Positions 1-64,000 of a stretch of DNA of 64,000 nt are shown one piece after another. The translations under genes were made by a program, and so were the position numbers. Positions within the stretch are counted from its first letter, which is position 1. Each line of letters opens with the position of its first letter. The stretch lies in the NCBI RefSeq assembly GCF_005434945.1, contig NZ_SKCH01000003.1, positions 248,001 through 312,000 on the forward strand. The letters run 5' to 3'. Below the pieces are notes generated by a model. It made no database searches. It had not been told where the DNA came from and saw only the letters and a program-made list of their open reading frames with translations. This DNA is from Prescottella subtropica. Lineage in GTDB: Bacteria > Actinomycetota > Actinomycetes > Mycobacteriales > Mycobacteriaceae.

Positions 1-819
1 CATACCGTTCTCGGACTGCACCCAGATGCCGTCGGGGGTGTTCACGCACAGCGAATGGTTGCCGTCGGTGTGCCCGGGCGTCCACAGCAGGCTCACGCCG
101 ACACCCAGTTCGACGTCGCCGTCGAAGACCTCCAACCGGTCTGCGGGGACGCCGTCCATGCCACCGTGCACGTACCACGCCGACTGCATCGGGTGCATCG
201 ACTCGAAGGTGGCGAGTTCCTTGCGGTGCACCAGCAACTTGGCATGGGGGAACAGCGGCTCACGCGGCGTCGACTCGCCCTCGATCGGCTCGGCCGAACC
301 CATGATCATGCGCACGTCCTGCACGTGCAGGTGGTCGAAGCTGACGTAGTCGACGTCCTCGTTGCGCAGCCCGAGACTCGGCAGCACGTCGTCGGGGTCG
401 TTGATGTAGTCCGCGAAGAACCGCTCGACCTTGAACCGGCGACCCAGCTGCTGAATCTTGTGGTAGAACGGCGCCTCCGCCGACCCGGCGGCGACCGTCG
501 GCTCCCACACCAGTGTCTTGAGCGTGCCGTCGAAGCCCTCGAACTGGATCACCAGCATCCGGTTGGTGATGCTGATGAACGGGTTCACGCTGATCGAGTA
601 ACCCTGGAACGCGAACCGGGACGGATACGGGGCGGTGGCGATGTCGACACTCTTGATCGCCGTGACCTGCCCCTGCGACAGGAACCGATCCCGGTACTTC
701 GCGGCGGCCTCCCGCACCGCGGCCAGCCGGGCACCGCGCGGCCAGACGTCGTGGACGCCGTCGAACTCGGGAATGGGACGGACGGTGGTCGACGCGGTGG
801 CGTCGGACGAGGTGCTCAC
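1..819 (-). CDS. Metallo-beta-lactamase-fold hydrolase, 3' end outside window
   Basis: The first 273 residues are visible; the C-terminus lies beyond the window edge. The late segment TPGHTDGNHSL matches the third metal-ligand motif of the metallo-beta-lactamase fold. The position of the usual HxHxDH motif reads FDHLHVQDVR, so the spacing is HxHxxD and the last His is missing. The GTG start at 819 overlaps the upstream SDR stop by 4 bp (GTGA), which implies translational coupling; there is no in-frame ATG near the start. Substrate is unknown. It probably acts with the SDR in one catabolic or detoxification step under the divergent TetR protein. I am fairly sure of the fold and not of the chemistry. 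Confidence 0.7.
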   Translation of the reverse strand, partial: MSTSSDATASTTVRPIPEFDGVHDVWPRGARLAAVREAAAKYRDRFLSQGQVTAIKSVDIATAPYPSRFAFQGYSISVNPFISITNRMLVIQFEGFDGTLKTLVWEPTVAAGSAEAPFYHKIQQLGRRFKVERFFADYINDPDDVLPSLGLRNEDVDYVSFDHLHVQDVRMIMGSAEPIEGESTPREPLFPHAKLLVHRKELATFESMHPMQSAWYVHGGMDGVPADRLEVFDGDVELGVGVSLLWTPGHTDGNHSLCVNTPDGIWVQSENGM

Positions 820-1658
820 TGCAGGTCTCCTGGCTGATCGGGGTTCGTGAACTGTCGCTCGTACGTGGCCCGGGCCGACGTGCCGGCGACCGCGGTGACC
901 TGGTTCGGCACCATGCGGCGGAGCAGGACGTCGCGGACCCGCTGGGGGAGGACGTTCACCCAGCCGACGAGCGGACCGATGTAGCGGGGGACCGTGATCT
1001 CGAAGCGTGGCTTCTCGATCGCCGACAGGACCGCCGCGGCGACGTCGGCCGGTTGCAGCATCCGGGCCGCCCCCGTCGCCGTGCCCGCCGCGAGTTCCGT
1101 GTCGACGACACCCGGCATGATCGCGGTGAGTTCCACCCCCGTGCCGGCGAGCTCCCACCGGACACCGGTCAGATAGCCGAGGACGGCGTGTTTCGTTGCG
1201 GCATATGTGGATTCACCGGCGGGGGCGAGCTTGGCCGCCGCCGAGGCGACGGTGACGATGTGCCCGCGGCCGCGGGCCCGCATCACCGGTGCCGTGGCCT
1301 TCACGCCGTTGATGACGCCGTGCACGTTGACGTCGAACTGGCGGCGCTGCGCAGCCTCCGGTTCCTCGTCGAACGGTCCCACCCACATCACACCGGCATT
1401 GTTGACGAGCACGTCGACCGGTCCGAACGCGGATTCGACGGACCGCAGGAACGCGTCGAACGAGACGCAGTCGGTGACATCGAGATCGAATCCCTGCACC
1501 CGCGGCCCGAGAACGGAGGCGGTGTCCCGGACCGCGTCCCCGTCCCGGTCGCCGATACCGACCCGGGCACCGGCACGGGCCAACTGCGCCGCGATCTCCC
1601 GGCCGATCCCGCGGGCACCGCCCGTGACCGCCACGACCGTTCCGTCCAGTGACACCAT
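816..1658 (-). CDS. Short-chain dehydrogenase/reductase (SDR)
   Basis: A 280-residue classical SDR using NAD(P)H. The N-terminal Rossmann motif TGGARGIG, the NNAG motif, the catalytic Ser in VASAAAK and the YAATK pair (Tyr and Lys of the active site) are all present. The substrate cannot be read from sequence. An in-frame ATG at 1700 lies inside the palindromic operator, so I chose the ATG at 1658, which has GGGAGA about 10 nt upstream and starts directly before the beta1 strand (MVSLDGTVVAVTGG). The gene is transcribed away from the TetR gene and is coupled by GTGA overlap to the metallo-hydrolase downstream. Confidence 0.9.
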   Translation of the reverse strand: MVSLDGTVVAVTGGARGIGREIAAQLARAGARVGIGDRDGDAVRDTASVLGPRVQGFDLDVTDCVSFDAFLRSVESAFGPVDVLVNNAGVMWVGPFDEEPEAAQRRQFDVNVHGVINGVKATAPVMRARGRGHIVTVASAAAKLAPAGESTYAATKHAVLGYLTGVRWELAGTGVELTAIMPGVVDTELAAGTATGAARMLQPADVAAAVLSAIEKPRFEITVPRYIGPLVGWVNVLPQRVRDVLLRRMVPNQVTAVAGTSARATYERQFTNPDQPGDLQ

Positions 1659-1694
1659 CGGATCATCGTCTCCCGTCGCTGACGTACAAACTTT

Positions 1695-1712
1695 TGACAT
1701 GGTTACATGTCA
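1695..1712. promoter_or_regulatory. Palindromic operator, probable TetR binding site
   Basis: TGACATG-GTTA-CATGTCA is a perfect inverted repeat with 7-bp arms and a 4-bp spacer, set between the divergent SDR and TetR genes. On the plus strand a TTGACA hexamer overlaps it. On the minus strand TGACAT-N17-TTGTAC could be the SDR promoter with its -35 in the operator. Binding by the adjacent TetR protein is an inference from position and symmetry. Confidence 0.75.
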
Positions 1713-1755
1713 GATTGGAGTGCGCAATGCTCCCCGGTGATCGGAAGGCGAATCG

Positions 1756-2400
1756 ATGGCGAGGACGACGGGGCCGGGCCGGCGCTACGCGGGTCTCGAC
1801 CCGGCGGAACGGACACGGGTGCGCCGCAGTGCGCTACTCGACGCCGCGCTCGAATGCTTCGGGACCGGCGGGTACGCGTCGACGTCGGTCAAACAGATCT
1901 GCCGCGAGGCCGGACTGACCGAACGGTACTTCTACGAGTCGTTCCAGGATCGTGCGGCGTGCCTGCACGACCTGTACGTGGAACTGACGGACCGGCTGCG
2001 CACGCTCACCGCCGATGCGGTCACCGGAGCGGGGGAGGGGGACGACGCCCCGGCCCGCGGACTCGCCGCGTTCGTCGGCTACCTCACCGAGGACGCCCGC
2101 CGGGCAAAGGTGGTGCTGGTCGAGGTCGTCGGCGTCGCACCCGGTCTCGAGGACACCCGGTACCGGGTGCTGGGCGGATTCGCCGACATGATCACCCCGC
2201 TTCTCGTCGGGGCCGGGACAATGCCGGACGCCCGCGACGCACTGACCGGGGTGGCGCTCGCCGGTGCCGTCAACCACCTGCTCGTCGACTGGCTCCTCGG
2301 CGGGGGGCGACAGGACCCGGAACTTCTGGTGAGTGTGTGCGAGACGCTGTTCTCCGCGGCCCGGACCCGGCTGGCCGTGGAACGGGGCGTGCCGGACTGA
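1756..2400 (+). CDS. TetR/AcrR family transcriptional regulator
   Basis: A 214-residue regulator with an N-terminal helix-turn-helix of TetR type. Residues about 20-65 carry the recognisable RSALLDAALECFGTGGY and VKQICREAGLTERYFYESF blocks (HTH and following helix). The C-terminal all-helical part should bind an unknown ligand. It is divergent from the SDR/metallo-hydrolase pair with the 18-bp palindrome between, so it most likely represses that pair and itself. AAGG sits 8 nt before the ATG. The gene ends just before a strong bidirectional hairpin terminator. Confidence 0.92.
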   Translation: MARTTGPGRRYAGLDPAERTRVRRSALLDAALECFGTGGYASTSVKQICREAGLTERYFYESFQDRAACLHDLYVELTDRLRTLTADAVTGAGEGDDAPARGLAAFVGYLTEDARRAKVVLVEVVGVAPGLEDTRYRVLGGFADMITPLLVGAGTMPDARDALTGVALAGAVNHLLVDWLLGGGRQDPELLVSVCETLFSAARTRLAVERGVPD

Positions 2401-2425
2401 GGGTGACACGACGGCGCCGGAAACG

Positions 2426-2461
2426 GGAAAGGCCCCGAACCGAATGGTTCGGGGCCTTTCC
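2426..2461. terminator. Bidirectional hairpin terminator between tetR-type gene and qcrB
   Basis: Perfect 16-bp arms (GGAAAGGCCCCGAACC and its complement) around a GAAT loop, placed between the convergent TetR gene and qcrB. The arm ends give short A and T runs on either side, so it can serve both directions. Confidence 0.85.
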
Positions 2462-2502
2462 GTGGCTATGGGCGAATCAGTGTTCGCCGTCGCCGGTGGC
2501 GA

Positions 2503-4146
2503 TCAGTGCTCGCTGTCGCCGGAGGTGATACCGCGGTTGCGGTTCTGGTACTCCGAGAGGATGCGCAGCTGCTCGTGCTCGCCCGCATGCTCGGCGGCCT
2601 CGAGTGCCTGGCTCTGCTCGACCGGATCCGGGGTGACCCAGCTGCCGGAGCCGGGCTTGCCGGCCGAACCGAGCTTGTTCATCTTCTTCGGGACCGCAGC
2701 ACCCTGGTACTCCAGCGGGATCGGGTGGCCGTGATCGTCGACCGGGCCGAGCGGCTGGTGGATCTCGACGTACTCACCGTGCGGCAGACGCTTGATGATG
2801 CCCGTCTCGATGCCGTGCTCGAGCACCGCGCGGTCGCTGCGCTGGAGACCCAGGCAGAACCGGTAGGTGACGTAGTAGGCGATCGGAGGCAGAACCACCA
2901 TGCCGATACGGCCGATCCAGGTCATCGCGTTCAGCGAGATGTCCAGGTGGTAGGCGATGATGTCGTTGATGCAGGACAGCGTGAGGACGATGTAGAACGC
3001 GATGGCCATCGCACCGATACCGGAACGCACCGGAACGTCACGCGGACGCTGCAGCAGGTTGTGGTGTGCGTCGTCCTTCGTGAACTTCTTCTCGATCCAC
3101 GGGTAGGCGATCAGCAGTGCGAACGTGATGCCCATGATCAGGGCGACCGCGAACACCGCGGGGATCGTGTACCGGTCGAACAGGTAGATCTCCCACGCCG
3201 GCCACAGGCGGGCCATACCGTCGGTCCACATCATGTAGAAGTCGGGCTGCGAACCTGCCGACACCTGCGACGGGTTGTACGGGCCGATGTTCCAGATCGG
3301 GTTGATCTGCAGCAGGCCGCCCATGAGCGCCAGGATGCCGAACGTGAACGCGAAGAACGAACCGCCCTTCATCGCGAACACCGGGAGGATCCGGACACCG
3401 ACGACGTTGTTCTCGGTGCGGCCGGGGCCGGGGAACTGCGTGTGCTTCTGGTACCACACCAGCGCGAGGTGCGCGGCGATGAGGGCCAGCAGGATACCCG
3501 GGATGAGCAGCACGTGCGCGACGTACAGACGCGGGATGATCAGGGTGCCGGGGAAGTCGCCACCGAAGATCAGCCAGTGCAGCCACGTGCCGGCGATCGG
3601 CACACTCAGGGTGATGCCGGACAGCGCGGCGCGCAGACCGGTACCGGACAGCAGGTCGTCCGGAAGCGAGTAGCCGAAGAAGCCCTCGAACATCGCCAGG
3701 ATCAGCAGCAGCGAGCCGATGACCCAGTTCGCCTCACGCGGGCGACGGAACGCACCGGTGAAGAAGATGCGGAACAGGTGCACGATGATCGACGCGGCGA
3801 ACATCAGTGCGGCCCAGTGGTGGATCTGACGGACGAACAGGCCGCCGCGCACCTCGAACGAGATGTTCAGGGTGGTCTCGTAGGCGCGGGACATCTCGAC
3901 GCCGCGGAGCGGCTCGTAGGCACCGTTGTAGGTGACCTCGGCCAGCGACGGGTCGAAGAACAGCGTCAGGTAGACGCCCGAGATCAGCAGGATGACGAAG
4001 CTGTACAGCGCGATCTCGCCGAGCATGAACGACCAGTGGGTCGGGAAGACCTTGTTGATCTGGCGCTTCATGCCGGCCGCGAGATGGTACCGAGAGTCGA
4101 CGTTCTCGGCAGCCTCCGCGACACGGGACTGGGTTGCAGTACTCAC
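2503..4146 (-). CDS. qcrB: Menaquinol-cytochrome c reductase, cytochrome b subunit
   Basis: The membrane cytochrome b core of the actinobacterial bcc complex, which oxidises menaquinol and passes electrons through QcrC directly to the aa3 oxidase. The 547 residues match the family (about 549 in M. tuberculosis). Visible are IHHWAALMF...H and AHVLLIPG...AAH, the paired heme-ligand histidines about 14 apart, and QPDFY, the actinobacterial form of the PEWY quinol-site motif, plus many membrane helices. I start at GTG 4146, which overlaps the qcrA stop by 4 bp; an ATG 15 nt upstream would add five residues. It is last in ctaE-qcrC-qcrA-qcrB. Confidence 0.97.
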
Positions 4147-5279
4147 GGGCGACGCTCCCAAAATGCCGGGCCGAGGGCTTCGATGAAGTCACCGTTGGCG
4201 ACGAGGTAGCCCTCTTCGTTCACAGTAATAGGCAGCTGCGGAAGAGCACGAGCGGCGGGACCGAAGATCGGCTTGCCGTACTGCAGCGCGTCGAACTGCG
4301 ACTGGTGGCACGGGCACAGGATTCGGTTGGTCTGCTGCTCGTACAGCGACGTGGGGCAGCCGAGGTGGGTGCAGATCTTCGAGTAGGCGAGGTAGTCGCC
4401 GTAGTTGAAGCTCTCCTGGCCCTTGCGCTTGACGACGCGCTCGGTGTCCTCGGTGCGCAGACGGATCAGCATGACGGCGTTGCGGATACCGCGCAGCGCC
4501 TTGAACAGTGCGTCGTTGTCACCGCGATCGGACTCACGGAACGGGAACACCGTCTCCATGCCGCCGGCGTCGAGGTCTTCCGGACGGACCAGCACGATGT
4601 CGTGCGGGCGACCGGTGTCACGACGCAGGTAGACGGTCTCGCCCGGGTAGCGCGGGGTCCAGCCGGACACCCACAGCGGCGACTTGTCGCCCTGGGCCCA
4701 CGGGTTCTTGATCATGCCGCCGAGGGGCATGACCGACATGATGCCGACCGCGCCGCCACCGAAGATCAGGCTGCGCTTGATCATCTTGCGGCGGCCGATC
4801 GTCGACTTGTCGAGCGTGTCGGACAGCTGCGCCGCGAGGGTGCGCTTGTCGACCTCGGCGGAACCGCCGTCGTGGCGGTCCTGGATCGAGACCTCTTCGG
4901 GGATGAACTTCTTGGTGAACTTCACCGCACCGACACCGACCGCGGTGATGGACAGACCCATGGTCAGGCCGATCAGCGGGGTGTACAGGTTGTACGCCGA
5001 GTAGGACTCGTCGTTCGGGCCGGCCCACTCCCACGGCCAGAACAGGAAGATGCCGATGAAGGCGAGTGCCGAGACACCCGCGAGGGCGAACCAGAAGGCG
5101 ACCGAACGCTCGGCGCGCTTCTCGGCCTTGGTGCCCTCGACCGACCAGCGGTCCCGTTCGAACGCGACATCGACGCCGTCGAGGTTGGTACCGAGTTCGA
5201 CCAACTCGTCCCGGCTCATCCGGTCGAGTTCATCGTCCGTGTACTTCTTCGGCGTGCCGCCGCTGCCGGCGTCGCTCAT
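4143..5279 (-). CDS. qcrA: Menaquinol-cytochrome c reductase, Rieske iron-sulfur subunit
   Basis: A 378-residue Rieske protein that moves electrons from menaquinol to QcrC heme. The 2Fe-2S ligands are visible as CTHLGCP and CPCHQSQFD near residues 300-330. The N-terminal half has three predicted membrane helices, the actinobacterial arrangement with an N-terminal extension absent from mitochondrial Rieske proteins. I start at ATG 5279 ([14 protein letters not shown]), which overlaps the qcrC stop as ATGA; the longer reading to 5336 would run far into qcrC. Coupled by GTGA to qcrB. Confidence 0.97.
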
Positions 5280-6148
5280 GACCTTGCTCCGATCCACATT
5301 GCTGCACCGACGACAGCGACGATGCCGAGAACCCACATCGTGATGCCCTCGGAGGCCGGGCCGAGGCCACCGAGACCGTATCCGCCCGGATCCTTGACCT
5401 CGGCGGACTGCTTGACGTAGGCGATGATGTCCTTCTTCTCCTCGACCGTCAGCTGACGGTCGGAGAACTTGGGCATGTTCTGGGGGCCCGTGACCATGGC
5501 GGCATAGATCTGCTGCTCGCTGGCCGGATCCAGAACAGGGGCGTACTTACCGGAGGACAGCGCGCCGCCGCGTCCGGTGAAGTTGTGGCACGACGCGCAG
5601 TTCATGCGGAACAGCTCGCTGCCGCGGGCGATGTCGCCGCCACGCAGCGACGACTGTGCGATCTCGCCGTTCTCGTCGCGGATGATGGTCGGGCCACCAC
5701 CCTGCGACTGCACGTACGCGCCGATGGCGTCGGTCTGACGGGCGTCGAACTTGGCGGGCTTGCGAGCAGCCTGCGCCTCGTTACGAGCGGCCGGCATACG
5801 ACCGGACGACACCTGGAAGTAGACGGCTGCCTCGCCGACACCGATCAGGCTGGGGCCGCGATCCGCGACGCCCTGCAGGTTCGCGCCGTGGCACGTGATG
5901 CAGGACGTGTCGTAGAGCTGCTTGCCCTCGCGGATCAGCGCAGCGGAATCGTCGCTCGCGGTGGCGACCTGCGGGGCAGGCGTCAGAGCGGAAGCGATGA
6001 ATCCGGCGCTCACGAGACCGAGCATGAGGATCAACGCGCCACTGACGCGCCGACGCAGCTTGCGCTGCCGGCGCGCCTTGGTGGCGGAACCTGTCGTGGT
6101 GCGGTCGGGCATGTCACCCTCGGTTGCGGGAGGGGGGGATGAACTCAT
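5276..6148 (-). CDS. qcrC: Menaquinol-cytochrome c reductase, diheme cytochrome c subunit
   Basis: A 290-residue diheme cytochrome c. One N-terminal helix (about residues 35-55) anchors it, two heme-binding motifs CITCH and CASCH lie in the extracytoplasmic part, and a C-terminal helix ends in MWIGARS. In mycolic-acid actinobacteria this subunit replaces a soluble cytochrome c, wiring the bcc complex to the aa3 oxidase as a supercomplex. ATG 6148 has AAAGGG 6 nt upstream. Sixty-four bases separate it from ctaE; the next two genes overlap by 4 bp each. Confidence 0.97.
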
Positions 6149-6212
6149 CTGTATCCCTTTGGGTATGTCGGGACGACTGAAGCGTCAGGGGGCTGCCTGG
6201 TCGTTCAGCTGG

Positions 6213-6824
6213 CTAACGGATGAAATAAATCGTGGCGAACAGGCCGATCCACACAATGTCGACGAAGTGCCAGTAGTACGAAACGACGATCGCCGCAGTG
6301 GCCTGTGCAGGCGTGAACTTGCTGACCTTGGTGCGGACGATCAAGAAGACGAACGCGATCAGGCCGCCGATGACGTGCAGGCCGTGGAAACCGGTCGTCA
6401 TGTAGAAGACCGAGCCGTACACGCTGCTCGAGATGGTCGTGCCTGCATGCACCAGGTGGTAGTACTCGTAGCCCTGCCCGAGCACGAAGAACGTGCCCAT
6501 GGCGAGGGTGAGCAGATACCACCGCCGGAGTCCGAAGACGTCACCCTTCTCTGCCGCGAAGACACCCATCTGGCAGGTGAAGGAAGACGCGATCAGCACC
6601 AGGGTCACCGGTACCGCCAACGCGAGATTGAGCTCGGTCGGTTCCGGTGGCCAGTTCCCATTCGCCTGTGCTCGTGCAACGAAGTACATGGCGAAGAGCC
6701 CTGCAAAGAACATGAGCTCACTTGACAACCACACGATGGTGCCGACGCTGACCATGTTTGGCCGGTTCAGCGAGTGCACGCGCTGGGTGATTGCCGATCC
6801 TGAAGTCCCTACTGCGCTCGTCAC
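6213..6824 (-). CDS. ctaE: Cytochrome c oxidase subunit III
   Basis: A 203-residue, five-helix COX3 protein, the same length as M. tuberculosis CtaE. Typical segments are [20 protein letters not shown] and the C-terminal [18 protein letters not shown]. It stabilises the catalytic subunit of the aa3 oxidase. The open frame continues upstream to 7316, but that part is noncoding in character; GTG 6824 ([17 protein letters not shown]) is the family start. CATACT lies 7 nt before this GTG, so the transcript may be leaderless. First gene of the ctaE-qcrCAB operon. Confidence 0.96.
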
Positions 6825-6950
6825 GCTGAGAAGTATGACGCCTTGTCGTAAAGGAAAGCCACCCGGGTCCGGCATCGGCGCGTCGGTGCACGTCAGAGGC
6901 GGTTCGATCACGGTTACGGAGGCGGTCGTCGGACGTGACAGAGTGGGCGC

Positions 6951-7412
6951 ATGGAACTCGGCAGCGGTGTCACTCGTTGGGTGCGGGGAATTCTGTCGCG
7001 GCGGCGGCCCGAACCGCTCGACCGCACTCGCGCAGACCTCGTGGTCGTGGTGTCGGGGTTCGACGACGTGGAGTCGTGTTCGGCGGTGCTGGAGCGCGGT
7101 GCGGCCGGGTCCCCGGAGTGGATCGCGGACGCGGAGGCCGTCCTGCGGCATCACCTGCACCTGCCGGCGGTCGCGGTCGACGCGGTGACGGCGATCGCCG
7201 CGCAGGACGGCTATGCACCTTCCGCGGACCTCGATGCCGGTACGGAGGGACCTGCCGGTACGGACGGCACCGTCGTGCTGCTGCTCGAGCGGGTGCAGGT
7301 GCTCGACGCCCTGCACTGCTCGCAGGAACGTTCACGTATGGCCGGCCTCGCCCAGCGGCACGGTGGCACCGCGCTCGGCTGGGACGGGCTGCAGCCGCTG
7401 CCACCGGCATGA
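6951..7412 (+). CDS. Hypothetical protein between ctaE and trpD
   Basis: A 153-residue predicted cytoplasmic protein I do not recognise. It has a basic N-terminus ([11 protein letters not shown]), then alternating hydrophobic strands and helices, no signal peptide and no membrane helix. It is divergent from ctaE and read in the same direction as trpD, 79 nt ahead of it. Base composition matches its neighbours. Function unknown; position argues it is a real, lineage-restricted gene. Confidence 0.6.
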
Positions 7413-7491
7413 CCGGAGTGTGCGCGCACTAAGCTGCGGTGCGACGAGGATCACCGAGCAGTCGGTGGACGAGGAAGTAGAAGGGGTCGTG

Positions 7492-8583
7492 ATGGAGCGA
7501 CGGTCGGCAGCGCAGGGCACACAGCGAGGGACGGGCGCGGTCGACCGGAGCTGGCCCGCCGTCCTCGGCGCCCTCACCGATCGACGTGACCTGTCGGCCG
7601 CCGACACCGCGTGGGCGATGGACGAGATCATGTCCGACAACGCGACCGCGGCGCAGATCGCGGCGTTCGGCGTCGCATTGAAGATGAAGGGCGCCACGCC
7701 CGGCGAGCTGGAGGGCCTGGCGGACTCGATGCTCGGGCATGCGACGACCGTGCCGGTGTCGCCGGACGTCGTCGACATCGTCGGCACGGGCGGGGACCGC
7801 TCCAACACCGTCAACATCTCGACGATGGCGTCGGTCGTCGTGGCCGCGGCCGGGGTCCGGGTCGTCAAGCACGGGAACCGGGCGGCGTCGTCGAAGAGTG
7901 GCGGTGCCGACGTTCTCGAGGCGCTCGGGGTGCACATCAATCTCGGTGCGGCGGCCGTCGCACGGTGTGTCGACGAGGCCGGGATCGGTTTCTGTTTCGC
8001 GCCGGTGTTCCATCCGGCGCTGCGGTTCGCGGGGGCGCCGCGCAAGGAGATCGGCATCCCGACCGTGTTCAACGTGCTCGGTCCGCTGACCAACCCGGCC
8101 CGCCCGCGTGCGGGCCTGATCGGGTGCGCGTTCGAGGACCTGATCGAGGTGATCGCCGGTGTGCTCGCGGGACGCGGCAACTCGGCGCTGGTGGTGCGCG
8201 GCGACGACGGCCTCGACGAGCTCACGACGTCGACGACGTCGGTGGTGCACGTCGTGTCCGGGGGGACGGTGCGGACGCAGAAGCTGGATCCGACGGATCT
8301 GGGGATCACCCGGGTGTCCCTCGACGCGCTGCGCGGCGGCAACGCCGACCACAATGCGCGGGTGGCGCGGGGAATCTTCGCCGGCGACCCCGGTCCGGTG
8401 CGGGACGCGGTCCTGTTGAACGCGGCCGGCGCGATCGCGGCGTTCGACGGACTCGAGGGTGACCTCGAGGAGTCGCTGGCGGCGGGAATGCGCAAGGCCG
8501 CCCACGCGATCGACTCGGGGGCGGCCTCGGCGCTGCTCGACCGGTGGGCGTCGCTGACGACGCAGTTGGCTACTCCCCGATAG
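7492..8583 (+). CDS. trpD: Anthranilate phosphoribosyltransferase
   Basis: Transfers the phosphoribosyl group of PRPP to anthranilate in tryptophan synthesis. The 363 residues are close to the M. tuberculosis enzyme (370). The PRPP loop [14 protein letters not shown] and the anthranilate-site block [12 protein letters not shown] are intact, followed by the GPLTNPARP segment. I chose ATG 7492 (MERRSAAQG), preceded by GGGG about 6 nt upstream. No other trp gene is adjacent, as in mycobacteria. Its last 14 bases overlap the convergent Lrp-type gene. Confidence 0.96.
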
Positions 8584-8845
8584 AGAACGCGGCCTCGACG
8601 TCGGCGCTCGAGTAGGACTGGAACGCGATGTGCGTCGCGGTCCGGAGCACCCCGGGCACCTTGTTGATGCGTTCGGTGACGACCTCGGCGATCCGGGCGT
8701 GGTCGCGGACCTTCACGATCGCGATCAGATCGACGTCCCCGGCGCACGAGTAGACCTCGGACACGCCGTCGACGTCGGCGACCGCTTGCGCGGTCTCCGG
8801 GATCCGGTCGGACTCGGCGTGGATCATGACGATCGCGTTGATCAT
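8570..8845 (-). CDS. Stand-alone Lrp/AsnC ligand-binding (RAM) domain protein
   Basis: Ninety-one residues equal to the C-terminal effector domain of Lrp/AsnC regulators, with no helix-turn-helix. The segment [17 protein letters not shown], then [16 protein letters not shown] with the typical G-D, is diagnostic. Such proteins oligomerise and bind amino acids; the role of DNA-free versions is largely unknown. The start ATG 8845 overlaps the stop of the upstream nuclease (ATGA), so the two are co-translated. It overlaps trpD tail-to-tail by 14 bp, and a tryptophan-related sensing role is only a guess. Confidence 0.88.
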
Positions 8846-10587
8846 GTGGCTCCTCGGGTGTTCTGGCGTTCGGTGAACACAGTAGGCGGTTGTGCGTCGC
8901 GGGCGAGCGCGTACCAGCTCTCCCACGCGCCGGCCCCGTGCGCGGGTTCGCGCCAGCCGTCGCTGACCCGCACGATCCGCACACCGTCACTCTCGAGCCA
9001 ACGGGCGACGAGCGCGAGCTCTTCGGGTGAGGCGCCGCGCAGCGGGGTGTCGTCGGGCCGGACGGTCTCGGCGGCGGCGGTGAGGGCGTCGACGACCGGC
9101 ATCGGCGGCACCCCGCGGTCGGCGATCCCGGCCGACGCCAGCCGGCCGGACCGGATCACCGCGAACTCCCAGCCGCCCTCGGTCCGGGGCCGCGCGGCGA
9201 CGAGTTCGTCGACGGCGGCGAGCGCGGCGAGGCGTTGCAGGCGGCGCAGTACCGTCCCGAACGTCGCGACCCGGTCGCGGAGCCGGGCCGCGTTCTCGAA
9301 CAGTTGGTCGGCGGCGAGCCGGTCGACACGATCACGCATCCGGTGCAGGGCGGTGTCGTCGTCGCCCCGGATCAGCGAGCGCGCCCGCTCGGGGGCGATC
9401 CGGTAGCCGTCCGGGTCGTCGGCGATCGCGGGGCAGCCACCGACCTCGCGGGGCGGGCACTGCGGACCGTGGTGCCGGCCCCGGCCGATCCGGGTCGTGC
9501 AGGTGCGCAGGCCGCAGAACTCGGCGAGCGTGAGGGCGGCGTCGGCGGCGTCGGTGCGGGACCGGAACGGGCCCAGCGCGTCGGGGGCCGGGGTGCGGAC
9601 CACCGACGGCCGCGGGAACGCCTCGTCGGTGAGCACGACCCACCAGCCGCGCATCGGGAACTTCGACCGCCGGTTGTACGGCGGGACGTGCGCGCCGATC
9701 AGCCGCAACTCGCGCACCCCGGCCTCGAGTGCGTGCGCGCATTCGACGTGGTCGACGCGGGTGGCGAGCCCGATCATCTCCGTCATCCGGCTGCGCGTCT
9801 CCGAGCCGGTGAAGTAGGTGCGGACCCGGCGCCGCAGATCGACCGCGGTCCCGACGTAGAGCACCTCGTCGGACGGACCTCGGAACAGGTAGACGCCGGG
9901 TGTACAGGGCAGTCCGTCGGCCAGGGTGCGCTTGGCGCGCTGCGCCGCCGACACCCGCGGCCGATGGTCGAGCAGCTCGGGCAGGCTGTGCACGCCCTGA
10001 TTGCCGACCCGCCCGATGAGGGCGTGCAGGACGTCGACGGTGGCGCGGGCGTCGTCGAGCGCGCGGTGGGTGGGGGTGGTGTCGGCCCCGAACAGTCGGG
10101 CGAGCGCGGACAGTTTCACCGACGGCGCCTCGTCGCGGCCGAGGATCCGGCGGGCGAGTTTGACGGTGCACAGCACCTGGAACGGGGGCCAGGGCAGGTC
10201 GAGGCGGGCCGCGGCGGCCTTCAGGAATCCGATGTCGAAGCCGGCGTTGTGCGCGACGAGGACCGCGCCGCCGGCGAATTCGAGGAACGCCGGGAGGACG
10301 GTCTCCATCCGGGGAGCTCCGCGCACCATCGCGGTCGTGATGCCGGTGAGCTCGACGATGTACGGCGGGATCTCCCGGTCCGGGTCGACGAGGGTGGCCA
10401 TCTCGCCGAGGATCTCGCCGCCGCGCACCCTGACCGCGCCGATCTCGGTGATCGCATCGGTGGCGGCGCTGCCGCCGGTGGTCTCGAGGTCGACGACGAC
10501 GAACGTGACGTCGCGCAGGGGAGTGTCCAGTTCGTCGAAGGACAGTTGTCGTTCACCGGCGCCGCGGGCTCGGTCGGGGGCACTCAC
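8842..10587 (-). CDS. DEDDh exonuclease fused to GIY-YIG (UvrC/Cho-like) nuclease
   Basis: A 581-residue fusion. Residues about 25-190 are a DnaQ-like 3'-5' exonuclease: VVVDLETTG (metal Asp and Glu), [10 protein letters not shown], and [13 protein letters not shown] (His and Asp of ExoIII). Residues about 220-310 are a GIY-YIG domain (GVYLF...VLYVGTA) like UvrC and Cho. Further on are a cysteine-bearing segment and a UVR-like helix pair ([12 protein letters not shown]). It corresponds to Rv2191 by position and architecture. GTG 10587 follows TATCCT by 8 nt, fitting a leaderless transcript; in-frame ATG 10647 is the longer option. A DNA repair role is inferred. Confidence 0.9.
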
Positions 10588-10601
10588 GTCTGTCGAGGAT
10601 A

Positions 10602-10880
10602 GGGGCGCCCCCCGACAGGGGCGCTCCCGCTGCCGGGCGCGGAGCATTCGGCCCGGAAGAGACGAGCATCACAATGCGTGTGCGACGGTCGGTGCGCCGG
10701 GGGTCGGCGCGCGTCGCCCGGGTGTCGGGGATTCGGGGCCGGCAGCGGCGTCGGAGCAGCGGCGGAGCGGGCTCGGCACCGGAAGCGAGTCGGTCGTTAT
10801 CGACTCGTGACGGGATCGGCGAACCGGGATGCCAAAAATGATGCAAAACGGTCTAAAAGGGCATTTTCCGCGCGTTCGAG
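10602..10880. other. Intergenic stretch without a gene
   Basis: No convincing gene. The left part is GC-rich with a GGGGCGCC-type stem near 10602. Positions 10838-10868 form an unusual A-rich island (CCAAAAATGATGCAAAACGG and AAAAGGGCATTTT) directly upstream of the NlpC/P60 promoter, which could be an activator site or UP-like element. Nothing else can be supported. Confidence 0.5.
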
Positions 10881-10928
10881 TCGACACGACGGATGCGCTT
10901 TCGTAATCTTCTCGAGACCTAGCGGAGT
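10881..10928 (+). promoter_or_regulatory. Promoter of first NlpC/P60 gene (twin of 11822-11870)
   Basis: TCGACA (10881-10886), a 17-nt spacer and TAATCT (10904-10909) make a housekeeping-type promoter. The downstream CGAGACCT and GGAGTC elements recur at the second NlpC/P60 gene. Transcription would start near 10916, ahead of the riboswitch. Confidence 0.65.
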
Positions 10929-10960
10929 CTTGCCGCCCCACCCGGAGCGGCATCGCTGGG

Positions 10961-11115
10961 ACCGCCTAATCGGAACCTCCTCGGAGGGGACGTGCCGGGA
11001 ACCCACGTTTTCTTTGGGGTGAATCCCGTCGGAGCCGCACTCGCGGTGCCGCCGGGTAGGGCTGATCTTCCCAGCCCGAACCCGTCAGCTAACTCGGTCG
11101 GCGGACGAACGGAAG
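10961..11115 (+). promoter_or_regulatory. c-di-AMP riboswitch (ydaO/yuaA class)
   Basis: The conserved blocks of the ydaO aptamer appear in order: CCGGGAACCCA, TTGGGGTGAATCCC, GGGTAGGG, AGCCCGAACCCGTCAGCTAA, then a GGTCGGCG closing strand. These match the Bacillus ydaO layout block by block. The class senses cyclic di-AMP and in actinobacteria commonly precedes cell wall hydrolase genes, normally turning them off when the ligand is high. It lies in the 5' leader of the secreted NlpC/P60 gene, ending about 20 nt before its start codon. The exact ends are approximate. Confidence 0.9.
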
Positions 11116-11134
11116 AAACGGAGTTCCCCTTCTC

Positions 11135-11737
11135 GTGGCGTCAACTACTTTCAAGCGTTCCGCGCGGCGCGCCGCCGTCGCCGGCGCACTTGCCGTCGGA
11201 GCAGTCACGGTCACCGCAGCACCGGCGCTCGCCGATCCCGTCGACGTGCCGGGTGTCGGCACCGTGGAGATCCCCGGCGTGACGCAGGCGCAGGTCGACT
11301 CCGCGATCGGCGCCATCGCGCCCGGTATCGCCCAGCAGTTCGGCACCGGAAGCGTCGCACCGGAACTCCCCGCCGCCCCGGCGCCCGTCTCGAGCCTCGG
11401 CCAGCAGGCCGTCAAGGCCGCGGAGTCCCGCCTCGGCTCGCCGTACGTGTACGGCGCCGCCGGTCCGGACGCGTTCGACTGCTCTGGCCTGGTCCAGTGG
11501 TCCTACCAGCAGGCCGGCCTGAACCTTCCGCGCACGAGCTACCAGCAGGCCGCCGCCGGCATCGCGGTGTCGTACGACGACCTGCAGCCCGGCGACGTGG
11601 TCTCCTTCTACAACGGCAGCCACTCCGGCATCTACGCCGGCAACGGCAACGTCATCCATGCATCGACGGCCGGTCAGCCGGTCAAGTACGCGCCCGTGTC
11701 GTCGATGCCGTTCGACGGCGCACGCCGCTACGCCTGA
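11135..11737 (+). CDS. Secreted NlpC/P60 peptidoglycan hydrolase under c-di-AMP riboswitch
   Basis: A 200-residue exported cysteine peptidase that cleaves peptidoglycan stem peptides. Residues 1-34 are a signal peptide (basic start, AVAGALAVGAVTVTAAPALA, cleavage after ALA). A short linker is followed by the NlpC/P60 domain: FDCSGLVQW holds the catalytic Cys, SHSGIY the His, and VIHAS the third polar residue. GTG 11135 is preceded by GGAG about 10 nt upstream. The partner gene downstream has the same domain plus a coiled coil. A hairpin terminator follows the stop. Confidence 0.93.
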   Translation: MASTTFKRSARRAAVAGALAVGAVTVTAAPALADPVDVPGVGTVEIPGVTQAQVDSAIGAIAPGIAQQFGTGSVAPELPAAPAPVSSLGQQAVKAAESRLGSPYVYGAAGPDAFDCSGLVQWSYQQAGLNLPRTSYQQAAAGIAVSYDDLQPGDVVSFYNGSHSGIYAGNGNVIHASTAGQPVKYAPVSSMPFDGARRYA

Positions 11738-11753
11738 CGCGTCCCGCGGTTCC

Positions 11754-11802
11754 ACGCCCCGGGGGCGGTTCCGACATTCGGTCGGGGCCGCCCCCGGGGC
11801 GT
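11754..11802 (+). terminator. Hairpin terminator after first NlpC/P60 gene
   Basis: Perfect 15-bp arms (ACGCCCCGGGGGCGG and complement) with a 19-nt loop begin 16 nt after the stop codon. There is no U-run, as usual for GC-rich actinobacteria. Confidence 0.7.
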
Positions 11803-11821
11803 TGCGCGTCGGGAGGCGAGG

Positions 11822-11870
11822 TGGACACGACTCGATGCCGTTCCGTAACCTGATCGAGACCTTTGGAGTC
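11822..11870 (+). promoter_or_regulatory. Promoter of second NlpC/P60 gene (twin of 10881-10928)
   Basis: TGGACA (11822-11827), an 18-nt spacer and TAACCT (11846-11851), with the same GACACGAC, CGTAA, CGAGACCT and GGAGTC blocks as the first NlpC/P60 promoter. No riboswitch lies between this promoter and the gene; the leader is only about 70 nt. Confidence 0.65.
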
Positions 11871-11929
11871 CGCTGCGGGCGTGAGCCGCGCGGACGGAAC
11901 CGATCCCAGAAACGGAGAGTCGCGCTGCC

Positions 11930-12994
11930 GTGCCCGTCCCCGAACCGTCGTCGACGATCAAACGTTCGATGCGTGCCGCCCTGGTGGCGGGCATGCTCTC
12001 GCTGACGCTCGTCGGGATTCCCGGCCCCGTCGCCGTCGCCGACCCCGTCGTGGACGACCCGACCGCCGCACTCGAACAGCTCGCGGACCTGTCCCGGGAA
12101 TCCGAACGGACCACCGAGGTGCTGCACGCCGCGCAGATCGATCTCGACGGCAAGCAGGCGACCCAGCGGGACGCGGAGGCCCGTCTGGCGGCCGACCAGG
12201 GTGCGCTCGCCGCGGCGCAGACCCGGCTCGAGGAGTTCCGGCCCACCGTGAACGCACTCGTGGCCGCGAGTTACCAGGGGGCCCGCACCAACCGGTTGTT
12301 CGCGGTGATGACGAGCGATTCGCCGCAACAGCTGCTCGACCAGATGTCGGCGCTCGACGTGATCTCGAACGACACGTCGAAGGCGGTGGGACAGTTCCGG
12401 CAGGCCACCGCGGATGCGAAGGCGGCCGCGGACGCGTCCCGGACGTCCGCGGACGCCGCCCGCGCGGCCACCGAACAGGCCCGGCTCGTCAGCGACGACC
12501 TCCAGCACGAACAGAGCGAACTGCAGAAGCAGATCGACGCCGTCACCCGCGCATTCGACCGGCTCACCGGGGCGGAGCGGGCGCAGCTCGCCGGCTCCGC
12601 GTTCCCTCCCGGGTTCGACGCCGGCCGTATCCTGACCGGTCTCGCCCCCGGATCGGGGTCGGCGGCGTTGCAGGCAGGCCTGACGCAGGTGGGCAAGCCC
12701 TACAACTGGGGTGCGACCGGACCCGACTCGTACGACTGCTCGGGGCTGGTCGTGTGGGCGTACCGGCAGACGGGCACGACGCTGCCGCGCTCGAGTCAGG
12801 CGCAGGCACAGGGCGGCATCCCGGTCGACCGCTCGCAGTTGCAGCCCGGCGACGTCGTCCTCTTCTACGACGACGCGTCGCACGTCGGTATCTACGCCGG
12901 GGACGGCAACGTCCTGCACGCATCGACGTACGGAACCCCGGTGAAGGTCGATTCGATGGCGTCGATGCCGTTCCACGGGGCGCGCCGATACTGA
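11930..12994 (+). CDS. NlpC/P60 peptidoglycan endopeptidase with coiled coil (RipC-like)
   Basis: A 354-residue exported hydrolase equivalent by position to Rv2190c (RipC). Residues 1-39 form a signal peptide ending PVAVADP. Residues about 45-210 are a long heptad-rich coiled coil (ALEQLADLSRE, QSELQKQIDAVTRA), the part that in relatives binds FtsEX and holds the enzyme inactive. The C-terminal 120 residues are the NlpC/P60 domain with YDCSGLVVWAY (Cys), SHVGIY (His) and LHAS. GTG 11930 has GGAG 11 nt upstream; the leader shares AGAAACGGAG with the paralogue. FtsX is not in this window. Confidence 0.93.
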   Translation: MPVPEPSSTIKRSMRAALVAGMLSLTLVGIPGPVAVADPVVDDPTAALEQLADLSRESERTTEVLHAAQIDLDGKQATQRDAEARLAADQGALAAAQTRLEEFRPTVNALVAASYQGARTNRLFAVMTSDSPQQLLDQMSALDVISNDTSKAVGQFRQATADAKAAADASRTSADAARAATEQARLVSDDLQHEQSELQKQIDAVTRAFDRLTGAERAQLAGSAFPPGFDAGRILTGLAPGSGSAALQAGLTQVGKPYNWGATGPDSYDCSGLVVWAYRQTGTTLPRSSQAQAQGGIPVDRSQLQPGDVVLFYDDASHVGIYAGDGNVLHASTYGTPVKVDSMASMPFHGARRY

Positions 12995-13037
12995 CCGCGT
13001 GCACCCGGTGTGAGGCTCGCCTCCTACACTTTCGGAC

Positions 13038-14411
13038 GTGCCCGACGACGCCCCCCTCCCGAGTCCCCCGCCGAAGCGGCGGGTGCGCCGGTGGGAATGG
13101 ATCGGGCTGACCGGTCTCGGTGTCGCGACGGCCGTGGTGTTGTCGCTGGCGGCGTTCTCCCAGCCGACGGCCGGCCCGGACGTCCGGGCCGATGTTCCGG
13201 TCGCCGACCCGTACGACGACGGTCGCCGTGCGGCGGCGCAGGTGGTGCTCGACGAGTGGGCCCGGGCGGTCCGCTCCGGGGACACCGAGGCGCTGCCCGC
13301 CCTGTTCGACCCCGGCGCCGATCCGGGCTTCCTCGATGCGGAGATCCGTCGGGCACGTAACGCGGCGGCGGTGCCGTTCTCGGAGTTCGCCTACGACATC
13401 GGGTCCGATCCGGAGGCGCCGGTTCCGTCGGAGGTCGCCGACCGTCTCGGCGCGTCGGACGTGTGGGCGCCGACGGTGTACCTGCGGTACGCGATCGCGG
13501 GCGCGGACCCGGCGCCGACCCGCAAGCCCGTCTCGCTGCTCCTCGCCCGGCACGGCGACGAGTGGAAACTGGTCGACGACACCACCGGTGGCGACTCCGG
13601 TCGCGAGACATGGCGCGGCCCCTGGGATTTCGGGCCCCTCGTGGTGCGGGAGGTGCCCGGTGCGGGTGGCCGCTCCTCGATCGTGCTGGGGCACCCGGAG
13701 CAGGCCGCGATGATCGATCGGCTCGCCGCGGAGATCGGTGACGCCGTCGACCACGTCACCGACGTGTGGGGTGAGGACTGGTCGCGCCGCGCCGTCGTCG
13801 TGGTCGCGGGCTCGCGGGACGAGTTCGTCTCGCTGGTGGGTGAGGAACACAGCGGTTCGGACATCGCGGCCGTCGCGGTGTCCGACGCGGTCGACCACGG
13901 CACCCGGACCGCGACCGGTCAGCGGATCGTGTTCAGCCCGGAATCGGCCGAACGTTTGACGGACCTGACCCGGATCGTGGTGCTCCGGCACGAACTGACC
14001 CACGTCGCGGCCCGACCGGTCACCGAGGACGGCTCGCCGATGTGGATCCTCGAGGGCTACGCCGACTACATCGGTTACCGCGGTGTGGAATCGACGTTCG
14101 GGTCCCTCGCACCCACCCTGAGCGCCGCGGTGGCCGCGGGCGGACCGCCGACGGCGCTACCGGCCGATGCCGACTTCGGGGCCGGTGGGGACGTGGCCCG
14201 CCGCGCCTACGAATCGTCGTGGTCACTGGCGGCGTTCGTCGCGGACGAGTACGGCGAGCAGCGACTCGGGGAGCTGTACCGGGACCTCGCGCAGGGCCGT
14301 GCCACGGCCGCACAACTCGACGACCGGATCCGGGACGCGTTGGGGGAGAGCAGCGGCGATCTGGCCCGGTCGTGGGGGACGTGGGTCGAGCACCAGGTGC
14401 CGCGACCCTGA
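13038..14411 (+). CDS. Membrane-anchored gluzincin-type metallopeptidase (peptidase MA-like)
   Basis: A 457-residue protein with one N-terminal helix (about residues 22-42), so most of it lies outside the membrane. The middle part resembles an NTF2-like segment. The C-terminal part carries VLRHELTHVAA, an HExxH zinc site, and ILEGYADYIGY about 25 residues later, supplying the third Glu ligand as in gluzincins. It sits where M. tuberculosis has the uncharacterised Rv2189c. Its neighbours, wall hydrolases and PimB', suggest an envelope task. GTG 13038 follows TACACT by 7 nt and looks leaderless. Substrate unknown. Confidence 0.82.
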   Translation: MPDDAPLPSPPPKRRVRRWEWIGLTGLGVATAVVLSLAAFSQPTAGPDVRADVPVADPYDDGRRAAAQVVLDEWARAVRSGDTEALPALFDPGADPGFLDAEIRRARNAAAVPFSEFAYDIGSDPEAPVPSEVADRLGASDVWAPTVYLRYAIAGADPAPTRKPVSLLLARHGDEWKLVDDTTGGDSGRETWRGPWDFGPLVVREVPGAGGRSSIVLGHPEQAAMIDRLAAEIGDAVDHVTDVWGEDWSRRAVVVVAGSRDEFVSLVGEEHSGSDIAAVAVSDAVDHGTRTATGQRIVFSPESAERLTDLTRIVVLRHELTHVAARPVTEDGSPMWILEGYADYIGYRGVESTFGSLAPTLSAAVAAGGPPTALPADADFGAGGDVARRAYESSWSLAAFVADEYGEQRLGELYRDLAQGRATAAQLDDRIRDALGESSGDLARSWGTWVEHQVPRP

Positions 14412-14448
14412 CTCCTGGGCCGGGAGCCCCGACCCCTACGGTGGACGC

Positions 14449-15576
14449 ATGCGCCGAACACTGTTGGTGACGAACGATTTTCCGCCCCGACCGGGTGGGA
14501 TCCAGTCGTACCTGCACACTTTCGCCGGCCGACTGCCGGCCGACGAACTGGTGGTGTACGCCCCGCGCTGGCGCGGCGACAGCCACACCCGGTTCGACGC
14601 CGACCAGCCGTACGACGTGGTCCGGCATCCGACGACGCTCATGCTGCCCACCCCGTTCGTCGCGCGGCGGGCGGCGACCCTCGTCGAACGGTACGAGTGC
14701 GACACCGTGTGGTTCGGGGCGGCGGCCCCGCTGGCGCTGCTCGCACCGGCCGTGCGCCGGGCCGGTGCCCGGCACGTCGTCGCCTCCACCCACGGGCACG
14801 AGGTGGGCTGGTCGATGATTCCCGGTGCGCGTCAGGCGCTTCGACGGATCGGCGAGCACACCGACACCGTCACGTTCGTGAGCAGGTACACGCGTGGACG
14901 GTTCGCGTCCGCGTTCGGCGCCGACGCCGCGCTCGAGCATCTGCCGCCGGGCGTCGACCCGGACACGTTCCGCCCGGATCAGGCCGCACGCGCGGAACTG
15001 CGCGCCCGGTACGGGCTGGGGGAGCGGCCGACGATCCTGTGCCTGTCCCGACTGGTACCTCGCAAGGGGCAGGACCAGTTGATCCGGGCACTGCCCGCGA
15101 TCCGGCGCCGAATCGACGGCGCGGTCCTGGTGATCGTGGGCGGCGGCCCGTACGCGGAGCGTCTGCACGCGCTCGCCGAGACGTGCGGGGTGGCCGAGCA
15201 CGTCGTGTTCACCGGCGGGGTACCGGCCGCGGAACTGGCCGCACACCACACGATCGCGGACGTGTTCGCCATGCCGTGCCGCACCCGTGGCGGCGGCCTC
15301 GACGTCGAGGGCCTGGGCATCGTGTTCCTGGAGGCGTCGGCGTCGGGGGTGCCCGTGATCGCGGGCCGCTCCGGGGGAGCGCCGGAGACCGTCGTCGAGG
15401 GCGAGACCGGGTTCGTGGTGGACGGAACCGATGTGGACGACGTCGCGGAGAAGGTGATCGCCGTGCTGTCCGACCCCGAGCGGGCGGCCGCGATGGGTGC
15501 GGCCGGGCGGGAGTGGGTGCAGGCGCACTGGCGGTGGGACGTGCTCGGTGCGCGCCTGCGCACACTGCTGGCCTGA
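14449..15576 (+). CDS. pimB: GDP-mannose-dependent mannosyltransferase PimB' (PatB2)
   Basis: A 375-residue GT4 family, GT-B fold glycosyltransferase that adds the second mannose to phosphatidyl-inositol monomannoside in PIM synthesis. The N-terminal DFPPRPGGIQSYL acceptor loop, the linker SRLVPRKGQDQLI and the donor site GGGLDVEGLGIVFLEASASG (with the EX7E glutamates) are all intact. Position between the NlpC/P60 region and fadD15 matches Rv2188c. I chose ATG 14449, 6 nt after TACGGT, which suggests a leaderless transcript. It ends in a long hairpin facing fadD15. Confidence 0.95.
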   Translation: MRRTLLVTNDFPPRPGGIQSYLHTFAGRLPADELVVYAPRWRGDSHTRFDADQPYDVVRHPTTLMLPTPFVARRAATLVERYECDTVWFGAAAPLALLAPAVRRAGARHVVASTHGHEVGWSMIPGARQALRRIGEHTDTVTFVSRYTRGRFASAFGADAALEHLPPGVDPDTFRPDQAARAELRARYGLGERPTILCLSRLVPRKGQDQLIRALPAIRRRIDGAVLVIVGGGPYAERLHALAETCGVAEHVVFTGGVPAAELAAHHTIADVFAMPCRTRGGGLDVEGLGIVFLEASASGVPVIAGRSGGAPETVVEGETGFVVDGTDVDDVAEKVIAVLSDPERAAAMGAAGREWVQAHWRWDVLGARLRTLLA

Positions 15577-15593
15577 ACCGGCCGACTCCGACC

Positions 15594-15648
15594 TGCGCCG
15601 CGGTACCCGAGTCCTACCCCCGACAGGGGACTCGGATACCGCGGCGCA
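15594..15648. terminator. Bidirectional hairpin between pimB and fadD15
   Basis: Two 21-nt arms pair with a single mismatch around a 13-nt loop (5' arm begins TGCGCCGCGG, 3' arm ends CCGCGGCGCA). The odd base pair is a G-U wobble in the fadD15-direction RNA and C-A in the other. Placed between convergent genes. A smaller TTCCCAC/GTGGGAA hairpin follows at about 15656-15677. Confidence 0.75.
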
Positions 15649-15706
15649 GAAGGCCTTCCCACCCCCGACGTGTGGGAACACCTCGCGACGAGAGTCCCAC
15701 GCGGAC

Positions 15707-15727
15707 CGTTGCAACTACGTTGCAACG
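15707..15727. terminator. Short hairpin of doubled GTTGCAAC just after fadD15 stop
   Basis: CGTTGCAAC-TAC-GTTGCAACG is a 9-bp stem with a 3-nt loop, starting 3 bases beyond the fadD15 stop. Each arm is itself a palindrome, so a protein-binding site is also possible. Confidence 0.5.
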
Positions 15728-15730
15728 TGA

Positions 15731-17542
15731 TTACCCGGCGTAGATCTTCTCGATGTCGGTGGCGAAGCTCTCGTGTACGACGTTCCGCTTGAGTTTCATC
15801 GTCGGGGTGAGTTCGCCGGTCTCCTCGGTGAAGTCGACGGGCAGGATGCGGTACTTCTTGATCGACTCGGCGTGCGAGACGAGTTTGTTGGCGTCGGCGA
15901 CGGCGGCGTCGATCTCGGCGACGAGGTCGGCGTCGGTGAGCAGGTCCGCGACGGTGGCGCCGGCGGGTTTGCCGTTGCGTTCGCTCCAGCCGGGCAGAGC
16001 CTCGGCGTCGATCGTGACGAGGGCACCGATGAACGGTTTCTGGTCGCCGACGACGATGGCCTGGCTGATCAGCGGGTGCGCGCGCAGGTGGTCCTCGAGT
16101 TGCGCGGGGGCGACGTTCTTGCCGCCCGCGGTGACGATGATCTCCTTCTTGCGGCCGGTGATGGTGAGGTAGCCGTCGGCGTCGACGGTGCCGAGGTCGC
16201 CGGTGTGGAACCAGCCGTCGGCGAGGGCTTCCGCACCGGCCTTCTCGTTGCGCCAGTACCCGGTGAAGACGACGGGGCCGCTGAGCAGGATCTCGCCGTC
16301 GGCGGCGATGCGGACGGCGTTGCCGGCCAACGGTTTTCCGACCGAGCCGATCTTCTGGTTGCCGATCGTGTTGACGGTGATCGCGGCGGTCGTCTCGGTG
16401 AGGCCGTAGCCCTCGTAGATGGTGACGCCGAGGCCGCGGAAGAAATGCCCGAGCCGGGAGCCGAGCGGGGCGCCTCCGGAGATCGCGAGCTGGCACCTGC
16501 CGCCGAGCGCGGCCCGCAGCTTCGAGTAGACGAGCTTGTCGAAGATCGTGTGCTTGATGCCCAGCAGCAGGCCCGGTCCGCCGGTGTCCTGCGCTTCGCT
16601 CCATTCGACGGCGGTGGCGGCGGCGAGGTCGAAGATCTTGCCCTTGCCCTCGCTGTGCGCCTTCTGCCGGGCGGTGTTGTACACCTTCTCGAACACGCGC
16701 GGCACGGACAGGATGAAGTCGGGCCGGAACTGCGCGAACGTCGGGACGAGGTTCGGGATGTCGCTGGTGTGCCCGAGGGTGGCGCCGGCGTCGAACGCGG
16801 CGATGGACACCGCCCGTGCCAGCACGTGCGCCAGCGGCAGGAACATCAGTGTGCTCACGCCCGGCTGGGTGAGCAGGCCGCCGAGGGGCGACGCGACGAT
16901 GCCCTTCGACTCGGCGATGAGGTTCGCGTGGGTGAGCTGGCAGCCCTTGGGTCGGCCGGTGGTCCCCGACGTGTAGATGAGCGTCGCCGGATCGGACGAG
17001 CGCAGCGCGGCGACCCGGGCGGTGACCTCGTCGTCGGCGATGTCGGCACCGGCCGCGGTCAGGACCGCGACGGCACCGGTATCGGTTCCGGCCGGGTCGA
17101 TCTGCAGGACCGCGCGCAAGTCGGGGGCGGCCGCGGCGACGTCGGCGACGGTGGCCGCGTGCTTGCCGGTCTCCACGATCAGCCCGACAGCGGCGGAGTC
17201 CTCGAGGATCCACCGCACCTGCTCGGCGGACGACGTCTCGTAGATCGGCACGGTGACACCGCCGGCCGCCCAGATGGCGTAGTCGAGCAATGGCCACTCG
17301 TAGCGGGTCGCGGACATCAGCGCGACCCGGTCGCCCGGGCGCACACCGCGGGCGATCAGGCCCTTGGCGACCGCGTCGACCTGCCCGGCGAATTCCCGTG
17401 CGCTCACGTTCGTCCAGGTGCCGTTCACCAGGCGTCGGTAGACGACGTGTCCCGGCGTCGTCCTCGCGAACTCGAAGACGGAATCGACAGCGGACGCGTC
17501 CTCCGGGACCGTGAAGCTGGCAGGAACGCTGAACTCGGGCAC
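15731..17542 (-). CDS. fadD15: Long-chain fatty acid-CoA ligase FadD15
   Basis: A 603-residue AMP-forming acyl-CoA synthetase, close to the 600 residues of M. tuberculosis FadD15 (Rv2187). The P-loop [11 protein letters not shown], the [11 protein letters not shown] core, the HTGDLG motif and [17 protein letters not shown] near the C-terminal hinge lysine are present. It activates long fatty acids as acyl-AMP and then acyl-CoA. GTG 17542 has a perfect GGAGG 5 nt upstream; the frame remains open to 17791 without a better start. Convergent to pimB and divergent from the SRPBCC genes. Confidence 0.95.
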
Positions 17543-17709
17543 GACAACCTCCGGGACTGCAGATACTGGCGAGTAAGTTTTGCTGGCCCTCACGATAGAC
17601 CGACGTAACGTGACGTGCGGCACTGCCGTCGACCCCACGGGCGGGGTCGGACCGCCGTCCAGTGTAATCCGGGTCACCGCCGCCGGATCCGGTGTGTGAA
17701 GCTGTGGGA

Positions 17710-18099
17710 GTGAGCAGCATTCAGGTCTCCGACCAGACGTTCGTAGCCGCAGCCCCGGCGAAGGTGGCCGCCCGCGTGTCCGTACCCGCACGGTGGCGGG
17801 CCTGGTGGCCGGACCTCGTCCTCGAGGTTCGAGAGGACCGGGCGGAGAAGGGAATCCGCTGGACCGTCGCCGGCCCGCTGGCCGGGACGATGGAGGTGTG
17901 GCTCGAACCGGTGATGGACGGCACCGTCGTCCACTACTTCCTGCACGCCGAACCGACCGGGGTGAGCCCGCAGGACCTGGCGTCCCTCGACCTGGCCGGC
18001 ATGAATCATGCGCGCCGCGTCGCCGGCAAGGAGATGACGTTCGAGATCAAGCGGCAGCTCGAGGCCGGCCGGCCGGCCGGGGAACCGCCCGCCGCGTAG
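17710..18099 (+). CDS. SRPBCC/START-like protein, Rv2186c homologue
   Basis: A 129-residue protein, the same length as Rv2186c, which it matches by position. Pattern and context suggest the START/SRPBCC hydrophobic-pocket fold: [20 protein letters not shown] at the N-terminus, central beta strands ([19 protein letters not shown]), and a long C-terminal helix. It probably binds a lipid or hydrophobic intermediate. GTG 17710 was chosen for length; GTG 17692 would add six residues. It leads a run of same-direction envelope genes. Confidence 0.78.
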
Positions 18100-18187
18100 G
18101 GAATTGTGCGGTGACCGGGAAGTCGTGTGAGATGAACGTGCACGCCGCGACAGCAGCGAGCCCGTTCTGAAAGGAAGCGTCCGAGGT

Positions 18188-18628
18188 ATGGCCGAGAAGA
18201 CCCAGCGGTCGATCACCATCGACGCACCCGCCGAGCACGTGATGGGTGTGATCGCCGACTTCGACTCCTACCCCGTGTGGGTGGACGCGGCGACGTCCGT
18301 CGAGGTTCTCGCCGTCGGCCCCGGCGGCCGAGCCGAGCGAGTCCGTTTCGTCCTCGACGCCGGCATGGTCGAGGACACCTACGTCCTGCAGTACCGGTGG
18401 GCGCCCGACGCGCTGTCGGTCAGCTGGGAACTCGTGTCCGGGGAGATTCAGAAGGCGCAGCACGGCTCGTACGTCCTCGAACCGGAGAACGGCGGGGCGT
18501 CGACACGGGTGACGTACGAGCTGACCGTCGACCTGACGATCCCGATGATCGGGCTGTTCAAACGGAAAGCGGAGAAGGTCATCACCGACACCGCCCTCAA
18601 GGAACTCAAGAAGCGGGTGGAGGGCTGA
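18188..18628 (+). CDS. SRPBCC family protein (TB16.3/Rv2185c-like)
   Basis: A 146-residue SRPBCC protein corresponding to Rv2185c (TB16.3, 144 residues). The start TQRSITIDAPAEHVMGVIADF and the strand-rich middle ending KKRVEG are typical of the polyketide cyclase/START-like fold, which binds a hydrophobic ligand. An AGGA site precedes ATG 18188. The next gene, an ArsA-like ATPase, follows after about 30 nt, so they are probably one transcript. Ligand and role unknown. Confidence 0.9.
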   Translation: MAEKTQRSITIDAPAEHVMGVIADFDSYPVWVDAATSVEVLAVGPGGRAERVRFVLDAGMVEDTYVLQYRWAPDALSVSWELVSGEIQKAQHGSYVLEPENGGASTRVTYELTVDLTIPMIGLFKRKAEKVITDTALKELKKRVEG

Positions 18629-18657
18629 ACGCCGCGGGGCCCGGTGCGGGCACCGCG

Positions 18658-19818
18658 GTGCGACTGTTCGTCGGCAAGGGCGGGACGGGCCGGACCACCA
18701 TGGCGGCCGCGACGGCGGTGGCACTCGCCGCGGCGGGACGGCGGGTACTGCTCGCGTCCCTGGACCAGGCGCACGCCCTGTCCGACGTCCTGGGCCGTCC
18801 GGTCGGACGCGGAACCGAGACCCGGATCCGGGACGGACTCGACGCCGTCGAGATCGACACGCTCACCCTGCTCGAACAGCGCTACCGCGGGCTCGTCGCG
18901 TTCCTCGCGGTCGCCGGCACCCACGATCACGGTGCACAGTTCACCGACCTCGCCCCGGAGGAGCTGACCGGGCTGCCCGGCGTCGAAGATCTCCTGGGTC
19001 TCGGCGAGATCGCCCGGTACGCGGCGGCGGGACGCTGGGACGTCGTCGTCGTGGACTGTCCGCCGACCGCGGATGCCCTGCGCGCGTTGGCGATTCCCGA
19101 GACCGTCACCGGGTACGTCGAACGGGTGTGGCCGCAGCACCGGCGGATCACCGCCGCGACGTCCGCCGACCCCCGGACGGCCTTCGCCGTCGCGATGCTC
19201 GACCGGGCCGTGGACAGCGCGGCAGCCGTCGCGGCGCTGCTCGCCGACCGGTCCCGGACCGCGCTGCGGGTCGTGTCCACGCCGGGTCGGGTCGCGGCCG
19301 CCGAGACCCGCCGGGTACTGTCGGCAGCCGCTCTCGCCGGGCTGCGCGTCGATGCGATGATCGTGAACAGGATTCTGCCGCACCCGGATTCGGTATCCGA
19401 CGTCGTGGACGTCGCCACCCCGGTCCTGGTGGCGGAGTGCGCGGAGACCGAACCGACAGGGTGGGACGCCCTCGCCGCCGTCGCCGCAACGGTGTACACG
19501 GAACCCGGCGGCGCCCCGGTGGACCCGGCCGACCCGGCAGGTGCTGCCGGGGCCGAACCCGCGGTGCGGGTGGTGCGGGAATCGGGTTCGGGCGACCTGG
19601 AATCGGTGTACACGATGCGCATGCACCTGCCGCTCGTCGACCCGGGGACACTGACGTTGGGACGAGTGGAGGACGACGTGCTGGTGGGGGCCGACGGGAG
19701 ACGCCGTCGCGTGCGCCTGGCCTCGGTGCTGCGACGGTGCACCGTCGCGGGCGCCGATTTCGACGGGACGGACCTGGTGGTGCGGTTCGTGCCCGACCCG
19801 GCGGTGTGGCCGCGGTGA
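18658..19818 (+). CDS. ArsA/GET3-like ATPase with altered P-loop (Rv2184c homologue)
   Basis: A 386-residue SIMIBI-class ATPase. The N-terminus has the deviant Walker A form, but it reads GKGGTGRTT: the signature Lys is kept and the usual GKT lysine is Arg. VVVDCPPTADALRAL is the Walker B/switch II part. ArsA/GET3 proteins dimerise over ATP to move metals or tail-anchored proteins. GTG 18658 (VRLFVGKGG) is the only sensible start. It overlaps the next gene, a four-cysteine protein, by 4 bp (GTGA). M. tuberculosis Rv2184c is the positional match. ATP hydrolysis should be tested, not assumed. Confidence 0.85.
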   Translation: MRLFVGKGGTGRTTMAAATAVALAAAGRRVLLASLDQAHALSDVLGRPVGRGTETRIRDGLDAVEIDTLTLLEQRYRGLVAFLAVAGTHDHGAQFTDLAPEELTGLPGVEDLLGLGEIARYAAAGRWDVVVVDCPPTADALRALAIPETVTGYVERVWPQHRRITAATSADPRTAFAVAMLDRAVDSAAAVAALLADRSRTALRVVSTPGRVAAAETRRVLSAAALAGLRVDAMIVNRILPHPDSVSDVVDVATPVLVAECAETEPTGWDALAAVAATVYTEPGGAPVDPADPAGAAGAEPAVRVVRESGSGDLESVYTMRMHLPLVDPGTLTLGRVEDDVLVGADGRRRRVRLASVLRRCTVAGADFDGTDLVVRFVPDPAVWPR

Positions 19819-20183
19819 CGAACGACCATGCCGAACTGATCGCGGAACTGCGCGCCCTCGCCGACGTCGTCCTCGACCGGCTCGACCCGATCCTCGCGAA
19901 GGCGCAGCAGGCCGCCGGATCCGCCGCGACGGGCGCCGACACGGACGGCTGCCGCAGCTGCTCGTGGTGTCCGCTGTGCGCGCTCGCGGCGTTGATCCGC
20001 GGCGAACAACACGACCTGGTGACCCTCGTCGCCGGGCAGGCGTCGACGGTGCTGGCGGCACTGCGGGAGACGATCGACGCACACGAACGCGGCGCCGGCG
20101 CCCCACCCGACGGGGAACCGACGCCGCCACCACCGACACCGTCGTCGGCGTTCGCGCCGATCGACGTCACGATCACGACATGA
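19815..20183 (+). CDS. Small protein with CxxCxxCxxC motif (Rv2183c-like)
   Basis: A 122-residue protein with helical ends and a central CRSCSWCPLC, four cysteines each three apart, which could hold zinc or an iron-sulfur cluster. The C-terminal 30 residues are Pro-rich. GTG 19815 overlaps the ATPase stop by 4 bp, and its own stop overlaps the ROK kinase ATG by 4 bp, so all three are translationally chained. It matches Rv2183c by position. Function unknown; pairing with the ATPase suggests a metal- or cofactor-carrying partner (inference). Confidence 0.75.
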   Translation: MTNDHAELIAELRALADVVLDRLDPILAKAQQAAGSAATGADTDGCRSCSWCPLCALAALIRGEQHDLVTLVAGQASTVLAALRETIDAHERGAGAPPDGEPTPPPPTPSSAFAPIDVTITT

Positions 20184-21142
20184 GCGGACCCCGCTCGGGT
20201 CCCCCGACCGTCGGTATCGACGTCGGCGGCACCAGCATCCGGGCCTCGGTCGTCGACGCGGCCGGGGAGGTGCTCGACTCCGTCCGTGCGCCGACCCCGC
20301 AGTCGGCCGACGCCCTCGAGTGCGGCATCGAACGCGCCGTGCGGGAACTTGCCGCGCGGCACCCGGTCGCCGCCGTCGGCCTCGCGGTCGCCGGATTCGT
20401 CGACTCGGATCGGACGACGGTGCGGTTCGCGCCGCACCTGCCGTGGGTCGACGCACCGGTCGCCCGGATCCTCGGCGACCGGCTCGGACTCCCCGTCGTC
20501 CTCGAACACGACGCCAACGCCGCCGGCTGGGGCGAGTCCCGGTTCGGTGCCGCCGCCGGCGGCCGCAACGTCGTGGTCGTCGCCATCGGCACCGGGATCG
20601 GCGCGGCACTGCTGATCGACGGCCGGCTCTATCGTGGAAGCTTCGGCGTGGCACCGGAACTCGGCCACCTGCAGGTCGTCCCCGACGGCCGGGCCTGCGC
20701 GTGCGGCAAACGCGGCTGCTGGGAGCGGTACTGCAGTGGGACCGCGCTCGTCGAGACGGCGCTGGACCTGCTGGCCGCGGACCCGTCCGGGTCGACGGTC
20801 CTGGCCCGTGACGTCGCGGTCGATCCGGGCACGCTCACGGGCCGCCGGATCGCGGCGGCCGCAGCCGAGGGGGATCCGCTCGCGCTGGCCACCTTCGCCG
20901 ACTTCGCGACGTGGCTCGGAGTGGGGTTGGCGACCGTGTCCGACGTGTTCGACCCGGACCTCGTCGTGATCTGCGGCGGCGCCGGCAGTTCGGCACCGCT
21001 GTTCCTCGACGCCGCCCGTGAACACTACGCCCGGCTGGTCACCGGATCCGGGCATCGCCCGCTGGCCCGGATCCGGCACACCCTGCTCGGGGAATCCGCC
21101 GCCGTGATCGGTGCCGCGGACCTCGCCCGGGCCGCGCTCTGA
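20180..21142 (+). CDS. ROK family sugar kinase (glucokinase-like)
   Basis: A 320-residue ROK protein. The phosphate-binding GIDVGGTSIRASVVD at the N-terminus, catalytic EHDANAAGWGE, GTGIGAALLIDG, and the zinc signature CACGKRGCWERYCSG mark a sugar kinase rather than a ROK repressor; there is no N-terminal HTH. Glucose or mannose is the probable substrate. ATG 20180 overlaps the upstream stop (ATGA). I do not recall a ROK gene at this place in M. tuberculosis, so it may be a lineage-specific member of the block. Confidence 0.93.
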   Translation: MSGPRSGPPTVGIDVGGTSIRASVVDAAGEVLDSVRAPTPQSADALECGIERAVRELAARHPVAAVGLAVAGFVDSDRTTVRFAPHLPWVDAPVARILGDRLGLPVVLEHDANAAGWGESRFGAAAGGRNVVVVAIGTGIGAALLIDGRLYRGSFGVAPELGHLQVVPDGRACACGKRGCWERYCSGTALVETALDLLAADPSGSTVLARDVAVDPGTLTGRRIAAAAAEGDPLALATFADFATWLGVGLATVSDVFDPDLVVICGGAGSSAPLFLDAAREHYARLVTGSGHRPLARIRHTLLGESAAVIGAADLARAAL

Positions 21143-21256
21143 TGCACGTCCGACGGTGTTCACCGGTGCCGCGGGCGACCCGGTGCGGTGTGGCAGGCGT
21201 CGAGACTGCTGAGTACAGTCTTGAGCAAAGGTAAGCCCCGGGGCCGGAAGGACACC

Positions 21257-22000
21257 ATGTGGTACTGGCTGTTTAAGTACGTGTTGCTGGGCCCCCAGCT
21301 GTGGCTCCTCGGGCGCCCGAAAGTCGAAGGCGCCGAGAACATTCCGGTGGACGGTCCGGCGATTCTCGCCAGCAACCACCAGGCCGTGCTCGACTCCTTC
21401 TTCCTGCCGTTGCGGGTCAAGCGGCGTATCACGTTCCTCGCCAAGAGCGAGTACTTCACCGGTACGGGCCCCAAGGGGGCGTTCCAGAAGTGGTTCTTCT
21501 CCGCGGTCGGCCAGGTGCCGATCGACCGCACCGGTGCGTCGGCCGCCAAGGACGCCCTCGACGCGGGCCTGCGGGTCCTCGGCCAGGGCAAGCTGCTCGG
21601 TATCTACCCCGAGGGCACCCGCTCACCCGACGGCCGTCTCTACAAGGGCAAGACCGGCATGGCCCGGCTCGCCCTCGAATCCGGCGTCACGGTCATCCCC
21701 GTCGCCATGATCGGCACCGAGAAGGTCAACCCGATCGGCTCCCGGGTGTGGAAGCCCTCCAAGGTGACCATCCGGATCGGGGAGCCGATCGACTTCTCCC
21801 GGTTCGAGGGGATGGGCGGCAACCGGTTCGTCGAACGCGCCGTCACCGACGAGGTCATGTACAAGCTGATGCGGCTGTCCGGTCAGGAGTACGTCGACAT
21901 CTATGCGGCCACCCTGAAGAACACGGCCCCCGGCACCCCCGAGACCCCTGCCGCCCCGGCCACCGACGTCGCCCGGGTCCCCGACACCCAGGTCGGCTGA
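21257..22000 (+). CDS. Lysophospholipid acyltransferase (1-acyl-G3P acyltransferase family)
   Basis: A 247-residue PlsC-family enzyme, the same length as Rv2182c. The catalytic NHQAVLDS (HX4D) and the substrate-binding YPEGTRSPDG are intact. It should move an acyl chain from acyl-CoA to a lysolipid at the inner membrane, a step in phospholipid or PIM assembly. I start at ATG 21257 (MWYWLFKYVLL) with GGAAGGA 6 nt upstream; the upstream ATG 21188 lacks a ribosome site. The next gene begins 8 nt after the stop. Confidence 0.93.
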   Translation: MWYWLFKYVLLGPQLWLLGRPKVEGAENIPVDGPAILASNHQAVLDSFFLPLRVKRRITFLAKSEYFTGTGPKGAFQKWFFSAVGQVPIDRTGASAAKDALDAGLRVLGQGKLLGIYPEGTRSPDGRLYKGKTGMARLALESGVTVIPVAMIGTEKVNPIGSRVWKPSKVTIRIGEPIDFSRFEGMGGNRFVERAVTDEVMYKLMRLSGQEYVDIYAATLKNTAPGTPETPAAPATDVARVPDTQVG

Positions 22001-22008
22001 CCGGGCGC

Positions 22009-22566
22009 GTGCGACTGTCCGTCCCGGCCACCGCGCCCGCGGCGCCGGTCGCGATCGTGTTCGGCGCCCGCGTCGCGGACGGGTGGCCCATGCGATTCCT
22101 GCAGGGCCGGCTCGACGCCGCCGTCGCGCTGGTCCGGGCCGGCACGGTCTCGGTCGTGCTGGTCTCCGGTGACGCCCACGGACACTCCGGTGACGAGATC
22201 GCGGCCATGACCGGCTACCTCGTCGCCGCGGGTGTCGACCGGTGGCGGATCGTCGCCGACCCCTACGGTCTCGACACGTACGACACGTGTGTGCGGGCCG
22301 CCCGCACGTTCGGGATCCGGCGGGCGCTCGTCGTCACCCAGACGTTCCACCTGCCGCGGACCGTCGCCCTCGCCCGTGCCGCCGGCATCGACGCCGACGG
22401 TGTCCGCGCCGGGATCGCCGGTGGCCGGTTGCGGACCCTGGTGCGGAACTCGGTGCGCGAGATCCTCGCCTACCCGAAGGCGGTGTGGGACGTCGCCACC
22501 CGCAGGGATCCGAAAGTGGTGTCCCCGCCGGATGATTCGGTGACGATGGCGCTCGCGCGTCACTGA
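22009..22566 (+). CDS. YdcF/SanA-like DUF218 protein
   Basis: A 185-residue DUF218 protein. AIVFGARV at the N-terminus, VLVSGDAHGHSGDEIAAM, and GLDTYDTCVRAARTFGIRRALVVTQTFHLPRT follow the family layout (Asp, Glu, Thr and His of the conserved pocket). E. coli relatives SanA and ElyC affect envelope permeability and undecaprenyl-phosphate carriers. No clear signal peptide is seen. It sits 8 nt after the acyltransferase, so the two are co-transcribed. The chemistry is unknown. Confidence 0.87.
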   Translation: MRLSVPATAPAAPVAIVFGARVADGWPMRFLQGRLDAAVALVRAGTVSVVLVSGDAHGHSGDEIAAMTGYLVAAGVDRWRIVADPYGLDTYDTCVRAARTFGIRRALVVTQTFHLPRTVALARAAGIDADGVRAGIAGGRLRTLVRNSVREILAYPKAVWDVATRRDPKVVSPPDDSVTMALARH

Positions 22567-22600
22567 CCCCGGTGTCCCGCGGCGCGGTATCTTCCGTGAC

Positions 22601-23809
22601 GTGCCCTTCTCGTCCTTCGCCCGTAGACGGCCCCGACTGTTCCGGACCGCGGTCGCGGGGGCGGTCGTCGCGGTGTACGCCGCGGTGCTCGGCGTGTTCG
22701 CCGCGAGCGACGGCGTCGGCGCCGACGAGGTCCCGGCGTTCGCCGCGGACGGGGAGGTCGTCGTGATCGTCACCCCGACCACGATGCATCCGACCACCGG
22801 CCGGCTCGACGTCGAGATCACGGTCGTGCTCGGAGACGACTTCTACGTCCCGCACGGCGAAACGCTCGCACAGTCGCTCGGGCTGTACGTCGAACCGAGC
22901 ACCTCGCGGCAGGCACTGGTGTTCCCGTCCGGATCGGTGCCCACGACGGTCGACGCCCAACTCGTGGTCCGCGGCAGGGCCGCGCACTGGCCGTTCGACC
23001 GGTTCACGATCGAACCGTTCGCCGTCCTCGCCTACACGGACGACGGCGGGGAGAGCCGCGTGATCGAATCCCGCACGTACCTCGACGGGCGCCTCGACGG
23101 ATGGCGGATCACGCAGCACGCCGTCGACATCGGTATCGACGGCACCGCCGAGCCGTTCGGCGGCACCGGCATCGACGTGCAACTCCGGCGTTCGGTCGGC
23201 ACCCTCGTCTACGCCGTCATCCTGCTGCTCATGATGGTCGTCCTCGCGGTCCTCGCCGCGTTCGTGGCGATCTCGACCGTCCGTCGGCGCCGGCGTGTCG
23301 ACACCGACATGCTCGGCTGGATGGCCGCAATGCTGTTCGCGGTCGTCCCGATGCGCAGCATCCTGCCCGGCAGCCCGCCGATCGGATCGTGGGTGGACGT
23401 GTCGGTCACCCTGTGGGTGGTGGTCACCCTCGTGGGTGCGCTCGCCGCGTACGTGTACTGCTGGTGGCGGGACACCGCCGGCGAGGACCCGTCAGGCCAC
23501 CGGCGACAGTTGCGGGACATCGGCGCCGACGTGCCGGTCGCTGCGGCGTCCCCGCCGGTCGAGCCCGGTCCCGCACGCGACGGCCACGATCACGGCGACC
23601 GCCCACCACACGTACGCGGAGGCGGCGAACTGGTCCCACAACGGCCACCCGGTGCCCTCCCACCGGCCCGGGCCCAGCCGCCAGTGCGGGGCGATCACGA
23701 ACAGCAGCCAGGTCGCGGCCGCACCCCCGGCGAGGAGTGCGCTACGCCGCCGGTGCGCCTCGACGGCGGTGAGGGCGAGCAGCGGAGCCACCCAGACCCA
23801 GTGGTGTGA
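22601..23809 (+). CDS. DUF4436 membrane protein, C-terminus antisense to GT87 gene
   Basis: A 402-residue protein as read. An N-terminal helix, an extracytoplasmic beta-rich part (TTMHPTTGRLDVEIT, WPFDRFTIEPFAVLAY) and three C-terminal helices (about residues 205-290) match DUF4436. The remaining 110 residues are rich in Pro, Arg and Gly and lie opposite the convergent mannosyltransferase for 318 bp; they do not look like a conserved domain. No stop is available earlier in this frame, so the tail may be real or the ancestral stop lost. GTG 22601 follows TATCTT by 7 nt, suggesting leaderless expression. Confidence 0.75.
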   Translation: MPFSSFARRRPRLFRTAVAGAVVAVYAAVLGVFAASDGVGADEVPAFAADGEVVVIVTPTTMHPTTGRLDVEITVVLGDDFYVPHGETLAQSLGLYVEPSTSRQALVFPSGSVPTTVDAQLVVRGRAAHWPFDRFTIEPFAVLAYTDDGGESRVIESRTYLDGRLDGWRITQHAVDIGIDGTAEPFGGTGIDVQLRRSVGTLVYAVILLLMMVVLAVLAAFVAISTVRRRRRVDTDMLGWMAAMLFAVVPMRSILPGSPPIGSWVDVSVTLWVVVTLVGALAAYVYCWWRDTAGEDPSGHRRQLRDIGADVPVAAASPPVEPGPARDGHDHGDRPPHVRGGGELVPQRPPGALPPARAQPPVRGDHEQQPGRGRTPGEECATPPVRLDGGEGEQRSHPDPVV

Positions 23810-24817
23810 CCACGACACGGGGGAGGCGAGCAGACCGAACAGCGCGTTGACGCACAGCGCCAGCACTGTCGCGCCCGCCGCGAACGCACGGTGCATCGCG
23901 ACCGCTGCCACCCCGAGCGCCACCACACTCAGGCCCAGCCACAGCGCGCTGCGCAGCGACTCGTCCACCCCGAGCCGTGCCAGCATGCCGGTGATGCTCT
24001 GGTTCGACGGATACGCGGGCGTCCCGATCCGGTCGGACGCGAACAGGGTCTCGGTCCAGTACTGCCACGAGTCGGCGCGGGTGAGCACGAACCCGATCGC
24101 GCCGAACACCACGAAACTCACGCCCGTCGTCACCGCGGCCCGAACGTCCTTGCGGACCAGGAAGAACAGCACGAACACCGCGGGTGTGAGCTTGACGGCG
24201 GCCACGAACCCGATCAGCAGCCCCCGCGGCCACGGCGTCCGCTTCGGTAGGCAGTCGGCCGCCACGAACGCCATCAACAGAATGTTCACCTGCCCGTAGT
24301 CGAACGTGGACCGCACCGGTTCGAGGGTGAACGCGATCGCCGTCGCGGCCAGCGCCGTCCACGCCAACGTCGTACGCACCCGCACCCCGATCGATGCGAG
24401 CGTGAGCACCAGCGTCGCGAACAACGCCACCAGCGTCAACGCCGTCAGCACCACCCCGGCCGCGTTCAGCGAGATCATCGACATCGGCGAGAACACCACC
24501 GCCGCGAGCGGCGGATACGTGAACGGCAGCGAATCCCCCGACGCCGTGTGCGGCAGCGATCCGTACAGCGGCCCGCCCTCGGCGAACAGGGCACCGCCGA
24601 GCCGGTACACGTCCAGATCGATGCGGTAGTAGAAGCCGAGATCACGGATACCGGGGAACCCGATCAGGTGGTAGACCGCGCCGAACACCACACCTGCCCC
24701 GATCGCGATCCGGGCCGCGACACCGATCGGCGACCGCCACCACGACGGGACGGCCGACTCGGAGAACGAGTCGACGTCGGACGATCGGTCGGCGGAGACG
24801 GGGGAGGGGGTGCGCAC
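23492..24817 (-). CDS. GT87 alpha-(1,2)-mannosyltransferase (Rv2181-like)
   Basis: A 441-residue polytopic GT-C enzyme. It uses polyprenyl-phosphate-mannose on the outer face of the membrane. The catalytic loop after the first helix carries FYYRIDLDVYRLGG; FTYPPLAAVVFSP, FDYGQVNILLM and SPVSWSHHWVWVAP are family hallmarks. The equivalent Rv2181 adds alpha-1,2 mannose branches to lipomannan and LAM. GTG 24817 has GCAGGA 7 nt upstream; the longer GTG 24886 would fall inside the divergent promoter. Its 3' end overlaps the convergent DUF4436 gene. Confidence 0.9.
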   Translation of the reverse strand: MRTPSPVSADRSSDVDSFSESAVPSWWRSPIGVAARIAIGAGVVFGAVYHLIGFPGIRDLGFYYRIDLDVYRLGGALFAEGGPLYGSLPHTASGDSLPFTYPPLAAVVFSPMSMISLNAAGVVLTALTLVALFATLVLTLASIGVRVRTTLAWTALAATAIAFTLEPVRSTFDYGQVNILLMAFVAADCLPKRTPWPRGLLIGFVAAVKLTPAVFVLFFLVRKDVRAAVTTGVSFVVFGAIGFVLTRADSWQYWTETLFASDRIGTPAYPSNQSITGMLARLGVDESLRSALWLGLSVVALGVAAVAMHRAFAAGATVLALCVNALFGLLASPVSWSHHWVWVAPLLALTAVEAHRRRSALLAGGAAATWLLFVIAPHWRLGPGRWEGTGWPLWDQFAASAYVWWAVAVIVAVACGTGLDRRGRRSDRHVGADVPQLSPVA

Positions 24818-24868
24818 CGAACCATCCTGCCCCGAACCGGGGGTGCCGTGTCGAGTGACCCGGTGAGC

Positions 24869-24884
24869 GGGAGCATAGGCTCCC
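24869..24884. promoter_or_regulatory. Divergent promoters within a GGGAGC-ATAG-GCTCCC palindrome
   Basis: A perfect inverted repeat with 6-bp arms. On the plus strand TAGGCT ends 6 nt before GTG 24888; on the minus strand TATGCT would start the GT87 transcript with a leader of about 48 nt. One protein bound here could block both directions. Promoter calls rest on hexamer position only. Confidence 0.5.
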
Positions 24885-24887
24885 ACG

Positions 24888-25379
24888 GTGCGTTACTTCT
24901 ACGACTGCGAGTTCATCGAGGACGGCCGCACCATCGAGCTCGTCTCGATCGGTGTGGTGTGCGAGGACGGCCGCGAGTTCTACGCCGTCTCCACCGAGTT
25001 CGATCCCGAACGAGCCGGACGCTGGGTGCGGCGCAACGTGCTGCCGAAGCTGCCGCCGCCGTCGTCGCCGCTGTGGAAGTCGCGGTCCCGGATCCGTGAC
25101 GACCTGATGGCGTTCCTGATCCCGCGACCCGGCATCGAACCCGAACTGTGGGCGTGGGTCGCCGCCTACGACCACGTCGTCCTGTGCCAGCTGTGGGGGG
25201 CGATGACGGAGCTGCCGTCGAGCCTGCCCCGCTACACCCGCGAACTGCGCCAGCACTGGGAGTTCCACGGCTGCCCGCCGCTGCCGCCGGTCCCCGACGA
25301 CGCCCACGACGCCCTCGCCGACGCCCGCCACAACCTCGCCAAGTTCGACGCGATCGAGGCGTTCCGACGGATGCGGTGA
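24888..25379 (+). CDS. 3'-5' exoribonuclease, Rv2179c type
   Basis: A 163-residue DEDDh exonuclease matching Rv2179c (168 residues), founder of an RNase T-related family described as 3'-5' exoribonuclease. YFYDCEFIEDG supplies the first Asp and Glu, WVAAYDHVVLCQ the third Asp, and DAHDALADARHN the His and last Asp. It is cytoplasmic and probably dimeric. The GTG start is 6 nt after TAGGCT, which suggests a leaderless mRNA. The gene is divergent from the GT87 mannosyltransferase and upstream of aroG. Confidence 0.93.
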   Translation: MRYFYDCEFIEDGRTIELVSIGVVCEDGREFYAVSTEFDPERAGRWVRRNVLPKLPPPSSPLWKSRSRIRDDLMAFLIPRPGIEPELWAWVAAYDHVVLCQLWGAMTELPSSLPRYTRELRQHWEFHGCPPLPPVPDDAHDALADARHNLAKFDAIEAFRRMR

Positions 25380-25394
25380 CCCGGCGGTGACCGG

Positions 25395-25413
25395 GATCAC
25401 CCGACAGGTGATC
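25395..25413. promoter_or_regulatory. Inverted repeat upstream of aroG
   Basis: GATCACC-CGACA-GGTGATC has perfect 7-bp arms, about 45 nt upstream of a TATCCT hexamer (25458-25463). It could be an operator for aroG or a small terminator for the exoribonuclease gene; its position 15 nt after that stop fits either. Confidence 0.45.
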
Positions 25414-25448
25414 TCTGTGAACGGGAGCCTTCCCGGCCCCGATTGTGA

Positions 25449-26855
<1,407 letters not shown>

Positions 26856-26896
26856 CCCCGGGCTCCACCCGCCGGCGGGATACTCCTGCCGCATCA

Positions 26897-26945
26897 GCTG
26901 AAGGGTCCCTTCGTTCGCCTGAGGCGAACGAAGGGACCCTTCAGC
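26897..26945. terminator. 24-bp perfect hairpin terminator between aroG and pknL
   Basis: The two 24-nt arms (starting GCTGAAGGGTCCC, ending GGGACCCTTCAGC) are perfectly complementary around a single G, so the real loop must open to about 3-5 nt. It separates the convergent genes and can act in both directions. It is by far the longest perfect hairpin seen in the window. Confidence 0.85.
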
Positions 26946-26963
26946 CGTTCACTGGGGAGAAGA

Positions 26964-28961
26964 TCAGAGCAGCGACGTGAGCGTGACGGTGGTGCCGGGT
27001 GTGACGCGGGAGCCCGCGCTCGGGTCCTGGGAGACGATGAGGGAGCGGTCGGAGCTGATGATCTGCCGCACCTCGTAGGGCAGGCCGAGGCGGTCGAGTT
27101 CGTTCTTCGCGGAGCCGACGGAGCGGCCCAGCAGCGACGGCACCTTGATCGCGTTGGATACCTTCAGCGCGACGCTGGTGCCGGAGGTGACGCCGGTCCC
27201 GGCTGCCGGGTCGGTACCGATCGCGTCGCCGGCGTCGACGGAGGCGTCGAACACGAGTTGCACGTCCCGGACGGTGATCCCGACGTCGTCGAGGGCTTTG
27301 CGGGCCTTGTCCTCCGACATGCCGGACACGTCCGGGACGTCGACGGGCGGTGCGCCCTTGCTGCGGAGCATCCGGACCTGCGCGCCGACGGGCAGCATCG
27401 TGCCGGGGGCGGGGTCGAGGGCGGCGATCGCACCGACCGGGACGCGGGCACTGAACGTCTCCCCGCCGTCGACGGGGGCGAGCGTGCGTTCCCGCAGGCT
27501 CGCCTCGACGGCGGCGATGTCGCCGCGGCCGGTGACCTCGGGGACGGTGGGTCGGCCGAGCGAGATCAGCAGGTTCACCGACGATCCGCGGGGCACCTCC
27601 GCGCCGGCATCCGGGTCGGTGCCGATCACGGCGTCGGCCGCGACGGTGTCCGAGTACCGTCCGGCGGTGTCGACGCTCAACCCGGCCGCCTCGATGGTGG
27701 CGGTCGCGGTGGCCTTGTCCTGGCCGCCGATCGCCGGGATCGCGGCGTAGCGGCCCGAACCGAGCCACCAGCCGCCGAATCCGACGGCGGCCGCGAGCAG
27801 CACGACCACCAGCAGCCAGGTCACGACGGTGCGACGGGACCGTTGCAGGCGGGCCGACCCGACTCCGAAGGGTCGGGGGGACTCGGGGGCGGACTCGGAC
27901 TCGGGTGTCGGACGCGGCGTCACCGTCGTGACGACCTTGGTGTGCCGGACGCCGGAGCCGGGGTCGGGGGCCGCTGCGAGCACGGTCGTCGCGTCCCCGG
28001 GGGACACGGTGTCGGCGGCCGGTGCGGCAGTCGCCGGTCCGGCCGGTACCCGTGTGGTCGCGGCTGTGGGTGCCGTGGCGGGGGATGCCGCGGCGGGGGG
28101 AGTGGCACGCCGTGGCGACGGCACCCGGTACTCGGGTAGCCGCAACCGGGTGCCGACGGAGCGCAGTTCGGCTGCCATGGCACCGGCGTCGGTGAACCGT
28201 CGGTCGGGGTCGCGTTCGGTGGCGCGGACGACGAGTTCGTCGAACGCGGGCGGCACCCCGTCGATGATGCTGCTCGGTTCCGGGACGTCGTTGTCGATGC
28301 GCTGGTAGGCGATGGACAGCGAGGTGTCACCGGTGAACGGGGTGGAACCGGTGAGCATCTCGAACAGCAGCACGCCGGCGGCGTACACGTCGCTGCGCGC
28401 GTCGGCGGTGCCGGTGGTGACCTGTTCGGGGGACAGGTACTGGGCGGTGCCCAGAATGACGCTGCGGGAGGTCGCGTTGGATGCGGCGATCGCCCGCACC
28501 AGTCCGAAGTCGGCGATCTTGACGTCGCCGGCGTGGGAGATCAGCACGTTCTCGGGTTTGATGTCGCGGTGCACGAGCCCGGCCCGGTGCGCGACGGCGA
28601 GCGCCTCGAGGACGGGACGGGCCACCGCGGCCGCGGCGTGCGGCGGCATGGGGCCGCGTTCACGGAGCAGTTCGCGCAGGGTGCCGCCCTCGACGAGTTC
28701 CATCACCAGGAACACGTGTTCTCCGTCACTGCCCTGGTCGTGTACCCCGACCAGGCCGGGATGCGCGAGCCGGGCGACGGCGCGGGCCTCGAACTCGAAG
28801 CGGGCGAGGAACTGGGGGTCCGCAGCGAACTGTGGATCCATCACCTTGATCGCGACCGGGCGGTCCAACCGCAGGTCCACGCCGCGGTACACGGTGGACA
28901 TGCCGCCGCGCGCGATGGGCGCATCGATGCGATAGCGCCGTTCGAGCACCACACCGATCAA
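26964..28961 (-). CDS. pknL: Serine/threonine protein kinase PknL with four PASTA domains
   Basis: A 665-residue receptor kinase. The kinase domain has the glycine loop IARGGMSTVYRG, VAIKV (catalytic Lys), HRDIKPEN, and DFG in IADFGLVRA. A Pro/Ala/Thr juxtamembrane region leads to one helix (about 380-400), then four PASTA repeats of about 65 residues that bind muropeptides. The M. tuberculosis protein (399 residues) lacks PASTA domains; corynebacterial PknL has them. I chose TTG 28961, which has AGGAGG 7 nt upstream; the longer TTG 28982 would place that ribosome site inside the gene. Divergent from its substrate-like neighbour. Confidence 0.93.
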   Translation of the reverse strand: MIGVVLERRYRIDAPIARGGMSTVYRGVDLRLDRPVAIKVMDPQFAADPQFLARFEFEARAVARLAHPGLVGVHDQGSDGEHVFLVMELVEGGTLRELLRERGPMPPHAAAAVARPVLEALAVAHRAGLVHRDIKPENVLISHAGDVKIADFGLVRAIAASNATSRSVILGTAQYLSPEQVTTGTADARSDVYAAGVLLFEMLTGSTPFTGDTSLSIAYQRIDNDVPEPSSIIDGVPPAFDELVVRATERDPDRRFTDAGAMAAELRSVGTRLRLPEYRVPSPRRATPPAAASPATAPTAATTRVPAGPATAAPAADTVSPGDATTVLAAAPDPGSGVRHTKVVTTVTPRPTPESESAPESPRPFGVGSARLQRSRRTVVTWLLVVVLLAAAVGFGGWWLGSGRYAAIPAIGGQDKATATATIEAAGLSVDTAGRYSDTVAADAVIGTDPDAGAEVPRGSSVNLLISLGRPTVPEVTGRGDIAAVEASLRERTLAPVDGGETFSARVPVGAIAALDPAPGTMLPVGAQVRMLRSKGAPPVDVPDVSGMSEDKARKALDDVGITVRDVQLVFDASVDAGDAIGTDPAAGTGVTSGTSVALKVSNAIKVPSLLGRSVGSAKNELDRLGLPYEVRQIISSDRSLIVSQDPSAGSRVTPGTTVTLTSLL

Positions 28962-29110
28962 CCCTCGACCTCCTGGATTCAAGCCCGAGCCCCTCGCCTT
29001 GCCGATACAGATTCCCCCCGATCGTAGTCAGCCGGACACTCCGGCCCCGATTCCGTGACGGGGAGACGACGGCGGTGGTCGAGGACCGTCCCCCGACCCG
29101 ATAACGTAAC

Positions 29111-29128
29111 GGGAGTGAGTGCACTCCC
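29111..29128 (+). promoter_or_regulatory. Palindrome over the start codon of the Rv2175c-like gene
   Basis: GGGAGTG-AGTG-CACTCCC has perfect 7-bp arms and covers the GTG start at 29115. TAACGT (29102-29107) ends 7 nt before that GTG, so the mRNA would start at the codon itself. The repeat is either a DNA operator, possibly for the encoded HTH protein, or a 5'-terminal RNA hairpin. Confidence 0.5.
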
Positions 29129-29483
29129 TTACTGCGATGACGTGTTGGACCGGTCGATCCCGCTGCTGCAGCTGCCGGACGTGTCGAAGTGGATGGGTAT
29201 CCCGATCACCGGCGTCCACCAGTTGCTGCGTGACCACCGCCTGATCGCGGTCAAGCGGGACCGGGTCCCCGGCGTCCCGGAGGCCTTCTTCGGTGAGGAC
29301 GGGCAGCCGGCCCGGTTGCTGTCCGGTCTGATCATGGTGCTGAGCGACGGCGGCTACTCCGACGAGGAGATCCTGAGCTGGCTGTTCACCGCCGACGAGT
29401 CCCTGCCGGGCACCCCGATCGACGCGATGCACGGGGACCTGGCCCGCGAGGTGATCCGCCGCGCCCAGTCGATGGCGTTCTGA
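29115..29483 (+). CDS. Helix-turn-helix DNA-binding protein, PknL substrate homologue (Rv2175c)
   Basis: A 122-residue protein with a winged HTH (LLQLPDVSKWMGIPITGVHQLLRDHRLIAVKRD, positions about 17-50, cited in part) and a helical C-terminus. M. tuberculosis Rv2175c binds DNA and is phosphorylated by PknL on an N-terminal tail, which lowers binding. Here the gene is divergent from pknL by about 150 nt, the conserved pair. The N-terminal tail (VSALPYCDDVLDRS) is short and offers few Thr/Ser acceptors. Target genes unknown. Confidence 0.9.
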   Translation: MSALPYCDDVLDRSIPLLQLPDVSKWMGIPITGVHQLLRDHRLIAVKRDRVPGVPEAFFGEDGQPARLLSGLIMVLSDGGYSDEEILSWLFTADESLPGTPIDAMHGDLAREVIRRAQSMAF

Positions 29484-29502
29484 CAGACGATTCCACCGGA
29501 CG

Positions 29503-30426
29503 CTATCCCGCGCCGACGACCGTCCGCACGAGCAGCGGTGCTGCCACGGCGAGGCGGCGTCGGCGCGGCACGGCCACCCGCCGGTCGAGGACCCGGAACC
29601 CGCTGTCCTCGATCTCGTCGAGGATCCCGCGGTACAGGACGAACGCGGCCCGCAGTCCCGGCCGGACCCGCGGCTCGAGCAGTTCGAGTCCCGGTTCGGC
29701 GCGGCGGTAGACGCCGCGGGTGACCGCGACGACGTGCGCCAGTGCGCGGCGCACTCGCGGCTCCGACACCCCGGTGGCGCGGCAGTGCCGCAGCAGGTCC
29801 GCGTCGACCCCGAACGCTGCCAACTCGTCGGCCGGGAGGTACACCCGGCCGCGGTCCAGGTCCTCGCCGACGTCGCGGAGGAAATTGGTGAGCTGGAACG
29901 CTTCCCCCAACGCCGCCGCGTACGGTGCGGCCTCCGCGACGGGGACGGTGGTGCCGAGGACCGGCAGCATCTGCAGCCCGATCACCGCCGCCGAGCCGTA
30001 CATGTACTGCTGCAGCGCCGGCATGTCCGGGTAGGTCGCGCGGAACGCCGGGGTCCCCGGCACGTCCATCCGCATCGACGCGAGGAACGCCCGGAAGAGG
30101 TCGACATCGATCCCGTACCGGTCGATCGTGTCGGCGAGTGCCGCCAGGATCGGTCCGGTGCCCGGATCGTCCACCGGCCGGCCGGTCACCGCGGCGTCGA
30201 ACAGGTCCTCGATCCGGTCGAGCGCGGCCGACTGCCCGCCGTCGGGTGCGACGTCCACGATGTCGTCGACGGTGCGCGCGAACCCGTACAGGGCGTGCAC
30301 CGCGGACCGGTGCTCGCGCGGCAGCAGTCGCGTCGCCAGGTAGTAGGTGCGGCCGTGCTCGGCGGCGATCCGGCGGCACCGCTCGTACGCCGACGCGAGA
30401 TCGCCGGCCGGACGGGGACCGGTCAC
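29503..30426 (-). CDS. crtB: Phytoene synthase
   Basis: A 307-residue squalene/phytoene synthase. The two Asp-rich motifs are visible: ARTVDDIVD and RDVGEDLDRGRVYLP. YYLATRLLP near the start and the QLTNFLRD block are family hallmarks. It joins two geranylgeranyl diphosphates head to head to make phytoene, at the membrane surface. GTG 30426 overlaps the mptA stop by 4 bp, so a carotenoid step is translationally coupled to a lipomannan mannosyltransferase. crtI and the prenyl synthase lie just upstream in the same operon. Confidence 0.95.
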   Translation of the reverse strand: MTGPRPAGDLASAYERCRRIAAEHGRTYYLATRLLPREHRSAVHALYGFARTVDDIVDVAPDGGQSAALDRIEDLFDAAVTGRPVDDPGTGPILAALADTIDRYGIDVDLFRAFLASMRMDVPGTPAFRATYPDMPALQQYMYGSAAVIGLQMLPVLGTTVPVAEAAPYAAALGEAFQLTNFLRDVGEDLDRGRVYLPADELAAFGVDADLLRHCRATGVSEPRVRRALAHVVAVTRGVYRRAEPGLELLEPRVRPGLRAAFVLYRGILDEIEDSGFRVLDRRVAVPRRRRLAVAAPLLVRTVVGAG

Positions 30427-32051
30427 AGCGGCGACGAGGCCCGTTCCGGTAGCGGTGCCGGTGCCGGTGTCGTCTCGGTGTCGGCGACCGCCGCGCGGGT
30501 CGGATCGGACACTGCCCGCAGTCGTAGGGGATCGACGGTGGTGAGCGAGACGGCGGCGACGACCGCGGCGAACGTGGCGAGCGCGACGTGGAGGAACGTG
30601 TACAGGCCGATCGACCCGTCCGGCTGGAACACCAGCATCAGCCACGTCGACAGGCCGACGAGGATCTGCAGGGTCCGCGTCGACGTCGAGAAACCGGCCG
30701 CGATCGCGAGCGGCCACGAGTAGTACCAGGGCAGGGCGGCCGGCGACAGGACCACGATCGCCACCAGGGCGACGAGGATACCCATCACCGCGTCCCGCTC
30801 GGTCGTGCGGAACCGCCACCAGATCCACACCAGCAGGCCCGCGAGCGCGACTGCCGAGATCGTGCGGGTCACCTCGAGGACCGGGGCCAGCCGCAGACCG
30901 GTGAACCAGCCGGTGCCGACCGTGACGACGTGCGCCATGATCGTCGGCAGCGACAGCCAGTTGATGATCTTCGCGGAGCCGGACAGGGCCGTCAGCCAGC
31001 CGAGTCCCACCCCGGCGATCGCCGACGCGGCCGCGAAGATCGCCGCGAACACCGCGACACCGGTGCCGGCGGTGCGGACGAACGCCGCCCACGGGGTGGC
31101 CGGTTCGCGGCCCTCGGCGAGCGCGCGGTCGCGTTCGTGGATCATCCAGATCCACACGATGAACGGCAGCGCGATCCCGGCCATCGCCTTCACCGCGACA
31201 CCGAGCGCGATGACCGCGACCGCGGCGACATGCCTGCGGTCGAGTGCGAGCGTGATACCGGCGACCATGAGGCCGACCATGAGCAGTTCGTTGTGGACGC
31301 CGCCGATCAGGTGGATCAGCACCAACGGATTGAGCACCGCGAGCCACACCGCGATCGTCGGATTGCCGCCGAGTTGCCGGGCGAGCCGCGGCAGCGCCCA
31401 CATCATGAGCGCCAGACCGGGCAGGAACACCAGGCGCAGCAGCATCGTGCCCGCGACCACGTTGTCCCCGGTGATCGCCGTGATGCCCTGGCCGAGGAGC
31501 AGCGACACCGGACCGTACGGTGCGGTCGTCGTCGTCCACACGTTGGAGACGTTGTCGAGCAGCAGGCCCGGGTTGACGACCGGGCCGACCGCGTACGGGT
31601 CGAAGCCGTCCCGTAGCAGCGCGCCCTGCGCCAGATAGGAGTAGGCGTCCCGGCTGAACATGGGGACGGCCAGCAGCATCGGGGCGGTCCACACCGGCAC
31701 CGTCCACAGCACGCCCCGCAGTCCGACATCACCACGGAGTGCGATGCGGCCCAAGCGGACCCATGCCGCGATCATCGCCAGCACGCCCGCCCACACGACG
31801 ATCGTGGACAGTGCGTAGCCGTGCCCGAACCGCAGCCACGACAGGCGCCAGTCCTCGAGCAGGGGGTCGTGGCGCCGGACGCTGCCGGCACCGAACCCGC
31901 CGAACGTGATCATGATCGCGCCGAGGAAGCCGAGCAGCGACGCGTGTCCGGCGGGGGTGCGCAGGTAGTCGGCGCTCACCCGCAGCCGGGACCGCGGACC
32001 CGCCGCAGTGTCGATGGAGGTGGCGTCGACGGACGCGGAAGGGGCCGACAT
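30423..32051 (-). CDS. mptA: Alpha-(1,6)-mannopyranosyltransferase MptA-like
   Basis: A 542-residue GT-C membrane enzyme with about 12 helices, corresponding to Rv2174. It extends the alpha-1,6 mannan backbone of lipomannan from polyprenyl-phosphate-mannose. The first external loop holds VPMFSRDAYSYLAQG with the catalytic Asp, and TTAPYGPVSLLLGQ and NPLVLIHLIGGVHNE follow the family. ATG 32051 has GGAGG about 10 nt upstream; the frame continues upstream without homology. It follows crtI by 85 nt and is coupled to crtB. Confidence 0.93.
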   Translation of the reverse strand: MSAPSASVDATSIDTAAGPRSRLRVSADYLRTPAGHASLLGFLGAIMITFGGFGAGSVRRHDPLLEDWRLSWLRFGHGYALSTIVVWAGVLAMIAAWVRLGRIALRGDVGLRGVLWTVPVWTAPMLLAVPMFSRDAYSYLAQGALLRDGFDPYAVGPVVNPGLLLDNVSNVWTTTTAPYGPVSLLLGQGITAITGDNVVAGTMLLRLVFLPGLALMMWALPRLARQLGGNPTIAVWLAVLNPLVLIHLIGGVHNELLMVGLMVAGITLALDRRHVAAVAVIALGVAVKAMAGIALPFIVWIWMIHERDRALAEGREPATPWAAFVRTAGTGVAVFAAIFAAASAIAGVGLGWLTALSGSAKIINWLSLPTIMAHVVTVGTGWFTGLRLAPVLEVTRTISAVALAGLLVWIWWRFRTTERDAVMGILVALVAIVVLSPAALPWYYSWPLAIAAGFSTSTRTLQILVGLSTWLMLVFQPDGSIGLYTFLHVALATFAAVVAAVSLTTVDPLRLRAVSDPTRAAVADTETTPAPAPLPERASSPL

Positions 32052-32136
32052 GGGTGCAGGTTCCTCCCCCGGAAGGATCGTTCGACGGTGACCGACGGTG
32101 TCGAAACCGTCGGTCGGCACGGGACGAAGTGACAGT

Positions 32137-33741
32137 TTAGTGTGTCGCCGGCGAATGTTCGGCAAAGCCCTGCCTCGGGATCGGACGTTCCGGCGCCGGG
32201 TGCAGTGTCCCGGCGATGCGCTGTGCGGCCAGTTTCCCGGACACGAGCACCGTCGGAACCCCCACCCCCGGCGTGGTACCGGACCCCGCCAACACCACGT
32301 TCGTCGCACGTGAGGCCATGTTCCGGCGCCGGAACGGGCCGGTCTGCCGGAACACGTGCGCCGGCGCGAACGGGCTGCCGGCGGCCATGCCGCGCTGCAC
32401 CCACGTGTCCGGGGTGTCGATGTGATCGACGAGATAGTCGCCGGTGATGCCGTGGTAGCCGCGCGCCTCGAGGGTCTGCAGCAGTTCCCGGCGGTACACG
32501 TCGGCCAGCACCGGCCAGTCCAGCGGTGCACTGTCCAGGTTCGGGCACGGCGCGAGCACCGACAGCGGTTCGTGGTCGACACCGTCGCGGACGACCGTCA
32601 GACCGGGGTCGGTGACGGCCGGCCGGGTGATCAGCAGGGACGGATCGCTCATCAACCGGCCCCGGCCGCGGGGCGCGGTGATCTCGGCGAACGTGCGCTC
32701 CCACGCGCCGCCGAAGTCGATGGTGTGGTGGTGCGCCGCCCCCCACCGCGCCGCCGTCGCCCGCGGCACCGTGCCGTGCAGCACCACCGCGGACGGGGAG
32801 ATCCGCAGCCGCCGCGGCCGCCGGGTCGCCAGCAACCGGTCGACGACCGGCAGGTCCGGGGTCAGCACCAGGGCGTCGCATTCGAACACGCGGCCGTCGG
32901 CGGTGTGCACCGCCCGGGCCCGCGCACCGGGTCGCGTGGGGTCCCGGTCGATCCGGACCACGTCGGCGCCGAAATGCAGGTGCCCGCCGGCCGCGGTGAA
33001 CGCGTCGGCCAGCGACGCCGCGATCGTGTGCATGCCGCCCTCCGGGAACGACACCCCCATCGACGTGTCCATGTGCGCGATCGCGCCGTACACGGCGAGC
33101 GCCTTCGCCGGCGCGACCCCCGCGTACAGGGCCTGGAACGTGAACACGCGGCGCAGGCGGGGATCGGTGATCCGGCGGGCCACCTGGTGGCCGAGCCGTC
33201 CGAACCCGCCCGCCGCGGCGAGCCGCGCCAGATCCGTCGCCGACTTCCGGGTCGACAGCAGATCCAGCGGCGAATCGAAGTTCGCGTCGATGAACGTGTC
33301 GAACTCGGCGTCGAACACCCGGGCCAGCCAGCGGCGCAGATTCCGGTACCGACGGGCCTCGTCGGGGCCGCACACCCGGGTGACCTCCGCCGCCATCCGG
33401 TCCGGATCGGAGTGCACGTCGATCGTGGAGCCGTCCGCGAACCGGGCGTGATATGCCGGTTCGAGCCGGTGCAGGCGCAGCGGTGGTGTCGTCGACGCGC
33501 CGTCCGCGCCGACCGCTGCGAGCGCGTCGTGCACCAACTCCGGCATGGTCAGCACCGTCGCGCCGTTGTCGATCGTGTAGCCGTCGCCGTCGTACGCGCC
33601 CACCCGGCCGCCGGGCCGGTCGTCGCGTTCGAGGATCGTCACGTCCCGTCCGGTGCCCCGCAGATGCAGTGCCGCGGACAGTCCCGCCAACCCGGCTCCG
33701 ACGACCACGACCCGGTCGGTCGCGCCCCGCACGCTCCGCAC
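32137..33741 (-). CDS. crtI: Phytoene desaturase (CrtI family)
   Basis: A 534-residue FAD-dependent desaturase. The dinucleotide fold VVVGAGLAGLSAALHL with ERDDRPGGRVG begins at about residue 10, YAGVAPAKALAVYGAIAHMD and SFPEGGMHTIA lie mid-protein, and GSGTTPGVGVPTVLVSGKLA is the C-terminal FAD/carotenoid signature of CrtI. It introduces double bonds into phytoene to make lycopene. GTG 33741 is 5 nt after the prenyl synthase stop. Assignment as the phytoene enzyme rests on its place between crtE-like and crtB genes. Confidence 0.92.
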   Translation of the reverse strand: MRSVRGATDRVVVVGAGLAGLSAALHLRGTGRDVTILERDDRPGGRVGAYDGDGYTIDNGATVLTMPELVHDALAAVGADGASTTPPLRLHRLEPAYHARFADGSTIDVHSDPDRMAAEVTRVCGPDEARRYRNLRRWLARVFDAEFDTFIDANFDSPLDLLSTRKSATDLARLAAAGGFGRLGHQVARRITDPRLRRVFTFQALYAGVAPAKALAVYGAIAHMDTSMGVSFPEGGMHTIAASLADAFTAAGGHLHFGADVVRIDRDPTRPGARARAVHTADGRVFECDALVLTPDLPVVDRLLATRRPRRLRISPSAVVLHGTVPRATAARWGAAHHHTIDFGGAWERTFAEITAPRGRGRLMSDPSLLITRPAVTDPGLTVVRDGVDHEPLSVLAPCPNLDSAPLDWPVLADVYRRELLQTLEARGYHGITGDYLVDHIDTPDTWVQRGMAAGSPFAPAHVFRQTGPFRRRNMASRATNVVLAGSGTTPGVGVPTVLVSGKLAAQRIAGTLHPAPERPIPRQGFAEHSPATH

Positions 33742-33746
33742 GGCGG

Positions 33747-34895
33747 TCAGGCGTTCCGGCGGGTGACGGCGATCGCCATGTCCCGCAGCCGGCTCTTGCC
33801 GTCGTCGGTGACGCTGCCGGCGTCCAGGGCCGTCAGCGCGCGGTCCGTGAGATCGGCGATCCGCCGCTCGGCGTCGTCGACCGCCCCCAGATCGGTGATC
33901 ACCGACCGCAGCCGCTCGACCTGGGCGTCCGACAGATCCGTGCCGATCGACTCGCGCAGCAACGCCGCCGCGGCCGGGTCGGTGGCGTCGGCCCGCTCGA
34001 GCGCGACCGCGAACAGTACGGTGCGCTTGCCGGCGCGCAGGTCGTCGCCCGACGGCTTGCCCGTCACATCGGGGTCGCCGAACACGCCCAGCAGGTCGTC
34101 GCGCAACTGGAACGCGATCCCGATGTCGGTGCCGAAGCGCCGGTACGTGTCCACGAGACCGGCGTCCGCGCCGGCGATCGCCGCACCCAGATGCAGGGGC
34201 CGCTCGATCGTGTACGCCGCCGTCTTGAAGCGGTTGACGCGCAGCGCCGCCTCGACCGTCTCGTCGGCGCTCACCTCGCCCGTGATGTCGAGGAACTGGC
34301 CGCCGAGCACCTCGGTGCGCATCGCGGACCACACCGGGGAGACCCGCGCGAGCGTGTCGTGGTCGAGGCCGGCCTCCCGGATCATGTCGTCGGCCCACGC
34401 GAGCGCGAGATCGCCGAGCAGGATCGCGACACCGTGCCCGAACTCGGTGGCCCCGCCGCTCCACCCGTTCGCGCGGTGCCGGTCGGCGAACTCGACGTGC
34501 ACGGTCGGGAACCCGCGCCGGGTGGTGGACGCGTCGATGATGTCGTCGTGGACGAGCGCGCACGCCTGCACCAGTTCGAGGGCGGCGGCCGCCCGCAGCG
34601 CCGCCGCCGCCTGCGGCCCGTCCGGATCACCACCGGCACCGAGCCACCCGGTCCACGCGAACACCGGGCGCACCCGCTTGCCGCCGCGCAACACGAAACT
34701 CTCCAACGCGGCGACGGCGTCCGGGTAGCCGCCTCCGACGGCACGGACCGCGTCGCCGCGCGACGCGAAGAACTCCCGCAGCGACTCCTCGACGAGGTCG
34801 GTCAGTGGCGGGACGGGCGGGGTGGACGCGCCGGCAGGGGCGGACAGGGGGGACAGGACTGCCTCCAGGTTGATCGCGAAAAGCCTCGCCCCCAC
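33747..34895 (-). CDS. idsA2: Geranylgeranyl diphosphate synthase (IdsA2/CrtE)
   Basis: A trans-prenyltransferase of about 382 residues that builds C20 diphosphate for carotenoids. LVHDDIIDAS is the first Asp-rich motif, FQLRDDLLGVFGDP the second in its usual IdsA form, and GGKRVRP the diphosphate-binding Lys/Arg block. By position it equals Rv2173 (IdsA2, 352 residues). The start is uncertain: GTG 34895 (VGARLFAINLE) is given, ATG 34922 would add nine residues, and neither has a clear ribosome site. First gene of the idsA2-crtI-mptA-crtB operon. Confidence 0.93.
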   Translation of the reverse strand: MGARLFAINLEAVLSPLSAPAGASTPPVPPLTDLVEESLREFFASRGDAVRAVGGGYPDAVAALESFVLRGGKRVRPVFAWTGWLGAGGDPDGPQAAAALRAAAALELVQACALVHDDIIDASTTRRGFPTVHVEFADRHRANGWSGGATEFGHGVAILLGDLALAWADDMIREAGLDHDTLARVSPVWSAMRTEVLGGQFLDITGEVSADETVEAALRVNRFKTAAYTIERPLHLGAAIAGADAGLVDTYRRFGTDIGIAFQLRDDLLGVFGDPDVTGKPSGDDLRAGKRTVLFAVALERADATDPAAAALLRESIGTDLSDAQVERLRSVITDLGAVDDAERRIADLTDRALTALDAGSVTDDGKSRLRDMAIAVTRRNA

Positions 34896-34982
34896 CTTAG
34901 TGGGCACGCCACCCGGACCCATCCGGACCATTCGGGCGATGCGGTGCGATCGAGTGATGCAGGTCAACCTATGCTGGGGTTC

Positions 34983-35969
34983 GTGACATTCGATGCCGTT
35001 CGGGGGCGAAGCAGCTCCGGTTGGGTGACCCGTACCCCCACGATCGTGGACCGCATCCGTTCCTCGGCAGAGCCCGGGAGCGGTCGGATCCCGTTCTCCG
35101 TGGAGTTCTCGCCGCCCCGCGACGAGGCCGCCGAGGCGCGGTTGTGGCGCGCCGTCCGCGAGTTCGAGCGACTCGGGCCGGCGTTCGTGTCCATGACGTA
35201 CGGGGCCGGTGGCTCCACGCGGGACCGCACCGTCCGGGTGACCGGGCAGATCGCCGACGAGACGACACTGCTGCCGGTCGCGCACCTGACCGCCGTCGGG
35301 CACAGCATCGACGAGTTGCGGGCGATGTGCGGGGCGTATGCCGACCGTGGCATCAGCAACATCCTGGTCCTGCGCGGCGACCCGCCGGGCGACCCGCTCG
35401 GCGAGTGGGTCAAGCATCCCGACGGTGTCGAGTACGCCGAGGAACTCGTGCGGCTCGTCCGTGACATGGGCGACTTCCACGTCGGTGTCGCGTCGTTCCC
35501 GGAGGGCCACTACCGGGCCCCGGACCTCGACCACGACACGAAGTACCTGGTGTCGAAGCTGCGGGCCGGCGCCGAGTACTCGATCACGCAGATGTTCTTC
35601 GACGTCGACGACTACCTGCGTCTGCGGGACCGGGTCGTCGCGTGCGACGCCGAGCAGGGCGAGAAGCCGATCATCCCGGAGATCATGCCGATCACGTCGC
35701 TGCGCTCGGCGCGGCGGAGCCTGGAGCTGTCCGGCTCGAAGCTGCCCGTCGCGCTCGAGGAACGCCTGGTGCGGGCCGCCGGCGACGGTCCGGAGGAGGA
35801 CCGGGCCGCGGTCCGCGAGGTCGGCATCGAGGTGGCCACCGAGATGGCCGAACGGCTCATCACCGAGGGCGCCCCGTGCCTGCACTTCATCACCCTCAAC
35901 TTCGCGCGGGCGACCGGCGAGGTGCTGGCGAACCTGGGCCTGTCGGCGTCCACGGCGGCATCCGCCTGA
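34983..35969 (+). CDS. Methylenetetrahydrofolate reductase-like protein (Rv2172c type)
   Basis: A 328-residue TIM-barrel protein of the MetF family. FSVEFSPPRDEAAEARLW, FVSMTYGAGGSTRDRT, NILVLRGDPPGDP and YSITQMFFDVDDYLRL are the conserved folate and nicotinamide-site blocks. It reduces methylene-THF to methyl-THF for methionine synthesis. Related mycobacterial enzymes have been reported as NADH-dependent and flavin-free; whether this holds here is not readable. GTG 34983 is 7 nt after TATGCT, suggesting leaderless; ATG 34971 overlaps that hexamer. It is flanked by carotenoid genes on the other strand. Confidence 0.9.
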   Translation: MTFDAVRGRSSSGWVTRTPTIVDRIRSSAEPGSGRIPFSVEFSPPRDEAAEARLWRAVREFERLGPAFVSMTYGAGGSTRDRTVRVTGQIADETTLLPVAHLTAVGHSIDELRAMCGAYADRGISNILVLRGDPPGDPLGEWVKHPDGVEYAEELVRLVRDMGDFHVGVASFPEGHYRAPDLDHDTKYLVSKLRAGAEYSITQMFFDVDDYLRLRDRVVACDAEQGEKPIIPEIMPITSLRSARRSLELSGSKLPVALEERLVRAAGDGPEEDRAAVREVGIEVATEMAERLITEGAPCLHFITLNFARATGEVLANLGLSASTAASA

Positions 35970-35979
35970 CCCGGTCGGC

Positions 35980-37134
35980 TCACCCGACGGGGCGGCCCTT
36001 CCACCGCAGCCGGCCCCGTCGCCGGCCGAGGTGGGACGCCGCCGTCAGACCGAGGTAGCCGACGACCGAGAGCGGATGCGCCGCCGCGTCCGCGGCCTCC
36101 CGGATCCCGGGGCGGCGACCGGTCTCGACGGCTCGTGCGGCCAGCCGGGACGCCACGGCCGCGCCGTAGCCGAGCAGACCCCACCGGCGGGTGCGACCGG
36201 ACACCACCGCCAGCGGCGGCAGCACGTAGGCGACGGCGACGACCGCCGACACCGCCGCCGACCCGGCAGTCGAGCCGTACGCCGACCACAGCCAGCGGCG
36301 GTAGCCGTCCCGCACCGCACCGGCGTCGCCGTACATGCGGCACGACGCCACCCGGCCTGCCGCGGCCACCACGGTGCGGTCTCCCTGCCGCCGCAGCGCG
36401 CGGGCGATCGCGAGATCCTCGGTGACCGCACCCGCGACCGCGGCGTGCCCGCCGAGCCGGAAGTACGCGGCGGCGTCGAACACCAGGAACTGACCGCACG
36501 CGACCGCCATCGACGGCCGGGTGCCGCGGTGCGCGATCGCGACGGGCAGGCTCGCGAACCACGACCAGCACAGCAGCGGCTGGACCAGTCGTTCGGCAGC
36601 CGTGACCGCGACCTGCCGCGGCCACGCCGACAGCAGTGCGGCGTCGTGGTCGCGGAGTCCGGTGACGGCGGCGGCGAGCGCGTCGGGGGTCAGACGGACA
36701 TCGGCGTCGAGGAACACCAGCACGCCCGGCCGTGTCGAATCCGTCAGCCGCGCAGCATGTTCCGAGCCCCGATGGCATGCGGCGTTCTTGCCGAGCCAGC
36801 CCGGTGGCGGCAGCTCGGCGCCCCGGATCAGTGTGAAACGCCCGTCGCCGCCGATCGCGCGGGCGGCCACCGCGGCCGTGTCGTCGGCCGAATCGTCGTC
36901 GACGATCAACACCCGCAGCGTCACCAGGCCGCGTTGGGCGCGCAGATCCCCGACGAGTGCGGCGATCCGGTCGGCCTCGTCACGGGCCGGGACGACGACC
37001 GTGACCGGCTCGGTGACCGCACCGGCACACGGTCGCAGCCGGGGCAGCGTGACCGTGTTCGCGGCGGCGACGACGGCCCCGCCGAGCGCCAGCCCGGCAC
37101 CCACGCGTACCGCGACGTCGAACGGAGACAGCAC
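35980..37134 (-). CDS. Family 2 glycosyltransferase, probable carotenoid glucosyltransferase (CruC-like)
   Basis: A 384-residue membrane GT2. An N-terminal helix is followed by the GT-A domain: VTVVVPARDEADRIAALV, LIVDDDSADDTAAVA, VLVFLDADVRLTPDAL (metal-binding DxD) and GAVTEDLAIARALRR with the catalytic ED. C-terminal helices anchor it. The layout resembles chlorobactene glucosyltransferase CruC. The adjacent CruF-type hydratase makes a hydroxyl on the carotenoid end that this enzyme could glucosylate (inference). GTG 37134 is 6 nt after the lppM-like stop. Convergent with the MTHFR-like gene. Confidence 0.85.
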   Translation of the reverse strand: MLSPFDVAVRVGAGLALGGAVVAAANTVTLPRLRPCAGAVTEPVTVVVPARDEADRIAALVGDLRAQRGLVTLRVLIVDDDSADDTAAVAARAIGGDGRFTLIRGAELPPPGWLGKNAACHRGSEHAARLTDSTRPGVLVFLDADVRLTPDALAAAVTGLRDHDAALLSAWPRQVAVTAAERLVQPLLCWSWFASLPVAIAHRGTRPSMAVACGQFLVFDAAAYFRLGGHAAVAGAVTEDLAIARALRRQGDRTVVAAAGRVASCRMYGDAGAVRDGYRRWLWSAYGSTAGSAAVSAVVAVAYVLPPLAVVSGRTRRWGLLGYGAAVASRLAARAVETGRRPGIREAADAAAHPLSVVGYLGLTAASHLGRRRGRLRWKGRPVG

Positions 37135-37140
37135 GTCGGA

Positions 37141-37863
37141 TCAGTGGGTCGACGTCTCGGCGGGATCGCGTCGCGGCGTGTCCGACGGCGACGGATTGCG
37201 CCCGCGCCACGCCAGCACGCCGACGATCACCGCGGCCGCGACCGCCACGCCCCCGGCCATGCCCGCCCAGCCGGCGAAGCTGCGGGTCCGCGGATCCGGG
37301 TAGCGGACCTCGGCGTGCAGGGTGCTGATGTCACCGGCGGGCAGCGTCCAGCTGACCGTCGAGTCGCCGTTGCGGGTGCCGTTCGTGGTGGCGATCCGGG
37401 TGGGGAACGCGATCGTGAACTGCACGTCGGTGCCCTGCGCGGGAACGTCCTCGAGATCCACCGTGCCGTCGAGGGTCACCTGGTCCCCGGCCCGGCGCAG
37501 CGCCAGTTGCAGCGCGCCCCCGGTCTGCCCGTACATCGATCCGAGATCGGCGACGTCACCGAACGTGAGGTCGCTGAAGAACGCCTGCGTGCCGACGTAG
37601 CCGTCCTTGCGGTACTCCTCCACCCGGATCCGCGGCGCGAGCGCATCGGACGGGGTGAGCTGCGGGCCCTTGTCGTTCTCGTCCTTGGGGACGGTCGCCG
37701 CGACGATCTGCCCGGACACCTTGTCGTCGGTGGACACCCCCATCGACACCTGTACCCGTAGACAGCCCGCCAGCAGCGGCATCAGCAGTACCGCGAGTAC
37801 CGCGGCGGCGACCGCACGGGTGGAACGGGAACGGGGAGCCGGGGCAGGTGTCGACGACAGCAC
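37141..37863 (-). CDS. lppM: LppM-like lipoprotein (DUF3153)
   Basis: A 240-residue lipoprotein with a basic start, a hydrophobic segment and the lipobox LLAGC, so residue Cys 34 or nearby should be lipidated. The mature part is the DUF3153 beta-rich domain, followed near the C-terminus by one helix (WAGMAGGVAVAAAVIVGVL) and a short charged tail. M. tuberculosis LppM (Rv2171) binds PIM-type glycolipids and affects phagosome maturation. The neighbours mptA and carotenoid genes fit a role in lipoglycan handling. GTG 37863 chosen as family start. Confidence 0.9.
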   Translation of the reverse strand: MLSSTPAPAPRSRSTRAVAAAVLAVLLMPLLAGCLRVQVSMGVSTDDKVSGQIVAATVPKDENDKGPQLTPSDALAPRIRVEEYRKDGYVGTQAFFSDLTFGDVADLGSMYGQTGGALQLALRRAGDQVTLDGTVDLEDVPAQGTDVQFTIAFPTRIATTNGTRNGDSTVSWTLPAGDISTLHAEVRYPDPRTRSFAGWAGMAGGVAVAAAVIVGVLAWRGRNPSPSDTPRRDPAETSTH

Positions 37864-37898
37864 AGCGCCATCGTGCCAGGCGCGACCGGTCGCCCGCG

Positions 37899-38705
37899 TC
37901 AGGTGCCGCCGTTCCGGCGTGCCAGCCGCACCAGCAACGGCACCCCGACCACACCCATCGCGAACAGACCGTAGACCGCCGAATACCGCAATTCGGGTGC
38001 ATCGAGGAAGACGGCGTGCGCGAGCGACGACCCGAGCCACGTCCACAGCAACAGTGCGAGCGGCACCGCGTCCGATACCGGGGACGGCGTCGGCGACCCG
38101 ATCCGGGTGTCGAGCCTGTCCACGACGGTCGCCATGACGGCGGCGACGAACAGCCACCCGGCGTAGTTGGTCAGCGGAATGTGCGCGATACCGGGCAGTC
38201 CGGCGTCGGCGACACACCAGCGCCACTGCCCGTCGGCCACCATCTGCGGATCGAGGTACAGGTCCCAGCCGACGACGCCGATCGTGGTCAGTGCGATCCG
38301 CGTGACACGGGTCCGGGTGACCAGTGACGCCGCGCACCACACCGGATAGAAGCCGGCCGTCCACGCCAGTGGCACCACCGCCGGCACGTCCGCGATCGCC
38401 CAGCCGAGCCGGTCGGTCGCGTACGCATAGCAGCCGTACGGGTACCCGGTCGCGGTCCCGACGATCTCCGAGACCAGCCCGATCCCGGCCGTCGACGCCA
38501 CCAGCCCCGCCGCCCACCGGCCGCCGCGGACCGCGGTCGCGTGCACGACCGACGCCGCCGCCAGCAGCACGACCACCGCCACCGTGACGACGTCCCGGAC
38601 CCGGCCGTCGACGAGCGGATAGACGATCTGGGCGCCGACCGCGGCGACGGCGAGCCCCGCGGACACCCGCACCAGCGGCGACACGGTGGAGACGGTGCGC
38701 GTCAC
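37899..38705 (-). CDS. cruF: Carotenoid 1,2-hydratase of CruF type (DUF422)
   Basis: A 268-residue polytopic membrane protein of DUF422. The segments GLVSEIVGTATGYPYGCYAY and VVGWDLYLDPQMVADGQWRW (conserved Glu, Asp, Asp and Trp) are the CruF hallmark. CruF adds water to the psi end of gamma-carotene to give a 1'-hydroxyl carotenoid. GTG 38705 overlaps the stop of the CrtO-like gene (GTGA). The lppM-like lipoprotein follows after 35 nt and the CruC-like glucosyltransferase after that, giving a coherent hydroxylation-glucosylation set. Confidence 0.9.
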   Translation of the reverse strand: MTRTVSTVSPLVRVSAGLAVAAVGAQIVYPLVDGRVRDVVTVAVVVLLAAASVVHATAVRGGRWAAGLVASTAGIGLVSEIVGTATGYPYGCYAYATDRLGWAIADVPAVVPLAWTAGFYPVWCAASLVTRTRVTRIALTTIGVVGWDLYLDPQMVADGQWRWCVADAGLPGIAHIPLTNYAGWLFVAAVMATVVDRLDTRIGSPTPSPVSDAVPLALLLWTWLGSSLAHAVFLDAPELRYSAVYGLFAMGVVGVPLLVRLARRNGGT

Positions 38706-40288
38706 CGCAGCCGACCGCGCAGCAGTCGCCGCACCCGCCCACCACGCGTGTCCGCGAGCGCGATCCGGGCCGCGCTGCGCCCACTCGCCCCGGACACGCC
38801 GCCGCCGGGATGCGTCGACGCCCCCGTCAGGTACAGCCCGTCCGCGTGCGGGACCCGATGCCCCGACAACTCCGGGATCGGCCGCCACATGAACATCTGG
38901 TCCAGTGACATCTCCACGTGCATCACGTTGCCGCCGAGCAGACCCATCTCGCGTTCGATGTCGGCGGGGGTCTGCACGTGCCGGTGCCGGATGCCGGCGG
39001 CGAACCCGGGTGCGAGCGCGTCGACACCCGCGATCACCCGGTCGGCCTCCCGCTCACCGATGTCCGACCAGGACCGGCCGCCGGACAGCGCGTACGGATG
39101 CCACTGCGACCACAGCGTCACCTGATGCTCCCCGGCAGGGGAGATGGTCGGATCGATGCCGCTGAAACTCATCGCCAGCACCGCCGGATCCGGTGGCAGT
39201 TCCCCGGCGAGCGCGGCGCCGTGCGCGGTCCGCAACTGGGCCCGGTCGGTGACGAGCAACTGCAGCCCGCTCGTGGCCGTCGCGCCGTCCGGCACGCTCG
39301 GATACGACGGCAGCGCGTCCGTCCCGAGTCGCAGCACCAGCCCGATACCGGGGCCGATGCGGATCCGCCGCCGCCATCCGGCGAGCGTGTCGCGGTCGTA
39401 GCCGCCGCGCTCCAGCAGATCGAGCGTGGTCAGGACGTGACAGCCCGCGATCACCGTGCGGGCCCGCACGCGGCGTCCCGACTCGGTGACCACGGTCCAT
39501 GCGTCGGGGTCGCGGCGCAGTTCGGTCACGCTGTCCCCGAGCGTGACGGTGCCGCCGTCCGATTCGAGACGTGACGCCAGTGCGGCGGTGAGTGCGCCGC
39601 TGCCGCCGACCGCCCGGCCCGGCGGCAACGTGTGCATCAGGGCCGCGAACCCCACCATCGGTGCGGTCCCCGGCTCCGACATCGGCGGCCCGGACTGGGC
39701 GCCGAACCATGCGAGCGCGGCCTTGAGCGGTTCGCTGTCGAAGTACTCGTCGAGCAGAGCGTCACCGGTCGTCAGGAATTCCCGGGACAGGGCCGCACCC
39801 CCGTTGCCGGTGTCGAGTCCCCAGAACGAGCGCAGCAGATGCCCGCCCGTCGGTGGGGCTGCGAACGCGCGCATCACGCGGGCACTGCGCGGACCCCACG
39901 TGCCGACGAACCGCCGGTAGGCGTCCGCGTCGGCGGCCCCGCACGCTGCCTCGATCGACGCGCACGTGCGATCGAGGTCGCGGTGGAACACGATGCCGGG
40001 CCGGTCCGACCCGGCCGGGGCGGGCGCGAACGCCCACGGGTCGCAGTCGAGGTAGCGCAGCCCGTGCGCGGCGAGATCGAGTTCCTCGACGATCCCGGAG
40101 TGCCGGATCATGATGTGCGCCGACGAGCCGCGATCGATCCGGTGCCCCGGGAACCGTTCGACGGTCGACACCGCACCGCCGAGCACCGTGTCCCGTTCGA
40201 GGACCTCGACGGACCAGCCGTCGCGGGCCAGGTAGCACGCCGACACCAGCGCGTTGTGCCCCGATCCGACGACGACGGCGTCGAGCAC
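38702..40288 (-). CDS. crtO: FAD-dependent carotenoid oxidoreductase, CrtO-like ketolase
   Basis: A 528-residue relative of CrtI with N-terminal VVVGSGHNALVSACYLARDG and C-terminal LYLTGASTHPGGGVSGASG, the form found in CrtO beta/gamma-carotene ketolases and related desaturases. GGNVMHVEMSLDQMFMWRP is another CrtO-type segment. It would make 4-keto-carotenoids, known pigments of Rhodococcus. GTG 40288 has GGAGGA 6 nt upstream; GTG 40312 overlaps the upstream stop by 4 bp and is nearly as good. Ketolase rather than desaturase activity is inferred. Confidence 0.82.
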   Translation of the reverse strand: MLDAVVVGSGHNALVSACYLARDGWSVEVLERDTVLGGAVSTVERFPGHRIDRGSSAHIMIRHSGIVEELDLAAHGLRYLDCDPWAFAPAPAGSDRPGIVFHRDLDRTCASIEAACGAADADAYRRFVGTWGPRSARVMRAFAAPPTGGHLLRSFWGLDTGNGGAALSREFLTTGDALLDEYFDSEPLKAALAWFGAQSGPPMSEPGTAPMVGFAALMHTLPPGRAVGGSGALTAALASRLESDGGTVTLGDSVTELRRDPDAWTVVTESGRRVRARTVIAGCHVLTTLDLLERGGYDRDTLAGWRRRIRIGPGIGLVLRLGTDALPSYPSVPDGATATSGLQLLVTDRAQLRTAHGAALAGELPPDPAVLAMSFSGIDPTISPAGEHQVTLWSQWHPYALSGGRSWSDIGEREADRVIAGVDALAPGFAAGIRHRHVQTPADIEREMGLLGGNVMHVEMSLDQMFMWRPIPELSGHRVPHADGLYLTGASTHPGGGVSGASGRSAARIALADTRGGRVRRLLRGRLR

Positions 40289-40308
40289 GGCGGTTCCTCC
40301 CGGAGCGC

Positions 40309-40929
40309 TCACAGCGGAAGCCCCCGGCCGAGGACCGCGAACGGGCGCCGGTCGCCGGCGAACGTGAAATGGCGGACGACGTCGCGGAATCCGGTGCGCC
40401 GGTACAGCCGCCACGCCCGGTTGTCCTCCCGGTCGACCTCCGGGGTGGACAGCAGCACACCCCGCTCCGGGCGGTCGGTGAGGAGCCGCTGCAGCAACCG
40501 CTCACCGAGTCGGTGCCCCTGCGCGGCCGGGTGGACGTGCAGTTCGGTCAGTTCGAAGTAGTTCCCGAGGATGCGGTCGACCTGCTCGCCGCTCCACCCG
40601 GACTCCTGCATCCCGTGCCGGACCTGCTGCTGCCACCACTGGTCGGGGGCGCCGCGGTAGCCGTACGCGATCGCCAGCAGGTCCGCCGGCCGGTCGGGGC
40701 GCTGCGGATCGGTGCGGACCGCGCCGACCGCCCGCCACCCGGCACGCCCGATGTGCTCGGACCACATCGGGGCGCGGTGGTACTCGGTGCCCTTCGGGTA
40801 GCCCATGGCCGCGACGTAGATCCCGAGCGCCTCGGGCAGTCGCGCGCGCATCTCCGCCGGCGGCAGATCGACGACGACCGGACCCGGGTCGGACGGATCC
40901 GCGGCGTCTGTCGTGTCTGTGGAGTTCAT
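40309..40929 (-). CDS. GNAT family acetyltransferase (Rv2170-like)
   Basis: A 206-residue GNAT protein, identical in length to Rv2170, an enzyme reported to acetylate isoniazid. FELTELHVHPAAQGHRLGERLLQRLL holds the acetyl-CoA loop (Q-x-x-G-x-G/A-like, here QGHRLG; cited in part), and NRAWRLYRRTGFRDV is the C-terminal motif. ATG 40929 (MNSTDTTDAAD) matches family length; GTG 40941 is an alternative with GGGAGA upstream. It leads a minus-strand run with crtO, cruF, lppM and the GT2, all downstream of the SOS box at 40994. Confidence 0.9.
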   Translation of the reverse strand: MNSTDTTDAADPSDPGPVVVDLPPAEMRARLPEALGIYVAAMGYPKGTEYHRAPMWSEHIGRAGWRAVGAVRTDPQRPDRPADLLAIAYGYRGAPDQWWQQQVRHGMQESGWSGEQVDRILGNYFELTELHVHPAAQGHRLGERLLQRLLTDRPERGVLLSTPEVDREDNRAWRLYRRTGFRDVVRHFTFAGDRRPFAVLGRGLPL

Positions 40930-40993
40930 GCGTGGGCTCACCCTGGTTCTCTCCCTTGACGACGTGTCGGTGGGGCCAGCTATATTGAATAGG

Positions 40994-41009
40994 TCGAACA
41001 TGCGTTCGA
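40994..41009. promoter_or_regulatory. LexA/SOS box
   Basis: TCGAAC-ATGC-GTTCGA is an exact match to the mycobacterial/actinobacterial SOS consensus TCGAAC-N4-GTTCGA. On the plus strand it sits wholly inside the spacer of TTGAAT (40985-40990) - N17 - GATATT (41008-41013), a good housekeeping promoter for the HEPN gene. A minus-strand promoter for the GNAT gene is less clear (TATAGC nearby). LexA repression is expected from sequence and needs testing. Confidence 0.85.
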
Positions 41010-41105
41010 TATTGGTGATCCGGTGATGTGTCGGTGGTTCGCCCGGGGAAGCGACGCATCACCGGATCGCCGGGAACTCGGCAGCGGTGGGAGGTGCTCG
41101 GAGTC

Positions 41106-41612
41106 ATGGCGGAAGTCGAGTCTCGGGTCGGGGTGGGGGTCGCGTCCAGTCTGCCGGTGGGGCCGGCCGGGTGCGCGGGTTCCACGCGTTCGCCGGCGTC
41201 GGCGCCGTATCGGGCGACCGTGCTGTTGCGGCGTGCGGACGGACTGCTGTCGGAGGCGGCGGGGGCGTCGATGCCCGACGAGCGTTTCCGGTGCGCGTAT
41301 CTGAGTGCATTGAAGGGGGCTGCCGCGGTACTCGCCGCGTGCGAGGGCGCGGCGCGGGTGGCATCCGGTCGGCGGCCGCGCTCACGCAGTGCGTGGGTGC
41401 TCCTGGCGCGGGCGGCACCCGAGTTCGCCGCGTGGGCCGACTATTTCGCGGAGCATTCCGCGTTGCGGGCCGCGGTCGAGTCGGGGGTGACACGGTCGAT
41501 CGACGGTGTCGCCGCGGACAGGTTCTACGGGGAGGTCGGACGGTTCCTCATCGCGGTCGACGATCTGCTCGCCGGGGCCGGTCGACACGCGGTCGATGCC
41601 GGCACCGGGTGA
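41106..41612 (+). CDS. SAV_6107-type HEPN protein under an SOS promoter
   Basis: A 168-residue protein. After a variable, Ser/Pro/Gly-rich N-terminus, residues about 40-165 form an all-helical HEPN-like domain as in the SAV_6107 family: [72 protein letters not shown]. No RX4-6H ribonuclease motif is seen in the expected helix, so RNase activity is doubtful. ATG 41106 is chosen (GGAG 3 nt and GGGAGG 11 nt upstream). The LexA box lies about 100 nt upstream. Role in DNA damage response is inferred from the promoter. Confidence 0.82.
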   Translation: MAEVESRVGVGVASSLPVGPAGCAGSTRSPASAPYRATVLLRRADGLLSEAAGASMPDERFRCAYLSALKGAAAVLAACEGAARVASGRRPRSRSAWVLLARAAPEFAAWADYFAEHSALRAAVESGVTRSIDGVAADRFYGEVGRFLIAVDDLLAGAGRHAVDAGTG

Positions 41613-41824
41613 TCGACCCTGTCCGGAACGCGGCATATGTGCAGGTCATGGGCACATCGGTGTCGGCTGCCATCGGTTACCGCCGATTCGTCGGGAACTC
41701 GTCGGTGGAGTAGGTGGTACGGCGCGGGCGTACCTCGTATTATCGAGTTCAGGTAATCGTCAGTTCGTTACCCGCCTCACCGCACCGCGGCGAGGTGTCA
41801 ACTCTTAGTGCCGGGGGAGGTACC

Positions 41825-42253
41825 GTGCCACTCTCCGAGCACGAGCAGCGCATGCTCGACCAGATCGAGAGCGCGCTCTACGCCGAGGATCCCAAGTTCG
41901 CGTCCACCGTGAGGGGCGGGCGCATGCGTGCCCCTTCCGGAAGGCGACGACTGCAGGCGGTGGCCCTTTTCGTTCTGGGTCTGGTCCTCCTCGTCGCGGG
42001 CGTGGCTCTGAATGTGCGGTTGGGCGAGTTTCCGATCATCAGTCTGATCGGATTCGTCGTGATGTTCGGTGCCGGAATTCTCTTCCTCCTCGGTGGAGGC
42101 AAGGGGAGTCCGGCGGAAGTTCCCGACGGGAACGCCACTCCGCATGGGGCGGGTGGATCGCATCCGCGCAGATCCCATGGCGGCAAGAAATCTGCGGGCG
42201 GATTCTCGTCCCGCATGGAAGACCGTTTCCGGAGGCGATTCGAGCAGGAGTAG
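41825..42253 (+). CDS. DUF3040 membrane protein (Rv2169c-like)
   Basis: A 142-residue protein. The start PLSEHEQRMLDQIESALYAEDPKFAS is the DUF3040 signature, followed by two helices (about residues 42-62 and 68-88) and a basic, Gly/His-rich cytoplasmic tail. Homologues sit before mraZ in many actinobacteria, but the function is unknown. GTG 41825 has GGGGGAGG 4 nt upstream. A strong terminator follows, so the gene is separate from the mraZ operon. Confidence 0.92.
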   Translation: MPLSEHEQRMLDQIESALYAEDPKFASTVRGGRMRAPSGRRRLQAVALFVLGLVLLVAGVALNVRLGEFPIISLIGFVVMFGAGILFLLGGGKGSPAEVPDGNATPHGAGGSHPRRSHGGKKSAGGFSSRMEDRFRRRFEQE

Positions 42254-42270
42254 TCGAGTTCGTCCGGATT

Positions 42271-42309
42271 ACGGCGGCGGCGCAACCATCCCGGTTGCGC
42301 CGCCGCCGT
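42271..42309 (+). terminator. Hairpin terminator after DUF3040 gene
   Basis: Perfect 17-bp arms (ACGGCGGCGGCGCAACC and complement) with loop ATCCC start 17 nt after the stop codon. It insulates the dcw operon from upstream transcription. Confidence 0.85.
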
Positions 42310-42567
42310 TGTTCGGTCCGGTCGGCTTCGGGTGTCTGCCGTCACCCGTCGATTCGCCCCCCACTTCGTGACCCTGCTGTGAGCTGCACTTATCCGGAGG
42401 GGCTTGTCAAATCGCCCGGTGTTTCGGATTGAAAGTGGTGGAAAGTGGGGTAAAGTGGCGGACAGCGGATCGTGGAGGCGACCCGCCAGAAATGTGAGTG
42501 GTTCGGCAGCTTTGCGCAGCCGATTGTTCGCATGTTCGCCACAGGGCCCCGGCGGGAGGTGTGTCGA
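42310..42567 (+). other. mraZ upstream region and leader
   Basis: The first part (42310-42428) shows no gene and no obvious repeat. The promoter and MraZ operator occupy 42429-42461, and the remaining 106 nt would be the mraZ 5' leader, ending in GGGAGG 8 nt before the GTG start. No small open frame with a ribosome site is convincing here. Confidence 0.6.
42429..42461 (+). promoter_or_regulatory. dcw promoter with three MraZ-binding repeats
   Basis: AAAGTGG occurs at 42432, 42442 and 42452, exactly 10 bp apart, followed each time by TGG, GGT or CGG. This is the known MraZ-box style (AAAGTG or TGGGA-like repeats with helical phasing ahead of mraZ). TTGAAA (42429-42434), 16 nt, and TAAAGT (42451-42456) form a promoter lying on top of the repeats, so MraZ binding should block RNA polymerase. 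Confidence 0.85.
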
Positions 42568-42999
42568 GTGTTTCTCGGCACCTACACGCCCAAGCTCGAC
42601 GACAAAGGGCGGCTCACGCTGCCCGCGAAGTTCCGGGACATGCTGGCGGGAGGGTTGATGGTCACGAAGGGTCAGGACCACAGCCTTGCGGTGTATCCCC
42701 GGGAAGAGTTCACCGCGCTCGCTCGCCGTGCCGCGGCGGCCTCGCGGAGCAATCCGCAGGCGCGTGCATTCGTGCGCGGACTCGCCTCCGGAACCGACGA
42801 GCAGCACCCCGACGGGCAGGGCCGCATCACCCTGTCCTCGGATCACCGCCGCTACGCGGGCCTGTCCAAGGACTGCGTGGTGATCGGTTCGGTCGACTTC
42901 CTCGAGATCTGGGATGCCCAGGCATGGGCGGACTATCTCGCGGAGCACGAAGAAAGCTATTCGCAAGCCAGAGACGAAGCGCTCGAGGGGATCTTCTAG
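42568..42999 (+). CDS. mraZ: Transcriptional regulator MraZ
   Basis: A 143-residue protein, the M. tuberculosis length, with two swapped-hairpin AbrB-like halves: [22 protein letters not shown] and, after about 75 residues, [18 protein letters not shown] (cited in part), each with the DxKGR-type signature. It forms rings and binds the repeats upstream, controlling the division and cell wall operon. GTG 42568 has GGGAGG 8 nt upstream; the frame is open further upstream but without family match. Confidence 0.96.
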
Positions 43000-43042
43000 C
43001 CCCCGGGCGCCGGCGAGTGCCGCGAGGCCTCTGCCCGAGTGT

Positions 43043-43113
43043 GACCCTGACGCACTTCCCCAGCGCCAGGGTCGCCACCGGGAACCTGACACTCTTCCCC
43101 AGTGCCAGGTTCC
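43043..43113 (+). ncRNA. Tandem hairpins ahead of rsmH (fits mraW RNA motif)
   Basis: Two hairpins, 43043-43073 and 43081-43113, share the loop CTTCCCC and one unpaired A and C opposite each other in the stem. Their stems differ by compensating changes: GACCCTG/CAGGGTC plus CGC/GCG in the first, GGAACCTG/CAGGTTCC plus CACT/AGTG in the second. That pattern means the RNA fold is selected. The place, in the mraZ-rsmH gap of an actinobacterium, is that of the mraW RNA motif described from comparative genomics. Mechanism unknown; it could affect rsmH translation or transcript stability. Confidence 0.75.
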
Positions 43114-43200
43114 TCGATCGGACAGGGACCCCGAGGCATTCGTCGCCCTCCGAACAACCACCACCGCGCGCGAGCGCACGAGCATCAACCGGAGGACAGC

Positions 43201-44217
43201 ATGGTCGACGGCGAGGACGGCACCAGGTCGGTCCCCGACGAGTTCGGTCATGTCCCGGTTCTGTTGCATCGCGCGGACGAGTTGCTCGGTCCCGCGATCA
43301 CCGCCGACGATCCGAGCGGTGCCGGCGCGGTGATGATCGACGCGACCCTCGGTCTCGGCGGACACTCGGAGCACTTCCTGCGCACCTATCCGGGTCTGCA
43401 CCTGATCGGGCTGGACCGGGATCCCGAGGCGCTGCGGATCGCGTCCGGCCGGCTCGCACCGTACGCCGACCGCACCACGTTCGTGCACACCCGCTACGAC
43501 GGCATCGTCGACGCTCTCGACCAGGCCGGGCTCGCGTCGACCGGTACCGTGGCCGCGATCCTGTTCGACCTGGGTGTGTCGTCGATGCAGCTCGACGAGG
43601 CCGACCGCGGCTTCGCCTACTCGGTGGACGCGCCGCTCGACATGCGGATGAACCCCACCGCGGGGCTCACCGCCGCCGAGATCCTCAACACCTACAGCCA
43701 CGGTGAGCTGGCCCGCATCCTCAGCACGTACGGCGAGGAGCGGTTCGCGAGCCGGATCGCATCCGAGATCGTGCGTCGTCGCGAGAAGCAGCCGTTCACC
43801 ACCAGCGCCGCGCTGGTGGAGTTGCTGTACGACGCCATCCCCGCCGCGACCCGACGGACCGGCGGCCATCCCGCCAAGCGGACCTTCCAGGCCTTGCGGG
43901 TCGAGGTCAACGGTGAACTGGATTCGCTGCGGGCCGCGGTGCCTGCCGCCCTCGACGCCCTCGCCGTCGGTGGCCGCGTCGTGTTCATGTCGTACCAGTC
44001 CCTCGAGGATCGGGTCGTCAAGCAGGAACTGACCCCCCTCTCGAAGTCCAAGACCCCCGAAGGCCTGCCCGTGGAGTTGCCGGGTATGGGTCCGGAACTC
44101 CGGATCCTCACCCGCGGCGCGGAACGCGCCTCGGAGCAGGAGATCGAGGACAACCCGAGAGCGGCACCCGTCCGGTTGCGGGCGGCGCAGCGTATCGCGA
44201 GGAGGACGACGGCATGA
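43201..44217 (+). CDS. rsmH: 16S rRNA (cytosine-1402 N4) methyltransferase
   Basis: A 338-residue MraW/RsmH enzyme that methylates C1402 in the ribosomal P site. [13 protein letters not shown], the SAM-binding [29 protein letters not shown] and [18 protein letters not shown] are all family blocks. ATG 43201 has GGAGG 5 nt upstream. The long mraZ-rsmH gap holds the hairpin pair. The stop overlaps the ftsL ATG by 4 bp, and the rest of the dcw genes follow on the same strand. Confidence 0.97.
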
Positions 44218-44870
44218 CTGTTCAGGTAGCCCCCACCGCGCGTATCCGACGGTCGACGGCGGCGCAGCGTGCCTACGACCGGCGCCGGCACCGCGCGTCC
44301 GTCGTCGACCCGCACGGGGCTGCGGTCCCGGCGCCGGAGGCTGCCTCGACCACACCGTCGTCGCGGCGGATCTCGGCCCGGGTTCCGTTCGTGGCCACGA
44401 TCATCGGGCTGCTGTGCCTCGGGTTGGCGACGACGCTGCTGCTGACCACGCGTGCCGCGGAGGATTCCTACCAGCTCGCGGACACCCGCGCACACAACCA
44501 GAGCCTGCAGGAGCGGACCGCGGCCCTCCAGCGTCAGGTCGCCGCCGGTAACTCGGCGCCGATCCTCGCGGAGAAGGCGGCGGAACTGGGACTGATCCCG
44601 GTCAAGGACCCGGCGCGGTTGGTGCTGGACGCCGCCGGTGCCGTGACCGTCGTCGGCACTCCCGAGCCTGCCGAGGGCAAGCCGGTCCCGCCGCTGGACC
44701 GGGCACCGGCACCGCGTGCCGCGGCGCCCGCGCCGGCGCAGCCGGCCGCACCCCAGCGGAACACCCCGGCCGCGCCGCAGCAGAACGTCGAGGGCCGTAT
44801 CGAGGCGCGTGGTGAACAGCCGACGCCGATCACGGTCGTCACCCAGCCCCCGGCCGGCGCGCGGCAGTGA
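44214..44870 (+). CDS. ftsL: FtsL-like septum protein
   Basis: A 218-residue bitopic protein: a basic cytoplasmic N-terminus of about 60 residues, one helix ([20 protein letters not shown]), a coiled coil ([18 protein letters not shown]) and a Pro/Ala-rich tail that is longer than in E. coli FtsL. It scaffolds FtsQ, FtsI and FtsW at the septum. Sequence is poorly conserved in the family; the call rests on topology and position between rsmH and ftsI, equal to Rv2164c. Overlaps both neighbours by 4 bp. Confidence 0.88.
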
Positions 44871-46780
44871 CGTCCTCCGGCGGGCGCCGACCGGCACCCC
44901 GGCGCCGGCCGGCACCGACACCGCCGCGTCGTGCGCGTGCCGGGAAGGCCCGCCGGTCCGGGGTCCGTCGCACCGATGCGTTCGCGTTCCGGTTGAAGTA
45001 CGGGCGGGCCGTCATGCTCGTCGCGCTCGGTGTCGTCGCACTGCAGTTGCTGTGGGTGCAGGGCATCGATGCGCCGCGCCTGTCCGCGGAGGCCGCGAAC
45101 CAGCGCACCGCCGTCGTCACCCTGCCCGCGACCCGCGGCGCGATCCTGGACCGTAACGGCAGCAAACTCGCGTACACCCTGGACGCGAAGGCGCTGACGT
45201 TCCAGCCGGTGCGGGAACGCAAGAACATCGACGACCTGCGTGCCGAGGACGATTCCCTCCCGGACGCGCAGACCCGGGTGCAGGAGATCGCCGCGGGTAT
45301 CCACGACCGACTCGGGGACGCCGCGCCCGAGAAGGATCTTCTCGCGAAGCTGCAGAGCAACGAGACGTTCGTGTACCTGGCGCGCAGTGTCGACCCGGCG
45401 GTCGCCGCCGACATCGCCGGGGAGTTCCCGGAGGTCGGCCTCGAGCGACAGGACATCCGCGAGTATCCGGGCGGGTCGCTGGCCGCGAACCTCGTCGGCG
45501 CGACCGGCTGGGACGGGCACGGACTGCTCGGGCTCGAGGACTCGATGGACGAGGTCCTCGCCGGCAGCGACGGTTCGGAGACGCACGACCGGGGTTCGGA
45601 CGGCGCCGTGATCCCGGGCAGCCGCCGTGACCTGCGCCCCGCGGTCGACGGTGAGACCGTGGAACTGACCCTCGACTCGGATCTGCAGTACTACGTGCAG
45701 CAGCAGACCCAGCAGGCCAAGGAGTTGTCGGGCGCGAAGAACGTGTCCGTCGTCGTGCTGGATGCGAAGATGTCCGAGGTGCTGGCGATGGCCAACGACG
45801 GCACGTTCAACCCGGCGATCGGTGTCGGCAACAATCCGCCCGAGGCGCGGATGGGCAACCTGTCGGTCACCAGCCCGTTCGAGCCCGGCTCCGTCAACAA
45901 GATCATCACGGCGGCGGCGGCGGTCGAGTACGGGCTGACCACCCCCGACGAGGTGCTGCAGGTGCCGGGGTCGATCCAGATGGCCGGCGTGTCCGTCAAG
46001 GACGCGTGGGCGCACGGCGTCGTGCCGTACACCAGCACCGGGGTGTTCGGGAAGTCGTCCAACGTCGGCACGCTGATGCTCGCCGAACGCGTCGGGGAGG
46101 AGCGGTTCGCGGACATGCTGCACCGCTTCGGCATGGGGCAGGCCACCGGCGTCGGGCTGCCCGGTGAGAGCGCCGGCAGCGTTCCGGCACTGGAGGACTG
46201 GTCGGGCGGCACGTTCGCGAACCTGCCGATCGGACAGGGCCTGTCGATGACGCTGCTGCAGATGACCGCGATCTACCAGACGATGGCCAACGACGGTGAA
46301 CGGATCCCGCCGCGCATCGTCAAGGCGACCGTGGCTGCCGACGGCACCCGTACCGAACCGGAGCGACCCGAACCGGTCCACGTGGTGAGCAAGGAGACGG
46401 CCCGCACGGTCCGGGACATGTTCCGGTCGGTGACCCAGAAGGATCCGATGGGCTACCAGCAGGGGACCGGGCCGCAGGCCGCCGTCGAGGGCTACCAGAT
46501 CAGCGGGAAGACGGGTACCGCGCAGCAGGTCGATCCGGCGTGCGGCTGCTACTCGAACTCCGACTACTGGATCACGTTCGCCGGCATCGCACCGTCCGAC
46601 GATCCCCGCTACGTCGTCGGCATCATGCTCGACGCGCCGGTGCGCGGTGTCGACGGCGGCGGTGGGCAGTCGGCGGCGCCGCTGTTCCACAACATCGCGT
46701 CGTGGCTGCTGCAGCGCGACAGTGTGCCGATGTCACCGGATCCGGGCCGACGGTTGATACTCCAGGCCGACGCCGACTGA
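44867..46780 (+). CDS. ftsI: Septal peptidoglycan transpeptidase FtsI (PBP3/PbpB)
   Basis: A 637-residue class B penicillin-binding protein. A basic N-terminus, one helix (about 45-65), a pedestal domain beginning with TRGAILDRNG, then the transpeptidase domain: GSVNKI (SxxK with the nucleophile Ser), GKSSNVG (SxN) and SGKTGTAQQ (KTG). It cross-links septal wall with FtsW. GTG 44867 overlaps the ftsL stop. A 147-nt gap to murE contains a TAATCT hexamer (46859-46864) that may be an internal promoter. Confidence 0.96.
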   Translation: MTSSGGRRPAPRRRPAPTPPRRARAGKARRSGVRRTDAFAFRLKYGRAVMLVALGVVALQLLWVQGIDAPRLSAEAANQRTAVVTLPATRGAILDRNGSKLAYTLDAKALTFQPVRERKNIDDLRAEDDSLPDAQTRVQEIAAGIHDRLGDAAPEKDLLAKLQSNETFVYLARSVDPAVAADIAGEFPEVGLERQDIREYPGGSLAANLVGATGWDGHGLLGLEDSMDEVLAGSDGSETHDRGSDGAVIPGSRRDLRPAVDGETVELTLDSDLQYYVQQQTQQAKELSGAKNVSVVVLDAKMSEVLAMANDGTFNPAIGVGNNPPEARMGNLSVTSPFEPGSVNKIITAAAAVEYGLTTPDEVLQVPGSIQMAGVSVKDAWAHGVVPYTSTGVFGKSSNVGTLMLAERVGEERFADMLHRFGMGQATGVGLPGESAGSVPALEDWSGGTFANLPIGQGLSMTLLQMTAIYQTMANDGERIPPRIVKATVAADGTRTEPERPEPVHVVSKETARTVRDMFRSVTQKDPMGYQQGTGPQAAVEGYQISGKTGTAQQVDPACGCYSNSDYWITFAGIAPSDDPRYVVGIMLDAPVRGVDGGGGQSAAPLFHNIASWLLQRDSVPMSPDPGRRLILQADAD

Positions 46781-46927
46781 CCGGTGCGCGAGGTGACTCC
46801 GGACACCCTCGCCGCACGCGCGCGACGTGGTGACTCGTGCCGACGGTGCCGTCGCCGGTAATCTGACACGTCGACCTTCCACTGCTCGAACCGTGAGTCT
46901 CCACCGAACCGAAAGGACCTGCTGCCC

Positions 46928-48592
46928 GTGCTTCCGAGTCCGCAGCCTTCCACGCCGGACAGGGCGCCGGGGAGCGGTCTTCGCCCGACGCATCCGCCCG
47001 TGACGGACCTCGCGGACCTGGCCGCCGCGGTCGGTGCCCGCATCGAGACCGTGGGCGCGGGCGACGCGTCGTCCCTGCCGTTCACGGTGACCGGTGTCGA
47101 ACTGCGGGCGCAGGCGATCCGTGCGGGGGATCTGTTCGCGGCGCTGCCGGGCGCCCACACGCACGGCGCCCGATTCGTGGCGGACGCCGTCGCGGCCGGG
47201 GCGACCGCGGTCCTCACCGACGACGCCGGTGCCGCCCTGGTGCGGGAGCACGCCGGTATCTTCCCGAATCCGCTTCCGGTGCTGGTGCATCCGGACCCGC
47301 GCAGTGTGCTCGGTGCGGTGTCGGCCACCGTCTACGGGCATCCGTCGCGGCGGATGCAGATCGTCGGGATCACCGGCACGTCCGGGAAGACGACGTCGTC
47401 GTACCTGATCGAGGCGGGCCTGGCCGCGGCCGGTCGCAGCATCGGCCTGGTCGGCACGATCGAGACGCGGGTCGCCGGGGACCGGGTGCCGAGCGCCCTC
47501 ACCACCCCGGAGGCGCCGCAACTGCACGCGCTGTTCGCGGCGATGCTCGAACGCGGCATCGACACCGTCGTGATGGAGGTGTCGAGTCATGCGCTCGCCC
47601 TCGGGCGGGTCGACGGGGTGCGGTTCGCGGTCGGCGCGTTCACGAACCTGTCGCAGGACCATCTGGACTTCCACAAGGATTTCGACGACTACTTCGCGGC
47701 GAAGGCCCGGCTGTTCGCGGCCGATTCCGCGGTGCGCGCCGAGCGTGCGGTGATCTGTACCGACGACGAGTGGGGTGCGCGGATGGCGGACGTCGCCCGC
47801 CGCGCCCACCCGGACCGCCTCGGCGCCGTCGTCACGGTCGGCACCGGCGCCCGTCCCGCCGACTGGCGTGCGGGGGAGAGCGACCCGAGCCCGTCGGGCA
47901 CACAGACGTTCTCGCTCACCGGCCCCGACGGCGTCACCCGTGCCGTGTCGGTGCGGCTGCCCGGCCACTACAACGTCGCGAACGCGACGCTCGCGGTGGC
48001 CGTGTGCGCTGCGGCCGGGGTGGACGTCGCCGCCGCCCTGACCGGGATCGCCGGCGTCGACGTGCCGGGCCGTGTGCAGCGGGTCGAACGAGGTCAGGGT
48101 TTCCTGGCCGTCGTCGACTACGCGCACAAGCCGGCGGCGCTCGAGGCCGTGATCGCGACCCTGCGCGGCCAGCTGTCCGATCCGGGCGGCCGCATCGCGG
48201 TCGTCGTCGGCGCGGGCGGGGACCGGGACACCGGCAAGCGGGCCCTGATGGGGGAGGCCGGTGCCCGCGGCGCCGACCTGCTGGTGGTCACCGATGACAA
48301 TCCGCGCACCGAGGATCCGGCGGTGATCCGGGCTGCCGTCACCGCGGGCGCGCTGGCCGTCCCGGCCGCCGAACGCGGCGAGGTCCGCGAGATCGGGGAC
48401 CGGGCCGGCGCGATCGCCGCCGCGGTCGCCTGGGCGCGGCCCGGTGACGTCGTGCTGATCGCCGGCAAGGGCCACGAGGCCGGCCAGGAGATCCACGGTG
48501 TGAAGTACCCATTCGACGACCGAGAGGTCCTGGGAGAGGCGATCGATCGGGTCGTCTCCGGAGACGACCCCGCACACGGAGGAAACGCATGA
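46928..48592 (+). CDS. murE: UDP-MurNAc-L-Ala-D-Glu:meso-diaminopimelate ligase
   Basis: A 554-residue Mur ligase adding the third residue of the stem peptide. GITGTSGKTTSSYL is the ATP loop, VMEVSSHALALGRVDG a central block, and DNPRTEDP the motif that selects meso-diaminopimelate rather than lysine. GKGHEAGQE follows. GTG 46928 has AGGA about 10 nt upstream; GTG 47000 (VTDLADLAAAVG) would remove a low-complexity 24-residue lead. The murF ATG overlaps its stop by 4 bp. Confidence 0.97.
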   Translation: MLPSPQPSTPDRAPGSGLRPTHPPVTDLADLAAAVGARIETVGAGDASSLPFTVTGVELRAQAIRAGDLFAALPGAHTHGARFVADAVAAGATAVLTDDAGAALVREHAGIFPNPLPVLVHPDPRSVLGAVSATVYGHPSRRMQIVGITGTSGKTTSSYLIEAGLAAAGRSIGLVGTIETRVAGDRVPSALTTPEAPQLHALFAAMLERGIDTVVMEVSSHALALGRVDGVRFAVGAFTNLSQDHLDFHKDFDDYFAAKARLFAADSAVRAERAVICTDDEWGARMADVARRAHPDRLGAVVTVGTGARPADWRAGESDPSPSGTQTFSLTGPDGVTRAVSVRLPGHYNVANATLAVAVCAAAGVDVAAALTGIAGVDVPGRVQRVERGQGFLAVVDYAHKPAALEAVIATLRGQLSDPGGRIAVVVGAGGDRDTGKRALMGEAGARGADLLVVTDDNPRTEDPAVIRAAVTAGALAVPAAERGEVREIGDRAGAIAAAVAWARPGDVVLIAGKGHEAGQEIHGVKYPFDDREVLGEAIDRVVSGDDPAHGGNA

Positions 48593-50112
48593 TCCCGATG
48601 ACGCTCGCGCAGATCGCCCAGGCGGTCGGCGGGACGCTGCACGACGTCGACGACCCGTCGGCCACCGTCACGGGAACGGTGGAGTTCGATTCCCGCGAGG
48701 TGAGCCCGGGCGGGTTGTTCCTGGCACTGCCCGGGGCCCGGACCGACGGCCACGACCACGCGGCAGGTGCCGTGGCGGCGGGTGCCGCGGCGGTCCTCGC
48801 GGCGCGGCCCGTCGGGGTTCCGGCGATCGTCGTCGAACCGCTCGGCCCGTCCGGAAGCGGTGCGCTGGCACTCGAACACGACCGGGACGGTTCCGGCGCC
48901 GCGGTGCTCGAGGCACTCGGGAAACTGGCCCGGGCCAGCGTCGACCGGCTCACCGCCGAGGCGGGGATGACCGTGGTCGGGGTGACGGGGTCGTCGGGCA
49001 AGACGTCGACGAAGGATCTGCTGGCCGCGGTACTGGCTCCGCTCGGATCCGTCGTCGCGCCCCCCGGATCGTTCAACAACGAACTCGGCCACCCGTGGAC
49101 GGCGCTGCGCGCCGAGCGTGACACCCGGTTCCTGGTCCTGGAGATGTCGGCACGCGGCCGCGGGCACATCGCCGCGCTGGCGAAGACGGCGCCGCCGAAG
49201 ATCGGCGTCGTGCTCAACGTCGGCACCGCGCATCTCGGCGAGTTCGGCTCGCGGGAGGCGATCGCCGAGACGAAGGGCGAGCTGCCGGCGTCGCTGCCGT
49301 CCGCCGCCGACGGTGGTGTCGCCGTCCTCAACGCCGACGATCCGCTGGTCGCGGCGATGGCGTCACGTACCGCGGCGCGGGTCGTGCTGGTCGGGTTGGC
49401 CGGCAACGCCGACGTCCGGGCCACCGGCGTGCACCTCGACGCGCAGGCGCGGGCGAGTTTCACGCTCGAATGCGCGGCCGGCAGTGTCCCGGTCACCCTC
49501 GCCGTCCACGGCGAGCACCACGTCGGCAACGCGCTTGCCGCGGCGGCCGTCGCCCTCGAATGCGGGGTGGGCCTCGAGCAGATCGCGGCCGCCCTGGGCG
49601 GTGCGCGGGCGGTGTCCGGTCGCCGCATGGACGTGCGGGACCGGGCCGACGGCGTCACCGTCGTCAACGACTCGTACAACGCGAACCCGGATTCGATGCG
49701 GGCCGCGATCAAGGCGCTGGTGTCGATGGCCCGGTCCGGTGACGGCGCGCCGCGCCGCACGTGGGCGGTCCTCGGTGAGATGGCCGAACTCGGGGACGAC
49801 TCGGTCGTCGAGCACGACGCGATCGGACGTTTCGCGGTCCGCCTCGACGTGACCAAGATGATCATCGTCGGACCGGGACGTCCCGTCCGCGCGATGTACC
49901 AGGGCGCGATCATGGAAGGCTCGTGGGGTGACGAGGCGATGCACGTGCCCGACGCAGCGAGCGCAGTCGAGGTGCTCGAAGACGAACTGCGAGCAGGGGA
50001 TCTGGTGTTGGTGAAGGCGTCGCAGTCCATCGGCCTGTGGGAGGTCGCGGACGCGGTCCTCGCCGCACCGGTCGCCGGTTCGGTGTCGACGGGTGAGGGA
50101 GTGGTGCAGTGA
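48589..50112 (+). CDS. murF: UDP-MurNAc-tripeptide:D-Ala-D-Ala ligase
   Basis: A 507-residue Mur ligase that attaches D-Ala-D-Ala to finish the pentapeptide. [15 protein letters not shown] is the P-loop, [13 protein letters not shown] and [12 protein letters not shown] are MurF-specific, and [14 protein letters not shown] is the conserved binding block of the central domain. ATG 48589 and its stop at 50112 overlap murE and mraY by 4 bp each, so the three are tightly coupled. Confidence 0.97.
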
Positions 50113-51203
50113 GGCAGATCCTGTTCGCCGCGGGCATCGCGCTCGCGGTCTCCATCCTGCTGACTCCGGTCCTCATCAAGATCTTCTCGCGGCAGGGTTT
50201 CGGTCAGGAGATCCGCGTCGAGGGCCCGGCGAGCCATCAGGCGAAGCGCGGCACCCCCACGATGGGCGGTGTCGCGATCCTCGCCGGCATCTGGGCCGGC
50301 TACTTCGGTTCGCACCTGATCGGCATCGGCTACGACGCCGAGGGGCCGTCGGCGTCGGGTCTGCTGGTGCTCGGTCTGACGACGGCGCTCGGCGGTGTCG
50401 GATTCCTCGACGACTTCATCAAGATCCGCAAGCAGCGCAACCTGGGCCTGAACAAGACCGCGAAGCTCGTCGGCCAGCTGATCGCGGCGGTCGTGTTCGC
50501 GATCCTCGCGCTGCAGTTCCGCGGCGGCAACGGACTCACCCCGGGCAGCGTGCACCTGTCGTACGTGCGGGACATCGCGACCGTGTCCATGGGCTCGATC
50601 GTGTTCGTGTTCTTCGTGTACCTGCTGGTCAGCGCGTGGTCGAACGCCGTGAACCTCACCGACGGCCTGGACGGCCTGGCGGCCGGCTCGATGAGCCTGG
50701 TCCTCGGCGCGTACGTGATCATCACGTTCTGGCAGTACCGCAACGCCTGCAGCACCGGTCCGGGCAGCGTCGGTCCTGCCAAGGGCTGCTACGACGTCCG
50801 CGACCCGCTGGACCTGGCACTGCTGTGTGCGGCCGGCGCGGCCGCCTGCATCGGTTTCCTGTGGTGGAATGCGGCGCCCGCGAAGATCTTCATGGGTGAC
50901 ACCGGTTCGCTGGCCCTCGGTGGCATGCTCGCGGGCCTGTCGATCACGACCCGCACCGAGCTGTTGATGGTCGTCATCGGCGCCCTGTTCGTCGCGGAGG
51001 CCGCATCGGTCGTCATCCAGGTGGCGGTGTTCCGGTCGAGCCGGCGCCGGGTGTTCCGGATGGCGCCGTTCCATCACCACTTCGAGCTCGGCGGCTGGGC
51101 CGAAACCCAGGTGATCATCCGGTTCTGGTTGCTGGCGGCGATCGCGTCGGCGATCGGCCTGGCCCTGTTCTACAGCGAATACCTGTCGGCGATCGGGGAC
51201 TGA
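50109..51203 (+). CDS. mraY: Phospho-MurNAc-pentapeptide transferase (lipid I synthase)
   Basis: A 364-residue, ten-helix membrane enzyme that moves phospho-MurNAc-pentapeptide to undecaprenyl phosphate. Visible active-site blocks are [27 protein letters not shown] (Asp pair), [25 protein letters not shown] and PFHHHFE (His trio). GTG 50109 overlaps murF. The loop between helices with [20 protein letters not shown] is an actinobacterial insert. murD begins 3 nt after the stop. Confidence 0.97.
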
Positions 51204-51206
51204 CGC

Positions 51207-52754
51207 ATGCAGCTCGACGAGCGTTACCTCGAGCGGGAAGGTCTGGCCGGTCTGCGCGGCCGTGACGTGCTGGTGGCCGGGGCGGGCATCTCGGGCCGTG
51301 CGGTGATCGCACCGCTGCACGGTCTGGGGGCGCGGGTGACGGTCACCGACACCAACGCCGACGCGCTCGCCGTGTGTGCGGCACTGGGCGCCGCCACCGC
51401 ACCGATCGGCGACGTGGTCGCGGACCCGGTGCGGGTGGCGGGGTTCGCGCTCGTCGTCGTCAGTCCCGGTTTCCGCCCGGACGCGCCGCTGGTCACCCTC
51501 GCCGCCGACGCCGGGGTCCCGGTGTGGGGGGACATCGAGTTCTCGTGGCGGGTGGACCGGGCCCGGCTGTACGGTCCGCCGCGCCGATGGCTCGTCGTGA
51601 CCGGCACCAACGGCAAGACCACGACGACGTCGATGCTGCAGTCGATCCTCGAGACGGCCGGTGTCGGGTCGGCGGCGTGCGGGAACATCGGCCTGCCGGT
51701 GCTCGACGCGCTGCGTGCCGAGTCGCCGCGCGCGGACGTGCTCGCCGTCGAACTGTCGTCGTTCCAGCTGTACTGGGCGCCGTCGGTGCGCCCGGCCGCG
51801 GGGGTGGTCCTCAACATCGCCGAGGATCATCTCGACTGGCACGGCGGCATGCCCGGCTACGTCGACGCGAAGGCGCACGCACTCGACGGGGACGTCGCGG
51901 TCGTCGGCCTCGACGATCCGGTCGCGGCGTCGCTCGCGGACCGTCCCCGCGGCGGTCGCACGATCGGTTTCCGGCTGGGCGAGCCGGCCGTCGGGGAACT
52001 CGGTGTCGTCGACGGGATGCTCGTCGACCGCGCGTTCACCGACGACGCGGCCGCGGCGCCGCTGCTCGCCGCCGACGAGGTCAGCCCGCCCGGACCGGCC
52101 GGAGTGTGCGATGCGCTCGCCGCGGCCGCGCTGGCCCGCACCGTCGGACTGTCGGCGGAGATCGTCGGGGCCGGGCTGCGGGCGCACCGGGTGGGTCCGC
52201 ACCGCGCGCAGTTGGTGTGCGAGACGGCCGGGGTGCGGTTCGTCGACGATTCGAAGGCCACCAACCCGCACGCGGCACGGTCGTCGATCGTCGCGCAGGA
52301 GTCGGTGGTGTGGCTCGCCGGCGGTCTGCTCAAGGGCGCCCGCGTCGACGACCTCGTCGCGGAGGTCGCGTCCCGGCTCGCCGGGGCCGTCCTGATCGGC
52401 CGGGACGCGGACCTGATCGCGGACGCATTGGCGCGACACGCCCCCGACGTCCCGGTCGTGCACGTCTCCTCGGGAGACGATGCAGCCATGGGTGCGCATG
52501 CTCCGGAGCCGACGCGATCGGATACTCGGCTCGACCTGGCCGACGCCGCCGCCGACGCCGATGCGGTGATGGCGGAAGCGGTGCGGGCGGCGGCCGCGCT
52601 GGCCGCGCCCGGCGACACGGTGCTGCTGGCGCCGGCGGCGGCGTCGCTGGACATGTTCGACTCGTACGGCCATCGGGGCCGCAGTTTCACGGAGGCCGCG
52701 CGCGGACTGGGCGCGGAGCAGATCACGACCGGGGAGTTCGGATCCCGCCGATGA
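51207..52754 (+). CDS. murD: UDP-MurNAc-L-Ala:D-Glu ligase
   Basis: A 515-residue Mur ligase adding D-glutamate. [16 protein letters not shown] opens the UDP-binding domain, [15 protein letters not shown] is the ATP loop, and [24 protein letters not shown] is the MurD-type block (cited in part), followed by [10 protein letters not shown]. Position within the cluster also fits. Starts 3 nt after mraY, the only dcw joint from murE to ftsQ that is not a 4-bp overlap. Confidence 0.96.
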
Positions 52755-54220
52755 CACCGGAGAAGACCGACGTCCGCCCGCGTACCCGGGTGGGTGCGTG
52801 GCTGGCGCGGCCGTTGACGTCGTTCCATCTGGTCGTCACGATCGCGTTCCTGCTGACCGTGCTCGGCCTGGTCATGGTGTTGTCGTCGTCGAGTGTCGAG
52901 TCGGTGGCGGCGGACGGGTCCGCGTACGGCAAGTTCGTCTCTCAGCTGATCTTCGCGACGCTCGGTTTCGTGATCTTCTACCTGGCACTGCTCGTCCCGG
53001 TGCGGGTACTGCGCACGTGGTCGCTGTGGGCGTTCGCGGGCACCGTCGTGATGCTGGTGCTGGTGCTCATTCCCGGTATCGGCACGCTGTCGCAGGGCAC
53101 CCGCGGCTGGTTCGTCATCGGCCCGATCTCGTTGCAGCCGTCGGAACTGGCGAAGATCGCGTTCGCGGTGTGGGGTGCACACCTGCTCGCGACCCGGCGC
53201 CGGGACCGGCCGTCGCTCAAGGAGATGCTGATCCCGCTGCTGCCGGCGGCGATGATCGTGTTCGTGCTGATCGTGCTGCAGCCGGATCTCGGGACGACGG
53301 TGTCGCTCGCGATCATCGTGCTGGCGCTGTTGTGGTTCGCGGGCCTGCCGTTGAAGATCTTCGTCGGTGTGCTCGGGGCGGGCGCGGTGGCCGCGGTGAC
53401 GCTGGCGTTGACCGCCGGCTACCGGTCGGCGCGCGTCCAGGCGTTCTTCGATCCGGCAGCGGACCCGCAGGGCATCGGCTACCAGGCTCGGCAGGCCAAG
53501 TACGCACTCGCCGACGGCAGTTTCTTCGGCGAGGGACTCGGGCAGAGCCGCGCCAAGTGGAGCTATCTGCCCAACGCGCACAACGACTTCATCTTCGCGA
53601 TCATCGGCGAGGAACTCGGGTTCCTCGGTGCGGGCGCGGTGATCGGGTTGTTCGGCCTGTTCGTGTACACGGGTCTGCGGATCGCCCGCCGGTCGTCGGA
53701 CCCGTTCCTGCAACTGCTCGCCGGGACCGCGACGGCGTGGATCACCGGTCAGGCGTTCATCAACATCGGTTACGTCGTCGGGGTGCTCCCGGTGACGGGC
53801 CTGCAGTTGCCGCTGGTGTCCGCCGGTGGCACGTCGACGGCGACGACCCTGCTGATGTTCGGTCTGGTCGCGAACGCGGCCCGGCACGAACCGGAGGCGG
53901 TCGCGGCCCTGCACAGCGGCCAGAACGGTCGGATGTCGCGGCTGCTGCGGTTGCCGAAACCGGTGCCGTACGTGCCGCCGCGGCTCGTGTCGACCCGGCC
54001 GCGCGTCCGACCCGAGCAGCGCGTCCAGCCTCGGGGGCATGCCCAGGCGCAGCGGCGCACACAGATTCAGCACCGTCCACCGGCGCAGCACGGCCGGCCG
54101 GTACAGCGGGGACACCAGGAATCCCGGGACCGCGGGGGACGACGGGTCCCGGATTCGGAACGCGGGCGGGCGACCCCACCACGGGGCGGCCGCCCTGGAG
54201 AGCGAGGAATGCGTAGGTGA
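52751..54220 (+). CDS. ftsW: Septal peptidoglycan glycosyltransferase FtsW
   Basis: A 489-residue SEDS polymerase that acts with FtsI at the septum. About ten helices; [36 protein letters not shown] and [13 protein letters not shown] are SEDS signatures. The last 100 residues form a basic, Gln/Arg/Pro-rich cytoplasmic tail ([17 protein letters not shown]); in mycobacteria the FtsW tail contacts FtsZ. ATG 52751 overlaps murD, and the stop overlaps the murG GTG, by 4 bp each. The frame is open upstream only as a by-product of base composition. Confidence 0.96.
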
Positions 54221-55362
54221 ACGGCGACAACCGCGAGAAGGCGGGACTGTCCGTGGTGGTGGCCGGCGGTGGGACCGCCGGCCACATAGAGCCGGCGTTG
54301 GCCGTCGCGGACGCGATTCGTGTCCTCGACCCGTCGGCGACGGTGACCGCGCTGGGCACCGAGCGGGGTCTCGAGACGACGCTGGTACCCGAACGCGGGT
54401 ATCCCCTGGAACTGATTCCGCCGGTGCCGCTGCCGCGGAAGCCCACGATGGATCTGCTGCGGCTGCCCGGACGGATCCGGCGATCCGTCGCCGCGACGCG
54501 GGCCGTCCTGGACCGGACGGACGCGGACGTGATCGTCGGGTTCGGTGGCTATGTGGCGCTGCCGGCGTATCTGGCGGCGGGGTCCGGTCTGTTCGGGCGG
54601 CGACGGAAGATTCCGGTGATCGTGCACGAGGCGAACGCGAGTGCCGGTATCGCCAACAAGATCGGTGCCCGACGGGCGCGCCGGGTGCTGGCCGCGGTGG
54701 CCGGTTCCGGTGTCGCGGCACGGGGCCGCGGCGACGCGGAGGTCGTGGGCATCCCGGTCCGGTCGTCGATCACCGGGCTGGATCGGGCGGCGCTGCGCGC
54801 CGAGGCCCGTGCGCATTTCGGTCTGCCCGCCGACGGTCCGGTGCTGCTGGTGTTCGGTGGCTCGCAGGGCGCCCGATCCCTCAACGACGCGGTCGTCGGG
54901 GCGGCGCCGGCGCTCGCGGCGGCCGGGATCTCGGTGCTGCACGCGTACGGCCCGAAGAACTCGGTGGAGGTCGCATCGGATGCGGCCGCCCCGTACGTGG
55001 CGGTGCCGTACCTGTCGCGGATGGATCTGGCGTATTCGGCGGCGGACGCGGTGATCTGCCGCTCCGGTGCGATGACGGTCGCGGAGGTGTCCGCGGTCGG
55101 CCTGCCCGCGTTCTACGTGCCGTTGCCGCACGGAAACGGCGAGCAGGAACTCAATGCGCGGCCCGTCGTGGCCGCCGGCGGCGGTGCGCTCGTCGCGGAC
55201 GCCGATCTGACCCCGCAGTACATCGCCGACAGTGTCGTCCAGATCCTCGGTGACCGGACCCGACTCGACGAGATGGGCCGGGCCGCGGCCGGGGCCGGAC
55301 ACCGTAGTGCGGCCGCCGCGGTCGCCCGGATCGTCGTCGACGAAGCGAGAGGAAACCGATGA
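54217..55362 (+). CDS. murG: UDP-GlcNAc:lipid I GlcNAc transferase (lipid II synthase)
   Basis: A 381-residue GT28 enzyme. [20 protein letters not shown] is the N-terminal lipid I/diphosphate loop, [17 protein letters not shown] and [16 protein letters not shown] follow the family, and [14 protein letters not shown] with [14 protein letters not shown] form the UDP-GlcNAc pocket. It works at the inner face of the membrane. GTG 54217 is preceded by GGAGAG at a distance and overlaps ftsW; the stop overlaps murC. Confidence 0.97.
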
Positions 55363-56858
55363 GCGAGTCGTTGCCCGCGCACCTCGAACGGGTGCACATG
55401 GTCGGTATCGGCGGTGCCGGCATGTCCGGGATCGCACGGATCCTGCTGGCCCGCGGCGGACAGGTGTCCGGGTCGGACGCCAAGGAGAGCCGCGGGGTGC
55501 TCGCACTGCGAGCGCGCGGCGCCGTCGTCCGGATCGGGCACGACGCGAGCGCACTCGACCTGGTGCCGGGCGGCCCGACCGCGGTCGTCACGACGCACGC
55601 GGCGATCCCGAAGGACAACCCGGAACTGGTGGAGGCCCGCCGCCGCGGCATCCCGGTGATCCTGCGTCCGGCGGTGCTGGCGTCGCTCATGCAGGGGCAT
55701 CGGACGCTGCTGGTGTCGGGTACGCACGGGAAGACGTCGACGACGTCGATGCTGGTGGTGGCGTTGCAGCACTGCGGTTTCGATCCGTCGTTCGCGGTCG
55801 GTGGCGAACTCAACGAGGCCGGCACCAACGCACATCACGGTTCGGGTGAGGTGTTCGTCGCGGAGGCCGACGAGAGTGACGGCTCGCTGCTGCAGTACGA
55901 CCCGGACATCGTGGTGGTCACCAACATCGAGGCCGATCATCTCGACTTCTTCGGCACCGCCGAGGCGTACGTCCAGGTGTTCGACGACTTCGTCGCCCGG
56001 ATCGCCCCGGGCGGTCTGCTGGTCGCCTGCCTCGACGATCCGGGGTCGGCCGCGCTGGCCCGCCGCACCGTCGACTCCGGCCGCACCGATGTCCGGGTGA
56101 TCGGGTACGGGACGTCGGAGGCGGCCGCGGCGGCGTCGTTGTCGGGGGTCCCGGTCGGTGTGGAACTGGTGTCGTGGGAGGCGCGGGACGTCGGGGGCGT
56201 GGCCCTCATCCGGCTCGCCGGTGAGGACGGGACCCGGTCGCTGCGGCTGGGTGTGCCGGGACGCCACATGGCGCTCAACGCGCTCGCGGCGCTGCTCGCG
56301 GCACTCGATTCGGGTGCCGGGATCGACGAACTGCTCGAGGGGCTGGCCGGGTTCGGTGGCGTGCACCGGCGGTTCCAGCTGACCGGCCGCGAACGCGGTG
56401 TGCGGGTGTTCGACGACTACGCCCACCATCCGACGGAGGTGCGGGCGGTGCTCGGGGCGGCCCGCGAACTGGTCGCCGGTGATCCGCGCGGCGGCCGTGT
56501 CGTCGTGGTGTTCCAGCCGCACCTGTATTCGCGGACGGAGACGTTCGCCCGCGAGTTCGGGGAGGCGTTGAGCCTGGCCGACGAGGTCGTGGTCCTCGAC
56601 GTGTACGGCGCCCGGGAGGCGCCGATCCCGGGTGTCAGTGGCGCGCTGGTGGCGCAGGCGGTCACGCGACCGGTGCACTATCAGCCGGATCGCTCGCAGC
56701 TGCCGCGGCAGGTGGCGGGTCTCGCCGAGGCCGGCGACGTCGTGATCACGATGGGCGCCGGCGATGTGACGATGCTGGGCGGGCCGATCCTCGATGCGCT
56801 GCGGGCCCAGCCGGGGCACGGCCGCGAGGCGGCGGGATCGGCTCCGGGACCGCGATGA
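55359..56858 (+). CDS. murC: UDP-MurNAc:L-alanine ligase
   Basis: A 499-residue Mur ligase, first of the stem peptide enzymes. [17 protein letters not shown] opens the UDP domain, [15 protein letters not shown] is the ATP loop, and [17 protein letters not shown] and [14 protein letters not shown] are MurC-specific. ATG 55359 and the stop overlap murG and ftsQ by 4 bp each. Regulation is presumably shared with the whole operon. Confidence 0.97.
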
Positions 56859-57691
56859 CGGTCGACGGCCGTGACCGGTCCCGCCGACGGCGTCCGGACG
56901 CCCGGCGGGACCGGGGTGCCCGTGTCCGGACGCCGTCGCGGGAACGTGCCGAGCCGCCCGCCGGGCCGGACGGGCCGGGGGAGTCCGACGGTGCGGGCCG
57001 CGGTTCGGCCGCCCGGGCCCGGGCCCGGGCACTGCGCCGGAAGGTGGTCCTGATCGCGGGCGCGGCCGGAACGGTTCTCGTGGTTGCGGTCGGGGCACTG
57101 TGGTTCAGTCCGCTGATGTCGGTCCGGTCGGTCGTGTACTCCGGTGACGGCGTGGTGACCGAGGAGGAGGCGCTCGGGGTCCTCGCCGTCGCGGAGGGCA
57201 CGCCGTTGCTGCGGGTCGATACCGCTGCGGCAGCGCAGCGGGTCGCGGGGATCCCGAGGGTCGCCGAGGCGCGGGTGCAGCGGGCGTACCCGTCGACGAT
57301 CCGGCTCACGGTCGTCGAACGGGTGCCCGTGGTGTTCTTCGATTCCCCGGAGGGGCCGCATCTGCTGGACGCCGGCGGCGTCGACTACGCGGTGGAACCG
57401 CCGCCGTTCGGGGTGCCGCGACTCGTCACCCCTGCACCGGGTCACGACGATCACGCGACGCAGGCGGCGCTCGCGGTCCTGGCCGCATTGCCCGAGTCGA
57501 TCCGGTTCCAGGTGTCCGAGGTCGTGGCACCGACGATGTCGAGTGTCTCGGTTACGCTGGGGGATGGCCGCGTCGTGGTGTGGGGCAGCGCCGACAATTC
57601 CGAGAGGAAGTCGGCGGTGGTCTCGGTACTGCTGACGCAGCCCGGCCGGACGTTCGATGTGTCGAGTCCCGAGTTGCCCACAGTAAAGTGA
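56855..57691 (+). CDS. ftsQ: Cell division protein FtsQ
   Basis: A 278-residue bitopic protein. The cytoplasmic N-terminus of about 70 residues is very rich in Arg and Pro; one helix ([20 protein letters not shown]) is followed by a POTRA domain ([20 protein letters not shown]) and the FtsQ beta domain ([18 protein letters not shown]). It links FtsL/FtsB-type proteins and the septal synthases. ATG 56855 overlaps murC. The operon appears to end here, since 236 nt with their own promoter elements precede ftsZ. Confidence 0.95.
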
Positions 57692-57927
57692 CAGGCGATT
57701 CGATGACCGATGACGAATTCGGATCGGGAGCCTTCGGCTCCGCAACGAACTTGCTCCACAAAAACTTGGTGTGCATCGGCGCGCCTGCTGGCGGAACGCT
57801 GCGGTACTACATAGCGTTTCGCACCACGAGGAAATACTTGACATAACCTTGACCCTGTGGTTGAGGTCGAGGGTTACCTCTTTCATCCAGAACGAGCGCG
57901 AACATCACTCACGGAAGGCGAGAGCCC
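57692..57927 (+). promoter_or_regulatory. ftsZ promoter and leader region
   Basis: A 236-nt gap of clearly lower GC than its surroundings. It holds a small hairpin GGAGCC-TTC-GGCTCC (57727-57741), then TTGACA (57838), TTGACC (57849) and TTGAGG (57861) about one helical turn apart, and GGGTTACC (57871-57878). At least one -35 is likely here, with TTACCT (57874-57879) as a possible -10. GGAAGG precedes the ftsZ ATG. A 47-codon frame from 57703 shows no clear ribosome site. Confidence 0.55.
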
Positions 57928-59199
57928 ATGACGCCCCCGCACAACTACCTCGCCGTCATCAAGGTCGTCGGTATCGGCGGAGGCGGCGTCAACGCGGTCA
58001 ACCGCATGATCGAACAGGGACTCAAGGGAGTCGAGTTCATCGCGGTCAACACCGATGCGCAGGCGCTGTTGATGTCCGATGCCGACGTCAAGCTCGACGT
58101 CGGCCGCGAACTGACCCGCGGCCTGGGTGCCGGCGCGGACCCCGAGGTGGGCCGCAAGGCCGCCGAGGATCACAAGGACGAGATCGAAGAGGTCCTCAAG
58201 GGCGCCGACATGGTCTTCGTCACCGCCGGTGAGGGCGGTGGCACCGGTACCGGTGGCGCCCCCGTCGTCGCGAGCATCGCCCGCAAGCTCGGTGCGCTCA
58301 CGATCGGTGTCGTCACCCGCCCGTTCTCGTTCGAGGGCAAGCGCCGGGGCACGCAGGCCGAGTCGGGTATCGCGGCGCTGCGCGAGTCCTGCGACACGCT
58401 CATCGTGATCCCGAACGATCGGCTGCTGCAGCTCGGTGACGCCGCCGTCAGCCTCATGGATGCGTTCCGCAGCGCCGACGAGGTGCTCCTCAACGGTGTC
58501 CAGGGCATCACGGACCTCATCACCACCCCGGGTCTGATCAACGTCGACTTCGCGGACGTCAAGTCCGTCATGTCCGGCGCCGGCAGTGCGCTCATGGGCA
58601 TCGGCTCGTCGCGGGGCGAGGGCCGGTCGATCAAGGCTGCCGAGACGGCGATCAACTCGCCGCTGCTCGAGGCGTCGATGGAGGGTGCGCGCGGCGTGCT
58701 GCTGTCGATCGCCGGCGGCTCGGATCTCGGCCTGTTCGAGATCAACGAGGCGGCGTCGCTGGTCCAGGAGGCCGCTCACATCGACGCCAACATCATCTTC
58801 GGCACCGTCATCGACGATTCGCTCGGGGACGAGGTGCGCGTGACGGTCATCGCCGCCGGATTCGACGGCGGAGCACCGGTCAAGCGTCCGCTCGAGGTGC
58901 AGTCCGCGATCGGTCGCGGCAACATCGGCGCGGGCCGTGCCGGTGAGGTCGGCCAGACCGAGCGCCCGGCGGCCCCGGTCTCCGAACCGGCCGTGGCCGC
59001 GGCGCCCGCACCGGCACCGGCACCGGCTCCTGCCCCCGCACCGGCGCCTGCGCCCGTTCCGGCGAGGGAGCCTGTCGGCACGCCGACCGGCGGTGCCAGC
59101 CTGCCGCCGCTGGGTGCGTACGGGTCGCGTGCGGTGCCGGTCGGGTACGAGGAGGGCGACGACGACGATGTCGACGTGCCTTCCTTCATGCGCCGGTGA
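57928..59199 (+). CDS. ftsZ: Cell division GTPase FtsZ
   Basis: A 423-residue tubulin homologue that forms the Z-ring. [13 protein letters not shown] (residues 16-28) and the tubulin signature GGGTGTGG (103-110) bind [14 protein letters not shown] is the T7 loop region that completes the next subunit's active site. The linker has an Ala-Pro repeat tract of about 24 residues, and the C-terminal peptide [12 protein letters not shown] binds SepF and other partners. ATG 57928 has GGAAGG about 9 nt upstream. The stop overlaps pgeF by 4 bp. Confidence 0.98.
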
Positions 59200-59936
59200 C
59201 CGGGGACACGGTGACGGCCGTGCGCGTCCGCCGGGTCGTCACGACCCGTGCGGGCGGCGTGTCCGCGCCGCCGTACGACTCGTTCAACCTGGGCGATCAC
59301 GTCGGTGACGATCCGGCTGCCGTCGACGCCAACCGGCGTCGACTGGCGGACGGGATCGGACTGCCGTTCGAGCGGCTGGTGTGGATGGAACAGATCCACA
59401 GCCGCACCGTGACGGTGGTCGACGGTCCGGTCGACGGTCCGGTTCCGGCGACCGATGCGCTCGTGACGACGATTCCGGGGCTGGCACTGGTCACCCTCAG
59501 CGCGGACTGTGTGCCGGTGCTGCTGTCGGACGACGAGGCCGGGGTGATCGCGGCGGTGCACGCCGGACGGATCGGTGCCCGGATCGGTATCGTCCCGAAG
59601 GTGATCGCCGCGATGGTCGAGCAGGGTGCCCGCCCGGAACGGATCGGGGCGTTTCTCGGTCCGGCCGCGAGTGGGCGCCGGTACGAGGTGCCGGCCGCGA
59701 TGCAGGCCGATGTCGAGACGTTCCTGCCGGGCAGTGCCGTCCGCACCGCGAAGGGCACTCCGGGTCTGGACCTGCGGGCCGGACTGCGCCGGCAGTTGCT
59801 GGCCGCCGGGGTGTCGGGTGTCGCGGAGGATCCGCGGTGCACCATCGAGGATCGGGCGCTGTTCAGCCATCGTCGGGGTGCCCCGACGGGCCGGCTGGCC
59901 GCGGTGATCTGGATGGATCCCGCCGGGGACGCGTGA
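59196..59936 (+). CDS. pgeF: Multicopper-oxidase-fold purine/peptidoglycan-editing protein (PgeF/YfiH)
   Basis: A 246-residue YfiH/YlmD-family protein. The metal ligands are visible as QIHS, ADCVPV and VHAGRIG (His, Cys, His). Family members have been shown to remove L-Ser misincorporated by MurC into UDP-MurNAc and, in other studies, to cleave purine nucleosides. Its place right after ftsZ agrees with a wall-editing role. GTG 59196 overlaps the ftsZ stop by 4 bp. Confidence 0.92.
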
Positions 59937-59946
59937 GACGGTTCGA

Positions 59947-60708
59947 GTGACGTTCGACGAGCAGTCCCCGGTGGGCAGGTGCGACGAGGTCGCCGCCGCA
60001 CTGGATGCGGTGCGCGCACGGATCGATGCGGCGTGCCGTGCGGCCGGGCGGGATCCGGCCGAGGTGGCCCTGCTGCCGGTGACGAAGTTCTTTCCCGCCT
60101 CCGACGTGCGGGTTCTCTACGATCTGGGATGCCGGGAGTTCGGGGAGTCCCGGGAACCGGAGGCGAGCACCAAGATCGCGCAGGTGCGGGCCGATCTCGA
60201 CGGCAGAGCCGTCGTAGATCCGGTGCGCTGGCACATGATCGGCCGCTTGCAGCGGAACAAGGTCAAGACGGTGTCGCGGTGGGCGCACGTGGTGCATTCG
60301 CTCGACAGTGTCCGTCTGGCCGACGCCCTGGACGCCGCGGTCGGTGCGGCGCGGGATGCCGGTGATCGGGAGGGTTCTCTCGATGTCCTCCTGCAGGTGA
60401 GCCTGGATACCGATCCCGGGCGCGGCGGGGTGCCGGTCGGGGAGGTGGCGGCCCTGGCGGACCGCGTTGCGGCGTCGTCGAATCTCGTGCTGCGGGGTGT
60501 CATGGCGGTGCCGCCGCTCGGATCCGACCCGGATGCGGAGTTCGCGCGACTCGAGGCTCTGCACGCGGAGGTGCTCGCGGCGCATCCGTCGGCGACGACG
60601 GTGTCCGCCGGGATGACGGGGGATCTCGATGCGGCGATCCGGCACGGCTCGACGTGTGTGCGTGTCGGAACCGCCATCCTCGGCCGTCGACCGATAGTCT
60701 CGGAATGA
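59947..60708 (+). CDS. yggS: YggS/PLPBP pyridoxal phosphate homeostasis protein
   Basis: A 253-residue single-domain PLP-binding TIM barrel. [20 protein letters not shown] contains the PLP lysine, [15 protein letters not shown] and GVMAVPP(LG) are family blocks, and the C-terminal [12 protein letters not shown] closes the phosphate site. It holds PLP without a known reaction and balances the cofactor pool. It is regularly placed between ftsZ/pgeF and sepF in Gram-positives. GTG 59947 chosen, 10 nt after pgeF. Confidence 0.94.
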
Positions 60709-60811
60709 TCACCAGTCACACCGGAAACATCAGACACACCGGGACAGCTGCGGCAGATCGCAGTACCAGTCAGAATCACTACCAGTCCGCCGCGCCCAGG
60801 AAGGTCGATCA

Positions 60812-61399
60812 ATGAGCAGCCTGCACAAGTTCAAGGCTTACTTCGGCATGGTTCCCCTCGAGGATTTCGAGGACGACTACATCGACGAGCCCGGTCAGGG
60901 TCGTCGTGAGTACGCGGAACCGGGGTACGCGCCTGCGCGTCGCGACGAGGTCGCCGCCGACTTCGACCGCTACGAGTCGCCGGCCCGGCCCGCCCCGCGG
61001 GTCGAGTCGATCGCGCCGCGTCCCGCTGCACCGCGCGGTGCGACCCGGGGTGCGCTCGCCGTGGACTCGCGGATGGACCGGCTCGAGAGCCGTCGCCCGG
61101 CCGTCGACGACGCCGGCCCGCTGTCGAAGATCACGACGCTGCGTCCCCGGGATTACGGTGAGGCCCGCACGATCGGCGAGCGTTTCCGTGACGGCAGCCC
61201 CGTGATCATGGATCTGGTCGAGATGAGCAACGCCGACGCCAAGCGTCTCGTGGACTTCGCGGCGGGCCTGGCGTTCGCGCTGCGTGGCTCATTCGACAAG
61301 GTTGCGACCAAGGTGTTCCTGCTCTCACCGGCCGACATCGACGTGTCCGCCGAGGAACGGCGTCGGATCGCCGAGACCGGCTACTACAACCAGAAGTAG
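60812..61399 (+). CDS. sepF: Cell division protein SepF
   Basis: A 195-residue FtsZ membrane tether. The N-terminal peptide [15 protein letters not shown] is amphipathic and binds membrane, a variable acidic/Arg-Pro linker follows, and the C-terminal 85 residues form the FtsZ-binding alpha/beta domain ([39 protein letters not shown]; each cited in part). In actinobacteria, which lack FtsA, SepF is the main anchor. ATG 60812 has AGGAAGG 7 nt upstream. Three ACCAGTC repeats lie in the 103-nt gap before it. Confidence 0.95.
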
Positions 61400-61413
61400 T
61401 CGCCGGCGCCGAT

Positions 61414-61447
61414 GTGCGCGTGACGCCCTGCGGGGTGTGACGCGCAC
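61414..61447 (+). terminator. Hairpin between sepF and yggT
   Basis: GTGCGCGT (61414-61421) pairs with ACGCGCAC (61440-61447), with an inner CCC/GGG stem. It starts 14 nt after the sepF stop. It could terminate or attenuate transcription ahead of yggT; no U-run follows. Confidence 0.55.
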
Positions 61448-61501
61448 CTCCAGGTGTCCGATGGTTTTGTCCGCCCGGTCGTCGTCAGGCAGAGTGAAGG
61501 T

Positions 61502-61804
61502 GTGGCCGTGTTCTCGGTGATCTACGTGATCCTGTTCATCTTCTGGTTGTTGCTCATCGGACGGATCATCGTCGAGTTCATTCGGGTCTTCGCGCGGGAC
61601 TGGCGGCCGACGGGCGTGGTCGTGGTCGTGCTCGAGGCGATCTTCACGGTGACGGACCCTCCGGTGAAGCTGCTTCGCCGACTGATTCCGCCGGTTTCAC
61701 TCGGCGGTGTGCGCCTCGATCTGTCGATCATGGTGCTGATGTTTCTGCTGTTCATCCTGATGCAGGTCGTGTCGGGACTCGCGTCACCTTCGGGTTTGGT
61801 GTGA
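61502..61804 (+). CDS. YggT family membrane protein (Rv2146c-like)
   Basis: A 100-residue protein with two long helices (VIYVILFIFWLLLIGRIIVE and a C-terminal LDLSIMVLMFLLFILMQVV) joined by TVTDPPVKLLRRLIPP, the YggT signature. YggT proteins are linked to osmotic tolerance and to the division site by their constant position after sepF. GTG 61502 is chosen by family length (96 in M. tuberculosis), although AGTGAAGG lies very close; GTG 61508 is possible. Confidence 0.9.
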   Translation: MAVFSVIYVILFIFWLLLIGRIIVEFIRVFARDWRPTGVVVVVLEAIFTVTDPPVKLLRRLIPPVSLGGVRLDLSIMVLMFLLFILMQVVSGLASPSGLV

Positions 61805-61845
61805 CAGAATGACCCGCAGTTACAGTGTGACAGGTAACGAAATGG

Positions 61846-61873
61846 TTAACGAGTACGCGCACAGCGCTAGAAC
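61846..61873 (+). promoter_or_regulatory. Probable wag31 promoter
   Basis: TTAACG (61846-61851), 16 nt, TAGAAC (61868-61873), about 46 nt before the wag31 ATG. The upstream GGTAAC...GGTTAAC pair (61833-61850) resembles the GTAAC-type sites bound by the response regulator MtrA, but the match is loose. Confidence 0.4.
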
Positions 61874-61918
61874 CGAATGCGTGCTAGACCGCCAACTGAT
61901 GCGTGAAGGGATCCTTCC

Positions 61919-62830
61919 ATGCCGCTGACTCCAGCTGATGTGCACAATGTTGCGTTCAGCAAGCCGCCGATCGGGAAGCGTGGCTACAACGAGGACGAGG
62001 TAGACGCGTTCCTCGATCTCGTCGAGCAGGAGCTGTCCCGGCTCATCGAGGAGAACGCAGACCTTCGTCAGCGTGTCGGCGAGCTCGATCAGGAGCTGGC
62101 CGAGGCCAAGAAGGCGCCGCGTTCCGCCGCGGCGGTCGCCCCGGTCGCGGCTCCCGCACCCAAGCCGGTGGTCGCTGTCGCACCGCAGCCGGTGCCGGTG
62201 CCGGCGGCGGCGCCGCGTCCGTCCGAGGACGCCAACATGCAGGCCGCCAAGGTTCTCGGTCTCGCGCAGGAGATGGCGGATCGCCTCACCGGTGACGCCA
62301 AGGTCGAGGCGGAGCAGTTGCTCGGCGATGCCCGCACCAATTCCGAGCGTCTCGTGACCGAGGCCCGCACCAAGTCGGAGACGATGGTCGCCGACGCGAA
62401 GCAGAAGTCGGAGACCCTGGTCTCCGATGCGACTCGCAAGTCGACGACGATGGTTTCCGATGCGACCCGCAAGTCGGAGACGATGGTCGCGGAGGCCACC
62501 AAGAAGTCGGACACGCTGCTGTCCGATGCGCAGACCCGCTCGGAGACCCAGCTGCGTCAGGCCAAGGAGAAGGCCGATGCGCTGCAGGCGGATGCCGAGA
62601 AGAAGCACACCGAGATCATGGCGACGATCAACCAGCAGCGTTCCGTGCTCGAGGGCCGGATCGCGCAGTTGAAGACGTTCGAGCGTGAGTACCGGGTGCG
62701 GCTGAAGTCCTACCTGGAGTCGCAGCTCGAGGAGCTCGAGCAGCGCGGTTCGGCCGTGCCGGTCGACGGTGGCGACGACAACTTCGGGCAGTCGGGGTTC
62801 AACCAGTCGTTCGCCAAGGGGAACAACTGA
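61919..62830 (+). CDS. wag31: Polar growth protein DivIVA/Wag31
   Basis: A 303-residue coiled-coil scaffold for polar wall growth. The N-terminal membrane-curvature domain ([20 protein letters not shown], then [17 protein letters not shown]) is intact. A Pro/Ala linker (about 75-100) is followed by a long coiled coil, within which residues about 141-217 are seven 11-residue repeats of the [11 protein letters not shown] type. In M. tuberculosis Wag31 is phosphorylated on Thr73 by PknA/B; the linker here has no obvious counterpart. GAAGGGATCC precedes the ATG. Confidence 0.97.
62339..62569 (+). repeat. Seven 33-bp tandem repeats inside wag31
   Basis: Seven in-frame units of 33 bp, each coding 11 residues close to [11 protein letters not shown]; the first ([11 protein letters not shown]) and last ([11 protein letters not shown]) are the most diverged. 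An 11-residue period is a hendecad coiled coil. Repeats like this can expand or contract, so copy number may vary between strains. Confidence 0.8.
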
Positions 62831-62870
62831 CCGAGCCGACACCGGCCGGCTCTCGGACAGAGGGTGAATC

Positions 62871-63068
62871 GTGCTGGTCCTGACGCTGGTCCTCGCGGCA
62901 GTGGGTTTCGCGCTGCTGGTGATCGCTCTGATGACGGGTTCCGTCGTCTGGGCGTGGGGATGTATCGCAGTATGTGTCGCGGGCGCCGTCCTTCTCCTCG
63001 CCAGTGCGCTGGCGGGGCGGAAGACGGCGCCCGACGGCGACTCCGGGGACTCGCCCGGGCCGGGCTAG
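62871..63068 (+). CDS. Small two-helix membrane protein (Rv2144c-like)
   Basis: A 65-residue protein with two helices (LVLTLVLAAVGFALLVIALM and VVWAWGCIAVCVAGAVLLLA; each cited in part) and a short charged tail ending GDSPGPG. It occupies the place of Rv2144c downstream of wag31. GTG 62871 has AGAGGG about 6 nt upstream. The stop codon TAG is part of the TAGACT hexamer that probably starts the ileS leader. Function unknown. Confidence 0.78.
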   Translation: MLVLTLVLAAVGFALLVIALMTGSVVWAWGCIAVCVAGAVLLLASALAGRKTAPDGDSGDSPGPG

Positions 63069-63295
63069 ACTCGAACGCACACACGGCAGTGATCCGGCCA
63101 TCACCGGGGAGTCTTCGGAAGAACGGTGCGGCGCGCGTGCGTCGGACTCACTAGAACCGAACGGGTGGGCCCGTCACAGCCTGATCGAGAGGCTCGTCGC
63201 ACGGTCGGCGGGCAAGCGGGGTGGTACCGCGGTGGAGGCGCACAGGGCGTCGTCGTCGTCCCCGTGCCGGAAGACGGGCACGAGGAGCTTGTGCG
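63067..63295 (+). promoter_or_regulatory. ileS promoter and T-box riboswitch (ultrashort stem I type)
   Basis: TAGACT (63067-63072) should start the RNA near 63080. An outer stem ACGCAC/GTGCGT encloses the specifier region, with isoleucine codon ATC at 63093 (and again at 63101) and the conserved CACCGGGGAGTCTTCGGAAG. The T-box bulge GTGGTACCGCGG lies at 63221-63232, with TGGT to pair with the ACCA end of uncharged tRNA-Ile. Actinobacterial ileS T-boxes of this form act on translation by freeing the ribosome site, here GAGGAG about 10 nt before the GTG. Structures of Nocardia and Mycobacterium ileS T-boxes are known. Confidence 0.9.
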
Positions 63296-64000
63296 GTGAC
63301 CAGTAACGAATCCACCCCTGACCGGACGGATACCGGGTATCCGCGCGTCGACCTCGTCGGCGCGCGCGCGACCGGTTCCGTCTCCTTCCCGGACCTCGAG
63401 CGCACGGTGCTCGCGGCGTGGGAAGCGGACGACACCTTCCGGGCGAGCGTCGCGAACCGTGACGGCGCCGACGAGTTCGTCTTCTACGACGGCCCCCCGT
63501 TCGCGAACGGACTGCCGCACTACGGCCACCTGCTCACCGGGTACGTCAAGGATGTCGTGCCGCGGTTCCAGACGATGCGCGGCAAGAAGGTCGAGCGTCG
63601 TTTCGGCTGGGACTGCCACGGCCTGCCCGCCGAACTCGAGGCGGAGAAGCAACTCGGTATCAAGGACAAGTCGCAGATCGACGCGATGGGCCTGGCGGAG
63701 TTCAACGCGTACTGCAAGCAGTCGGTCCTGCGGTACACCGACGAGTGGCGCGACTACGTGACCCGGCAGGCCCGCTGGGTCGACTTCGACAACGACTACA
63801 AGACCCTCGATCTGGACTTCATGGAGTCCGTGATGTGGGCGTTCAAGGAACTCCACGACAAGGGCCTGATCTATCAGGGCTTCCGGGTGCTGCCGTACTC
63901 CTGGTACGAGCAGACACCGCTGTCGAACCAGGAGACCCGACTCGACGACGCCTACAAGATGCGTCAGGACCCGGCGGTCACGGTCGACATGGTCTTCTCC
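63296..64000 (+). CDS. ileS: Isoleucyl-tRNA synthetase, N-terminal part
   Basis: The first 235 residues of a class I synthetase; the rest lies beyond the window. [20 protein letters not shown] contains the HIGH-type signature (PHYGH), and [20 protein letters not shown] and [20 protein letters not shown] are IleRS blocks. It charges tRNA-Ile and, through its editing domain (not visible), removes valine. GTG 63296 ([14 protein letters not shown]) follows GAGGAG, which the T-box should hide when tRNA-Ile is charged. Confidence 0.97.

Follow-up and report, generated by a model that had tools for sequence, protein, structure and literature searches.

A small HEPN-domain gene of Prescottella subtropica that appears to be controlled by two separate DNA damage responses

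Background

Under stress, actinobacteria can gain mutations by translesion mutagenesis. In mycobacteria, the imuA'-imuB/dnaE2 genes for the ImuA'-ImuB-DnaE2 mutasome are reported to be under the control of both LexA and PafBC (PMC10421592, as far as the available part of that report goes). The promoters that respond to PafBC (RecA-NDp promoters of the recA P1 type) have been given, in the accessible sections of two papers, the consensus tTGTCRgtg-8-TannnT (PMC5656591) and TGTCGG-10N-TA-3N-T (PMC8151990). Among HEPN proteins, the SAV_6107 subfamily is entered in a survey table with 'No' under 'Conservation of Rx4-6H' and with no operon partner (PMC3710099, table as available), by which it differs from the HEPN ribonucleases, with which it shares the HEPN domain as defined by Pfam.

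The locus described here lies in a stretch of 64,000 nucleotides from Prescottella subtropica (hereafter the window) and combines features of these systems. The promoter of its SAV_6107-type HEPN gene has the exact motif and spacing of the recA P1-type promoters, but adds a LexA box 7 nt past the -10 element, at a fixed spacing. Judged by motifs alone, it therefore has the dual LexA and PafBC control reported for the mutasome genes (PMC10421592, available part), and in other families the HEPN gene precedes these very genes, as in locus L213 and in many of the named loci introduced below. The differences are that the HEPN gene of the window has no polymerase neighbours and that the word HEPN is absent from PMC10421592. 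A conserved gene under apparent double damage control, encoded before mutasome or DinB genes in many relatives, makes an obvious candidate for an overlooked component of the machinery, and so far it has been called just 'SAV_6107-like HEPN'.

The LexA regulon of Corynebacterium glutamicum was reportedly described by Jochmann in 2009. In the available part of a later paper, cg2381 ('conserved hypothetical') is named as a member of this regulon and is up by an M-value of 3.86 with ciprofloxacin, equal to recA, while mraZ is cg2378, three tags away (PMC5055667). This reported LexA-regulon gene is thus found near mraZ, where the HEPN gene should be, and the C. glutamicum control genome matches PF18726; from its position cg2381 is likely the HEPN orthologue. 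SOS control of the HEPN family has therefore probably been published already, for this one species, so that the original prediction, which knew of no such control, is not supported on this point. In the open-licence literature we found no description of PafBC control of the HEPN gene or of its linkage to polymerases, and a search combining HEPN with LexA gave no paper evidently devoted to this gene. What is apparently new here is the dual LexA and PafBC control, the polymerase linkage and the leader RNA.

Results and discussion

The HEPN gene and its neighbours

The HEPN protein (168 aa; PF18726, 99 bits, supported by the alignment of relatives) is encoded on the forward strand at 41106..41612, with an ATG start preceded by GGGAGG at 41089-41094. 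A GTG at 41028 was considered as the start and rejected, as in-frame TGA or TAG codons interrupt the aligned stretch in 5 of 13 genus relatives; these stops, together with the conserved RNA hairpin located upstream, make ATG 41106 the more likely start. A DUF3040 gene (PF11239; 41825..42253, forward strand, start chosen by eye) separates the HEPN gene from mraZ (PF02381; 42568..42999, forward strand), and a GNAT acetyltransferase is encoded divergently at 40309..40929 on the reverse strand, with the GTG at 40941 as another possible start. The Pfam searches agreed with the identities originally given to the HEPN, acetyltransferase, carotenoid (PF04240), amine-oxidoreductase, GT2 and LppM genes. 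An mraW RNA element (RF01746) at 43009-43151 of the window scored 49.5 bits, just under the curated threshold of 50.

All 14 genomes of the genus carry the HEPN gene (PF18726), as do 114 of 121 genomes of the family, with one match per positive genome, and 90 of 111 genomes sampled from the order, including 84 that belong to other families.

The SOS box and the promoter

The palindrome TCGAACATGCGTTCGA at 40994-41009 (letters checked; no strand assigned) matches the actinobacterial SOS box consensus, used here as TCGAACN4GTTCGA, just as had been claimed, and is predicted to be a LexA operator. Only two exact sites of this pattern occur in the host assembly (4,404,788 bases in 67 contigs), against none for the reversed control pattern; the second one (L001/L203) is found ~120 nt upstream of where a DUF222-HNH gene starts. 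The host genome is rich in TCGA and contains 944 sites within two mismatches of the box; since looser boxes are this common, the case for the box at 40994-41009 rests on its conservation. Conservation in front of SAV_6107 genes had been suggested as a check, and it was confirmed. The box is exact in 14 of 14 genus genomes. At the 119 family loci (the 14 genus genomes and 105 others, with the HEPN-positive genome G015 left out), the best box within 600 nt upstream of HEPN has no mismatch in 76 cases, one in 22, two in 11 and three or more in 10, so that 98 of 119 have one mismatch at most, a level that the reversed control reached at 0 of 119 loci, never coming below three mismatches. Fifty of the 84 loci from other families were read, and the box was exact in 38 and had a single mismatch in 11 (49/50); the one locus without a box is on a short contig. 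Among 80 named loci, an uneven sample made up of the best 80 of 479 relatives, mostly Micromonosporaceae, the box has 0 or 1 mismatch in 73 of the 79 that have enough upstream DNA. The scan of family loci found no convincing box in genera g4 (7 genomes), g5 (2) and g8 (2), which keep both HEPN and GNAT.

The original prediction placed the box in the spacer of a TTGAAT/GATATT promoter. Both hexamers are present with 17 nt between them, but GATATT varies among the 14 genus genomes (GATATC, GACATC, GACACC, GATGAT and others), whereas TATATTGAATA, which precedes the box, shows little or no variation; for this reason TTGAAT/GATATT, with a -10 element that is not conserved even within the genus, was rejected as probably not the working promoter. 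A PafBC (RecA-independent) motif, TGTCGGTGGGGCCAGCTATATT, is located on the forward strand at 40965..40986, with the -10 element TATATT at 40981-40986, and matches TGTCGG-N10-TANNNT upstream of the HEPN gene. A -35-like hexamer TTGACG is found at 40956..40961 (forward strand), 19 nt before TATATT, with each position at least 90% conserved in the 14 genus genomes. The window contains two PafBC sites of this TGTCRG type versus 0.21 expected, and the stricter pattern TGTCRGTG-N8-TANNNT has 19 sites in the host genome versus 1 for the reversed control. All 14 genus genomes have the motif and the box together at a fixed spacing (TGTCGG in 13, TGTCAG in 1), and the relaxed motif TGTCRN11TANNNT was found at a box spacing of 29 nt (54 loci), 30 nt (12) or 40 nt (5), i.e. 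at 71 of 119 family loci. Genera g9, g10 and g18 for the most part lack the PafBC half, while many of their loci still have TATATT and the box. A consensus scan of 40880-41900, which does not cover PafBC promoters, reported no sigma-70-like promoter and no intrinsic terminator.

The LexA box starts 7 nt after the -10 element. Transcription from TATATT would start about at the beginning of the box, and LexA bound there would consequently cover the start site. Since the PafBC motif precedes the box at a fixed spacing, two damage pathways are expected to converge on this promoter, and by these sequence signals DNA damage appears to turn on the small HEPN gene via two separate alarm systems.

Both regulators have genes in the host genome. 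LexA is encoded at C67:62308 (PF01726), and two one-mismatch boxes, TCGATCACGTGTTCGA and TCGAACAGATGTTTGA, precede the LexA domain by 247 and 167 nt, respectively. A tandem pair of WYL genes at G000:C18 has a Pup-ligase gene (PF03136) next to it, the arrangement that pafB-pafC should show; proteasome and tat genes nearby were named by eye.

The leader hairpin

The sequence at 41012-41073 folds as a 22-bp stem (z -2.85 for 111 nt; -4.64 for 90 nt, 60 shuffles), with the 5' arm at 41012..41033 and the 3' arm at 41052..41073 on the forward strand, and with an enlarged loop (41034-41051) that ends in the motif GGGGAAG (41045..41051). At 80 of the 119 family loci GGGAAG is found within 110 nt after a box with at most two mismatches. 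In the alignment of 62 distinct cores out of these 80 (the window and G011, with an enlarged loop, and duplicate cores were left out), 91.6% of cells are paired and 13 of 16 pairs have changed on both sides. Double changes were counted in 212 cells versus a shuffled mean of 64, with 0 of 500 shuffles as good, and when the partner columns were shifted by one to three positions, pairing fell to 29-44%. The loop reads AGGGAAG in 59 of the 62 distinct relatives. G-U pairs outnumber A-C pairs (87 vs 14), which argues that the sense strand is a functional RNA. A leader peptide inside the hairpin was also considered and set aside, as the compensatory base changes argue for structure.

A covariance model built from these cores, run on 81 family genomes, gave 46 matches with E no worse than 0.05, most of them being training sequences, and 45 of the 46 lie 97-433 nt upstream of a HEPN domain on the same strand; the near absence of further copies suggests that the hairpin is a cis element of the HEPN gene. 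Independent support came from family f14, with five loci at E 0.0011 or better: among 58 other loci and the window the model was clear solely in f14 (L235-L238, E 8e-6 to 0.0011) and weak in L197 (E 0.038), and 23 further sources (11 of the 80 named loci and 12 big regions) yielded one match (L219, also f14). The copy in the window has a genome-wide E of 0.53, level with an unrelated chance hit, and was missed under stricter filters. GGGGAAG stems picked by eye in L181, L183, L186, L190, L194, L196 and L198 have no support from the hairpin model. The hairpin was not found in genera g3, g4, g5, g8, g17, g20, g22 and some others; g3, which we take to be Corynebacterium-like, differs from the window in having neither a GGGAAG hairpin nor a PafBC motif at the fixed spacing. 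Searches of Rfam 15 for the hairpin of the window and of 7 relatives gave no match that reached or approached a curated threshold, and weak matches to microRNA models alone. Judged against Rfam alone, the hairpin is apparently new, and with its covariation it makes a testable candidate for a new RNA regulator inside the SOS response.

Linkage to translesion polymerase genes

A Y-family polymerase domain (PF00817) was sought in 80 of the 84 HEPN-positive genomes from outside the family. At least 61 of the 80 encode it on the same strand as HEPN and no more than 13 kb downstream, and at least 31 have it within 3 kb; for 19 of the 80 there is none within 13 kb downstream among the matches listed. 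In L217 and L218 a DinB-type polymerase gene lies downstream of HEPN, from which it is separated by one gene (a methyltransferase in L217), and is followed by DUF3040. The putative operon of L213 has the order box, DUF6504 (PF20114), HEPN, ImuA' (NF058630), ImuB-type protein and error-prone DnaE (NF004225). L211 encodes an ImuB-type protein and DnaE, and in L209 and L210 a DnaE-type polymerase comes next, the one in L209 scoring too low to pass the cutoff of the error-prone model. With a minimum of 45% identity, the 80 named loci have ImuB downstream on the same strand in 73 cases and DnaE2 in 69, with both in 69, a polymerase fraction that is biased upward by the choice of these loci for their similarity to a HEPN protein from such a cluster; looser counts (ImuB 76 of 80, DnaE2 71) are swelled by Y-family genes that cross-match. 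In the window no polymerase gene is found beside HEPN, which is followed by DUF3040 and mraZ; presumably this family lost a neighbouring polymerase.

DUF6504 is found between the SOS box and HEPN at L213:6552-6926 and L209:7308-7676, and similar frames were recognised by eye in families f8, f12 and f16. It may be another mutasome-linked factor; no paper on it was found in the open-licence literature.

The location of HEPN just ahead of DinB or ImuB-DnaE2 genes in other families suggests that its product is most likely an accessory of translesion synthesis rather than a toxin. Altogether, we regard the locus as a damage-inducible control region of the HEPN gene, operated by LexA and PafBC, with a leader hairpin and with a translesion accessory as its product, and put the probability of this whole reading at about 0.6. 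In undamaged cells, LexA would sit on 40994-41009, over the start site expected for TATATT, and block the promoter. After damage, RecA-driven cleavage of LexA would open the site, while PafBC would independently bring RNA polymerase to the TGTCGG-N10-TATATT element. The transcript would open with the hairpin and its AGGGAAG-type loop and continue into the HEPN reading frame, and the protein would act in translesion DNA synthesis as an accessory factor of either DinB or the ImuA'-ImuB-DnaE2 mutasome.

We also speculate, and offer it as a tentative extension, that the HEPN protein could be an unrecognised translesion factor that travels with DinB and the mutasome across the actinobacterial order and stands alone in this family, and that the leader could represent a new RNA class, with the AGGGAAG loop read by a trans factor, possibly HEPN itself, as a feedback switch of mutagenesis.

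An unlikely alternative, suggested by the genes that follow HEPN in the window (DUF3040 and mraZ), is that the protein is an SOS inhibitor of division acting on the neighbouring division cluster. In C. glutamicum treated with ciprofloxacin, mraZ indeed fell (M -1.13) while cg2381 rose (PMC5055667, available part). This alternative has to face the tie of HEPN to polymerase genes in several other families, a counter-argument that is itself qualified by L217 and L218, where DUF3040 still follows DinB.

Assignment of the control region

The original prediction allowed the box to control the acetyltransferase and pigment genes as well. Indeed, GNAT lies divergently beside HEPN at every one of the 119 family loci, so that synteny alone cannot assign the box, and its start is only ~64 nt away from it. 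The longest GNAT frame even opens with an ATG inside the SOS box (40999-41001), the GTG at 40941 and the ATG at 40929 being the likelier starts. The informative cases are loci that have only one of the two genes. Genus g29 lacks HEPN in 6 of 6 genomes and keeps GNAT in all 6, with a DUF3040-like frame just beyond (by eye); its intergenic space, again in 6 of 6, contains no PafBC motif and nothing closer to the box than 3 or 4 mismatches. Conversely, 9 of 20 loci from other families keep the box and HEPN with no GNAT match in the 1.5 kb examined. From these two observations we conclude that the predicted control region goes with the HEPN gene, to which the PafBC motif also points. A box that is bidirectional, repressing both sides in the host, or that mainly serves the GNAT and carotenoid genes is accordingly quite improbable, and the claim of control over the latter genes is not upheld.

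The divergent position at the box of L209 (family f9) is taken by a gene (7986-8516) for a 6-O-methylguanine-DNA methyltransferase (PF01035), a repair gene that may share the operator there. Genome G106 (genus g27), the seventh HEPN-less genome of the family, has neither a HEPN nor a GNAT match, in a genus that otherwise keeps the locus.

We infer that g29 is Mycobacterium. If so, the main model genus is without HEPN, which would explain why studies of PafBC and the mutasome have missed the gene; the mycobacterial mutasome would then work without HEPN, which counts against a translesion role.

Is the HEPN protein a toxin?

Membership in the HEPN superfamily and the SOS-type promoter had led to the proposal of a damage-induced toxin or RNase that arrests growth. 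The 69-row alignment of HEPN proteins contains no invariant His. The 53 family proteins have no conserved His that could serve in an Rx4-6H active site, and 50 of them have Tyr where the 16 non-family proteins have the His of an R-x4-H motif. The presence of R-x4-H in 16 of 16 non-family proteins would favour the proposal, but the motif presumably falls in the second helix, which we take not to be its usual place. A profile search of solved structures with HEPN returned just four partial matches, to designed proteins. PADLOC reported no match for the HEPN protein of the window and a weak one for a single relative (PDC-M05B, E 3.3e-4), and the single match per positive genome across 114 of 121 family genomes is unlike the behaviour of mobile toxin modules. 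Together with the 'No' for conservation of Rx4-6H in the survey table (PMC3710099, as available), this makes a toxin or RNase a doubtful interpretation, and we prefer the translesion accessory.

A chance match to the SOS consensus, which the 944 loose sites of a TCGA-rich genome might invoke, is contradicted by the conservation of the box over the family loci and can practically be dismissed.

Other sites in the host genome

A second LexA-like repressor (PF01726, with a LexA-type protease sequence recognised by eye) is encoded at G000:C17:38577-38762 (L322); with two such paralogues, the genome could divide its SOS regulon between them. At G000:C24:246-282 (L161, L202) a PafBC motif abuts a one-mismatch SOS box and points to the contig start ~245 nt away. 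Another PafBC motif, TGTCGGTGGCCCCGACTATGTT, at G000:C65:132878-132899 (L166, L204), is located ~80 nt before a gene encoding a TerD domain.
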